DNA of 64,000 nt from Delphinus delphis. Its lineage: Eukaryota; Chordata; Mammalia; Artiodactyla; Delphinidae. The notes below the pieces were generated by a model, which saw only the letters and a program-made list of their open reading frames with translations, was not told the DNA's origin and made no database searches. This document shows, one piece after another, positions 1 through 64,000 of the stretch (positions are counted from its first letter, which is position 1; each line of letters begins with the position of its first letter). The stretch covers positions 120,199,838 to 120,263,837 of the forward strand of contig NC_082687.1 of the NCBI RefSeq assembly GCF_949987515.2, in the 5' to 3' direction. Both the position numbers and the translations under genes were made by a program.

Positions 1-1065
1 TGGGTTGCTTCTCCTTTTGACTATTGTAAATAATGCTGCTATGAACATGGGTGTACAAATATCTCTTTGACACCCTGCTTTCAATTGTTCAGGTTTTATA
101 CCCAGCAGTGGAATTGCTGGATCATATGGTAATTTTGTATTTAATTTTTTTGAAGAACTGCTGTATTGTTTACCATAATGGCTGCACCCTTTTACATTCC
201 ACCCACAGTGCACAAGGGTTCCAATTTTTTGACATCCTTGTCAACACTTGCTATTCTTCATTTTTTTGATAGTAGCCATCCTAATGGTTGTGATATCATG
301 TCTCATTGTGATTTTGATTTGCTTTCCCTAATTATCAGTGATGTTGAGCATTTTTTTCATGTGCTTATTGCCCACTTGTATATCTTCTTTAGAGAAATGT
401 CATACTCATGTCCTTTGCCCATTTTTGAATTGGGTTGTTTGGTTTTCTTTTGAGTTTTAGGAGTCCTCTGTATATTCCAGATAACAATCCCTTATCAGAT
501 ATGTGATTTGCAAATATTTGCCCCTCTTTTGTGATTTGCATTTTTACTCTGTTAATAGTGGCCTTTGAGTCACAGAAGTTTTCAATTTTGAAAAAGTCCA
601 GTTTGCCTATTTTTTTTGTTTCCTGTGCCTTTCATCAGATTCAAGAAATCATTGCCAAGTCCAATGTCATGAAGCTTTCTGCCCATGTTTTCTTCTAAAG
701 GTTTTATAGTTTTAGCTCTTAGGTTTGGGTCTTTGATCCATATTGTGTTAATTTTTGTATATAGGGTTATCTGAGGGTCCAACTTCATTCTTTTGCATGT
801 GGATATCATGTTTTTCCAGCATAATCTGTAGAAAAGACTGTCCTTTCCCCTATTGAATGGTATTGACACCTTTGTTGAGAATCATTTGACCACCTTTGTA
901 AGGATTTATTTCTGCACTTTCTATTCTATTTCATAGGTCTATAAGTGTCTGTCTTTATGCCATTGCCACACTGTTTTGATTAATGTAACTTTTGTAAATT
1001 AAGTTTTGAATTCAGGAAGTGTGAGTCTTCCAACTTTGTTCATCTTTTTCAAGATTACTCTGTAT
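1..1065 (-). mobile_element. Old L1 fragment (ORF2 C-terminal part, antisense)
   Basis: Read on the minus strand this is the 3' half of an L1 ORF2. A degraded stretch at 582-869 encodes typical C-terminal ORF2 text (KDSLFYRLCWKN, then IKPLEENMG). The plus strand shows the usual antisense L1 phrases, such as the run around 100-130 that matches the part encoding the end of ORF2. Many stops and frameshifts make it an old copy. It probably lies in the ADAD1 intron upstream of the first visible exon. The boundary near 1065 is approximate. Confidence 0.85.
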
Positions 1066-2036
1066 ATGGTGTTTCAAAATGCAGACCAACTTGTACAGTC
1101 ACATTCTCTTATTTATTGAAAACATTTGTGCTTGATAAACAGGATTTAATATCTTTAGTTTTCATTTCACTTGATCCTCACTGAGTAGATGGAAAAAATC
1201 CATCTTTCTCTGAGTTTTTAAAGTTCTGCTTATTTAAAGTCCAGAGTGTATATCTCTAACTATAGTCAACATTTACTTAATTAATGTGAACCCCAAGATG
1301 ACATTGTCAGTCTTTCTTTGCTAATTTCTATGTTACAACCAGTTTCTCATTTTTACTCAAAATGAGGTCCAGAGTAGCAGTTCTATTTTCTTTCTTTGTC
1401 TTTATGAATGATTTCTTGAGAGATATTGAGTACTTTAGTTGAACCTTTGCTCCTGGACCCTTCTCATTTAAGCTTTCCTGATCTTTTATTCCTTTAGTTT
1501 AGTGTCATGTTCTTTTCTTGTTCTTCCTGGATTTCCCAACTTGGGAACCAAATTGGAAAGCTATTGCAAAGAATGGGACTAAAAGCTTAGAAAACTTTGA
1601 ATGAAGTATTCCCCTACAAACTACTCTGATAAAATAGTATTAAAATGGTAATTTTTTACTTACTAACTTTTTGGTAGAATATTAAGTTTAAATGTTTTAC
1701 CTAGTATTATTGTAAATATAAAATTGTTCATAAGCATTTAGAACAGGGTTTCATTTTTACCGGTTTTCAGAATGTTGAATCTATTACAAAGCAAGCTATA
1801 TAGTAGCATAAGAATAGGGCACCCAGAAAGGTATTTGGTGTTTGTAGAATTGATTTCAATATAGGAAAGACATTTAGCAAGGCTCAGCTAATGGATAGTA
1901 GATGGCCTAGAGTTGGCAGAAGTATACAGAAAAGATAATCATTCTTGGATTGCTGTTTTATTACAGAGTAGTATGATACCTGCTCTTTGGAACATTTGAT
2001 GTTTCATTTTTCCTTATGTTTTTGTTTTATTTACAG
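1066..2036. other. ADAD1 intron, no recognisable element
   Basis: AT-rich non-coding DNA with no repeat I can name and no supported exon. It ends in a good acceptor, a T-rich tract followed by TTTACAG at 2030-2036. Confidence 0.6.
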
Positions 2037-2105
2037 GTCCCCCTCCTATCCCTGCAGAACCTATTGTTTCACCTGAACCAGTATATGTTTCAAAAGTACA
2101 TTATG
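2037..2105 (+). CDS. ADAD1: ADAD1 exon: proline-rich linker between dsRBD and deaminase-like domain
   Basis: The exon follows the acceptor TTTACAG (ends 2036). It enters in phase 1 (a G comes from the previous exon) and encodes G-PPPIPAEPIVSPEPVYV then SKVHY plus one base, 23 codons in all. This matches the linker of ADAD1 between its dsRNA-binding domain and its deaminase-like domain. The end at 2105 is fixed by the next exon (6705), which needs one carried base to read EGRHIQF as in other mammals. At that junction the genome reads TATG/GAAGGA, so the intron does not begin with GT. No normal donor in the correct phase lies within the exon. The exon is 69 bases and symmetric (phase 1 in, phase 1 out), so skipping it would not shift the frame. 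Its coding content is intact; its splicing is in doubt. Confidence 0.85.
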
Positions 2106-2111
2106 GAAGGA
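2106..2111 (+). promoter_or_regulatory. ADAD1: Degenerate 5' splice site of the ADAD1 linker exon (GA instead of GT)
   Basis: The bases after the expected exon end are GAAGGA. Restoring one T would give GTAAGG, a strong donor, so a one-base deletion is the simplest history (inference; I cannot see the ancestral sequence). The other seven ADAD1 introns whose sites are visible start with GT. Confidence 0.7.
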
Positions 2112-2132
2112 AAGTCCTTTATGATAATTTTT

Positions 2133-2446
2133 TTTTTTTTAAGAAGATATTTGAGGGTAGGAATTTATTAATTAATTTATTTTTGCTGTGTTGGGTCTTC
2201 GTTTCTGTGCGAGGGCTTTCTCTAGTTGTGGCAAGCAGGGGCCACTCTTCATCGTGGCGCGTGGGCCTCTCACTGTTGCGGCCTCTCTTGTTGCGGAGCA
2301 CAGGCTCCAGATGTGCAGGCTCAGTAGTTGTGGCTCACAGGCCTAGTTGCTCCGCGGCATGTGGGATCCTCCCAGACCAGGGCTCGAACCCATGTCCCCT
2401 GCATTAGCAGGCAGATTCTCAACCACTGTGCCACCAGGGAAGCCCC
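2133..2446 (-). mobile_element. CHR-type tRNA-derived SINE (long form) just downstream of the ADAD1 linker exon
   Basis: The reversed tRNA-derived head (GCCACCAGGGAAGCCC) ends near 2446 and the T-rich tail faces the exon. The flanking direct repeat TATGATAATTTTT occurs at 2120-2132 and 2447-2459. It may extend through AAGAAGAT if the T run has changed length. The insertion point is 14 bases beyond the exon end. The plus strand of the SINE is open in the exon's reading frame until about 2407. Its left edge holds a GT at 2157-2158 that could act as a donor. Confidence 0.9.
2157..2162 (+). promoter_or_regulatory. ADAD1: Candidate cryptic 5' splice site supplied by the SINE junction
   Basis: The sequence is AGG/GTAGGA. 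Using it would extend the linker exon by 51 bases (2106-2156), with no stop and with phase 1 kept, so it would join the exon at 6705 in frame and add 17 residues. It matches the donor consensus at -3, -1, +1, +2, +3 and +5 but not at -2, +4 or +6. It is a prediction only; the 13-T run at 2128-2140 inside the added segment would be prone to slippage. Confidence 0.35.
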
Positions 2447-2459
2447 TATGATAATTTTT

Positions 2460-2834
2460 AAAGAAGATTAACCCAATTAAAAATTATAACAGCATATAAT
2501 TAAAATATGCATAGGTATGAAAATGTACATTAGTATTTTATTATTCAAACCTGTCACACTTCAACAAAGATGAGTATTTCCTTCCATACTCTGCTAAAAA
2601 TTAGAGAGATAATAAAATTGGAGAGGAACTACTGAAGAAGTGGTTTCTTTCCTATAAAGAGACGGCTTATCAATATCATATAACTGCTTTTTTGAGAACT
2701 CTTTGCTTCGGTGGGCCGGTCATTAATGAAATCCAGTGGCTTTCTGGTGCTTGATGGTTGGGGTATTCATTTCAAGTAATCTATTCACTTTCTTTTAATG
2801 TTAGTTATTTGTCACTCAAGCCCAAAGAAAACTA
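2460..2834. other. ADAD1 intron, nothing recognised
   Basis: Low-GC intronic DNA without a named repeat or coding signal. Confidence 0.5.
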
Positions 2835-3030
2835 TAACTGCAATTGAAATTACTAGTTGTGTGACCTAGGACCAGTTACTTCTCTGTACACCTTAATTTC
2901 TCTGTCTATAAAATAGCTACAACAATAATTACCTCATAGGGTTATTGTGAGGATTAAATTAATTTATGCATTAAAAAAAACTTGATCAGTGCCTGGCACA
3001 CAGTAGGTGCTCACTAAATAGTAACTACCA
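2835..3030 (+). mobile_element. MIR SINE
   Basis: The order of motifs is that of MIR: TGTGACCTAGGACCAGTTAC, then CTCTGTCTATAAAATAG, then CTCATAGGGTTATTGTGAGG, then the tail phrase GTGCCTGGCACACAGTAGG. It is an ancient, diverged mammalian element, plus orientation. Confidence 0.9.
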
Positions 3031-4488
3031 TTATTTTAACATTTTATTATATTCAACATTATGTAGATTATTGTATACTTTTCCCATTAGATTGTGAATC
3101 CCCTGAAAGGCAGGAAATTATCCTTAATTTCTACATTGCCTACATAATAGTAACACTTCAGACTTTAGAGTGTTTGTGCAACTAAAGTGAAGAACAGCGT
3201 TTCTTTCTTTGTCTTTTCCAGGTCTGAGGATTAGAATTTATGCCTTTTCAGGTTTGGTTTTCCATTGTCTTTCTGAGACAGAAAAAAAGCTGCATTTGTG
3301 TGCTTGTTTGGAGTAAAACGACCAGACCAGGGAAAATAGGCACATTCAAAAGGCAAAGTCTACCAATAGTTAAATATAGTCAGTCAGAGATAGTCATTTA
3401 CCCTAATGGTCATAGGAGTTGATGAACAGAAGGACAGTGAGTGGTCAGTCCAACAGCAATGATTTCTTAATATGAGAAGGGACTCTAGTCTTTCTTTTCA
3501 GCCTCTGTGGACATTTTTAATGAATAGTTAAAAAGAATCCCGGGTTGGCAAATAATATAAACTACTGTTACCCTGAGAAAACACATCAATCTATGGGGAA
3601 GAAAGAGTATGTGGTTAACGGTATGTTTAAAGAAATACATGAGTAGAGTCAGGTTTGGTAGGCTCAGGTAAGGAGTTAAAAAGTTAAAACTTGATAGTTT
3701 TCTTTTAGTTGGGAAATGGAGAACAGACATCATTATCAGGCTTATAGGTAAACACGGGTGTTGAATGTTATCACTTTTGAAGAAAAAAAGATTTGAGATA
3801 CATAAAAATCTCCTGAACAGGTCCTGCTGGGCTAGTTATGGAGGGTATCACCATTTCAGAGCCTGTCTACTTTGCCATATTTTTACTGGAGTGTATCTTC
3901 ATTTAATATAGTGATATTTTGGCTCTGAAGATAGGTTCAGGTTACTTATGATACTAAAGATCACTTGAAATTAGCAACTGGAAATCAAAGAACCGGTGTT
4001 AATTAGCATCATGTATGTCATGTTTTTGTGTCATCCTTCACTTCCAATAGTTTGTGAGAACATTTTATTTCCTCAGCAACCAGCGCACATGTATAGGAAA
4101 AATAGTATTGCACTTGCTCCTTATTCCTTCATATGCATGCTAGTAAGAGATACATTTAGTAACTAAGATTTGATTATATTCACAACATTTGTTATTTCCT
4201 TCAACACCAGTTAAGATCAAGAGCTATATCAGTACGTTGTTAACTTCCAAACATCCTTTATGATATTCAGGTGCAACGTTTTTAATATGCAGCAAAATAT
4301 TCTCATGCCACACACATAATTCTTGATCTGTCAGTACTGATTGCAGTGTATTTTTCTATTCTATATCATTGCACAAAATAATTGCTAACTGTATAGGACA
4401 TGATTAAATAAATTACAGTGCATTCATTGTATGGAACCATTAAGAAGAAGGAGGGTAGCACTACCTCTGAATGATGCCCAAGACCAAG
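3031..4488. other. ADAD1 intron, no recognisable element
   Basis: I see no exon, RNA gene or nameable repeat. Short open frames here carry no family signature. Confidence 0.5.
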
Positions 4489-4490
4489 TA

Positions 4491-5179
4491 CAGTAAGTCC
4501 CTTACATACAAACGAGTTCCATTCCGAGAGCGTGTTTGTAAGTCCAGTTTGTTCATAAGTCCAACAAAGTTAGCCTAGGTACCCAAATAACACAATCGGC
4601 TATATAGTACTGTACTGTAATAGGTTTATAATACTTTTCACACAAATAATACATAAAAAACAAACACAAAAAATAATTTTTTTTTTTTTTTTTCCTCGGT
4701 ACGCAGGCTTCTCACTGTTGTGGCCTCTCCCGTTACGGAGCACAGGCTCTGGACGCTCAGGCTTAGCAGCCATGGCTCATGGGCCCAGCCGCTCCGCGGC
4801 ATGTGGGATCCTCCCGGACCGGGGCACGAACCCACGTCCCCAGCATCGGCAGGCGGACTCTCAACCAGAGTGCCACCAGGGAAGCCCCAACACTTTTAAT
4901 CTTACAATACAGTACCTTGAAAAGTACAGTAGTATCAGCTACATCACCGCTGCTTTTACACTTGCTTCCAGACATCCTAGGCTTGAAATAAATGTACTGT
5001 ACTACTGTATACAGTACTGTACAGTAAAGTACACAAAAGCACAACCACTTGTAGAGGATGCACACACGTGACAGTGTAATGACAGACACATGAACTAACT
5101 TACATGATTGGACATATGAACGTACCTTTGCATCTTTGAAAGTTCACAACTTGAAGGTTCGTATGTAGAGAACTTACTG
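4491..5179. mobile_element. Non-autonomous Tigger-like (Tc1/mariner superfamily) element
   Basis: The element starts CAGTAAGTCCCTTACATAC and ends with the near-inverted copy GTATGTAGAGAACTTACTG. Both ends are flanked by TA (4489-4490 and 5180-5181), the target duplication of the Tc1/mariner/pogo group. It has no transposase frame and is a MITE. A SINE at about 4677-4887 splits it. The exact family name is uncertain. Confidence 0.75.
4677..4887 (-). mobile_element. CHR-type SINE inserted in the Tigger-like element
   Basis: Reverse orientation: T-rich tail at 4677-4693, then CGGTACGCAGGCTTCTCACT, then the body, ending TGCCACCAGGGAAGCCC. Being nested, it is younger than the Tigger-like host. 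Confidence 0.9.
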
Positions 5180-5181
5180 TA

Positions 5182-6704
5182 AATGCAAAGTGGATTTTAG
5201 CATGCCCCAGTTTTTATTTTTTAATTAGTGTATGTTTAGATGTATATTTTGTTTATCAAAATATCCATACTGGTAATAGTGGTTGCATTTGGAGAGGGAG
5301 ACTTATGAATGTACATCTCTTATATTGCTGTTTCAGTGGGAAAAAAACGTTTAACTTTATACTATCATCAAATGAATATGCTTCTCCTGTATCATAAGCT
5401 TTTGGTAATAAGCTGAGCCAAGTTGTTGAGTACTTCTCAGTCATAGTTTCACTGCATAAACACGAAAAGCTAATTTTTACACCACATGATGGTTTTACTA
5501 ATTTAAATGAAATATATGCTAGCATGCAATTATAATAATTTGCACCTTCTCATTGTATGCTTTTTGGTTAGATAAAAGAATATAGCAAGTAGTTCATTCT
5601 TCTGATTGTGTTTATGATGTTCTTTAACTCTTTTTGATGTGACTTTACATGTTTTTGCTAAGAGAGCATTAACAATATTAACAAAGAAAAATTCAAGTTT
5701 AACAAATATAAGTAAAAACTTGTAAATGGCCTTACTGAAATGAGTTGTCTTAGCTGAGACTACTAACATTAAATTTTTATCATTTATGTGCCTTTTTAAT
5801 TATTAAGCAGGTAAAAAGAATTTCTGTGAAAAATATAGTTATACAGTTCATATATATGCAAGGTATGAGAGCAAAATTGTTTCATTTACTTTTTTCCTCT
5901 GAGGATATAGTGGACTGCGAACCACTTGATAAGACTACTTAGCAACTATCATGCAACTAACAAGAACTATCAGTGTTTAGTAAACAACTAAACTTTGAGA
6001 AATACTATATTAAGTGATTCTGCAACCTCTCATTCTCTAGAATAATGATTCTTCCCTGGGGATATACAAGCATACATACACAAAGCAACAGATGGCCAGG
6101 GCCCTATCTCAGAACCTCAAGTCTTTCATTTTTTTAAAAAGGTCCATGGGTGACTTTTGATGTCTGTTCTTGGTTATAACTCTTCTATGGTAATCCTGAT
6201 TACTTCAGACTATCTCCTTTCAAAGTTTGGGACTTTTTTTTTTAGTGCGAACGTGGAACTATATCAAGAGTCTAAGTGTTTAGTGCTTTGCAGTGGTTGT
6301 CAGTGGGACAAATACTTAGGAGTATATTTTGATTGTCACAGTGATTGGGGAAGACTGCTGGCATTCATTGAGATGTTGCTTGTCAGGCAATGTGGGACAA
6401 TCCCATACAACAGAGAATTGTCTTGTGTCCTGTATGATTTTTGAATGTTTTATCAATTATAAATTAGTAATCCTCTAATATGTAATACTTATACATCTTT
6501 TTACAAGAATCCAAAAAGCTCAATAGCTTGTGTTCTTTTAGAATGGAATACTTTAAAATCAATCATGACATAAATTATAAATTTGCTTACATATCTCTAT
6601 AAATTAACTCATTCAATTGAAAGGTTATAAGAGGAATAATAGAGACCTCTGGGAGAAAGCACAGTGTTCTTCAAATTCATATTGCATTTGATTTTTTTTT
6701 CTAG
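5182..6704. other. ADAD1 intron, nothing recognised
   Basis: Low-GC DNA with no supported gene or named repeat. It ends in the acceptor ATTTTTTTTTCTAG (6691-6704). Confidence 0.5.
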
Positions 6705-6830
6705 AAGGGAGACATATTCAGTTTGCGAAGATTTCACAGATCGTTAAAGGAACATTTTATCAACTAGTTTCTAATCATTCAGAGTATCTGAAATGTAGCA
6801 ACTCATTAGCTGCTTTTATAATTGAAAGAG
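6705..6830 (+). CDS. ADAD1: ADAD1 exon: start of the deaminase-like domain
   Basis: The exon lies between acceptor CTAG (6701-6704) and donor G/GTAAGT (6831). With the carried G it encodes [14 protein letters not shown], then [16 protein letters not shown], then [12 protein letters not shown], 42 codons ending in phase 1. This is the opening helix region of the ADAR-type deaminase domain, where the conserved LAAFIIER stretch precedes the first core strand. The reading starts in phase 1, which fixes where the previous exon must end. Splice sites are strong and I see no damage. Confidence 0.95.
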
Positions 6831-7434
6831 GTAAGTGCAAGTACTTGGGATGTGTTCATTTGTACAAAAGCTATTAAGTAACTTAATGATCTGAACTACG
6901 CTATGGTAATATTTTAACTATCTTTGCCCCTGTTGACAGTGGTGCTGCATTGATTTGAAGTGGCCCTTTCTAGTAGGTGTGGGTCATTAAACACCAAGAT
7001 TCTCAAAGGTAGAGATAAAGTATACTGAATAGGAACCAATAGAGAACTGCAGAATGGTAAAATAACCTAATATTTTAATCAGTAACTGTGTTGGAGTCAC
7101 TACCATCTTGAAATCTAACCCCATTATAACAAATATTGAGAGAGACTCTATAAAAATTAACATTTTCTTCACTTTCAAATAATAAAAGATTAAAGTGAAA
7201 AATCATGAATCTGTGTTTTTTCCTGTGAATATTTTGATGTGATTCCAATTACATTTTATCTTTTATTTATCCTGTAATGTTCTAGATTGATCATTAATTA
7301 AACAGATTTGAATTTTATATTCATCTCTGAATATTATAGATGATACAAAAACAATTTGATATTTGGTTCTTATTCTTAAGGATTTTTTGTGACCTAGGTG
7401 GGGAGAAGATATATATGATTTTTCAAGGGTCAAC
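6831..7434. other. ADAD1 intron, nothing recognised
   Basis: Begins with a strong donor GTAAGTG. The rest is AT-rich with no recognised element. Confidence 0.5.
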
Positions 7435-9164
7435 TTTAGTTTGAAATCATGGAGCATGATACCTCCATGCTTTATCATTCTGTCTCAAGATCACTTTGGC
7501 TATTTGGGTGTTTTTGTGTTTCCATACAAATTGTACAATTATTTGTTCCAGTTCTGTGAAAAATGTTGTTGATACTTTGATAAGGATTGCATTGGGTCTG
7601 TGGATTGCCTTGGGTAGTATGGTCATTTTAAGAATATTACTTCTTCCAGTCCTTGAGCATGGTATATCTTTCCATTTATTTGTTGTCAACTTCAGTTCCT
7701 TCATTAATGTCTTACAGTTTTCTAAGTATGTCTTTTACCTCCTTGGTTAGATTTATTCCTATGTATTTTATTCTTTCTGATGCAATTTTAAATGGGATTG
7801 CTTTTTTAATTTGTGTTTTTGATAGTTCATTATTAGTGTATAGAAATGCAACAGATTTCTATACATTAATTTTGTATCATGCAACTTTACTGAATTCATT
7901 TATTAGTTGTAATAGTTTTTTGGTGGAGTCTTTAAGGATTTCTGTATAAAGCATGTCATCTGCAAACAGTGACAGTTTTACTTCTTCTGATCCAATTTGT
8001 TTTCCTTTTATTTCTTTTTCTTGTCTGATTACCGTGGCTAGGGCTTCCAATACTATGTTGAATAAAAGTAGGGAGGGTGGGTATCCTTATCTTATTCCTC
8101 TGATATAAGAAGAAATGCTTTCAGCTTTTCACCATTGAGTATAATGTTGGCTGTGGGTTTGTCACTTACGGCCTTTGTTATGTTGAGGTATGTTCTGTTG
8201 CTACCCACTTTGTTGAGAGTTTTTTTTAAATCATAAATGGATGTTGAATTTTGCTGAAAGCTTTTTCTGCATCTATTGAGATGATCATATGCTTTTTAAT
8301 TTTCAGTTTGTTAATGTGGTGTGTCACATTGATTGATTTGTGGATATTAAACCATCCTAGCATCCCCGGAATAAATCCCACTTGATTATGGTGTATGATC
8401 CTTCTTTTAATGTATTGTTGAATTTGGTTTGCTAATATTTTGCTGAAGATTTTTTTGCATCTGTGTTTAGGCATATTTGTCTGTAATTTTCTTTTTTTGT
8501 GGTATCTTTGTCTGGTTTTGGTGTCAGGGTAACGCTGGCCTTATAGAATGAGTTTGGAAGTGACCCCCCCTCTTCAATTTTTGGAATAGTTTGAGAAGAA
8601 TAGGTATTAACTCTTCTCTAAATGTTTGGTGGAAGTCACCTGTGAAGCCATCTGGTCCTGGACTTTTGTATGTTGGGAGTTTTTTAATTACTGATTCAAT
8701 TTCATTACTAGTAATTGGTCTGTTCATATTTTCTGTTTCTTCCTGGTTCAGTCTTGGGAGATTGTATGTTTCTAGGAATTTATCTGTTTCTTATAGGTTG
8801 TTAATTTTATTGGCATATAATTGTTCAGAGTAATCTCTTATGATTCTTGGTATTTCTGTGGTGTCAGTTGTAACTTCCCTTTTTTCATTTCCAATTTTAT
8901 TTACGTGGGCCTTCTCTCTTATTCTTGATGTATCTGGCTAAAGGTTTATCAATTTTGTTTCTTTTCGGAGAACAAACTTAGTTTCATTGATCTTTTCTAT
9001 TGTTTTTTTTTATTCTCTATTTCATTTATTTCTGCTCTGATCTTTCTGATTTCTTTTCTTCTAACTTTAGGTTTTGGCTATATCTATTTTTCTTGTTCTT
9101 TGAGGTGTAAGATTAGATGATTGATTTGAGATTTTTCTTGTTTCCTGAAGTAGTCTTGTTTTTT

Positions 9165-9540
9165 TCTAATTTTTTTAGAAGTTTTATAGTTTATTTTATT
9201 TATTAATTGATTGATTGATTGCTGCATTGGGTCTTTGTTGCTGCATGCCAGCCCTCTCTAGTTGCGTCGAGTGGGGGCTACTCTTCATTGTGGTGTGTGG
9301 GCTTCTCATTGCAGTGGCTTCTCTTGTTGCGGAGCCTGGGCTTTAGGTGTGCGGGCGTCAGTAGTTGTGGCATGTGGGCTCAGTGGTTCTGGCTCACAGG
9401 CTCTAGAGTTCAGGCTCAGTAGTTGTGGCACACAGGCTTAGTTGCTGTATGGCATGAGGGATCTTCCCAGACCAGGGCTCAAACCAGTGTCCCCTGCATT
9501 GGCAGGCAGATTCTCAACCACTGCACCACCAGGGAAGCCC
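9165..9540 (-). mobile_element. CHR-type SINE nested in L1
   Basis: Reverse orientation, ending CACCACCAGGGAAGCCC at 9540, with a (TTGA)n/TTTA-rich tail at about 9185-9220. The direct repeats CTGAAGTAGTCTTG (from 9145) and CTGAAGTAGACTTA (from 9540) form a diverged target duplication. Mutations mark it as one of the older SINEs here. Confidence 0.85.
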
Positions 9541-10347
9541 TGAAGTAGACTTATTTTAATTTCCTTCTTACATCTGCTTTTGCTACATCCCATAGGTTTG
9601 GGGTCATTGTGCTTGCAATTTCATTTGTGTCCAGGTACTTTTTTATTTCCTTTTTGATTTATTCAGTGACCCATTGATTGTTTAGTAACATGTTGTTTAG
9701 ACTCCACCTGTTTGTGCTTTTTTGTGCTTTTGTTTCTTGTGATTGATTTCCACTTTCATAGGGTTGTGGTCGGAAAAGATGCCTTATATGATTTCAGTAT
9801 TCTTAAATTTATTGAGACTTATTTTATGGCATAGGATGTGACCTGTCCTGGAGAATGTTCCACGTGCCCTTGAAAAGAATGTGTATTCTGCTGTTTTGGA
9901 TGAAATGTTCCATATATGTTTAATTCCATCTGGTCTGATGTGTCATCCAAAACCGGCGTTTTCTAATTGATTTTGTGTCTGGATGGTCTGGCCATTAATG
10001 TAAGTGGGGTGTAGTCCCCTACTATTACTGTATTATTGTCAGTTTCTCCTGTTACATTTATTAATATTTGCTTTATATATCTAGGTGCTCCTATGTTGAG
10101 TGCTTTACATTTACAAATGTTATATATACTTTTAGGATCGATCCCTTTATCATTGTGTAGTGTCCTCTCTTGTCTTTTTACTGTCTTTGTTTTAAAGTCT
10201 GTTTTGTCTGATAATAAGTATTGCTACTCCAGCTTTCTTTTCATTCTGTTTTCATGGAATACCTTTGTCCCCTTCACTTTCAATCTGTGTGTCTTTAGAT
10301 CTGAAGTGAGTCTCTTGTAGGTAGTATATATGTGGATCTTGTTTTCT

Positions 10348-10565
10348 TCTATGTTTTGGTTTTTTTTTTTTTGCGGTACGTGGGCGTCTCACTGTTGTGG
10401 CCTCTCCCGTTGCAGAGCACAGGCTCCGGACGTGCAGGCTTAGTGGCCATGGCTCACAGGCCCAGCCGCTCCGCGGCATGTGGGATCTTCCCGGACTGGG
10501 GCATGAACCCGTGTCCCCTAGCATCGGCAGGCGGACTCTCAACCACTGCGCCACGAGGGAAGCCC
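10348..10565 (-). mobile_element. CHR-type SINE nested in L1, with clear target duplication
   Basis: Reverse orientation. The target duplication GGATCTTGTTTTCTT at 10334-10348 and 10566-10580 is perfect. The body runs from TTTTGCGGTACGTGGGCG to CACGAGGGAAGCCC. Low divergence suggests a fairly recent insertion. Confidence 0.95.
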
Positions 10566-10811
10566 GGATCTTGTTTTCTTATTCAGACACTTTATGTCTT
10601 TTGATTGGAGCTTTTAGTTCATTTACATTTAAAGTAATTATTGATAGATATATACTTATTACCATTTTGTTAACTTGTTTTCAGATTATTTTTGTAGTTC
10701 TTATTTGTCCCTTCTTTTGCTCTCTTCCCTTGTGATTTGATGACTGTCTTTAGTGGTTGTGTTTGGATTCCTTTCCCTTTTTTGTGTGTGTATCTGTATT
10801 ATCGGTTTTTT

Positions 10812-10819
10812 TATATATA

Positions 10820-10862
<43 letters not shown>

Positions 10863-10875
10863 ACATATATGGGTG
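10812..10875. repeat. (TA)n/(TG)n microsatellite
   Basis: Alternating TATATA and TGTGTG runs inside the L1. Expected to vary in length between individuals. Confidence 0.9.
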
Positions 10876-12450
10876 AGTATTTTAAGTTGATGATCTCTGA
10901 AGTTCAGATGCATTCTAATCACCCTGTATTTTTACTCCCCCCAAAGGTTAATGTATTTTACATCTTTTTGGCATGTGTATCCCTTAACTACTTGTTGTGG
11001 CTATAGATGATTTTACTGCTTTTGTTTTTTAACCTTCCTACTAATTTTATAAGTGGCTGATCTATCAACTTTACTGTATGTTTGCCTTTACCAGTGAAAT
11101 TTTTCCTTTCGTAATTTTCATATTTCTAATTGTGATCTTTTCTGTTTAGAGCAGTCCCTTTAACATTTCTTGTAAAGCTGATTTTTTGGTGCTGAACTCT
11201 TTTAGTTTTTGCTTATCTGTAAAATGTTTGTCTTTCCTTCAAATCTCAATGATAACCTGGTCAGGTAGAGTATCCTCTACTGTAGGTTTTTTCCTTTCAT
11301 GTAGGTTCTTTTCCTTTCATTGCCTTGAATATATTGTGCCACTCCCTTCTGGCCTGCAAAGTTTCTGCTGAAAAGTCAGCTAAAAGTCTTATAGGAGTTC
11401 CCTTGTATGTAACTAGTTGCCTTTCTCTTTCTGCTATTCTCTTGCTTTATCTTTAATATTTTCCTTATTAATTATAATGTGTCTTGGTTTGAACCTCTTT
11501 CAGTTCACCTTTTTGAGACTGTGTGACTCCTGGACCTGGATTTCTATTTTCTTCCCCAGGTTAGAGAAGTTTTTAGCTACTATTTCTTCAAATAAGTTCT
11601 CTGCCCCTTTCTGTCTCTCTTCTCCTTCTGGGACCCCTATAATGCACATGTTAGTATGCTTGGTATTGTTTCAGAGGTGTCTTAAACTATCCTCATTTTT
11701 TAAGTTCTTTTTTTTCTCTTTAGCTTAGGTGACTTCCACCACTTAGTCTTCCAGATCGCTGATTCGTTCCTCTGTACTAGCTAATCTACTGTTGATTTTT
11801 TTAGTGTATTTTTTATTTTAGTTATTGTATTCCTCAGCTCTGTTTGGTGGTTCTTTATATTTTCTACCTCTGTGTTCATCCATTCTTCTCCTGTCTTCAG
11901 TGACCATCTTTATGATCATTATCTTGAACTCTTTAATCAGGTAGATTGCTTATCTCCACTTCATTTAGTTCTTTTAGTGAGGTTATGTCTTATTCCTTCA
12001 TTTGGAACATAATTCTCTGTCTCTTTGTATTGCCCAATTCTCTGTGTGTTTATTTCTGTGTGTTAGGTAGTTCGGTTACATTTCCCCCTCTTGGAGAAGT
12101 AGCCTTTTGTAGGAGACATCCTATGGGGCCCAGCAATACATTCTTCTCTGGTCACCAGGGCTGTATACTCTAGGGGTGCCCTCTATTTAGAATGTGTGTG
12201 CCCTTCTGTTGTGGTGGGGCCTAATACTCTGGGCATGTGGGTAGGCAGGCCTGGCCCCTGACCCAGTTGGCTATAAGACCAGACCCTGTGTGGTGGCTGT
12301 GAGCCCAGTGGAGGACAGGGTAGGCTTGCCTGCCATTTCCTCTTACATCTTGGTGAATTTCTTCTTTTGGTTATTCCCTCTTTTTCCTACATTATCAAAC
12401 TCTAGTATCTCCCTGAAACATTGCAGTTTGAGTTACAGAGAAAGAAGCTG

Positions 12451-13817
12451 AGCTCTTGGCTACACTACTGCCCATTATAACTCAGAACATAGATCACCAT
12501 TCCAGAACTTACACTGACACTATACAATTCCCTTATATCACCCCATCCCCCACACCCATACTAGAACTTTTTGGCCAACCCAATACATTAGAGATAATAG
12601 AACATTTTTACTTTTCTCATCTAATCCTACTCCTCCAGCTGCCTTTATCTCAGTAAATGGCATCCATCCAGATGCTAAAAATCTAAGTCATCCATTATTT
12701 ATCCCTTCCCCTAAAATCTTACAATTTATCTTCAAGTCCTGTTTATTATATCCTCAAACTCTATCTCAGGTCTGATCTTCCTTTTTTTTCATTTAACCTC
12801 CATCATTTGAGTCTTAAGTCATTGTCTCTGACCTGGACTACTGTAACAGAGCCCCTAATTCAGCTTCTTGGACCTTACTGGAATCCTTTACCCCACTCCT
12901 TTTGCTGCTCACTCATAATGAAACTTAAATTTCAGTTTCATAAGGAGGGATTCTGCAACTGGTCTTCATGAGGTAATCTTTCCTGCTAATATTCTTTAAA
13001 TTAGCCGTGTATCTGTTTCCTTCAAAGCTTTTATTACAATTTGTGGTTTTAGTCTTTTTTTCTTCTCTCCTATTAGAAGCTTCATGAGGGCCTGTCTTAA
13101 TCAGCGTTTGATTCCTAGCATCTATTTCACTGCCTAGTATTTGGTAGGACAGCAAAAATTTTTGTGGAATTAATGGAAGTCCTTTCTTAGGTAGTTGCAG
13201 ATGTGGAACTGAACTTTGAAAGACTGAGACTAGAGATTTTCTGAAATCATCAACACAGAGGTAAACTATAGCATGAGTACCTATCTCATGAGAAAAAAGA
13301 ACAGAAAAAAGAACAATGATCTAGCAACTAGGATATAGAAAGGCCACATAGGTAGAAGGTGAAAGGAAAAAAACTATCTTCTGAGCATAGAGTTTCAAAG
13401 AAATCTCAAATCTCAAATGGAGTACAGCAAAAAATGATTCTATTGATTGTAGTAGAAATGTAGATAAAGTATAATATAAAACATCTGCCTTTTAAATTGT
13501 GATATTATTGAAGTATTTTTTAAATTTTGCTTCCTAGAAGACTCTCAAAGTCTTATTTGAAATTGTGGAATTATTTTTCCAACTTTTTGGTCAATATATT
13601 TTACTAACTTTAAAATGGTAAGGTAGACTTTTTCATTGAACTACCGGTGTAATTAATTCATTTAACCTACTCTCTTTTTACACCAGGCATTTACTAGATG
13701 CTCAAATAAGAGTTTGTTGAATAAAAATGGGGAAAAAAATGGTAAGAAAGAGGTGGAGGTTGAACATAGGGAAGAGGAAGGTAAAAATAACCTGCTACTG
13801 TTAACCTTTTCTTTCAG
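12451..13817. other. ADAD1 intron, mostly unassigned
   Basis: Apart from an isolated mariner end at 12564-12583, I can name nothing. About 12660-12920 has the look of a very old interspersed repeat (phrase GACCTGGACTACTGTAACAG), but I cannot assign it. Confidence 0.45.
12564..12583. repeat. Isolated mariner terminal inverted repeat
   Basis: GAACTTTTTGGCCAACCCAA followed by TA (12584-12585) is, as the reverse complement, the start of the bovid/cetacean mariner inverted repeat (TTGGGTTGGCCAAAAAGTTC). I see no mariner interior or partner end beside it. It is a remnant or the end of an unrecognised MITE. Confidence 0.7.
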
Positions 13818-13941
13818 CTGGACAGCGCGAAGTTGTAGCTATAGGCACAGGTGAATACAATTATAGTCAGTGCATTAAGCCAAATGGAAGAGTGTTGCAC
13901 GATACTCATGCTGTTGTTACGGCAAGGAGATCTCTCCTTAG
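13818..13941 (+). CDS. ADAD1: ADAD1 exon: core of the deaminase-like domain (HAV in place of HAE)
   Basis: The exon lies between acceptor CTTTCAG (13811-13817) and donor AG/GTAAGG (13942). It encodes [19 protein letters not shown], then [20 protein letters not shown] and LL, ending in phase 2. In ADAR enzymes this region reads D-C-H-A-E, where His binds zinc and Glu shuttles protons. Here His is kept (CAT at 13907-13909), but the Glu position is Val (GTT at 13913-13915). The following ARR matches the Arg pair that contacts inositol hexakisphosphate in ADAR2 (family knowledge). The product should fold but not deaminate, as is typical of ADAD1. Confidence 0.97.
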
Positions 13942-13983
13942 GTAAGGTAACAAATATATTTAATTAAATATATTAAATATATA

Positions 13984-14018
13984 TAAATATATCTGTTAAT
14001 ATTTAACAGATATATTTA
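13984..14018. repeat. Perfect AT-rich inverted repeat near the splice donor
   Basis: Arms 13984-13999 and 14003-14018 are exact inverted copies (16 bases each, containing ATATCTGTTAA) around a 3-base loop. It begins 43 bases after the exon end. Confidence 0.85.
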
Positions 14019-15742
14019 ATGCCATCAAATATTAATGCTCTTAGCCTAAAGCAATCACATATATATGTCTTTATTTACAAATGGAATTTTACTCATCATT
14101 GAGCCAAGGGTATGGCAGTCTCTTACTTATCCAAGCCATCTGATATTTTCATGTCACTTTTGGAAACCGTATAGTAATTTCAGTGTCTAGCCTATGAATT
14201 TTAGTGGCTTCTATTATCAAGAGCTTATGAACTCAGTTTTAAGAGTCATACAACCTTTTTTTTTAAGATAAAAATACTGTCTTTATTAATGATAAAAGTA
14301 ATTGGAGAGTATAGCTTTACATCTGGACCAAGTAGGCTTGGTAGTATTTCACCCCTGAATTAGTCATACTTATCCAAAGGCAGAAATCAATGAGTTTCCA
14401 CTCATGAGGTCTGTACAAAGTTTACGATATAGCAGAGTGTCGATAAAGTACTTTTTAGGCTGGCAGATCTCAGAGAGAAAGAGAGAAAGGGGCTAAAGTG
14501 AGGATGCCTAGTTTCTTTTTCCAAACTTATCAGTCACTCTGCTCCTTGTAAGAGGCATAATTAGCAGATAGTAGAGAAATAAACCAAGAATGTTACTCTT
14601 TGGAATTCCTTTTCTGTAAAAACATGAAAAGTGGGACATGAGCATTACCTCCTGCAGTAGTTACCAGCTTTTGTTCTCTTAAGTCACTAAGTTTACTTTT
14701 TATAAAACATTTTTAATCGAATTTTTCAAACAAAAGTGAGAATCAGATAATTAATTCCATCATTCAGTTGTCAGCATTCTGATACCAGTACCCAATGATC
14801 ATATCCAATTATTAGCATATCCAGTTATTAGGATTCTGTTGATCTTATTTAATTTATGCACCCTCACTTTTTGTTGGTGGTGTTTCTTTACTGGAGTATT
14901 TTAAAACAAATTTACACGTATTATTTTATCGGAAAAACTTAAGTATATATCTGTAATAATAAGGAAAGAATCCTATAATCTTAAAAGGAAAGATTTTGGG
15001 AAGTCCATGAAGGTAATGCAACTAATTGTCCTCCCATCCCCCTTGGTGCTTAGTGAATTATTTGACCCCCTTTAAAACTACCTCTTTGTGTTTATTTCTT
15101 GTCATGCTTGGCACTGTCATTTATACTGGTGCTTAATATTTTATTATATATTTCTGATGATAGGATTAAAATCATGGTTTTTTAAATAAGCAAAATAGTA
15201 TTTGTCCTCTGATTTGATTAGTAGTTTCAGGAAATCTATTTCACTTCTTAATTTAACTTACAGGCTTTGTTATGTTATTCCTATGCTCTTGTGTTTTTGT
15301 CTTCAGAACCACTAAGCAGTGGGAACCACAGTTGTTGTCTGCCTGTTTTGGCATGGAAGGCAAAATAGAAGTAAAGCAGAAAATTGATACTTCACCTAGG
15401 AGGCTGGGAGCAGAGCTGTCTAAGAAAGAAGGGAGGAATCAGTAGAGAAATGGGTCTTTTGCAGAAAATGATAGTTGAGTACTTTAATGTGAAATGAGAG
15501 TGGAGTGGTAGTCGAGGAATGATGCTTTAAGGCAGGTCACCAGGCAGACTGGGCTCTAACTGAAGACTTATCAAGGGACTTAATTCTTCATTAAGTAAGG
15601 CTAAGATTATTTTACAAGTTCCTATCAATATCAAAACTTTTGACATATAGGGACATTGTTCATAACATGAATATAATGTTTGTTTAAGATACTTCATTTT
15701 TAAATTTTCTTACTTGATGAAGCTCTATCTCATTAATTTTAG
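14019..15742. other. ADAD1 intron, no recognisable element
   Basis: No exon or named repeat seen. It ends in the acceptor CTCATTAATTTTAG (15729-15742), which has a weak pyrimidine tract. Confidence 0.5.
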
Positions 15743-15913
15743 GTACTTTTATAGACAACTTCTACTCTTCTACAGCAAAAATCCTGCTGTGTTGGAAAAA
15801 TCAATATTTTGTACAGAACCAGCTTCTAATCTACTCACTCTCAAGCAGAATATCAACATTTATCTCTATATGAACCAGTTGCCTAAAGGATCAGCCCAGA
15901 TTAAGTCACAATT
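15743..15913 (+). CDS. ADAD1: ADAD1 exon: deaminase-like domain, lost zinc ligand region
   Basis: The exon follows acceptor TTTTAG and precedes donor TT/GTAAGT (15914). The carried AG plus G gives Arg, then [56 protein letters not shown] and two bases of the next Leu (57 codons). In ADARs the strand LYISTSPCGDA supplies a zinc-binding Cys; here the matching text is [11 protein letters not shown], with Lys (AAA at 15885-15887) in the Cys position. Phase 1 in (two carried bases), phase 2 out. Confidence 0.96.
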
Positions 15914-16892
15914 GTAAGTATTATGGAAGCTGTTTTTGAAGGAATCTAGGATGGCCATATCATGCATTCTGAATCCATACAGCAAAAGAACAAGTAAATT
16001 CATATCTATCCATATTCTTCCTCCAGCCTTGAGGTGTTATTTGTAGGCTGCAAGAGCCTGAAGGCTGAAAGACCACAAATTCTTTCTCCTTCCCTCCACT
16101 CAGTCTGGTCCATTACTACTACTTAAGTATTCCATGTACTTCACTGCTCTCTTTTTGATGCTGTTGAAAATCTTCTATTCCTTCCTAGTTGTAATACTTA
16201 ATAAACTTTAGGAAGTATGGATTTATACACTCTTCACATACTAACACAGGAGTTAAGGAATACAGTCTGTTCTTCTGGTCAGTCTGTGGCCAAAACTTCA
16301 TTACCTTGATGAATGGGTAGCATCAGTTAGCATGAAGTTTGAACAACACAGGCAAGCACAAAAAAGAAAGTAAAATTCACTTCAATCCAACCATCTAGAG
16401 ATAACTGCGGTTTATAGTTTGTTTAAAAGCCTTCCAGTAACACCTTTGAAAACAAGGGTGAGTGTTTCTCTTGAGAGAAACCTCAAGAAAAGTAATTTTA
16501 GATTTTACCGTTTTAACACATTTTGTTGGAGGTGAATCTTGAATTTAAATTGTCAGTTTTCTTTTTTTCATTCTCTAATTTTGTAGTGTTTAAAACTTTT
16601 AATATGGAGAAAGGAAATAACTCACAAACTATGGCAGGGACAAAAATTGGGTTTTCATTTGATTTTAAGGGACATAAAGAATGGCAATAATATGAAATTT
16701 ATCCTTGCTGGAAGCTCTAAATATGGTTAATTTCTGTTTGGTTTTAATTTTGTGGAACGAAGTCACTCCATCCTACCTTGCTTTGGGTTTGCATCTATTT
16801 CTGTTCCTGGAATTAAATGCACATTGGCAAGTTAAATATGTTTGAGAACAGTTCTTAGGTACATGCAGATTTTACTTTGTCGGCTTTGGGTT
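15914..16892. other. ADAD1 intron, nothing recognised
   Basis: Begins with a strong donor GTAAGT. No coding or repeat signal that I can name. Confidence 0.5.
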
Positions 16893-17083
16893 TTGGTTTT
16901 TTTTTAACATCTTTATTGGAGTATAATTGCTTTACAATGATGTGTTAGTTTCTGCTTCATAACAAAGTGAATCAGTTATACATATACCTATGTCCCCATA
17001 CCTCTTCCCTCTTGCCTCTCCCTCCCTCCCACCCTCCCTATCCCACCCCTCTAGCTGGCCGCATAGCACAGGGAGATCAGCTC
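16893..17083 (-). mobile_element. L1 3' UTR fragment abutting an ADAD1 exon
   Basis: Reverse-oriented L1 3' end: T tail, then AACATCTTTATTGGAGTATA, then the CTCCCTCCCTCCCACCCTCC tract, ending CACAGGGAGATCAG. A diverged flanking duplication (GGCTTTGGGTTTTGG near 16881, GGGCTTTGGTTTTT near 17085) supports a severely 5'-truncated insertion. It ends about 45 bases before the exon at 17129. Confidence 0.85.
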
Positions 17084-17128
17084 AGGGCTTTGGTTTTTAA
17101 AGGAAGAAACTCTCTTTTCTTTCTGTAG

Positions 17129-17358
17129 GCGTCTTAATCCATGTTCTGTATCTGCATTTGAAGCCCATGAAGAGCTGAGTCTCCATGTGGCTGTTGAAGG
17201 CAAAATTCATCTGACTGTCTACTGCCCTGCAGATGTTGTTAATAGAATAAGCAGCATGGCCTCAAGTGACAAACTGATGAGATGGGGAGTGCTTGGTGTA
17301 CAGGGAGCATTGCTGAGTCAGTTTATACAGCCAGTTTATATCAGCAATATACTTGTTG
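17129..17358 (+). CDS. ADAD1: ADAD1 exon: deaminase-like domain with SSDK in place of CSDK
   Basis: The exon lies between acceptor TTCTGTAG (17121-17128) and donor G/GTGAGT (17359). It encodes 76 full codons starting [16 protein letters not shown] and ending [11 protein letters not shown], phase 1 out. The segment [20 protein letters not shown] aligns with ADAR text around SMSCSDKIARW: the second zinc-binding Cys is Ser (TCA at 17262-17264), while the Lys, Arg and Trp that follow are kept. The pyrimidine tract CTCTCTTTTCTTTCTGTAG is intact despite the L1 fragment just upstream. Confidence 0.97.
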
Positions 17359-18329
17359 GTGAGTTGGATTACAGTACCTCTTGGCCTCTTTCACTAAGTC
17401 ATTTCACTATATTTTATTTACCAGTGTAAAAATCACAATTTGCATGCATGAAGCTTTACTTAAGGTAAAATTCAGATCCACTGTTTTGTTGAGGTTTTCA
17501 TTTCATGGTAACTGGTCATCACATTTAGTATAATATGACTTTTGCCATCTTATCAGGAGGCTAATAAGAATCAATATTTTATGTTAGGCAATTACATGTA
17601 TTCTGTCTTGAATGTATACTTTTGTTTGTACAGTATTCAATTTTTCTCTTTCTTTTGGAAGAAGATGCTTCTTTGAACTTATCAAATTTAAAAGCTTATA
17701 TTTAGTTATTCCTGAAATAAAAAATATTAAATGCCCATTTTGGTTCTTTCTTTTATGCTTTTTTTATACATTTGGTTATGATTTGGATCCTTTTGATTTG
17801 TGAAGTGAGTGGGAAGTAACTAGAACACAAATAATGTGAACTAGTAATTTATTTCTTTCTTTGGTAGGGGCTATTATAGAATGCTGTATTTATATTTGAA
17901 TGGTTTTCCAGATATTATCCCATTGACAGACATTTTGGGCACTCAATTCTATAGTTTTCATAAAGCCCTAAGAGTTTCAAAGCTTCAGTTACCCTTGGGA
18001 AACAATTTAAATACTACCATTACTTGGCTGTTCTTTGTTTACTGCTAATTTTTCGTAATGATGGCCCATATGCAAGCTTTGGATCCTCGCATGAGAAGTA
18101 GTTTTACTTTTAGAAAGTGGTGTTTCTTTTATTCTTGTGGTTTTTTGTTGTTGTTGTTCTATATATTTTATACCCATTTCTTTAGGAATTTCTCCTATAG
18201 ACAGTATTTTTTCAGTTCCATGTATATACAAAATATTTTATTTTCTTCCCATTTTTGTTTGGTTTGGCTTTAATAAATGATAAAAAGGAAATAGTAATTA
18301 TTTATTTTTCTAATATTAAGCTTATTTTC
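17359..18329. other. ADAD1 intron, nothing recognised
   Basis: AT-rich, with no named element. Confidence 0.5.
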
Positions 18330-18960
18330 TTTGTTTAGGAAACCTATTACTTGGTTCACAATTCAAAAGATTCAAAAGGGTATTCAGTCAAGTCTTCCTT
18401 CTATCCTAGGGCCCTAGGAACCCATTTTACCTCTGTGGCATCCATTGTTACTAGTTTGTTTTTCTTTCCAAAGGTAGTTTATGCTTATAAAAGTATATGC
18501 ATACTTTTTTGTATTTTACATCAGTGGGATCATACAATTCATACTTTTCTGCACCTTGCTCTTTTCATTTAACAAGGTGTCTTGGAAATTTTTCCATATG
18601 AGTATATGAAGAATTTTTATTATTATAATTCATAACTCTCTGTATGGTATTTCTTTGTACAAACGTATTATAATTTATTTAACCAGTTGTGGGTTAATGG
18701 AACTTTAGATTGTTTTTAATCTTTTCCAGCTACCAAATGCTATCGTGAATCATGACCTTATTACATTTGTTATTGACACATGTAAAATATATCTATATAA
18801 AATGAATTCCTAGAAGTAGAGTTGCAGGCCAAAGAGGTATGCATTTGCAATTTTGAAAACTATTACCAAGTTACCCTCCAAATCATATTCTCACTAGCAA
18901 TATTTGAGAGTGCCTGTTTGCTCACACCCTAAAAGGTGGTTGTTTCTAACTCTTTCTCCA
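18330..18960 (-). mobile_element. Old LINE (L1M-type) 3' fragment, antisense
   Basis: Plus-strand phrases such as GTGGGATCATACAATTC, TTTCCATATGAGTATATGAA, CTAGAAGTAGAGTTGCAGGC and GAGAGTGCCTGTTTG follow the order of a degraded antisense L1 ORF2 end and 3' UTR. There is no usable frame. Confidence 0.65.
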
Positions 18961-19504
18961 AATATTTATTCTTATAGATGATTTATTTCTTAGATTTAAC
19001 TTGGATACAAAAATTATGCTTTATGATGTTTTCTTTTAGTCAGTTCAGATACTCTCTCAGACATTTCAAACTTTTCTCAATCTTCTTTAGGAAAGGCAAT
19101 TTTTGTTCTTGATAAATGTCTACAAAATGTCTAATAAATGTCTGTGCATTCTCTAGAGTCACAGTTTGGCATGCAAGGCTTTCTTTGACTTTTGTGAAGA
19201 AAGATATTTTACAGTTTGCCTTTTGTATGACATAACTCCGTACTATATTTAGTTTCTTAAAAGGGTAGAATCTTAGATTCTTTTAGAATTATTTAGTATT
19301 TAGTGGTTTGGACAGGGGCTTAAAAATTAGATCTCATCATTTTGCCTGTCATCTTGCACGTAGCAGTAAGAATACCAGGTAGCAATAAAAATACTATAAA
19401 ACTTGGTAAAATTGCTTCTGATCTCTTTCTTTGCATCTTTATGGAACATATCTAAAGTTAATTAATTGGTGTTCTGTCTGGCATAACCTAAACAGATTTT
19501 AATG
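18961..19504. other. ADAD1 intron, nothing recognised
   Basis: No exon or nameable repeat. Confidence 0.45.
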
Positions 19505-19650
19505 TTTGTTAAAAATGCAGATTTCTCAGCCTCTTAAGATCTGTACTGTATGTCTGGAGGATAGCCCCAGGAATATATGTTTTAAAAGAGCACCACCAAG
19601 TGATTCTGATACAGATGATTTGAATGGCTCACATTGAGAAATACTCAGAG
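19505..19650 (+). mobile_element. MER5-type hAT-Charlie MITE remnant
   Basis: Phrases in MER5 order: AAAAATGCAGATTTCTCAG, CCAGGAATATATGTTTTAAA, CAAGTGATTCTGATACAGAT and ATTGAGAAATACT. Ancient DNA transposon remnant. Confidence 0.7.
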
Positions 19651-19751
19651 TGTCTGTATACTTAAAAGTGTGATATGTACAGCTAAAAGAATCTTAAGAG
19701 TTTATTGAACTAGTCGTGTAGTACAGCTTCTCACTTATTATACAAACTCTT

Positions 19752-20799
19752 ACTTTTTATTTCACATTGGAGTATAGTGGATTAACAGTGTTGTGATAGT
19801 TTCCATTGTACAGCAAAGTGATTCAGTTACACATTTTCCTGTTTAGGTTGTTACATAATATTGAGCAGAGTCCCCTTTGCTATACAGTAGGTCCTTGTTG
19901 GTTATCCATTTTAAATACAGCAGTGTGTACATGTCAATCCCAAACTCCCTAACTATCCCTTTCCCCCACCCTTCCCCCCTGGTAATCATAAGTTTGTTCT
20001 CTAAGTCTGTGAGTCTGTTTCTGTTTTGTAAATAAGTTCATTTGTATCATTCCTTTTCAGATTTCGCATATAAGTGATATAATGTGATATTTCTCTTTCT
20101 CTGTCAAACTTACTTCACTCAGTATGACAATCTCTAGGTCTGTCCATATTGCTGCAAATGGCATTATTTCATTCTTTTTAATGGCTGAGTAATATTCCAT
20201 TGTATGTATGTACGACATCTTCTTTTTCCATTCCTCTGTCGATGGACATTTAGGTTGCTTCCATGTCTTGGCTATTGTAAACAGTGCTGCAGTGAACATT
20301 GGGGTGCATGTATCCTTTCAGACCATGTTCTTCTCCAGATATATGCCCAGGAGTGGGATTACGGATCATATGGTAGCTCTATTTTTAGTTTAGTTTAGTT
20401 TTGTTTTTTAAAATTATTTATTTATTTATTAGCTGTGTCGGGTCTTAGTTGGAGCATGCAGGATCTAGTTCCCTGACCAGGGATCAAACCTGGGCCCCCT
20501 GCATTGGGAGTGCAGAATCTTAGCCACTGGACCACTAGGGAAGTCCCTATTTTTAGTTTTTTAAGGAACTTCTATACTGTTCTCCATAGTGGCTGTACCA
20601 ATTTACATTCCCACCAACAGTGTAGGAGGGTTCCCTTCTCTCCACACCCTCTCCAGCATTTATTGTTTGTGGATTTTTTTATGATAGCCATTTTGACTGG
20701 TGTGAGGTGATATCTCATTGTAGTTTTGATTTGCATTTCTCTAGTAATTAGCGATGTTGAACATCTTTTCATGTGCCTCTTGGCCATCTGTATGTCTTC
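19752..20799 (-). mobile_element. 5'-truncated L1 with target duplication
   Basis: Antisense L1 3' UTR (phrase TATACAGTAGGTCCTTGTTG) followed by the ORF2 C-terminus. Part of that frame at 20057-20299 reads MSYIHTMEYYSAIKKNE; 20572-20787 reads [19 protein letters not shown]. The direct repeat ACAAACTCTT at 19742-19751 and 20800-20809 marks the insertion. A BovtA-type SINE (20392-20546) is nested inside. Confidence 0.9.
20392..20546 (-). mobile_element. Bov-tA-type tRNA-derived SINE nested in L1
   Basis: Reverse orientation: TTATTTATTTATTAGCTGTG, then CCCTGACCAGGGATCAAACC, ending ACCACTAGGGAAGTCC. The target duplication CTATTTTTAGTTT occurs at 20379-20391 and 20547-20559. This SINE is distinct from the CHR copies and is shared with ruminants. 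Confidence 0.9.
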
Positions 20800-20938
20800 A
20801 CAAACTCTTTTTATGCCATCTCTGATAGAGGATCATCTAACCCTACCTTAAAAGGATCCAATAATGTGGAGTATAAGATTTGAGGACAATCTATTCCATT
20901 AATTGATAGCTCCAATTGTTTTTAAAAATTACTCTTTA

Positions 20939-22676
20939 TTTTATTTTTTTTTTAACATCTTTATTGGGGTATAATTGCTTTACAATGGTGTGTTAGTTTC
21001 TGCTTTATAACAAAGTGAATCAGTTATACATATACATATGTTCCCATATCTCTTCCCTCTTGCGTCTCCCTCCCTCCCACCCTCCCTATCCCACCCCTCC
21101 AGGCTGTCACAAAGCACCAAGCCAATATCCCTGTGCCATGCGGCTGCTTCCAACTAGCTATCTACCTTACTACGTTTGTTAGTGTGTATATGTCCATGAC
21201 TCTCTCTTGCCCTGTCACAGCTCACCCTTCCCCCTCCCCATAACCTCAAGTCCGTTCTCTAGGAGGTCTGCGTCTTTATTTCTGCCTTACCCCTAGGTTC
21301 TTCATGACATTTTTTTTTCTTAAATTCCATATATATGTGTTAGCATACGGTATTTGTCTTTTTCTTTCTGACTTACTTCACTCTGTATGACAGACTCTAG
21401 GTCTATCCACCTCATTACAAATAGCTCAATTTCGTTTCTTTTTATGGCTAAGTAATATTCCATTGTATATATGTGCCACATCTTCTTTATCCATTCATCC
21501 GATGACGGGCACTTAGGTTGTTTCCATCTCTGGGCTATTGTAAATAGAGCTGCAATGAACATTTTGGTACATGACTCTTTTTGAATTTCGGTTTTCTCAG
21601 GGTATATGCCCAGTAGTGGGATTGCTGGGTCATATGGTAGTTCTATTTGTAGCTTTTTAAGGAACCTCCATACTGTTCTCCATAGTGGCTGAACCAATTC
21701 ACATTCCCACCAGCAGTGCAAGAGTGTCCCCTTTTCTCCACACCCTCTCCAGCATTTATTGTTTGTAGATTTTTTGATGATGGCCATTCTGACTGGTGTG
21801 AGATGATATCTCATTGTAGTTTTGATTTGCATTTCTCTAATGATGAATGATGTTGAGCATTCTTTCATGTGTTTGTTGGCAGTCTGTATATCTTCTTTGG
21901 AGAAATGTCTATTTAGGTCTTCTGCCCATTTTTGGACTGGGTTGTTTGTTTTTTTGTTATTGAGCTGCATGAGCTGCTTGTAAATTTTGGAGATTAATCC
22001 TTTGTCGGTTACTTCATTTGCAAATATTTTCTCCCATTCTGAGGGTTGTCTTTTCGTCTTGTTTATGGTTTCCTTTGCTGTGCAAAAGCTTTGAAGTTTC
22101 ATTAGGTCCCATTTGTTTATTTTTGTTTTTATTTCCATTACTCTAGGAGGTGGGTCAGAAAGGATCTTGCTGTGATTTATGTCATAGAGTGTTCTGCCTA
22201 TGTTTTCCTCTAAGAGTTTGATAGTTTCTGGCCTTATATTTAGGTCTTTAATCCATTTTGAGCTTATTTTTGTGTATGGTGTTAGGGAGTGATCTAATCT
22301 CATACTTTTACATGTACCTGTCCAGTTTTCCCAGCACCACTTATTGAAGAGGCTGTCCTTTCTCCACTGTACATTCCTGCCACCTTTATCAAAGATAAGG
22401 TGTCCATATGTGCATGGGTTTATCTCTGGGCTTTCTATCCTGTTCCATTGATCTATCTTTCTGTTTTTGTGCCAGTACCATACCGTCTTGATAACTGTAG
22501 CTTTGTAGTATAGTCTGAAGTCAGGGAGCCTGATTCCTCCAGTTCCTTTTTTCGTTCTCAAGATTGCTTTGGCTATTCGGGGTCTTTTGTGTTTCCATAC
22601 AAATTGCAAAATTTTTTGTTCTAGTTCTGTGAAAAATGCCAGTGGTAGTTTGATAGGGATTGCATTGAATCTATAG
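20939..22676 (-). mobile_element. Young 5'-truncated L1, ORF2 C-terminal frame still open
   Basis: The target duplication AAAATTACTCTTTA at 20925-20938 and 22677-22690 is perfect. The element holds the L1 3' UTR (20939-21319) and the end of ORF2, read on the minus strand from the truncation point to 21320 without a stop (429 residues from the first internal Met at 22609). The C-terminal Cys-rich motif [19 protein letters not shown] and the [11 protein letters not shown] stretch are intact. The endonuclease and most of the reverse transcriptase are missing, so it cannot move by itself. The intact frame and exact duplication suggest a recent insertion. Confidence 0.95.
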
Positions 22677-22910
22677 AAAATTACTCTTTAGAATTGAAAT
22701 TTGTTTCCCTTTAATTCTGAACTAAATGACAATGCAGATTAAATCTAATTATTTGATGATAATGACCTTGTCCCCTTTTCTCTTAAGTCTTATGAAATCT
22801 TTTGCAATTCTTTATTTTGATGCTTGAAAAACCTAAGATATTTTAATAGATCAATTAAAAATGGAGAGATTATTATAAGACTTCATTTAACTTTTCAAAA
22901 ACTTTTCGGA

Positions 22911-23072
22911 GGGCTTCCCTGGTGGCGCAGTGGTTGAGAGTCAGCCTGCCGATGCAGGGGACACGGGTTCGTGCCCTGGTCTGGGAAGATCCCACATGCC
23001 GTGGAGCTGCTGGGCCCATGAGCCATGGCCGCTGAGCCTGCGCGTCCAGAGCCTGTGCTCCACAACGGGAAG
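22911..23072 (+). mobile_element. CHR-type SINE, sense orientation, 3'-shortened
   Basis: Starts GGGCTTCCCTGGTGGCGCAG and runs through CGGGTTCGTGCCCTGGTC and GAGCCATGGCCGCTGAGCC. It stops at CACAACGGGAA, without the usual GAGAGGCCACAACAGTG segment or A-tail. This is the only CHR copy in the same direction as ADAD1. Confidence 0.9.
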
Positions 23073-23939
23073 TTTTTGGAAACTAATTTTATACTGTAGA
23101 TGTTCTCAGATAATTCATTTTGTCATTTTATGGTGATAGTCTTTCTTTTTTAAGAAAAATGTCTTAAGCTTGCACTATAAAAAGGCACTATTATTTGTAT
23201 AGAAAATAATCCAGAGTAATCTGGAAAAAAATTCATTTTGCTTAGCTATTAAAAGAGCTGGATTTATATTCGTTTTCAAGCCTTTTAAGGTGTATTTGCA
23301 AATTTGTTATCCTGTTAATATAAAGTTTTCTGAATAAATACCTCAAGAATGTTTATCCAGAGGTGTTTCCATTCAGGAGTCCTTTTCAATACGCTAATTT
23401 GAATTGTACAATTCCATTATAGGGAATACTAAATTTTGATTCCCTCTTAGTGAAGGAATCTATTTTCAACATAGTTCATGAACTTTTAAGAAGCATGTGA
23501 TAACCTTAGAGATTCTGTTGTTCATTTCTTTCTTTTTTTCGTTTTCAGGTCAGTAATAAGAGGTTTAGAATGTTAATAAAAATACGTGCCCAAAATCATT
23601 CAGTTTGCCTGCTGGCAGAGCCTGGACTCATACTCAGTTTTCATAACTTTTCATGCTTCTGCCTTTTGTATTAAATTGAGCTCTGACAGCTTTGTCTGAG
23701 CCTAGCCAGTGACTAGAATCCCACTATTGTGTCTGCTAAACTTGACACTCTTGAAAGGCAGGTGCTTTGCGACACTCATCTTGGTCTGGTTTGTACCAGG
23801 AGGTCAATAAATGTTTCATGGATAAATGCTTTGAGTCAGCATGTTTTATTTTTTAAAATGCTTTTATTTTTCTTCTTAATACCAATTCTTTTGCCTGGAA
23901 CACTTGAAAAATAAATTTTAACTATTATTCTTTACTCTT
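23073..23939. other. ADAD1 intron, nothing recognised
   Basis: No named element or exon. Confidence 0.45.
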
Positions 23940-24060
23940 GTTGCACTTCAGGTTCACCTGGATAGCTTTTAAAATAATATGGGAATGGCATTAGTATTAA
24001 TATCCCCATCCTTACTGATTCTAATGTGTATCCAGAATTGATGATTACTGCTCTCTGATA
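23940..24060 (+). mobile_element. MER5-type hAT-Charlie remnant
   Basis: CACCTGGATAGCTTTTAAAA followed by a degraded body resembling MER5 in one orientation. Short and diverged. Confidence 0.5.
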
Positions 24061-24423
24061 ATCTAATCTTTTATGTTCCTTTTTCATCAGGTGTTTATTG
24101 AGCCACCTACTATATGCTAGGTGCTGTGCACTGTTAAATAACTCTCAGGGGCACCATTCACATAAAATATAGAATGAGAATTAAGAATACAAAGATAAGA
24201 TGCTTCTGCCTTCATGTCTTCTCCTATTTAGACATCATTTGTGTTTCACAGGAGCATGATTTGTTTTCTCCAGATGTTCTGTAATTTGTGGGTGGCGGTA
24301 TTAAAATGTAATGCCTCAGACTAAATATGATGTTTCACATATGATATGAGCAGTGCATAGTTCTATAATAATGCTGAATTCTTTGACTTAGACACTGTAT
24401 TTTTATTAATGCAGCTTCGGTTT

Positions 24424-24752
24424 GTATGGGCACACCTCAAAGATATTGTGGGTTCAGTTCCAGACCACCATAATAAAGTCAATCTCACAATAAAGTGAGT
24501 CACACGAAGTTTTTGGTTTCCCAGTGCACATAAAAGTTATGTTTACACTATACTATAGTCTGTTAAGTGTGCAATAGCGTTATGTCTAAAACAAAGCAAC
24601 GTACTTACCTTAATTTAAAAGTACTTTATTGCTGAAAAAGGCTAAACATCATCTGACAACACAAGGTTGCCAGAAACCTTCAATTTGTAAAAATCATAAT
24701 ATCTGCAAAGTGCAATATAGCAAAGTGCAATAAATTGAGGTATGCCTTCATT
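24424..24752. mobile_element. Tigger1-derived DNA transposon remnant
   Basis: The left end carries CACACCTCAAAGATATTGTG and the right end AAATTGAGGTATGCC, an imperfect inverted pair. The interior has the Tigger1 phrases TTCCAGACCACCATAATAAA, CACACGAAGTTTTTGGTTTC and GTTATGTTTACACTATACTA. It has no transposase frame; it is an internally deleted copy. Confidence 0.9.
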
Positions 24753-24820
24753 ACCTGTTTCAGCAGCTGTTTCTGTTCACTTATATTAACTTATGGTAGA
24801 CTAAGGTCCTGAGAACTTTT

Positions 24821-24909
24821 TTTTAAATTTAATTTTATTTATTTTTTTATACAGCAGGTTCTTATTAGTTATCCATTTTATACATATTTAGTGTATATAT
24901 ATCAATCCC
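24821..24909 (-). mobile_element. Very short L1 3' end insertion
   Basis: T-rich tail then TTATACAGCAGGTTCTTATT and GTGTATATATATCAATCCCA, the L1 3' UTR end. The flanks CTGAGAACTTTT and CTGAGACCTTTT look like a target duplication. Confidence 0.75.
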
Positions 24910-25357
24910 ATCTGAGACCTTTTCATGCAGAAAAGTTCTCAGGTCAGGTTTGCTATAGTCTTTGCTAAGATTTAACCTTTGCCTTTAATCTTTGAGTTTT
25001 ATGTTATTATTTCAAATCATTTTAGATGAATCAAAACGAAATTATGTGATATAATTTTAGAGATATATTTTCCCGGGAACAAGATTTAGCCTCAAGATAT
25101 AATTAAAATCATACCTCAGGTATAGCTAATAATTAAAGCATACATATATAAATGGAGAAAGTAAAATTTCTAATAAAATATTATATACTTGATTTTTTTC
25201 TATTAAATTTTATACCACCACATTAAAACATCTAGGTGAAACAATTTGATGTTTAGAGAATCTTAACGTGGAGTTACTGGTAGGTTTTTATTTTTCTTTT
25301 TCCAAATGTTATCTTGCTGTTTTAGGCACAACCAATGTCATTATCTTATTACAGTAT
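24910..25357. other. ADAD1 intron, nothing recognised
   Basis: No named element. Confidence 0.45.
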
Positions 25358-25715
25358 GTCTTAGTCTGTTTGGGCTGCTACCAAAAAACAAAAAAATACC
25401 ATAGACTGCGTGGATTAAACAATAAACATTTATTTCTCACGGTTCTGGGGGCTGGGAAGTCCAAGATCAAAGGGCTGAGAGATTCATTATCTGTTGAGGA
25501 CCTGCTTTCTGCTTCATAGATGACTGTCTTCTCAGTATGTCCTCCTATGGTGGGAGGGGTTAGGGTCTCTTTTATCATAAGGGCACCAATTCCATTCATG
25601 AGAGCTCTGACCCTCATAGCTTAATCACCTTGCAAAGGCCTCACCTCGAAATACCATCACATTGGGGATCAGGTTTCAGTATATGAATTTTGTGGGGACA
25701 CATTTAGTCTGTAGT
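25358..25715 (-). mobile_element. Solo LTR of the MaLR (ERVL-related) group
   Basis: The plus strand begins TTAGTCTGTTTGGGCTGCTA, continues CATTTATTTCTCACGGTTCT and AGGGCACCAATTCCATTCAT, and ends ATATGAATTTTGTGGGGACA. This is the reverse of an MLT1/MST-type LTR. It has no retroviral genes. Subfamily not assigned. Confidence 0.75.
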
Positions 25716-26768
25716 ACAGTGTGTTATACGTAACATTTTTTTTTAACTCGTGTTTTCTGTTCATTATAGATACAATGACTATTCTACAGACCTTATTTCT
25801 TCTTTTTTCCTACGTCTAAGTATATCTTTAACTTAACTAGCCTGCATTAGTCAGTATCTCTTGATTTGGAACATTGAAAAGAGTGCTTAGAAAAAAGAGT
25901 GTCAGAAGCAACTCATGTTCTTTTTACATCATTTTCTAGTTCCCAAATAATCATAGTGAGTGTAAGCCCAGTAGCCATCTCAACAGTTCCAGTGATGTGA
26001 AAACAAAACTTTATCTGTGACATATGTCTAGTGGTATATAAAGATTCTCTTGTTGTGAGAACTTCAGACCCTCTAAGGAGGAAAGAGATCTGCTTTGGAA
26101 TTATTAATTTTTAAATAGGAATGACTGTTCCCTAACTTCTATTTTAAGTTTGACGCAGCCCATTTTCTTATACTAATCATCTTTTTGAGCTTTCTTCTTC
26201 AACAGTAATTTTAACTGAGAACTCAAAGCTTTTGGCATTGGCCACAATTATAATCAGAAATGGTCATTCTTTAAAGTACTTCATGTTGTGAAACTAAGCC
26301 ATGTGGTACTGGAACAGTTGCAAGCTGTGGCTCTCAGATGTGGAAAAATAACACACTTTAACCAACTATTTCTCAGCTACATATATCTGCTACATTATGT
26401 GCTGGTTTCATGCTGTAATCTTAGAAATCAAGACAGAATGAGCCAGTTCTCTCTGGCAGAACCCTGTAAAAGTACTGATTTGTTTCTGGTCAGGTCTGGC
26501 TTTTTGCTTTTATTCACTGGAATGTCAATTCATTATTTTCTGTAGAAGTTTCTTTTTTGAATGGAAATTCTGACTTATTACCTTGTCTTGATTCTGGTAA
26601 AGAGTATAGAAGTAGCTACTAAGAGAGTAGAAGTCGGAAAGAGAAGGTTGCAAGATACAGGATAAAGAAGTGAACTATTTACAATTAAACTTTTATTTAT
26701 ATCCTTTTTTTTCAGTATAGTCTTTTCCTATTGAATTTCTGAGTATTTACTTTGTTTTTGCTTTCTAG
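25716..26768. other. ADAD1 intron, nothing recognised
   Basis: Ends in the acceptor TTTGCTTTCTAG (26757-26768). No other named element. Confidence 0.5.
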
Positions 26769-27006
26769 GTGATGGGAATTGCAGTGATACTAGAGGCTTA
26801 GAAATTGCTATAAAGCAACGTGTTGATGATGCACTCACTTCAAAACTTCCAATGTTTTACTTGGTCAACAGACCTCATATTAGTTTAGTACCTTCTGCAT
26901 ATCCATGTCAAACAAACTTGGAATATAAATTCCTGAGTCTGAATTGGGCACAAGGGGACATTTCTTTGGAGATTGTGGATGGCCTAACTGGGAAGACCAC
27001 CGAAAG
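26769..27006 (+). CDS. ADAD1: ADAD1 exon: deaminase-like domain, central/C-terminal strands
   Basis: The exon lies between acceptor TTTCTAG and donor AG/GTTAGT (27007), the latter being the weakest GT donor of the visible set. It encodes [19 protein letters not shown], then [60 protein letters not shown] and two bases of the next codon. The NWAQGD and EIVDGLTGK phrases are the ADAR-family block near the end of the deaminase fold. Phase 1 in, phase 2 out; no damage seen. Confidence 0.97.
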
Positions 27007-27109
27007 GTTAGTGTCACTAATTTCTTCAAAAATCACATATTAAGCAAAACAGTACATTTTAATACGATTTTTAAAAACTATCTTGTTTTTTGAATACAAT
27101 TTTTTGAAT

Positions 27110-27640
27110 TGTGATTAATAATAATAATAGTTATCAAGTGTGACTATGTTGCAGGCATTGTACTAATTAAAAAACTTTTTTTTCCTGATGAGAACACAGG
27201 CCTGGAGAAGTTAGATAATTTACCAAAGTTACATAGTAAATGGTAGAGCCAGCATTCAAAATCAGTCTCCAGATCCTTTGTTTCTCTAGTGATCATTAGC
27301 AAATAATGTATTTGTTTTAAAAATTCAGTTTTTCCTACTGAATCTGAATGTCTGGATTTAGGGCTCCGGAATCTGTATTTTTGACAACTTTCCCAAATAT
27401 TATTTATGTACACTTGAGTGTGAGAACTATTGTACTATGTTATACTGCTTTCTTATAAAAACCTTGTGGGTTAGGTGATATTGTTTTTTTTTACAGGTAA
27501 AGAAACTGAGATTCAAGCTAGTTTAAATATCTTGCATAAAGTCACCCAACTATTAAGTGACACAAGTAGGATTCTGATCTGGGCATTTTATTTCCAAAGC
27601 CTTTGTTCTTAGCCATAATACATTATGCCTTTTAGACATT
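27110..27640 (-). mobile_element. Cluster of old SINE/MITE remnants (MIR, MER5, MIR)
   Basis: 27110-27290 shows reversed MIR order (CAGGCATTGTACTAATT, then AACACAGGCCTGGAGAAG, then AGAGCCAGCATTCAAA). About 27310-27435 is MER5-like (GGCTCCGGAATCTGTATTTT, GAGTGTGAGAACTATTG). 27440-27640 is a second reversed MIR (ACAGGTAAAGAAACTGAG, then AAAGTCACCCAACTATTAAG). All are ancient. Confidence 0.7.
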
Positions 27641-27970
27641 TCTTTGTAATATCCCTGTCATTGATTATCAAGTAAAACTAAAATCCTCCTTTTAGTGTGA
27701 AAATACATTTATAATGTGGTAATGAATAATGTTAAAAGTTTAAGTGCCTAAATTTGCTTTCTTTGTGAAAGACAGATTTAAATTAAGATCACATGCAAAT
27801 GTTTCTTGGTATGAACTCAGTCAAGCATACTATTGATTATTTCAACTAGGATGAATTATACTACTTATGCATTGAGTCAGCATTAAGAAGTGTATTTCTG
27901 TTAATAACAGACTACACACATACAAACAAAACAGGTCTTCTGTGGAAGACATTAAAAAACTGTTTACTGA

Positions 27971-28094
27971 GGGACTTCCTGGTGCTCCAGTGGTTAAGAC
28001 TCCATGCTTCCAATGTGGGGGGCATGGGTTTGATCCCTGGTCAGGGAACTAATATACCCCATATGCCTCATGGCAAGGCCAAAAAAAAATAATA
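27971..28094 (+). mobile_element. Bov-tA-type SINE with perfect target duplication
   Basis: GGGACTTCCTGGTGCTCCAG head, TGATCCCTGGTCAGGGAACT box-B-like part, and an AAAAAAAAATAAT tail. The 17-base duplication AAAAAACTGTTTACTGA lies at 27954-27970 and 28095-28111. Confidence 0.92.
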
Positions 28095-28439
28095 AAAAAA
28101 CTGTTTACTGAAAACATAATAGTATAACAAAGATGAAATTAATGTAAAATGAGCTTAACTTATTTATTATGGCTAAGTGCTTGCCAGGTGATTGCAAAGA
28201 AAGCAGATATGATCTGATTATTCATCCCCAAACATTATTACATAAGGCAAAGGACACTTTAGCAATATAATCCACGAAGAAGAACAGTTCTGAGTAACTG
28301 CAGCAAATAACATAGTATCAACCTTCATAAAGCAGAAATTACAGAAAATAAAAGGATAAATAGAAATACACTATTAGTTGAGGCAATAATTCACCTCTTT
28401 CAGTTCCTAGTAGATTGAGTAAACAAAACAATAAGCAAG

Positions 28440-29930
28440 AATATAACCGTCTTAAATAACAATAAGGTAGATTTGATTAATTTCTTTAAAACTCTGTACC
28501 ATAAAATATAAAATATACCTGCTTTTCAAGAACCTGCAGAACATTAACAAAAATTGACCATATGTTAGGCCACAAAAAAAATCTGAAATTCTAAGAAGTA
28601 AAAGTGATGTAGGCAGTGTTCTCTGATTGTGATGCAATCAAACTGTAAATAACAAAATCAGAATATTTAGAAACCACTTTCATTGGGAAAAAGAAGTTCT
28701 CCAACTTTTGGCTCAAAGAGGAAATATAAAATGAAATCACAGAATATTTAGAAAACACGGATATTTAGTGCATTGCATTTCAGAACTTGTAGGATATATA
28801 GCTAAAGCAAAATGAATGGAAAAGCCAATTCTTTAGATACTTATAGCAACAAATAATGAAAATAAACAGAATGAAGAAGTTCATAAAACTAGAAATGTAA
28901 ATTAAAGATCTAGAGAACTGAAGAAGTCAGAAATGATCATTAAAAAACTGATTCTGTGAAAAAAAATCAGTAGCTAATCTCATATATACTAATGATAAAG
29001 GAGTAATTACAGAGAAAATTAAAAGAAGTCATAAGAAACTTCTTTCCCCTACCATGCAAATATATTTGAAAATCTGGGTGCAATGCATATATTTCTAGGA
29101 AAATATTTTTCTAAAATTGGTACAGAAGAGGGAAAAATATCTAACATTATTTTCTTGAGAAAGTTACCAAGAAGGTGTCCTACCTCTTTTTCAAAGAAAA
29201 CACCATTCTGATGTAGTTCGGATTAATTTTATAAACCTTTAAATAGCAGGAACTTCCAGTGCTATCTAAAAAGATAGAAAACATTCAAATACTTTTATGA
29301 AGCAAGTGTATCATTGATACTTAAACCTAATAGAAGATTACTGTCCCCCTACCACAAAAGTTACAGACCAAGCTCACTTTTATATTCAAGCATAATTGCT
29401 AAATAAAATATTAGGAAGCAGAACCTTAAAATAATATATTTTATACAATAATACCAAGTGGAATTTTTTCTTGAAATGTGAGAATAACATAGTAAAAATA
29501 ATAACCAAATTAGAAACTCGTATTAATATAATTTGTCATATTAATTGATCTAGGGAAAAACACCATATATTCATTTTTATAAATTCTAAGAAGACATGTA
29601 ATACAGCTCTACAACTATTCTAGATAAAGATACTCAATAAAAAAGGAATAGATATTTTTGTTAAGGGTAAAATATATCTTTATTAGTCCAAAAGTGCCAT
29701 CATGATTAATGATGAAATCTCAGAGTCATTTCTACTAACATCTGAAACAAGACATGATTGTTTACTGTTATTGCTGTTATTTAACATGTTATTTAATGCA
29801 TTTGAACAAAAGAAAGAAATGAGAGATATAAAATATTGGAAAGGAGGAGGTAAAATTACGACTTTTTGCATATGGTATCATTTTATACCTGAAAAGCCCA
29901 AGAGAATCATCTAAAAATCCACCACCAAAA
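28440..29930 (+). mobile_element. Old L1 ORF2 fragment in sense orientation
   Basis: A-rich plus strand with degraded L1 ORF2 order, for example CATATGTTAGGCCACAAAA, GATGCAATCAAACTGTAAAT, and AAGTTACAGACCAAGCTCAC. Full of stops. Limits approximate. Confidence 0.7.
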
Positions 29931-29984
29931 ATAGGTATGATGGTGGAAAATTAATATATAGAGATTAGTACATTTCATTAATAG

Positions 29985-30355
29985 GCGTTTATGTTAACTA
30001 TTACTGCATATAAACTATCTCAAAATTTAGTGGCTTAAAACAACAACCATTTATTGCTGTTCAAGTCCTTAGGTCAACTGAGCTAGATTTGGTTGGGCTC
30101 TCCCATGTGTCTGGGGTCCACTCTAGGTCAGCTGTAGGGCATCTTGGCTGATCTTAGAGGGACAGCTGGGCTCTGGTCCATGTGTTCTCTCACCTTCTAG
30201 TAGACCAGTCTTAGGAGGCTCACATGGCAGAAGAAGGGGTCCCCAGAGAATGAAAACACAAAGCCTCTTGAGGCCCAGGCTTGGAACTGGCACAATAGTC
30301 TATTTTATTCACCAAAACAAGTCACAAGGCCAGCCCAAATTCATGGGGAGGAGCA
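29985..30355. mobile_element. Ancient interspersed repeat (LTR- or DNA-type, unassigned)
   Basis: Begins TTAACTATTACTGCATATAA and AAATTTAGTGGCTTAAAACA, and ends with AATTCATGGGGAGGAGC. This is a widely dispersed mammalian repeat pattern that I cannot name with confidence. No coding content. Confidence 0.5.
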
Positions 30356-30668
30356 ATCAACCATAGTTAGTGATGGGAGAATCTGAAAAGTTACATTGTA
30401 AAGAACATGGAGACAGGAAGGAATAAAGGATTTTGGCAATTTTTGTAATCTATCAGGAGAACAACTAATGAGAAGATATAATGAAGGGAAAGAGTTACAA
30501 TAGCAAGAAAGCTCATGATCTGTGGACCCACTTCTATTAGAAACATAGAAAAATACATATCTATATGTGCATACATACATATATATGGAGGGTGGTGAGG
30601 TGAGTGTGTATAATTTACTTTTTTAGTGAGTCAAAATTTACAAAGAGTGAAATGTACAATTTCATGAG

Positions 30669-30725
30669 TTTTTATATTTTTATATATATATATATTTATA
30701 TATTTATTTATTTATTTATATACAT
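30669..30725. repeat. (TA)n/(TTTA)n low-complexity tract
   Basis: TATATATATATATATTTATA followed by TTTA units. Confidence 0.9.
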
Positions 30726-31121
30726 GCCTGTGTAACCATTACCCCAGTCAGAATACAGGACATTTTCTTCATTTCAGAAAATACTTTTTTGCCCTCTTCT
30801 AGTCAATCCTTGGTAGAACCACTGTTTTAATTTGGATCACCATAGATTAATTTTGCTTCAAACAAAAGAAATGTTCCAAATATCCATCCTCTGCTTTAAT
30901 TTTTAATGCAGTACTCTGATAACTTAAACTATAATTTCATAAAAGAAATTAGCTTCAGAAAGTTAAATATTCAGAATAATTTTATGTAAAAAAATTTCAC
31001 TATATGCACTGTACATAATTGAGATAAATATTTGTAGATTCTGTGTTGATTTTAATCCCTACAAATGCCAACATAAATACTGAATAATGATTAGTGAATG
31101 TTTCATTCTTTTCTACTTCAG

Positions 31122-31254
31122 TTCCCCATTTAAAAGTGGTGTGTCAATGGCAAGTCGGCTTTGTAAGGCTGCAATGTTAAGTCGATTTAACCTGCTTGCC
31201 AAAGAAGCTGAAAAAGAAGATTTACTTGAAGCTAGTACATATCATGCAGCTAAG
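31122..31254 (+). CDS. ADAD1: ADAD1 penultimate coding exon
   Basis: Acceptor CTACTTCAG (31113-31121), donor AAG/GTAAGT (31255). The carried AG plus T gives Ser, then [40 protein letters not shown] and HAAK, ending in phase 0. This is the helical C-terminal part of the deaminase-like domain. The '[13 protein letters not shown]' block is family-typical. Intact. Confidence 0.97.
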
Positions 31255-32879
31255 GTAAGTCTTAAAAGGAATGAAGCTAATCACCGAAATAAAAATTTAA
31301 GACAATAATAATGTGGTAATTTTATAATGATGATGATACATAGCAAAAGTTGAGTAAATAGTTCCTGAAAATAAGAGATTACCATGTAGTGGTAAAATTA
31401 ATTTTTAAGTGAACATGCTGGAAATTGGATATGTAAATAAGTGTTGCCCCTGAAAGTAGCTACCTCAGTATGGTGTGTACCTACTTTGACAATATTGATC
31501 AAAACCTACTGTCATACCCAGAGGAACAAAATGGTAATAAAATTTCTTATGTATATGATATTAGCTATATTAACGATAGTATTTAAGTATTCTAAAATGA
31601 TATATTAGTATATTCATATAAATTAATTTGCCTATCTTAAAATTGTGAAACACCTTTAATTTGAGTTTGTGATTTGGGCTTAAGTGATGTAGGTAGTCTT
31701 TTTCTATCTTTAAATATATATATTCTTTTTTTAGTATTACGAACATAATTTATGTTGAGTAGAGAATTTGGAATTTTCTTTTTAAGTACAGAAGGAAAAT
31801 ATTACTTGTAAATCCACCTACTACTCAAATATAATACTCTAATCTTGTAATGTAAGCATGTTATTTCAGTTTCTTATCATGTATTTATATTTTTGTGTAT
31901 GCATATATTTTAAAATATTAAGCTTATATTATATATGCTTGTTAATCTGATTTTTTCATTCAACATACTAAGACCTGAGCCATTTCATAATATGTTATAT
32001 CCATGTTATCAAATTATTAAATACAAATTGTTTTTAATAACCTAGTTTCAGTAATATAGTATTATGTGAAAGTCTCTTAATTTCACCAATATCTTAATAC
32101 TCAAACTGTATAATTCCATCCTGTAAAGCAATTAATATTAACTGTAGGTTTGTTTGTATATACAAACATTTTTAAGTATAAAAGCTTACCTAGACAATTT
32201 CGGGTTTGGGCATAAAGAGGTTGCAAGTCATCTCTGTAAAAAAATATAAAACTGGACAAAATTATCAGGGGAAAAAACCCCTTCTCACAACTCTGGAAAT
32301 TAACTAAAGGCAGAAAACACACTGAAAAGTGTATACTCTTGTAAAACTCTTAGAACTTTGGGTAAGAACAGCAGGAATTTGTGGCACCTTTGCCCAAAGC
32401 TGTTCCTGTTCTCTCTCCTTCCTCTCTGCTAGTTTGAACGGCAATAACTGTAGTTTTATCAGATTGAGAATGCCACCAAAAGTAGTAGATTTTCTGCTAG
32501 AGGGGATGAACTTAATTTGTGGCAGAGGGTGAAAATTTGTGACTTTTTCAACTAAATGTGCCAAACCTGGTAGAGGAAAATAATGGAGAAAATCAGTAAC
32601 TTCGCTGGCCCAAGGTTGCAGTCCTTGGGGCAAGTGGTATACCAGTTAGTAACTTAACAGGTAGATCTTGGAAGTGAAAGAGCCATGGAAGGGTTGAGAG
32701 AAATTCTCTATATATCCTTGGCTGACTGAGAAATTACACTCATGTGCAATGCAGACTCAAGAGAACCTAGTAAAGAGTGAAAGTGTGAAATAGAACTGCC
32801 TGCAACATTAAATACACTGTACCACCCACCCCTCCCCAAATGAATTGATCAGAAAAAGGTAGAAGCCTTTTAGGTTTAA
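31255..32879. other. Last ADAD1 intron, 5' part, mostly unassigned
   Basis: Begins with a strong donor GTAAGT. Very AT-rich; parts near 31900-32100 look like decayed LINE sequence, but I cannot fix limits. Confidence 0.45.
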
Positions 32880-33550
32880 GGTGTTTGAGCATAATGTCTG
32901 CTGAAATCTTTTCCTTATCACTAAGCTATTTGTTTATCACTAAGCTTTGCAGATACAGGGTAACCCCTAGGAAGCCAGGCTAAAACATAACAAAACTGGA
33001 AAGAGACAGTGCACACCATGGGGAAAACAGATCTCACAATTGCAGCAAACTTAAAAAAAATAAAACAGAATCCAGAGTTGCTACAATATATTATCTAAAA
33101 AGTCTGTTTCAACCAAAAATTATGGGATATGTAAAAAACAGGAAAGTAAAACCTATACTCAGGAAGAACAACATTCAATAGAAACTGGTTCTGAGTGGAT
33201 CCCAATGTTGAATATAGCAAAGGTTTCAAAGCAGCTATTATAAATATGTTCAAGTAATTAAAGGAAAATACAACAATGTTTCAGTAAGTAGGTAATCTCA
33301 GTAGAGAAATAGAAACTACAAAAAGAAAAACCCCAAATGAATATTCTAGGATTGAAACAATATATAATAACTGAAATGAATATAATTCTCTAGATGGGTC
33401 CAACAGTACATTTGAGATTGCAGGAAAAATATCAGTGGACTTTGAAGATAGATCAAAAGAAATTATTTTAAAGGACAGAATGAAACAGGTTAAAGAAAAA
33501 TGAACAGAACTTCAAAGATTTGTGGAACAGTATTAAGTGTACCAACTTAT
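32880..33550 (+). mobile_element. Old L1, 5' part, sense orientation (split by mariner)
   Basis: The A-rich strand has the pattern of L1 sequence upstream of and within ORF1 (for example CAACCAAAAATTATGGGATA, ACAGAACTTCAAAGATTTGT). It resumes after the mariner at 34824 with GGAGTCCTAGAAGAAAAGGA. Confidence 0.65.
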
Positions 33551-33551
33551 G

Positions 33552-34821
33552 TTGGGTTGCCTCCGTTTTTTAAGTAAAAATAAAAGACACATTTTTCATT
33601 TTCACCAAGAACTTGATTGAACAACATATTCACCCTTTTGTTCCACTACCTTCTGCCATTTTTCGGGCAACTTCATAATTCCATCTTCCCAAAACTTTCT
33701 TTTCGAGTAGAGAACTGCTCTGTGTACCTTTTACAGTCTTCCAGGGAATTGAAATTTTTTCCATTAAAAGAATTTTGTAAAGAGCGAAATAAATGAAAAT
33801 CCAAAGGTACAATGTCTGGTAAATATAACAGATGAATCAGAACTTCCCAGCCAAGGTGTAACAGCTTTTGCCTGGTCATCAAAGAAACATGCTATCTTGC
33901 GTTATCCTGATGGAAGATTATGCATTTTCTGTTGCCTAATTCTGGATGCTTTTCATCTAGTGCCGCTTTCAGTTGGTCTAATTGGGAGCAGTACTTGTTG
34001 GAATTAATCATTTGGTTTTCTGAAAGGAGCTCATAATGGAGGACTCCCTTCCAATCCCAGCATATACACAACATCAACTTCTTTGGATGAAGACCAGCGT
34101 TTGGTGCGGTTGGTGGTGGTTCATTTCACTTGCCCCATGATCTCTTCCGTTCCACATTATTGTACAGTATCCACTTTTCATTGCCCATCACAATTTGTTT
34201 TAAAAACGGAATATTTTCATTACATTTAAATAGAGAATTGCATGTGGAAATACAGTCAAGAAGGTTTTTTTTGGCTTAACTTATGTGGAGCCCAAATATC
34301 AAAGTGATTAACATAACCAAGCTGCTGCAAATGATTTTCAGCACTTGATTTGGATATTTTGAGTATGTTGGCTATCTCCCACATGGTATAACTTTGATTG
34401 TTCTCAGTGAATGTCTTGATTTGATTGCTGTCAACTTCAACTGGACTACCTGACGATGGAGCATCCTCCAGCGAGAAATCTTCAGCACCACACTTCAAAA
34501 ACCACTTTTGACACGTTTGATCAGTCACAGGACCTTCTCCGTACACTGCACAAATCTTTTTGTGCATTTCAGCTGCGTTTTACCTTTCTTGAAATAATAA
34601 AGCATAATATGCTGAAAATGTTGCTTTTTTCTTCCATCTTCAGTATTAAAATGGCTACACAAAAATTCACCAATTTTGATAAGTCTTTTTTTAAATGCAC
34701 GATGATATGACAGCTGTCACATACAATCTAACAAAATTGTTTTGAATGAAGTTGAAGACAACTAAGTGATACTAGAGCCATCTTACGGAAAAAAACCAAA
34801 TGAACCTTTTGACCAACCCAA
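33552..34821 (-). mobile_element. Full-length, inactive mariner element
   Basis: About 1.27 kb, the normal mariner length, bounded by TTGGGTTG (33552) and CCAACCCAA (to 34821). It interrupts an old sense L1. Flanking dinucleotides are TG on both sides (33550-33551 and 34822-34823), not the usual TA. The transposase lies on the minus strand and is broken; see the separate entry. Confidence 0.9.
33620..34690 (-). pseudogene. Mariner transposase pseudogene
   Basis: Family features in order on the minus strand: N-terminal helix-turn-helix part with MHKKICAVYGEGPVTDQTCQ and ILKISKSSAENHLQQLGYV (34567-34256), the first catalytic region MGNEKW (near 34165-34190), the second catalytic region IIFHQDNAR (about 33892-33920), and PDIVPLDFHLF (about 33790-33830) with the third Asp of the D,D34D triad. 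The first catalytic Asp (usual GDEKW) is Asn here (codon at 34180-34182). Frame changes and stops separate the pieces, so no functional enzyme is made. Confidence 0.88.
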
Positions 34822-34823
34822 TG

Positions 34824-36430
34824 CTAGGAGTCCTAGAAGAAAAGGAGAGAGAAAAGGGATCAGGAAAAACACTTGAAGAAATTACTAAAAATAACCCCAT
34901 ATTTGAGGAAGAATATTAACAGATCCAAGAAGCTCAAGAAACCCCAAGAAAGAAAAATATAAAGATTCATACCTAGATACATCATAGTCAAACTGCTTAA
35001 GACCGAGACAAAGAGAAAATCTTGAAAGCAGCAAGAGAGAAAATAGTTATCAACCATAGACCAATACATTTAAGGCTGATTTCTCATTAGCAGTAATGGA
35101 AGCAAACCCAGAAGAGCCAAAGCAATCTTGGAAAAGAACAAAGTTGGAGGATTCACACTTCTTGATTTCAAAGCATACTACAAAGCCATAATAATCAAGA
35201 TAGTATAATACTGGTATTAGTATAAACATATAGATCAATGGAATATAATTGACATTCCAGAAATAAACCCTGGCAATTATTATGGTCAAGTGATTTTTAA
35301 CAAGAGTGCCAAGATCATTCAGTGGGAAAAAATAGTCTTTTCAGTAAGTAGTCCTAGGATAACTGAATATCCCCATGGAAGAGAATGAACTTGGACTTCT
35401 ACCTCATACCATATACAAAAATGAACTCAAAATGGATAGACCTACGTAAGAGCTAAAACTATAAAACTCAGAGAAAAACATAGGAGAAAATATTTGTATT
35501 CCTAAGTAAGAAAAAAGGCTTCTTAGATCTGATAACAAAAACACAATCCAAAAGAGAAAAAAAATAGTATTTTAAACTTCATTAAAAGTAAAACTTTTGC
35601 ATTTCAAAAATTATCATTAGGAAATTTGCAAATCATATATTTAATAAGGGACTTGTATCCAGAATACACAAAAAACTTTTGCAACTCAATAATAAAAAGA
35701 CAGATGACCAAATTTTTTGAATGAGCAAAGGATTTGAACAGACATTTCTACAAAGAAAATTTTAAAATGGCCAATAAGCATATGATGTTCAACATAGTCA
35801 TTAGGAAAATGCGAATGAAGACCACAGTGATATACTGCTTTACACACATTAGGACATAGCTGTAATAAAGAGTGACATTAACAAGTGTCAAGAATGTGAA
35901 AAAATTGGAACTATCATGCATTGCTGATAGGAATATAAAATGGTACATCTACTTTGGAAAACAATTTAACAGTTCCTCAAAAAGTTAAATATGAGTTATC
36001 ATGTAACCCAGGAATTTCACTCCTAGGTATATGCATAAAAGAATTGAAAACACTTATCCACACCAAAACTTATACATAAATGTCTGTAACGGTATTCATA
36101 ATACAGAAAAGGTAGAAACAATCCAAATGTTCATCCACGGATGAATGGATAAACAAAATGTGGCATGTCCATACTATGGACTACCATTCATCCATAAAAG
36201 GAACTCTGAAGTACTGATACATTCTACAGTGTGGGTCAACCTTGAAAATGTTAAGTGAAAAAAGCCAGCCACAAAACGTTGCATGTATGATTCCATTTAT
36301 ATGAAATGTCTATAATAGGCAAATTCATAGAAACAGAAAGTAGATTACTGATTTCCAGGGGCTGTGGGGAGGAGAGAATGAGGAGTGACTGCTAATGGGT
36401 CAGGATTCCTTTAAAAACAAAAGCAAAATA
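34824..36430 (+). mobile_element. Old L1, 3' part, sense orientation, internally deleted
   Basis: 34824-35095 continues L1 ORF1 (ATCCAAGAAGCTCAAGAAAC; CTTGAAAGCAGCAAGAGAG). About 35100 jumps directly to ORF2 C-terminal sequence (AAAGCATACTACAAAGCC), followed by the 3' UTR (ending near GGGTCAGGATTCC). Most of ORF2 is missing, so it carries a large internal deletion. Confidence 0.75.
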
Positions 36431-39400
36431 AAAACATTGCCAGGTAGACAAAAATTAAGAAAATTTGTTGTTAGCAGAACTTCTCTAGAAGGAATTCCAA
36501 AGGAAGTCCTTGAGGCTTAGAAGAAATTATACCAGATGATAACAAGTCTACAGGAAGGAATAAAGAATACTATAAACAGTAATTATGTGGGTAGATATAA
36601 AAGATGTGTATATTTTTTTCTTATTTTCTTTAAAAAACCAAAGTTGTTTAAAATTATTTTAGCACTGTATTATTGAATTTTATAATGTATGTAAGTGGAG
36701 TATAAATGGCAATAATAAAGGACAGAGAAAGAAATGGATCAATATTGGAACAAAGTTGCTATATATTAGCAGGATTAAGTCAGTATGAATCTGAAGCAGA
36801 CTATGGTAAGAGAAAGAGGCATATTGTAATTCCTAAAGTAGCCATGAAGAGAACAGCTGGAAAACTACAGCTAAAACATCAACAGAGGAATTAAAATGGT
36901 GTACTAAGAATGCATTTTTAAAAGGACTAGAAGGCAATAAACAAGCAGAGAAATAAAGGACACAGGACTTGGAAAATAAAGTGAAATGGCAGACATAAAT
37001 CCAATATATATCAATAATTACATTATATTTGAATATTCTAAATGCTCCAGAAAAAAGACGGAGATTTTTCAGATTGGGCTAAAAAGCAAGATCCAACTGT
37101 ATACTATCTGTAAGAGACACATTAAATTCAAAGACACAAATAGATTGAAAGTAAAAGGATGAAAAAAAAGACATACCAGGCAAACAATAGCAGTAAGAGA
37201 GCTGGAGTGTTTACATTAAAATCAAACAAGTACACATCAAGATGAGCAATATTACTGGAGACAAAGGGTAACGTGTTATAGTGGTAAACGGTTAATACAT
37301 TAGGAACATACAACAATTATATAAGTATATGGGTATAACAGCAGAACCCCAAAATACATAAGCAAAAAATGACAGCATTTAAAGGTGAAATGGAGAATTC
37401 TACGATTATAGTTGGAGGTTTTAATGTTCCTCCCTCAGTAATTGATAGTTCAACTAGACAGAAAATCAGTAAGAATATAGAAGGCTTGAATAACACTACA
37501 AACCAACCAGACTAAACACTATACACAACAGCAGAATATACATTCTTTTCAAATACACATGAGGCATTCTCCACTATAGGCCATATAGGCCATAAAGCAA
37601 GTCTCAATAAGTTTAAAGGATTAAAATCATACAAAGTATGTTCTAACTACTATGGAATTAAATTAGAAAACAACAGAATGAAATCTAGAAATAATTATAC
37701 ATTTGGAAATTAAACAACTTCTAATCCACAAGTCAAAGAAGAAATACAAAGGAAATTAAGAAATATCTCAAACTGAATGAAAATGAAAATACAGCATATT
37801 AAAATTTAGAGAATATAATCAAAGAAGTGCTTAGAAATGCATAGCTTTAAATGCTTATATTAGAAAGGAAGAGAACCATAAAATCAGTTATTTAACCTTC
37901 CACCTCAAGAAGTTAGAAGAGCAAATTTAAAAAAAAAATGAGAGAATAATATAGGATGGGTTGGAAATTAATGAGATAAAAGACAGGAAAATCAATAGAA
38001 AAATCAATGAAATCAGAAGCTGGTTCATTGAAAAAAAATCAAAAAAATTCATAATACTTTAGCTAGACTAAAGAACTAAGAAATAACTGAGAAATAAGAG
38101 ACAACGCAAGTGATCATAATCTTGATGAAAGAAGAGTCATCACTGAAGACTCCAAAGAGCTAAAATAATTTTAAGGAAATACTATAAACAACCTTTTGTC
38201 AACAAATTAGACAAGTTAAATGAAATGGATGCATTCCTAGAAAGACAAATTACAAAACTTGACTAAACAGAACATCTGAATTGAACTAAATTAAAAAAAA
38301 ATTGAATTATTAGTTAAAATTCTTAAAGAAAAGCACAAGTGCAGTTATGGGTTCGCTGGTGAATTCTACCAAACATAACAGCAAAAATTAATATAAATCC
38401 TACAAAAACTTTAATAAAATAAAGGAGGAGAGAATGCTTCCCAACTCATTTTATGAGGCCAGTATAATAACCCTGATACCAAAAGTGGTCAGAAACATCA
38501 CAGGAAGTGAAAACTACAAATCAGTATCTCTTAGGAACATAAATGCAAAAATTATTCATAAGATATTTACAAACCAAATCCAGCAACATATAAAAAGGAT
38601 TATACACCATGACCAAGGAGGTTTATTCCAGGATGCAAGGGTGATTTAACATCAGAAAATCATTTGATGTATTATGTGAATATATTCAAGTTCAAAACCC
38701 ACATACTTATCTCAGTAGATGTACATAATGCATTTGACAAAATCCAACACCTATTCACAATAAAAACACTGAACAAATAAGAAATAGAAGTGAACTTCCT
38801 CAACCAGATAAAGGGCATCACTGAAAAACTACAGTTTACCTGACAATGCTGAAAAGCTGAATACTGTTTCCCCTTCCCCCGAAGATTGCTCTCACCACTT
38901 CTAGTCAGCATGATCTGTAGGTCCTAGGTAGAGCAGCAAGGCAAGAAAAAGGAATAAAAGGCATCCAGACTGGAAAGGAAGTAGAAAAACTGTCCTTATT
39001 TCTAAATGATATTGTATGTAAAATATCCTCTGGAATCTACCAAAAACAACTATATTATATGTGAATTTAGCACACAGTGTAAGAACAATATAGAAAAATA
39101 AATTGTATATTTATATACTAGGACTGAACACCCCAGAATTACACTTGAGAAAAAAATTTCATCCACAGGAGCATAAAAATAAACTTAGGAATAAATTTAA
39201 TAAAAGAAGGTAAGACCTGTACACCAAAAATGATGAAACATTGCTGAGAGAAATTTAAAAAGACCTAAGTAAGTGGAGAGATGTACCAATTAATAGATTG
39301 GAAAACTCAGTGTTTTTAGAATGTCACTTCTCTCCTAAATAATCTATGGATTCAGTGCAAGTTCTATCAAAATCCCAGTAAGCTTTTGTGTAGAAATTGA

Positions 39401-40318
39401 CAAGCTGTTTCTAAAATTGTTACGTAAAATCCAAAGGACATAGAAGAACCAAAACAATTTTTAAAAAGAACAAAATTGGTAGAGTACCCTACCTAGTTTC
39501 AACAACTTACCATAAAGCCACAGTAATCAAGACAATGTATTGATGTAATGATAGACATATAGATCAATGGAACAGAATAAGAGACCAGAAATACACCCAC
39601 ACACTTACGATCAATTGATTTTGTACAAAGGTACAAAGTAATTTAATGGGAGAAAGAAAAATCTTTTCAACAAATGGTGCTGGAACAGTTGGGTATCTGT
39701 GGGCAAGCCAAAAAATTAACTTAGACTTATATCAGTCATACAAAAACTTCAAAATGGATCATAGAACTAAAAGAGGTAAAAACTATAAAAACTTCCAAAG
39801 AAAATGTGAGGAAACATTTGTCTTCCTAGGTTAGGCAAATTTTTCTTAGATATGACACCAAAAGCACAATCCATAAAAGAAAAAGTGATGGACTCCAGAA
39901 TTTAAAAGTTGGATTAAGAAAATGAAGATACAAGCCACAGAATGGAAGAAAATACTTGCAAATCATACACTTGACAAAGGTCTTAGATCTAGAATAGATT
40001 TAACTCTTACAACTCATTATTAAGTGGGCAAACAACCCAGTTTTTCAAAGTGGCAAATAATATATACAAATGGCTAATACACATATAAAAGATACTCAGC
40101 CTGATTACTCATTAGGGAGATGCAAAATCAAACCACAATGAGATACCACTGCACACCTACTAAAATCCAAAAGACTGACTACACTGGGTGTTTTGCGGAG
40201 AAACTAGAAACCTGTTGCACTGCTGACTGGAATGTTAAAATGGTATAAAGCACTTTGGAAGACAGTTTGGCAGTTTGTTATGGAGACAAGCATATACTTA
40301 CCATGTGATCCAGCACAG
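36431..40318 (+). mobile_element. Second old L1, sense orientation
   Basis: A-rich strand with ORF1-end, endonuclease, reverse-transcriptase and C-terminal blocks in order. 38434-38649 still reads [17 protein letters not shown] and [13 protein letters not shown] text of L1 reverse transcriptase, and 39600-40318 holds the C-terminal part. Heavily mutated. It ends about 280 bases before the terminal ADAD1 exon. Confidence 0.75.
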
Positions 40319-40595
40319 GTGATTTTTATTTACTTCTGTTTTCTCTATTTTCAAGTTTTCTGTAATGAGTATGATTATTCTTCTAATTAAAAATTAAAGA
40401 AGAAAAATTGTCTTTTAGGAGTGTTGGGAAGGAAAATTTTTAGTTTCAAAAACAATACTGAGGAAAATGGGAAATGAAAAAGATTTCTCTTAATTTTTAA
40501 AATGTCAAACTAAAGAAAGAAGATTAGGGTTACTTACTTTTCATAAGCCTAATTCTGCCTATATTCTATAATTCAATATTTTTTTCTTTCTGTAG

Positions 40596-40709
40596 CATAT
40601 GTCTGGATCCTATCAAGAAGCTAAAACTTTGTTGAAATCCTACTTACAGCAGCATGGCTATGGCTCCTGGATTGTGAAATCTCCCTGTATAGAGCAATTT
40701 AGTATGTGA
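40596..40709 (+). CDS. ADAD1: ADAD1 terminal exon with stop codon
   Basis: Acceptor CTTTCTGTAG (40586-40595). It encodes [20 protein letters not shown], then [17 protein letters not shown] and TGA (40707-40709), 37 codons plus stop. The YQxAK motif and the G-x-G-x-W-I-x-K block match the ADAR C-terminus that lines the inositol-phosphate pocket (family knowledge). The protein ends at the usual place for ADAD1. Intact. Confidence 0.97.
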
Positions 40710-41423
40710 ATTAATCCATTGTCATGTTAAAAATCGTTTTTTTTCATGTGTTTTGACTACTAAAATTTTTTTTTAAATGTTGGTGGTTTTCAGCTTTTAA
40801 AATCAGAGTCATGCAACAGCAGTATTCAGAGATTGCTGAAATTTTGTAAATATTTGTGTCAATTTATGTTGAAACATTAGGGTTTTAAATGTTTTTTAGT
40901 TTTTGAAAAAATAATTACCTGCTTCATTATATAGCTATTTTGTATTTATTTTTATAGACATTATAAAGCCATTACCCTTTTGTAATTTAAAAGAATATTC
41001 ATTTTCTTTTAAGTTTTTGCTTTAAAGTTATTTGTTCAGCAAAGATATTCAGCATTGTGTCCTGATATCTCACTCATTTTTTCTTAATTAAAAATTGGAA
41101 TTCAAGAATATAAATAATAATTCTTACTCGTTGATTAAATCAACAGACATTTGAATGTCTAATATTTGCCAATAACCATAGTAAGAAACTAACTAAAACA
41201 TCATTTCTCATGTCAGAGAAGCTCTTGAATGCAAACTGAACATGTAAATGCAGAAAAATGTTAACCATGTTAGGGAATAATTTGATACATTAGTTATTCT
41301 AATTAATAGAGGATTATTGTAAATGCTTTAAGATTGCCTTTTTTCAGGTATTCTGTAAGATTCATCCAAATGTTATTCTTTATAATTTAGATTAGTAGGG
41401 ACTTCTAATAATAGATCAATAAA
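40710..41423 (+). other. ADAD1: Possible ADAD1 3' UTR and poly(A) signal
   Basis: The first canonical AATAAA after the stop is at 41418-41423. Weaker ATTAAA forms occur at 41087-41092 and 41134-41139. Which is used cannot be told from sequence alone. Confidence 0.35.
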
Positions 41424-43339
41424 AGATTATTTAGCTTTATATTTGTCTTTGTTTATACAGTTAGATGAAAGAGAAAGTTTAGTTACTCTTGGGTTAGGAT
41501 ATATATCTTTATTGAAGTTGGGAGTTTGTTCCATACTTTAGCCTCTTCAGTCTCTTCCTTAGTTTAAATCACAGATGAATTAAGCATTGGCTCTCAGACT
41601 TTGTTCCTTTTAGCTTGGATCTTTATTAAATTTGTCTCACTCCAACTCCAACCCATATGAACTATTATAATCTCTGATAAGGTTAATGTAGGGTTCTTGT
41701 GGTTTTGGTTTTTGGATTTGTTTTTTGTCTATTCTAAAAGTATGGTAGAGTTTAATTGATGAACACTGAAGTCATTCTGGAAAGACATACTTACATGTCT
41801 TTCAGTAGACTAGATTTAATACTTATCAGTAGGTTGAACCATGTGAAATTGCCATTTTTATGGGGGGGAAGTAGGTCAAAAATGGTCAAATATGGGCAGT
41901 TTCATGTGGATCAACATAAATATACTGTTATTAATAAGTTCCACTTCCATCAATTAGATGATATCTAGTGCTTATTTCTCTAAATTGGTATTTCCTTCTA
42001 AAATCATTTTAGTCTCTTATCTGGGTTGATTTCCATCTACAGCTAATTTCCAGCCTTTATGTCTATTACTTTACCTCTCTTTGATAGCAAATTGCCTCTA
42101 AAAATACAACACCTTTCATCTTCTCTTGGCTCTTCACATTTGTGGGTATTCCGCTTTTGATTGACACAAAATAAGGAAAAGCACCAAGTGGTTAATATTT
42201 GCTTCTGAAAGTTTTACCTAACTAGTGAAAGGTCATATGTTAGACAATTTATTTCCTCAAGAAATTTTTAATTTTGAGGGTAAGATAAAACAAATATACC
42301 CAGCTGTTTTATAGACAGAATCTAGTAAGTGCCACTTATTTATTCAACAACTGGTCACTGAGTGTCTCTGTGTATGTATTATGTCTGCTTAACTTACATA
42401 TGGTGTTGTGATTTAGAGAAAGATTATATTCTAGAGAGGGATAAGCTATATAAAGGGTAAAGGAGATGGCATTTAGTAGAAGGCAGTCATTTAGCAGAAG
42501 GGGCAGGATATAGATGTGAAACCCAACATTGGCTATTATGACTCTTGACAATTGTAAATTATTTAATTTCTTTTAGCTCTATTTTTTATCTTTGCAAGGA
42601 TGAAATTGGTACTTGTGGTTGTTATTCTTTGTGCAGTGTTGGAAGCTTAATAGAAAGGACTTCAGGCTGCCCTTCATCAAAAGTAGAAATGCTTATTATC
42701 TCTTCTATATATAATGTATTGGGGTTGTACAAAATATTTTGCTTTAAGAAAAGCAAACTTTTTAATATAAATCATATGTAATGTTTAATTTATAAGCATG
42801 CTGAGCACAATATTTGTAAGCATGATAAATACATTATTAGTGGCAGATATTTTTCAAAGATTTTTATAAGAAAGGTAGATAATTATGAAATACTTTTATA
42901 TAGAAGGTTTAGGGGTAAGCTATTTTTCAATACAGGAAAAACATTTTATTCAAAGTTCCATTTATTTTTAAAGTTCTGTTGGGAAAAGCAAACTTCTAAA
43001 TTTAGACTTCTAAACCTCTACTTCTAAAGTTGTTCAAAAACCCATGAAACTAGTTTAAAGTCCCCTTTTAGCTCCAAGGTTATGTTATGTTACCTGAAGC
43101 AAGCACTGAAAGATGGGTAAAATTTAGAAGGTTGAAATGCGAGAGAGAATGCATTCCACTTGGAAATTATGAAGCAAAGATTAGAGGGGAAATGTTACAG
43201 TGTTTGAGGCCAACATAGAACACTGGATGGAAGATCTGAGAAATGAGTCTAGCAGATGTTCTCAGTTTGGTAGGCAGAAGGGAGTCCTTGCAAGATTTTG
43301 TGTAGGGAAGTAACCTACAGTAAAACAGCATTTCACAAC
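41424..43339. other. Intergenic DNA, nothing recognised
   Basis: AT-rich, no gene-like signal or named repeat. Confidence 0.5.
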
Positions 43340-43545
43340 ATTTTCTTCGTTTACTTTTTATGGAAATTTTCAGACATACAGAAGTAGAGAGAGTAGTACC
43401 CATCACACATGTATTATAAATCATGGCATGATTATTAAAACAATCTTGTTTCATATATACCTCCCCAAAGTAGATTATGTTAGAGCAAATATCAAACATG
43501 TTATTTCATCTGGAAATACTTTGATGTGTATCTGTAAAATATGAG
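43340..43545 (-). mobile_element. Old L1 3' UTR fragment
   Basis: TTTTCAGACATACAGAAGTA and AGTAGTACCCATCACACATG are typical of old antisense L1 3' ends. Short and diverged. Confidence 0.5.
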
Positions 43546-43555
43546 GACTCTTTAG

Positions 43556-43560
43556 TACAC

Positions 43561-43597
<37 letters not shown>
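43556..43597. repeat. (CA)n microsatellite
   Basis: About 20 CA units with one G interruption, followed by CTCTGTGTGTGTAT. Confidence 0.95.
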
Positions 43598-43598
<1 letters not shown>

Positions 43599-44025
43599 CT
43601 GTGTGTGTATAACCACAATTCAATTAGTATACCATAAGAATTAATAGTAATTCTCTCATCTCATAAATGTTGTATATATTGTTGGAATCAAGATCAAAAT
43701 TACATCCATGTATTGAAATTCAAATTTTTGTTAAGTATCTCAATCTATAGATGCCCTCTCATTTTTTTCTTTTAATTTAGTTCTTGAAAAAACTGGGTTC
43801 TTTGTTTGCAAAGTTTCCCACAGTCTCATTTTGTTGCTGTTATTGGTTATTGCTGTTATTTCTTTTGCTCTCTCGTGATTTGATGACTATCTTTAGTGTT
43901 ACATTTGAATTCCTTTTTCTTTTCTTGCATGTGTATCTATTACAGATTTTTGGTTTGTGATTATCATGCAGTTTTTATATAGCAATCTATATATATACAT
44001 GATGGGTTTAAGTTGCTGGTCTCTT

Positions 44026-44093
44026 CTTTTTAACATCTTTATTGGAGTATAATTGCTTTACAATGGTGTGTTAGTTTCTGCTTTATAACAAAG
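44026..44093 (-). mobile_element. 68-base L1 insertion (extreme 5' truncation)
   Basis: Contains only the last bases of the L1 3' UTR (TTTTAACATCTTTATTGGAG to TTATAACAAAG). An 18-base duplication, TTAAGTTGCTGGTCTCTT, occurs at 44008-44025 and 44094-44111. Confidence 0.95.
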
Positions 44094-44450
44094 TTAAGTT
44101 GCTGGTCTCTTAATTTCAAATGCATATTAATAACTTTGCATTTGTTCTCACCTCCCATCATGATTACTGCCTTTTATATCATATTTTACATCTAATTGTT
44201 TTGTGTATCCATTAACTGCTTATTGTGGATATAGATGATTTTACTACTACTTTTAACCTGTCTGCTAGCTTTGTGTGTGGATCATTTCTTACGTTTACTG
44301 TATGTTTGCCTTAACTGATAAGCGTTTTCATTTCTTAATGTTCCTGTTTCCAGTTGTGACCTTTTCTTAAAGAAGTTCCTTTAACAATTTTTGTGAAGCT
44401 GGTTTGGTGGTACTGAATTCTTTTACCTTTTTCTTATCTGTAAAACTTTT

Positions 44451-44656
44451 TTTTTTTCTTTTTTGCGGTATGCGGGACTCTCACTGTTGTAGCCTCTCCC
44501 TTTGCGGAGCACAGGCTCCGGACGCGCAGGCTCAGCGGCCATGGCTCACGGGCCTAGCCACTCCACGGCATGTGGGATCTTCCTGGACCGGGACACAAAC
44601 CTGTGTCCCCTGCATCGGCAGGCAGACTCTCAACCACTGTGCCACCAGGGAAGCCC
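44451..44656 (-). mobile_element. CHR-type SINE nested in L1
   Basis: Reverse orientation, with TTTTTTGCGGTATGCGGGAC start and CCACCAGGGAAGCCC end. The target duplication TGTAAAACTTTT is at 44439-44450 and 44657-44668. Confidence 0.95.
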
Positions 44657-47060
44657 TGTAAAACTTTTGATCTGCCCATCATATCTGAGTGAGAGCCTTG
44701 CCAGGTAGAGTATTTTTGGTTGTAGGTTCTTTCCTTTTATCACTTTAAATATATTGTGCCACTCCCTTCTAGCTTTCAGAGTTTCCGCTAAAAAGTCAAC
44801 TGATAGCCTTATCGGAGTTCCCTTATATATTATTTGTTGGTTTCCCTTGCTGCTTTTAATATTCTCTCTTTATCTTTAATTTTTGCTATTTTAATTACAG
44901 TGTGTCTTGGTGTCTTCCTCTTTGGGTTAATCCTGTGTGGGATTCTCTGTGCTTTATGAACTTGGATGTCTGTTTCCTTTCCCAGATTAGGGAAGTTTTT
45001 AGCTATTATGTCTTTAAGTATATTCTCAGCTTCATTCACTCTCTTCTTCTTTTGGGACCCCCTATAATGCAAATATTAGTATGCTTGATGATGTCCCAGA
45101 GGTCTCTTAAGCTGTCCTTATTTTCAGCCTTTTTTCTTTTTTCTATTCAGTATCAGTGATTTTTAACTACTCTGTCTTCTAGCTCACTGATCCATTCCTC
45201 TTTATCATTTAGTCTTCTGATGTATTTTTCATTTCAGTTATTGTATTTTTCTTCTCTTTTTGGTGGTTCTTTATATTTTCTAACTCTTTTTTAAAAACTT
45301 CGAACTTCTCGCTCTATGCGTCCATTCTTCTCCCAAGTTGTTTGATCATCTTTATGATCCCTACCCTCAACTCTTTTTCGGGTAGGTTACCTAACTCCAC
45401 TTCACTTAGTTCTTCTTCTGGGGTTTTACCTTGTTCCTTCATCTGGGACATGGTCCTCTGTCACCTCAGTTTGCCTAAGTTGCTATTTGTATTTTTATGT
45501 ATCTGGTAGATTAGTTATGTTTTCTGACTTTGGAGAAGTTCCCTTTGTATGAGGCATCCTATGCATCCCAGCAACACACTCCCCTCTCATCATCCGAACT
45601 ATATCTCTAGGGGTTCCCTTTATGAGGGCTACAGGGTCCTTCCGTTGTGAAGGGCCTGACTATGTGGGCAGTCTTTTACGCTTTGTTGGTCCCCAGTCCA
45701 GTTGGTTGCCAGGTCTTGCCTTGTGCACAGGCTGCCGGCTGCTGGTTGGTAGGGCTGGGTCACAAGGAGGTGGCTGACTGCAGAGCCACAGGGAACCTCA
45801 GGACTAGTGCTGCCTTACTGGTGGGCAGAGGCAGGGTCCAGAAGGCTCTGAGGCTGTTGCCTGCCCACTAGTGGGTGAAACCAGGTCCTCGGGTTAGAGC
45901 CAGACTACTGGCAGGCAGAGCCAGGACCTGGAGTCTGCTTGCAGGGCCTAGGGGTCCCAGTGCTGGTGTCAGATGGCTGTTGGGGGAGACTGGTTCCTGA
46001 CACAGTTTGGTAAGGGGTCTGGGGTGTCCTGAAGCTTGTGCTGGCCTACTAATGGGTAAGGCTGTTGCCCAGCTGGTCCCATGACAGGATCTGGCCTGCT
46101 GATGGCAGGCTGGGTCCACAGGCTGTAGGATTGTGGTTTTCTTGCATCTGGTGTTTACCCCGTGGTAGGTGAGACTAATCCAGAGGCTAGAGCTGACTTC
46201 CTGGGGGCATGGCCAGGGCCCAGGGGATTCTGGGGCTGGTGCTTGCCCACTGGTAGATGGAGCTGGTTCCTGGGCCCTCTGCTGTGCAGGGCTGTGACCA
46301 GAGGCAACTGTTGACTCAGTGGGTCTTAAGGCAGCCTATATGGTGATGGGTAGGGTGTGTCCCTGCCCACTTAGCTGCTTGGCCTAGAGCATTCCAGCAC
46401 TGGCACCTACCAGCTGTTGGGCCAGGGCAGGGCTAGGTCCTGGGGCTGATAAGCTAGAGGGATGATTCCACAGTGGCACCCACCAGCACCAGTGTCACTT
46501 GGTAGAAGGAGCTCCCAAGCATGGCTGCTGCTAGCATCTGTGTCACCAGGGTGAGCCATACTTGCCTCCTGCATCTTCAGGAGACTCTCCAAGAGCAGCA
46601 GGTAGGTCTTACCCAGGCTCCTATCAAATTACTGCTTTTGTCCTGGGTCCTGGAGTGTGTGAGATTTTGTGTGTGCTCCTTAAGTGAGATCTCTATTTCC
46701 CTCAGTCCTCTGGGACTCCTGAAATTAAGTCCCACTGCCTTTCAAAGCCAAGTACTTTGGGGACTCATCTTCCTGGTGCAGGACTCCTGGGTTGGGGTGT
46801 TTGACATGGGGCTTGGACCTCTCACACATGTGGGAGAACCTCTGCCACAGTGGTTGCCCACCCAGGCATGTGACCTGACTATATCGTGAATCTGCCCCTC
46901 CTACCCATCTTGTTGTGGTTTCTTCTTTACATCTTAAGTTGTAGAACATCTTTTCTGGTAGGTTCCAGTCTTTTTCACTGATGGTTGTTGTGTAAATAGT
47001 TGTGATTTGGGTGTACTTGTGAAAGGAGTTGAGCCCAGGCCCGGAGACAGCTGAAGCCTG

Positions 47061-48080
47061 GACAGTCAACTGTGTCCTTAGGCAGCTGTTATTTGCCCCC
47101 ATGTCCAGTAATGCCAGTTTCTTATCTGTGCCATGTATGAAAAAGGTTAGAAAGCAGTATTCCAAACTTTTTAATAAAAAATGTGGTGGTGTTGATCATG
47201 TGTTAAGTCATTGCCTATTGAGGTAGAATAGCCATTTAATTATATCTGTTATAGGAACTTACAATTTTTTAGTTGGGAGGTATTTTTAGATAATATTTCA
47301 TTTTGCACATGAGGTGGTGACATGACTGAGCATTATTTTAAGGAAGGCTTAGATGAAACTTGTGAAAAATAATTTAAGGATAATATGTACATGAAATAGG
47401 TACAAATACTTTAAAAATATTGTTGGTTGCGGAGTGGATATGAGTGTTGTCAAGCTTCATAATAACAGTTAATGAAGGATCACTGTGACTTTCAAATGCA
47501 AGTTTATTTTCTTTGAGAATGAGCTGAAATTGATGGTTCCAAGATAAAGATAACTTTTCTTTGATGTGAGAAAGGAGAAAGAATATTGTTAAGTAAACAG
47601 GAAGCATGCGAATTTCCTCTTTAGAAATCTTTTGATCCTGGTACCATACTATAAATTAAGTTGAGTTAAAATACAACTTTCTACTCTGTCACTTCTTGTG
47701 TTATAATAGATGGCAAAAGTATTTTTGTTTAGTGTAATAGTTTTAGTAGTATCAAAGGAGCATCCTGACTACCAAAACATTATTTGTTCCTGGAAATAAC
47801 ATACATGTTTCTGTTGTTAAAAAGTCTGCTGAGCCTGAATTCCCTTTCTTTGTGATATTTTAAATCTGGATTATTCTTTTAGAAGCTATAGTTTTTATTG
47901 CTACATGATGGTAGAGGTTAAAAAGGTATACTACTCCTGGAAGATTGGTATTACCATTTAAAATCTTTAAATGAATTATTTTGAGAGTTGTAGTTTAAAT
48001 TGTTCTACATATATTAATATGTTATGTTTGTTAAGAGTTTTGATCTTGATCGTCCAAGTAGCATATTTTATTTTTAATAG
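47061..48080. other. Intergenic DNA, nothing recognised
   Basis: No gene signal and no named repeat. Confidence 0.45.
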
Positions 48081-48089
48081 CTCCCAGTA

Positions 48090-50020
48090 GTTGAGGGTGT
48101 GCCAAGACCAGTTAGTGTCCCAAACGGGAAGAATTCAGCATCTAGAATCTAGGTTGATTGGAAGCCAGACCCTCTGGCAGCAGCTGTTAAAGTATGCAAA
48201 TATATATAGTCCTATGGGACCACAAGGATAAGCCCCACTGGTCCCCCTGAGCCAGACAATCTGGAGGTATCCCCTTGGTAGCATTCACAAAAATCAGGGC
48301 TTTAGACAAGTGTATAAGCTTCTTTCTGGGAGGTACCGTTGAACGGTGGCAAGGCAGAGGGAGAGTGCAAAGATTTTTCCTGGCCTGTGTTCCCTGAGAG
48401 CACCTTCGTATCCTCTAGATGTGTGCCAGACTTGAAGCCTGCCCCTAAGGCCAAAGGTCCACGATTAGCAAGTCCCTCTTTCACAGAAAGTCTGGGTGTG
48501 TATTTCAGTCTGCTATCTGTGTAGTGCCCTGAGGGGGAGGCTGCCAAGAACTGTCTCTCCAGTGTTACAGTCCTGTGGTACCCAAGAATGCAAGCCCCCC
48601 TGGCCACCAGAACCAGGCAGTCCAGGGCAGCAGTTACAAAACCAGAACGTCAGAGAAGGCTATAAGCTCCTTTCTATAAGATACCAGTGAGCTGAAGTGA
48701 GGTAGAGGGAGAGCACGAAGATTGCATCCACTGGCGTTCTCTGAGAGCACCTCTGTAGGTCCCTATAAGTGTGTCAAACCAGAAGCCTGACCCTCAGACT
48801 AAAGCTCATGGACAAGGAAATAGACCTTTCTCAGAAAGACTGGGGGTGTGTTTCAGTCGGCTACATGTGCAGTGCCCTGGGAGTGATAGACTTCCAAGAA
48901 CTCTCTCTGATTGTTACAGTCCTGTAAGACACAGAAATACAGGCCCCTGGTCTCTAGAGACAGGTGATCAAGGGGTATCCCCTGGGTGGCAGCCACAAAA
49001 ACTGGGTCACCAGATATAAAAAAAACAGGGTGAACAAAGTGAGAAAGTGGCATGGACTAATATACACTACCCAGTGTAAAATAGATAGCTAGTGGGAAGC
49101 AGCTGCATAGCACAGGGAGATCAACTCTGTGTTTTGTGACCACCTAGAGGGGCGGGATAGGGAGGGTGGGAGGGAGACGCAAGAGGGAGGAGATATGGGG
49201 ATATATGTATATGTATAGCTGATTAACTGTGTTATAAAGCAGAAACTAACACACCATTGTAAAGCAATTATACTCCAATAAAGAGGTTTAAAAAAAAAAA
49301 AAAAAGCCAGGGCAGCAGGTGTGTGTAGAATCTCCCCTCCAGGAGATACTGGTGTTCTGAAGCAGGACAGAGGGAGAGTGTGAGTGGGAAGATGGTGCCC
49401 TCTGGCTTTAGCAAAGCAGAATGAAAGCAGGAAGATGGTGCCCACCAGCCTCTGTTCCTGGAGAGTATACCAACAGGCCCCTGCCCCTCAGACCAGTGCT
49501 TTAAAATTAGGAAATGAATCTCCTTTACATAAAGTCTGGGCACTTTTCAAAGGACTGCTTCTACATTGGGCCCTGGGGCAGGTGAGTCTGTATACAAGCC
49601 CTCAGTTTGCCACAGCTCTCCAAGTGTCATGGGTGCAAGCCTCATTGGTCTTCAAAGCCAGGTGTTTGGAGGACTGTTTCAGGTGCTGACCTTAAAAGTT
49701 GGAGTGTCCAATGTGCAGTATTATGAGCTCTCTGCTGCTTAGTGAGAAGCTCCAGGTTTTGAGTTCCCTCCTGGTTGTGGGTCACCTCACAGTAGATGGG
49801 ATTTATGGTGAGATTGTGTCTTAGCCTTTCCTATCCACTTTGATGTGATATCCCTCTCATTTGCCCAATGTGAAGGGGCAAACTGGTTTTGCTGGTTTTT
49901 AGTTTTGTTTCCAGAGGAAATTATTCCATATATAGCTGTAGGTTAGGTGTGTCCATGGGAGGAGGTGAGTTCAGGAACTTCCTACATTGCCGTCTTGAAT
50001 TGGAGCCTCTCTTCTCCATC
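48090..50020 (-). mobile_element. L1 5' region with tandem units, antisense
   Basis: The right end (GGGAGGAGGTGAGTTCAGGA, CTTCCTACATTGCCGTCTTG) is the reversed very start of an L1. Leftwards, blocks recur about every 350 bases: GAGGGAGAG at 48358, 48706 and 49370, the TACAGTCCTGT-like block near 48207, 48565 and 48917, and a TCTGGGTGTGT-like block near 48489 and 48836. It has no coding frame. It carries an L1 3' end insertion at about 49050-49310. Confidence 0.75.
49050..49307 (+). mobile_element. L1 3' end insertion, plus orientation
   Basis: GTAAAATAGATAGCTAGTGG, then GGGAGGGAGACGCAAGAGGG, then CTCCAATAAAGAGGTTTAAA and an A-tail at 49289-49305. It is the only L1 3' end in plus orientation in the intergenic part. 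It contains a poly(A) signal, AATAAA (about 49277). Confidence 0.9.
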
Positions 50021-50579
50021 TTTATCCAAATTCTTCCTACTTTAAGGACAGCTCCAATGTAACTTTTCCATTAAATTTGCTCTGAAACTTCCTAGTTTTA
50101 AATATCCTTCCTATTTGTGAACTCCCATATATCCATCCCTCTCTTAACACATTTATTTTTACTTCTTATCACTGTTACTAAATTGTAAATTTGTTCATTT
50201 TTTTCCTATAGCCTCCTGGGCAGTGACTTTAAGTAATTAGTTAATAAATATTTACTTATTGAAAACTTACTAAGTTTTTATATTTTTTTCCCAAGAATGA
50301 AAGATGCAGATATGTGTAGACATATCTAGAGACAACTAAATTTACTACTTCAGAAACTGGAGGCATCTCTGAGTCCCTTAGATGTATGTTGTTGTAGATG
50401 AATTATCTTATTTGATCATTTACTGCTAGAATTTTAATGACTGCACTTCCTGTATAACTGCACTTACTAAGATGACTTCTACTTTTAAAAGCCAAGGACT
50501 TTCTGAATTAAGAAGGTATACAGCACCAAGTTTAACGTGTTGTTCTTTTTTTTACTAAAAACACTTAAAAGGAATTATT
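50021..50579. other. Intergenic DNA, nothing recognised
   Basis: No gene or named repeat. Confidence 0.45.
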
Positions 50580-53236
50580 TTCTCTCAGAATTTTAAAAAA
50601 CTTTTTCGAAATAATTATATGCTCATAAGAAGTTGCAGAAACAGTACAGAGAGGGTCCTTTGTACCCATCACCCACCATCCTTCAGTGGTACATTTACAT
50701 AATTATAGAACATTATGAAAACCAGGCACATAGGCACAATATAATTAACTAGACCACAGAACTTCCTCAGATTTCTCCCATTTTTATATGTACTCCTTTT
50801 TGATGTGTACAGTTTTATGAAATATTTTCACATGTATACATTAATATAATTACCACCACAAAGGAATTCCCTCAGGCTTTATAGTCAAACCTTCTCCTCC
50901 AACATCTGGCAATCTGTTCTCTCTCTGTATATAATTTTGTCATTTTGAAATGTTATATTAATGAAATCATATAGTATAATATTTGGAAAATGGCTTTTTT
51001 CACTCATTAGAGTGACCTTGAGATCAGTCCAAGTTGTTGTGGGTATCAATAGTTCTTTTTTTATTGCTGAATAATATTTCACTTTATATATTACCATAGT
51101 TTGTTTATCCCTTCACCCATTAAGGTGAATCCATTTGGATTGTTTCCAATTTTGGCTATTACAAATTCAGAGAACATTAATGCATTTTTTATTGCGGTAA
51201 AATATATAACAAAATTTGCTGTTTTAACCAACTTTAAGTGTACAATTCAGTGGTATTAAGTACATTCACAGTGTTTTGCCGCCATCACCATTATCTATTT
51301 CCAGAACTTTTGTATCATTCTAAACAGAAACTCTATACCCATTAAACAGTAACTCCCCATTCCCTCCTTCCCCCAACTCCCAGGTAAGCACGCATCTATT
51401 TTCTGTCTGTATGATTTTGCCTATTCTAGGTACCTCATATAAGTGGAATCATAAATATTTGTACTGTTTTGTCCAGCATAGTGTTTTCAAGTTCATTCAG
51501 AGTTACCTTTTTAGGCTGAATATTATTCCATTGTATGGGTATACTGCATTTTGTTGTTGTTGTTGTTTATCCTCTCATCTGTTGATAGATATTTGGCTTA
51601 TTTCTACCTTTGAGCTATTGTATTTCATGCTGCTCTGAACATGAGAGTACAAGTACGTTTGAGTCCCTGCTTTCAATTCTTCTGGACAAATACCTAGAAG
51701 TGGAATTGTTAGATCATATGGTAATTCTGTGTTTAATTTTTTGAGGAACTACCATACTTTCCAGTATGGCTGTCTCAGTCTGCATTCCCGCAAGCAGTGC
51801 ACAGAGGTATCAGTTTCTCCTCATGCTATCAACACTTATTTTACCTTTATTCAGACATAATGCTCAAGGGTTTTTTTTTTTTAATCTATCTAGTTAACCT
51901 GGAAGCATTTATTGGGAAGACTGTTCTTTCCCCATTGAATTAAGTTGTACATTTGATGTAACCTTATATATGTCAGACTTTTTCTTTTCCTCTGCTCTGT
52001 CCTTATGTCAACCATGCTTATTTATTATGAGCTTTTTACTAAGTCTTGATAGTTGGCAATAGGAGCCCTGCAGCTTTGTTTTTCTTCAGGAATGTCTTGG
52101 CTAGTTTACATTCTTTGTATTTCCGTATAAATTTAAGCTTCACTTTTTTGGTTTCATACCACCCCTCCACCACAAACATATATACGTTTAAAATCTTCCG
52201 GAATTTTGAATAGATTGAGTTAACTCTGTAGATCAAATTAGGGAGAATTAACATCTTATACTGAGTCTTAAATTCACAAACATGGTAGATCCTTTCGTTT
52301 ATCTAGATCTTAATTTCTCTCAGTAATGTTTCTTTTCAAGATAGAGGTATATATATTTCATGACATTTATTCCCAGTTATTTGATGTATTTTGGTGCTAT
52401 TGCAAATGGTATTGTTTTAAAATATTCTGTTTGATTCTGACATATAAAAACACATTTGACATTTTTGTATATTAATCTTTTTATTAATCTTACTATGTTC
52501 ACCCATTAATTCTAATAGTTTGTAGTTGCAGATCCTTTTCGACATTCTATTTGTACAATCACATCTGTGAAAAGTAATTTTACTTCTTCCTTTCTAATCT
52601 TTTACTTCTTTTCCTTGTCTTATTACATTTGTTAGGACCTCCACTATACCATTGACTAGAAATGGTAATGAACACCCTTGTCTTAGTCCCGAACTTAGGA
52701 GAAAGGTGTCCCACATTTCATCATTAACATATTGTCTGTGGTTTTGTGACAAAGATACTCAGATTAAGGAAATTCCTTTCTATTCTTAGTTTTCTGAGCA
52801 CCGTTAATTTTTAAGTTTCTTAACTGATTTTTATATACCAATTGAATTGATTCATGTAGTCTATATCGATTTGGTTTTTTCTCTGTATATGATGAATTAA
52901 TTACATTTTTTAAAAAACATCAAGCCCATTTTACATTCCTGGACTAAATCCAATTTGGTCACATATATTACCTTTCATATGTAACATTGGTTTTTATTTG
53001 CTAAAGTTTTGTTTTTTGCATTTATGTTTATCAGAGTTATTGGCCTATATTTCCTCTTTCTTATAATGTTAGTTTGGTGTCAACGTTATGCTGGCCTAAT
53101 AAGAGTGATTTTTGAAGTGTCCCTTCTTTTTCTACTCTTTCAGATTGCTTATGTAAGATTGCTAGTATTTCTTATTTTAATATTTGGAAGACTATAACAG
53201 AAAGGCGATTTAGGCCTTTCTTTAGGAGTTTCCTTT
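50580..53236 (-). mobile_element. Old L1 copies, antisense (3' UTRs and ORF2)
   Basis: Two successive old L1 3' ends are visible: one from about 50580 (ATGCTCATAAGAAGTTGCAG; ORF2 end at 51097-50885 with KVKYYSAIKKE) and one from about 51183 (GTAAAATATATAACAAAATT, AGTGTACAATTCAGTGG). ORF2 sequence continues to 53236 (for example TTATGCTGGCCTAATAAGAG). It is interrupted by the full-length L1 at about 53285-60448. Confidence 0.75.
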
Positions 53237-53712
53237 ATGGGAATGTTTTAAAATTATAGATTAATGTTCCATTATTTTGGACCATTTTTATGGGGATTTT
53301 TTTTTTAACATCCTTGTTGAAGTATAATTGCTTTACAATGGTGTGTTAGTTTCTGCTTTATAACAAAGTGAATCAGTTATACATATACATATATCCCCAT
53401 ATCTCCTCCTTCTTGTGTCTCACTCCCACCCTCCCTATCCCACCCCTCTGTGTGGTTACAAAGCATCGAGCTGATCTCCCTGTGCTATGTGGCTGCTTCC
53501 TACTAGCTAGCTGTTTTACATAGATAGCGTATATATTAGTCCATGCCATTGATAGCGTATATATTAGTTCATGCCACTCTCTCACTTCGTCCCAGCTTGC
53601 CCTTCCCCGCCCCTGTGTCCTCAAGTCCGTTCTCTATATCTGCATCATTCCTGTCCTGCCCCTAGGTTCCTCATAACCTTTTTTTTTTTTTTTTAGATTC
53701 CATATATATGTG

Positions 53713-56700
53713 TTAGCACATACAGTATTTGTTTTTCTCTTTCTGACTTACTTCACTCTGTATGAAACAGTCTGGGTCCATCCAACTCACTACAGATAAC
53801 TCAATTTCATTTCCTTTTATGGCTGAGTAATATTCCATTGTATATATGTGCCACATATTCTTTATCCATTCATCTGTCGATGGACACTTAGGTTGTTTCC
53901 ATGTCCTGGTTATTGTAAATAGAGCTGCAATGAACATTGTGATACATGATTCTTTTTGAATTACGGTTTTCTCAGGGTATACGCCCAGTAGTGGGATTGC
54001 TTGGTCATATGGTAGTTCTGTTTTTAGTTTTTTAAGGAACTTCCATGTTGTTCTCCATAGTGGCTGTATCAATTTACATTCCCACCAACAGTGAAAGAGG
54101 GTTCCATTTTCTCCACACCCTCTCCAGCATTTATTACTTGTCGATTTTTTATGATGACCATTCTGACTGGTGTGAGGTGATACATCATTGTAGTTTTGAT
54201 TTGCATTTCTCTAATGATTAGTGATGTTGAGCATCCGTTCATGTGTTTGTTGGCAATCTGTATATCTTCTTTGGAGAAATGTCTGTTTAGGTCTTCTGCC
54301 CATTTTTGGATTGGGTTGTTTGTTTTTTTGATATTGAGCTGCAAGAGCTGCTTGTAAATTTTGGAGATCAGACCTTTGTCGGTTACTTCATTTGCAAATA
54401 TTTTCTCCCATTCTGAGGGTTGTCTTTTGGTCTTATTTATGGTTTCCTTTGCTGTGCAAAAGCTTTTAAGTTTCATTAGGACCCATTTGTTTATTTTTGT
54501 TTTTATTTCCATTTCTCTAGGAGGTGGGTCAAAAAGGATCTTGCTGTGATTTATGTCCTAGAGTGTTCTGCCTGTGTTTTCCTCTAAGAGTTTTATGGTG
54601 TCTGGCCTTACATTTAGGTCTGTAATCCATTTTGAGTTTATTTTTGTGTGTGCTGTTAGGGAGTGTTCTTATTTCATTCTTTTACATGTAGCTGTCCAGT
54701 TTTCCCAGCACCACTTATTGAAGAGGCTATCTTTTCTCCACTGTATATTCTTGTTTCCTTTATCAAAAATAAGGTGACCATATGTGCATGGGTTTATCTT
54801 TGGGCTTTCTATCCTGTTACATTGATCTATATTTCTGTTTTTGTGCCAGTACCATACTGTCTTGATTACTGTAGCTTTGTAATATAGTCTGAAGTCTGGG
54901 AGCCTGATTCCTCCAGCTCCATTTTTCTTTCTCAAGATTGCTTTGGCTATTTGGGGTCTTTTGTGTTTCCGTACAAATTGGGAAATTTTTTTGTTCTAGT
55001 TCTGTGAAAAATTCCATTGGTAGTTTGATAGGGATTGCATTAAATCTGTAGATTGCTTTGGGTAGTATAGTTATTTTCACAATGTTGATTCTTTCAATCC
55101 AAGAACATGGTATATCTCTCCATCTGTTTGTATCATCTTTAATTTGTTTTATCAGTGTCTTATAGTTTTCTGCATACAGGTCTTTTGTCTCCTTAGGTAG
55201 CTTTATTCCTAGGTATTTTATTCTTTTTCTTGCAGTGGTAAGTGGGAATGTTTCCTTAATTTCACTTTCAGATTTTTCATCATTAATGTATAGGAATGCA
55301 AGAGATTTCTGTGCATTTATTTTGTATACTGCTACTTTACCAGACTCATTGATTAGCTCTAGTAGTTTTCTGGTAGCGTTTTTAGGATTCTCTAGGTATA
55401 GTATCATGTCATCTGCAAACAGTGACAGTTTTACTTCTTCTTTTCCGATTTGGATTCTTTTATTTCTTTTTCTTCTCTGATTGCTGTGGCTAAAACTTCC
55501 AAAACTATGTTGAATAATAGTAGTGAGAGTGGGCAACCTTGCCTTGTTCCTGATCTTAGAGGACATGGTTTCAGTGTTTCACCATTCAGAATGATTTTGG
55601 CTGTGGGTTTGTCATATACAGCCTTTATTATGTAGAGGTAAGTTCCCTCTATGCCTACTCTCTGGAGGGTTTTTATCATAAATCGATGTTTAATTTTGTT
55701 GAAAGCTTTTTCTGCATCTATTGAGATGATCATATGTTTTTTATCCTTCAGTTTGTTAATATGGTGTATCACATTGATTGATTTGCATATACTGAAGAAT
55801 CCTTGTATTCCCGGGATAAACCCCACTTGATCATGGTATATGATCCTTTTAATGGGCTGTTGGATTCTGTTTGCTAGTATTTTGTTGAGGATTTTTGCAT
55901 CAGTGTTCATCAGTGATAGTGGCCTGTAGTTTTCTTTCTTTGTGACATCTTTGTCTGGTTTTGGTATCAGGGTGATGGTGGCCTTGTAGAATGAGTTTGG
56001 GAGTGTTCCTCCCTCTGCTATATTTTGGAAGAGTTTGAGAAGGATAGGTGTTAGCTCTTCTCTAATGTTAGGTAGAATTTGCCTGTGAAGCCATCTGGTC
56101 CTGGGCTTTTGTTTGTTGGAAGATTTTTAATCACAGTCTCAATTTCAGTGCTTGTGATTGGTCTGTTTATCTATTCTGTTCCTCCTGGTTCAATCTTGGA
56201 AGGTTGTGCTTTTCTAAGAATTTGTGCATTTCTTCCAGGTTGTCCATTTTATTGGCATAGAGTTGCTTGTGGTAATCTCTCGTGATACTTTGTATTTCCG
56301 CAGTGTCAGTTGTTACTTCTCCTTTTTCATCTCTAATTCTATTGATTTGAGTCTTCTCCCTTTTTTTCTTGATGAGTCTGGCTAATGGTTTATCAATTTT
56401 GTTTACCTTCTCAAAGAACCAGCTTTTAGTTTTATTGATCTTTGCTATTGTTTCCTTCATTTCTTTTTCATTTATTTCTGATCTGATCTTTATGATTTCT
56501 TTCCTTCTGCTAACATCGGGGTTCTTTTGTTCTTGTTTCACTAATTGCTTTAGGTGTAAGTTTAGGTTGTTTATTTGAGATGTTTCCTGTTTCTTAAGGT
56601 AGGATTGTATTGCTCTAAACTTCCCTCTTAGAAGTGCTTTTGCTGCATCACATAGGTTTTGGATCATCATGTTTTCATTTTCATTTGTTTCCAGGTATTT

Positions 56701-57530
56701 TCTGATTTCCTCTTTGATTTCTTCAGGGATTTCTTGGTTCTTAAGTAGCATATTGTTTAGCCTCCATGTGTTTGTATTTTTTACAGATCTTTTCCTGTAA
56801 TTGATATCTAGTCTCATAGCGTTGTGGTCAGAAAAGATACTTGATATGATTTCAATTTTCTTCAATTTACCAAGGCTTGATTTGTGACCCAAGATATGAT
56901 CTGTCTTGGAGAATGTTCCATGAGCACTTGAGAAGAAAGTGTATTCTCTTGTTTTTGGATGGAATATCCTATAAATATCAATTAAGTCCATGTTGTTTAG
57001 TGTGTCATTTAAAGCTTGTGTTTCCTTAATAATATTTTCATTTTGGATGATCTGTCCATTGGTGAAAATGGGATTTTAAAGTCCCCAACTATGATTGTGT
57101 TACTGTCGATTTCCCCTTTTATGACTGTTAGTATTTGCCTTATGTATTGAGGTGCTCCTATGTTGGGTGCATAAATATTTACAATTGTTATATCTTCTAC
57201 TTAGATTGATCTCTTGATCATTATGTAGTGTCCTTCTTTGTCTCTTGTAATAGTCTTTGTTTTAAAGTCAATTTGTCTGATATGAGAATTGCTACTCCAG
57301 TTTTGTTTTCATTTCCATTTGCATGGAATATCTTTTTCCATCCCCTCACTTTCAGTCTCTATGTGTCCCTAGTTCTGAAGTGGGTCTCTTGTAGACAGCA
57401 TATATATGGGTCTTGTTTTTGTATCCATTCAGCCACTCTGTGTCTTTTGGTTGGAGCATTTAATCCATTCACGTTTAAGGTAATTATCAATATGTATGTT
57501 CCTATTCCCATTTTGTAAATTGCTTTGGGT
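53713..57530 (-). pseudogene. L1 ORF2 (endonuclease/reverse transcriptase) pseudogene
   Basis: Pieces in order on the minus strand: endonuclease end and linker (56991-56167, with HNAMRLDINYRKRSVKNTNT), reverse transcriptase (55910-55431, with [12 protein letters not shown] and [15 protein letters not shown]; 55566-54817 with the catalytic [16 protein letters not shown]), then C-terminal domain (54935-53713, with [14 protein letters not shown] and MEYYSAIKGNE). The pieces sit in different frames, so at least several frameshifts separate them. Catalytic FADD is present, but no continuous protein is possible. Limits of the ORF are estimated from the usual length of about 1275 residues. Confidence 0.85.
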
Positions 57531-57539
57531 TTGTTATTG

Positions 57540-58436
57540 TAGGTGTTTTCCTTCTCTTGTGTTTCCTGCCTAGAGAAGTTCCTTTAGCCTTTGTTGTAAA
57601 ACTGGTTTGGTGGTGCTGAATTCTCTTAGCTTTTGCTTGTCTGTAAAGGTTTTAATTTCTCTGTTGAATCTGAATGAGATCCTTGCTGGGTAGAGTAATC
57701 TTGGTTGTAGGTTCTTCCCTTTCATCACTTTAATTAATGTCCTGCCACTCCCTTCTGGTTTTCAGAGTTTCTGCAGAAAGGTCAGCTGTTAACCTTGTGG
57801 GGATTCCCTTGTACGTTATTTGTTGTTTTTCCCTTGCTGCTTTTAGTATGTTTTCTTTGTATTTAATTTTTGATAGTTTGATATAATATGTGTCTTGGCA
57901 TGTTTCTCCTTGGATTTGTCCTGTATGGGATTGTCTGTGCTTCCTGGACTTGATTAACTATTTCCTTTCCCATATTAGGGAAGTTTTCAACTATAATCTC
58001 TTCAAATATTTTCTCAGTCCCCTTCTTTTTCTGTTCTCTTCTGGGAGCCCTCTAATTCCAATGTTGGTGAGATTAATGTTGTCCCAGAGGTCTCTGAGAC
58101 TGTCCTCAATTCTTTTCATTCTTTTTCTTTATTCTGCTCTGCAGTAGTTATGTCCACTATTTTGTCTTCTAGGTCACTTATTCGTTCTTCTGCCTCAGTT
58201 ATTCTGCTCTTGATTCCTTCTAGAGAATTTTAAATTTCATTTATTGTGTTCTTCATCATTGTTTGTTTGCTCTTTAGTTCTTCTAGGTCCTTGTTAAACG
58301 TTTCTTGTGTTTTGTCCATTCTATTTCCAAGATTTTGGATCATCTTTACTATCATTACTCTGAATTCTTTTTCAGGTAGTCGGCCTGTTTCCTCTTCATT
58401 TGTTAGGTCTGGTGGGTTTTTATCTTGGTCCTTCAT
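57540..58436 (-). pseudogene. L1 ORF1 pseudogene
   Basis: Starts MKDQDKNPPDLTNEEETGRL at 58436 and continues with coiled-coil-like text (MDKTQETFNKDLEELKSKQT). A stop interrupts after residue 68 (about 58230). Further down the strand, phrases of the RNA-binding part remain. ORF1 normally makes the L1 RNA-binding trimer. Confidence 0.8.
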
Positions 58437-58449
58437 CTGCTGTGTCTCT

Positions 58450-60448
58450 CTGTGTTCTCATTTTGCTTAACTTACTGTGTTTGGGGTCTCCTTTTCACAG
58501 GCTGCAGATTCCTTATTCCCTTTTTTTTGGTGTCTGCTCCCAGTGGCTAAGGTTTGTTCAGTGGGTTGTGTAGGCTTCCTGTTGGAGGGGACTAGTGCCT
58601 GTGTTCTGGCGGATGGGGCTGGATCTTGTTTTTCTGGTGGGCAGTATCGCCTCCAGTGGTGTGTTTTGGGGTGTCTGTGAACTTATTATGATTTTAGGCA
58701 GCCTCTCTGCTAATGGGTGGGGTTGTGTTCCTGTCTTGCTAGTTGTTTGGCATAGGGTTTCCAGCACTGTAGCTTGCTGGTCGTTGAGTGGAACTGGGTG
58801 TTAGCTTTGAGTTGGAGATCTCTGGGAGAGCTTTCACCGTTTAATATTACATGGATCCAGGAGATCTCTGGTGGAGCAATGTCCTGAACTCAGCTCTCCC
58901 ACCTCAGGGGCACAGGCCTGACACCTGGCTGGAGCACCAAGACCCTGTCAGCCACACGGCTCAGAATAAAAGAGAAAAAAAAAAAGAAAGAAATATAAAA
59001 TAAAGTTACTAAAGTAAATATTAAAAAATAATTATTAAATTTTAATAAAAGGAAAGAAAGAAGAGAGCAGCCAAACCAAAAAGCAAATCCACCAATGATA
59101 ACAAACGCTAAAAACGATACAAAAAAAAAAAAACAGAACCCTAGGACAAATGGTAAAAGCAAAGCTATACAGACAAAATCACACAAAGAAGCATACACGT
59201 ACACACTCACACAAAGAGAAAAAGAAAAAATATATATATATATCGTTGCTGCCAAAGTACACCGCCTCAATTTTCGGATGATTTGTTGTCTATTCATGTA
59301 TTCCACAGATGCAGGGTACATCAAGTTGATTGTGGAGCTTTAATCTGCTTCTGAGGCTGCTGGGAGAGATTTCCCTTTCTCTTCTTTGTTCGCACAGCTT
59401 CCAGGGTTCAGCTTTGGATTTGGACCTCTGCGTGTAGGTTGCCTGAGGGTGTCTGTTCTTCTCTCAGACAGGACGGGGTTAAAGGAGCAGCTGATTCGCG
59501 GGCTCTGGCTCACTCAGGCTAGGGGGAGGGAGGGGTATCGAAGCGGGGTGAGCCTGTGGCGGCAGAGGCCAGTGTGAAGTTGCAACAGCCTGAGTTGCGC
59601 TGTGTGTTCTCCAGGTGAAGTTGTCTCTAGATCGTGGGACCCTGGCAGTGCCGGGTTGCACAGACTCCCGGGAGGAAAGGTGTGGATAGTGACTTGTCCT
59701 TGCACACAGGCCTCTTGGTGGCTGCAGCAGCAGCCTTAGAATTTCAGGCCCGTCTTTGGTGTCCATGCTGATAGCCACAGCTCATGCCCGTCTCTGGAGC
59801 TTTTTAGGTGATGCTCTGAATCCCCTCTCCTCACGCACCCCGAAACAGTGGTCCCTTGCCTCTTAGGCAGGTCCAGACTTTTTCCCGGACTCCCTCCTGG
59901 CCAGCTGTGGTGCACTAGCCCCCTTCAGGCTGTGTTCACACGGCTAACCCCAGTCCTCTCCCTAGGAGCTGACCTCCTAAGCCAGAGCCTTAGCTCTCAG
60001 CCCCCACCCATCCCGATGGGTGAGCAGACAAGCCTCTCGGGCTGGTGAGTGCTGGTCGGCACCCATCCTCTGTGCGGGAATCTCTCCGCTTTTCCCTCCG
60101 CACCCCTGTGGCTGTGCTGTTCTCCACGGCTACGGAGCTCCCACCCCTCCGCCACCCGCAGTCTCCGCCCGCAAAGGGGCTTCCTAGTGTGTGGAAACTT
60201 TTCTTCCTTCACAGTTCCCTCCCACTGGTGCAGGTCCCGTCCCTATACTTTTGTCTCTGTGTTTTCTTTTTTCTTTTGCCCTACCCAGGTAGGTGGGGAG
60301 TTTCTTGACTTCTGGGAAGTCTGAAGTCTTCTGCCAGCGTTCAGTAGGTGTTCTGCAGGAGTTGTTCCATATGTAGATGTATTTCTGATGTATTTATGGG
60401 GAGGAAGGTGATATCCACGTCTCCTCTGCCATCTTGAAGCTCTCCCCC
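58450..60448 (-). promoter_or_regulatory. L1 5' region (internal promoter region) of the full-length copy
   Basis: GC- and CpG-richer than its surroundings, especially 59360-60320. The end at 60420-60448 (reverse of GGGGGAGAGCTTCAAGATGG) is the typical L1 start. No open frame of note. Promoter activity is inferred from L1 biology only. A-rich 58970-59240 is an internal simple-sequence stretch. Confidence 0.6.
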
Positions 60449-62029
60449 ATGGGAATGTTTTAAATTATAGATTCAATTTCCATTATTTTAGACCACTATT
60501 TCTTTAAAAATTTTTTCTGCCCTCTTTTTCTGGTATTCCTATTTACATATATGTTAAACCACTTGATATTATCCAACAATCATTGAGTTTTACTTTTTTC
60601 TTTGTTCTCTAGTTTCGTAGTTTCTCTAGGATAGTATGTTTGAGTTCATTGATCTTCAGTGCCTAATCTCTTGTTAATCCCATCTGGTGAATTTTTAATT
60701 TCATATATTTTTCAGTTAATAGAATTTCGGTTCTACGACTTTGGTTCATTTTTATAGTTTTTTTTAACAGTTTTAGTTTTCATTTTTATAGTTTCCATTT
60801 CTCTTTTGGATTCCCTATTTGTCCCCTCATTGTGTTTGGCTTGTCTTTTAAGTCTTAAACATGTTTATAATAGCTAATTCCATTGCCTCTGTCATGTTTT
60901 TTCTGTTTCTATTGAGCTATTTTTTCTCTTGGTTATAGGTCACCTTTTCCTACTTTTTCACATGCCTGGTCAGTTTTGGTTTTTGCTGGATATTATTGAT
61001 GCTTCATTGTTGAGTTTCTGCATTTTGTTGGCTTATTTTAGACAGTGTTGAATTTTCTAGAATGGAATTATTTGTGGATAATCTTGAGTCTTTCAAGTCT
61101 TGCTTTTAAGCTTTATTAGGACAAGTTTAGAGTAGCCTTTACACTAGGGCTAGATTAGTCCAACTTCTGAGGCACTTTCTAGGGTTTTTAAGCTTTTCAA
61201 CAAGGTTTCTGTACTCTGGGTTGTTGGAATTTGAGCTTCTTCTAATCCTATACATAGTTTCAGTGATTGTTTAGGTAACAGTTTTTCCGTGTACATTTCT
61301 TTCCTGTTTAGTTGCTCTTTGTCTAGTCTTGTAGACTCTTCACCCCTAAAATAGGCACAGCTTAGTATTCAGCAAAATAATGAATGAATGAATGAGTGAG
61401 TGAATTTTCTCTACATATTTCTGTAGCTCCTTCTCTGTACTTCTGTCTTATTTCCAGTATGTTGTGCCACAAATTTCATTTACTTCAGTAACCTTGAAAC
61501 TCTGATTCTTTAGCTCTGTGAGGTTGCTCTGCTCTGTGTAGGGCTTACCTTTTTTTATGGCCAGTTCCTTAGGTGTCACATTTTCTACTGCTTGTTCTTT
61601 AATGCCCCACTTTAATGGTTATTTATAAGAGAAGGGTTAGTCTGGTATCAGTTATACTGTCAAGGCTGGAAGCAGAAGTCTTCTATATATTTTGAAGCTA
61701 TGGAATTATTAGATGAATCAAATTTAGAACTGTTATATCTTCTTGTGGAATGAACTCTTTTATCATTATGAAATTCCCTTTATCTCTGATTATAACTCTT
61801 GCTTTAATGTCCCCTTTTTAAAATTAATAAAGCTACCTCTGTATTTTGGGGGATTTTTTGTTTGTTTTTGATTACTGTTTGCATTGTAATTTCTTTTCAT
61901 CCTTATACATTTAACCTTTTTTGTCTTTTTAAAGTATTTTTTTATAAACACCAGTGTATAGTTGGTATTTTTTTAAACAAGTAGTCGATATATGTTTATT
62001 AAAATGATTACTTTTATATATTTTTTTAA
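60449..62029 (-). mobile_element. Continuation of old L1, antisense (ORF1/5' part)
   Basis: After the full-length L1, old L1 sequence resumes (GATTCAATTTCCATTATTTT, then TTTTTTCTGCCCTCTTTTTC, then the ORF1-like stretch). Degraded, no frame. The right limit is uncertain. Confidence 0.6.
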
Positions 62030-62190
62030 ATTTAAATATTAGAATCAACTTTGTTTTTTACATTCCTTTTTTATATTCTTTTCCATTATGGTTTATCACA
62101 AGATATTGAATATACTTCCCTGTGCTGTACAGTAGGACCTTATTGTTTATCCATTCTATATTTAATAGTTTGCATCTGCTAACCCCAAAC
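62030..62190 (-). mobile_element. L1 3' UTR fragment
   Basis: TTCCCTGTGCTGTACAGTAG and GACCTTATTGTTTATCCATT are antisense L1 3' UTR phrases. Confidence 0.7.
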
Positions 62191-64000
62191 TCCCAATCCA
62201 TTAATTGGGATTAACGTTTATTGTATCTTACAATCTTTTTCTAATTGGAGTTTTTCTTAATTTATATTTAATGAGATTATTGATAGAATTTGGTTTAAGT
62301 CTTTATTCTTGCTATTTGTTTTCTGTTTGTCTCATTCTTTGTTCCTATAGTTTCTCTTTATTCTTTTTATCTTATCGTTTTAGGTGTATTTTTAATATTA
62401 TATTTTCTCCTGTATTACGTTTTAGTTATACTATTCTTTTAGAGGTTGCTGTATATTATAATACACAAATTTGACTTACTACAGTCTACTTAAACTTTAT
62501 TCTTTTAGCACTTCCCAAACAATGCAAGTTTTTAATGTAACATTTTAATGCCACTTACTATCTTTTGCCCTAAGTTCTTTTGCTGTCAAATATTTTACTT
62601 ATTCATATGTTAAAATGCCACAAGACATGTTGTCATCTTAATTAGCTACTATTTACCCAGTGTGGTACTTTTCATTTCTTTTTTTGCAGTTGTGTGCTTC
62701 CATCTGGGATTTTTCTCTTGAACCTGAAGTTATTCCTTTAGAAGTACTTATAGTTCAGGTCTGCTTTTGACTAGTTTTCTCAGAATTTTGTCTGTCTGTT
62801 TCACCTAAATTTCTAACATTCTGAAAAGAATTCTAGATGATTATGTGTTTTGTTTTATCACCCGTATGTCATCCCATTGTTTTCCAGCTTCCGTAAGTGT
62901 TGTTGAAAAATTAGCCAATAATTTTATTATTGTTCTGCTGAAGGCAATACCTTTTTTCCCACTGGCTGCTTTTTGTCTTTGGTTTTCAACAATTTGACTG
63001 TGATTTCCCTAGGTGTGGATTGGAGGGTTTTGTATGGGTGTTTTTTGTTGTTTTGTATTTATCCTGCTTGGGTTTTACTGAGCTTCGTTAATCTGTAGAT
63101 AAATGTCTTTTAATTGTTTGTGAAAATTATTAGCCTTTATATCTTCAAATATAGCTTATTCCTCTTTTTTCCCTTTCCTTTTATGATTCCATTTACCTGT
63201 ATGTTAGATCTTTTTGCTGTGTTCCACTTGTTTCTTACGTTCTTTTTGTTTCTACTTCCTTTTTTCCTCTGGTCTTCAGTTTGGTTATTTTTTATTGGCC
63301 TGTCTTTGGATCACTATTCCAGTCTTCTGCTATGTTCAGTAATGCTTTTAAGCACATCTAGTGATTTCTTAATTTCAGATACTGTATTTCTCAGTTCTAG
63401 AATGTTCATTAGATTTTTTAAAAATATATTTCAGCTTTCTACCAAAATTCATTGTAGTTTCATCTGTATTTTAGAACTAATGCCCTATTTTCTTCAACAT
63501 ATTAACCAGTTATTTTGAAGTCTGTGACTTATAACTATATCTGAATTCTTCGTTGAAGATTTTTATTGGTTTTGGCCTCATAATTTTGAATGTATGTGTG
63601 TGTTAGCATGCCTCATAAGTTTTTGATGTTACATGTGGGTGAAATATTATAGAGGCTCTGGATGTGGATTTGATGATGTTATCTTTAAAGCAGATTATGT
63701 TGTCTTGAGAAGGCAAGTAGAATCTGGTGGATACGTTTCATCCTGTTGAATCCTGGTTTTAGGCTTTGTGAGAGCTGGTTTATTTCAGATGGCCTTATTC
63801 TAAGGCTCATTTACCTAGGGCCTTGCCCCTTTTTTTCTCTCGTCTTAAATTCTGGTGTGTTTACTGGACCCTTCCCCCATGGCAGAGGTTAAACTCCAGT
63901 CTGTGTCTCCTCAGCACCACACAGCTCATTTGCCTCATACCTGCTTTTTCTCTGCCATTTCTTTTGGTTGTTGGAAGGTGTCTTAACCTGTGCATTTGCA
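62191..64000 (-). mobile_element. Old L1-like sequence to the window end, antisense
   Basis: Phrases such as TTGACTGTGATTTCCCTAGG, ATCCTGCTTGGGTTTTACTG and TATCTTCAAATATAGC match the ORF1 region of old antisense L1s (about 62640-63900). An open stretch at 63114-63518 on the plus strand is the T-rich complement of this sequence and is not a gene. 62191-62640 is unassigned. Confidence 0.55.

Follow-up and report, generated by a model that had tools for sequence, protein, structure and literature searches.

The window, by which we mean the whole stretch of DNA that was analysed (64,000 nt), contains the last eight exons of ADAD1 on the + strand, with starts at 2037, 6705, 13818, 15743, 17129, 26769, 31122 and 40596; the part of the gene that codes for the double-stranded RNA-binding domain (Pfam dsrm) lies upstream of it. 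ADAD1 has been described as testis-specific, and mouse Adad1 mutants as male-sterile (PMC7360552). No paper on ADAD1 in cetaceans or dolphins was found in the library searched. The source of the window is probably an oceanic dolphin, to judge by the agreement of its ADAD1 protein with a Sousa chinensis record, which is complete, and with those of two other delphinids, which is nearly so. The coding exons in the window are:

2037..2105, + strand: ADAD1 exon, 69 bases, phase 1-1, acceptor AG at 2035-2036
6705..6830, + strand: following ADAD1 exon (EGRHIQFAK...), with intact acceptor and GT donor
13818..13941, + strand: ADAD1 exon, from the splice and frame check
15743..15913, + strand: ADAD1 exon, from the splice and frame check
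17129..17358, + strand: ADAD1 exon, from the splice and frame check
26769..27006, + strand: ADAD1 exon, from the splice and frame check
31122..31254, + strand: ADAD1 exon, from the splice and frame check
40596..40709, + strand: last ADAD1 exon, coding part to the stop TGA at 40707-40709

All eight exons are preceded by an AG acceptor, and joined in the native manner they read through 401 residues without interruption before the stop is reached. The six internal exons other than the 69-base exon all end in a GT donor, whereas the exon at 2037-2105 ends TATG/GA, as the sequence-only reading had held. Since these six donors, the eight acceptors and the reading frame are intact, ADAD1 appears to be maintained. 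The identity of the gene was further supported by a Sousa chinensis protein record (P0001, DBR06_SOUSAS2410022), which carries the Pfam domains dsrm and A_deamin and whose last 418 residues correspond to the window model; among the matches listed for the native junction (120 of 1060), names were ADAD1, "hypothetical protein" or uninformative. IL2, a gene expected downstream of ADAD1, was not found in the window when a bovine sequence served as query at E values up to 1. A 19-base exon pattern turned up in six bacteria-titled and two viral contigs; in a blastn comparison with the window (E 1e-3), five of these eight shared no more than 21-22 exact bases with it and the remaining three nothing.

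A missing donor and a SINE in the following intron

Together with one base of the upstream exon, the 69-base exon codes for GPPPIPAEPIVSPEPVYVSKVHY, part of the linker between the two domains, and its translation is identical to that in delphinid ADAD1 records. The following features surround its 3' end:

2106..2107, + strand: former donor position, now GA (ATG/GAAGGA, score -3.44)
2106..2156, + strand: 51 bases by which the exon would be extended, coding for 17 residues (GRKVLYDNFFFFKKIFE), open and in frame with 6705
2120..2148, + strand: left target-site duplication, TATGATAA-T13-AAGAAGAT, 29 bases
2128..2140, + strand: T13 run within the putative coding extension, read from the sequence
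2149..2446, - strand: tRNA-derived SINE of 298 bases with its A-rich tail at the 2149 side, a target-site duplication, a weak tRNA match and further copies in the window
2157..2158, + strand: candidate donor AGG/GTAGGA in the SINE tail, score 6.19
2447..2468, + strand: right target-site duplication, TATGATAA-T5-AAAGAAGAT, 22 bases

Donor scores were calculated with a weight matrix of textbook values and not with one trained for this analysis. Hypothetical ancestral donors score 9.47 (with one more T) or 6.51 (with A changed to T), against -3.44 for the present sequence, and the site was presumably a GT before it was lost by a substitution or by loss of a single base. The records of Sagmatias obliquidens and Lagenorhynchus albirostris, both of which we take to be delphinids, have the native junction, and on this account the loss looks young; as far as protein records go, they suggest that it is lineage-specific.

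The SINE now begins 43 bases into the former intron. Both of its ends are flanked by the duplication, the two copies of which are alike except in their T/A run; this reads T13 A2 on the left (2128-2142) and T5 A3 on the right (2455-2462), a length difference of 7 bases. The putative tRNA-like head gave a weak match to the full tRNA model (2369-2440, - strand, 19.4 bits, E 0.17), below the Rfam gathering score of 29. The family is repeated: blastn matched the element elsewhere in the window eight times, at 77-88% identity, two of these matches being adjoining pieces. In its A-rich tail, its target-site duplication and its putative tRNA-like head the element resembles, in general outline, the CHR-type tRNA-derived SINEs of cetaceans. 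The window has a single copy of the 15-base tail segment that carries the GT, which says little, because seven of the eight other SINE matches stop short of the tail.

The GT at 2157-2158 (AGG/GTAGGA) lies within the inserted sequence, so that the SINE origin proposed for it in the sequence-only reading is borne out; it had been placed at the left edge of the insertion and does belong to the SINE tail, but the insertion begins at 2149 and eight inserted bases precede the GT. Its score of 6.19 tops those of all other GT and GC sites between 2037 and 2479, the next being 4.57 at 2361, and falls below that of every one of the six other ADAD1 donors (7.08, 8.41, 8.61, 10.01, 11.76 and 12.63). Six sites in this interval score above 0, and only those at 2157 and 2361 are in phase. 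The site at 2361 is open up to the donor itself and was rejected, as its join to 6705 creates a stop at the junction (residue 109). Use of 2157, by contrast, would lengthen the exon by 51 bases with no stop and join it in frame to the exon at 6705, giving the protein junction VHY-GRKVLYDNFFFFKKIFE-EGR and an extended model of 418 residues over the window; phase, length and the 17 added residues between VHY and EGR are all as had been claimed.

The frequency with which such a donor arises by chance was estimated from arbitrary anchor positions in the window, by a test picked after the case had been seen. An equally good, in-phase and stop-free donor lay within 60 bases downstream of 243 of 9043 anchors on the + strand (2.7%) and 172 of 9058 on the - strand (1.9%), and cut-offs relaxed to 4.5 and 3.0 raised the count to 548 (6.1%) and 927 (10.3%) of 9043. 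A donor like that at 2157 is thus uncommon by chance, on a test that is post hoc.

The 51 added bases comprise 14 of old intron, 29 of the left target-site duplication and 8 of the SINE. With only eight of them SINE-derived, what the element supplies is a donor and not exonised SINE sequence; the sequence-only reading had the letters right and reasoned soundly from them, but its label of SINE exonisation is too strong. The extension also includes the T13 run, and when run lengths from T9 to T17 were tried, the frame was kept by T10, T13 and T16 only, T9, T11, T12, T14, T15 and T17 all leading to early stops. This run is our main reason for doubting that use of 2157 is settled. If the left duplication had the length of the right copy when the SINE arrived, the extension would then have been 44 bases long and out of frame; with the same original length, and if the old donor has since lost a T, it would have been 45 bases long and in frame.

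In the Sousa chinensis protein the inserted residues fall between dsrm (97-164) and A_deamin (268-588), where a change of length would be most easily tolerated. An AlphaFold2 model of this protein, built with 70 sequences, was too poor for use (mean pLDDT 43.6, pTM 0.34); residues 168-224 around the insert have pLDDT below 50, as does much of the deaminase domain.

The junction in protein records of relatives

Two queries, one for the native junction (120 matches listed of 1060) and one with region 165-262 of the Sousa chinensis protein (99 hits of 115 candidates), together yielded 129 different records. As these are cluster representatives and include several isoforms, the counts below refer to models and not to species, and Tursiops or Orcinus may sit inside clusters. 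Alignment of the 129 listed records placed 107 with the native junction, 8 without the exon, 1 (Kogia) with replaced residues, 11 in which the exon is present but the anchor in the following exon is missing, and 2 with a flagged insert. One of these two is the Sousa chinensis record, whose last 418 residues are identical to the extended window model (418/418); the other, from tuatara (P0119), proved to be an alignment artefact in a divergent linker with 0 of 5 insert words. None of the other 128 listed records matches any of the five insert words.

Thirteen of the listed records are cetacean. VHY is joined directly to EGR in nine (Sagmatias, Lagenorhynchus albirostris, Neophocaena, two Phocoena, Monodon, Lipotes, Balaenoptera and Mesoplodon), the insert is present in Sousa, and the remaining three are without the exon's residues: Physeter (P0023), bmy_02489T0, whose label we take to denote the bowhead, and Kogia (P0018), which has 12 other residues at this place. 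Neither the Physeter nor the Kogia model is labelled as an isoform, and judging from these two models there may have been a separate loss of the exon in the sperm-whale branch. Elsewhere in the gene, two further delphinids (P0002 and P0003) are listed with isoforms that are without the first 11 residues of the exon 15743-15913 (15743-15775), a pattern in the records that suggests an alternative acceptor within this exon.

The weight to be given to the Sousa chinensis model depends on how it was made. The underlying Platanus assembly was presumably built from short reads. The published account gives it a contig N50 of 67 kb and describes gene prediction by GeneWise from cow, Tursiops, Orcinus and Balaena proteins, supplemented with a published transcriptome for which the title in the reference list names leucocytes (PMC6531461). 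A homology-based prediction aided by leucocyte RNA is weak evidence on the splicing of a testis-specific gene, and the junction in this model probably reflects a predictor in need of a GT. Near residue 121, in a part of the protein encoded outside the window, the Sousa model reads TTGKCNVMG where P0002 and P0003 read TTGNVMG, which again hints at splice junctions that were predicted and not observed. What the record does establish is that the same genomic sequence, or the same assembly as that of the window, underlies a public record.

Possible fates of the exon

The explanation that we favour is that in one oceanic-dolphin lineage the native donor of the 69-base linker exon was lost, and that a SINE inserted in reverse orientation, 43 bases into the intron, brought a GT in its tail. 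The spliceosome would take this GT, and the linker that separates the dsRNA-binding from the deaminase-like domain would become 17 residues longer; part of the transcripts would probably skip the exon, also in frame. We give slightly less than an even chance to the central claim, that a substantial share of testis transcripts, at the least, is spliced at the GT at 2157. In its favour, the native GT is gone while the rest of the gene is intact, and the SINE GT is the best local donor, in phase and followed back to the exon by an open frame; the Sousa chinensis gene model, for what a prediction is worth, has exactly this junction. Against it stand its score, below those of the gene's six other donors in the window, the T13 run in the extension, the availability of in-frame skipping, and a chance frequency of 6-10% at the laxer cut-offs. 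A bolder proposal is that ADAD1 came to depend on the SINE-tail donor, with the GA fixed, the SINE GT as the main donor and selection on T13 holding the frame, so that the length of the T run would modulate output and male fertility; this we consider unlikely.

The principal alternative is that exon definition fails in the absence of a donor and the exon is skipped altogether, the upstream exon being joined to 6705 with loss of 23 linker residues and the SINE GT an unused coincidence. We regard this as possible though rather doubtful. It is as simple an outcome as use of 2157, both keeping the frame: the exon has 69 bases and phase 1-1, so that its omission as an in-frame cassette leaves the frame open to the end, although the upstream exon lies outside the window and its phase was deduced from proteins. 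The low score of 2157 relative to the other donors of the gene also favours skipping, as do the 8 of 129 listed records without the exon, which run from ETS (ELS in P0082) directly into EGR, ERR, DGR or EVR; these are themselves gene models, however, and are set against 107 listed records with the native junction and 11 more that contain the exon. The GA could instead have arisen by mistake in sequencing or assembly, or could belong to an allele that is rare in a species with GT. The GA was seen in one assembly, which the Sousa record may share, and the T13 run is close by, but GGAAGGA contains no homopolymer and the remaining coding sequence is free of frame-breaking errors, and we hold this to be improbable.

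Least probable of all, in our view, is that splicing continues at the native site, which would then act as the donor of a GA-AG intron and leave the protein unchanged (VHY-EGR). Introns of this type are very rare in mammals. GAAGGA does retain the A at +3 and the G at +5, and the nearest upstream GT in the dolphin exon is at 2096, 10 bases away. GA-AG introns have been reported in human FGFR genes and ITPR1, but recognition of the GA in the FGF receptors is described as dependent on a GT located 6 bases before it and on two intronic sequences further downstream (PMC4176328).

Relation to known systems

When a donor is lost through human splice mutations, either the best nearby donor is used or the exon is skipped. 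The situation in ADAD1 resembles such cryptic donor activation in that a GT has been lost and a nearby donor or skipping could take its place; it differs in that the outcome would be established in a lineage, with the frame kept. A second parallel comes from mammalian genes in which transposable elements, chiefly Alu, have been exonised; the present case shares with them an antisense intronic SINE from which a coding gene gains a potential splice signal (PMC2879366). The cases described there are new exons within introns, whereas in ADAD1 an existing exon whose own donor is gone would be lengthened, and the SINE-derived part would amount to eight exon bases and the donor. If real, this would add a case specific to one lineage to a process that is already known.

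Given the male sterility of mouse Adad1 mutants (PMC7360552), loss of a splice site in ADAD1 should be costly unless the site is replaced. If the exon is skipped, this would suggest that the corresponding part of the linker is dispensable; if the GT at 2157 is used, the locus would be a natural example of a fertility gene in which an exon has been rescued by a retroposon.
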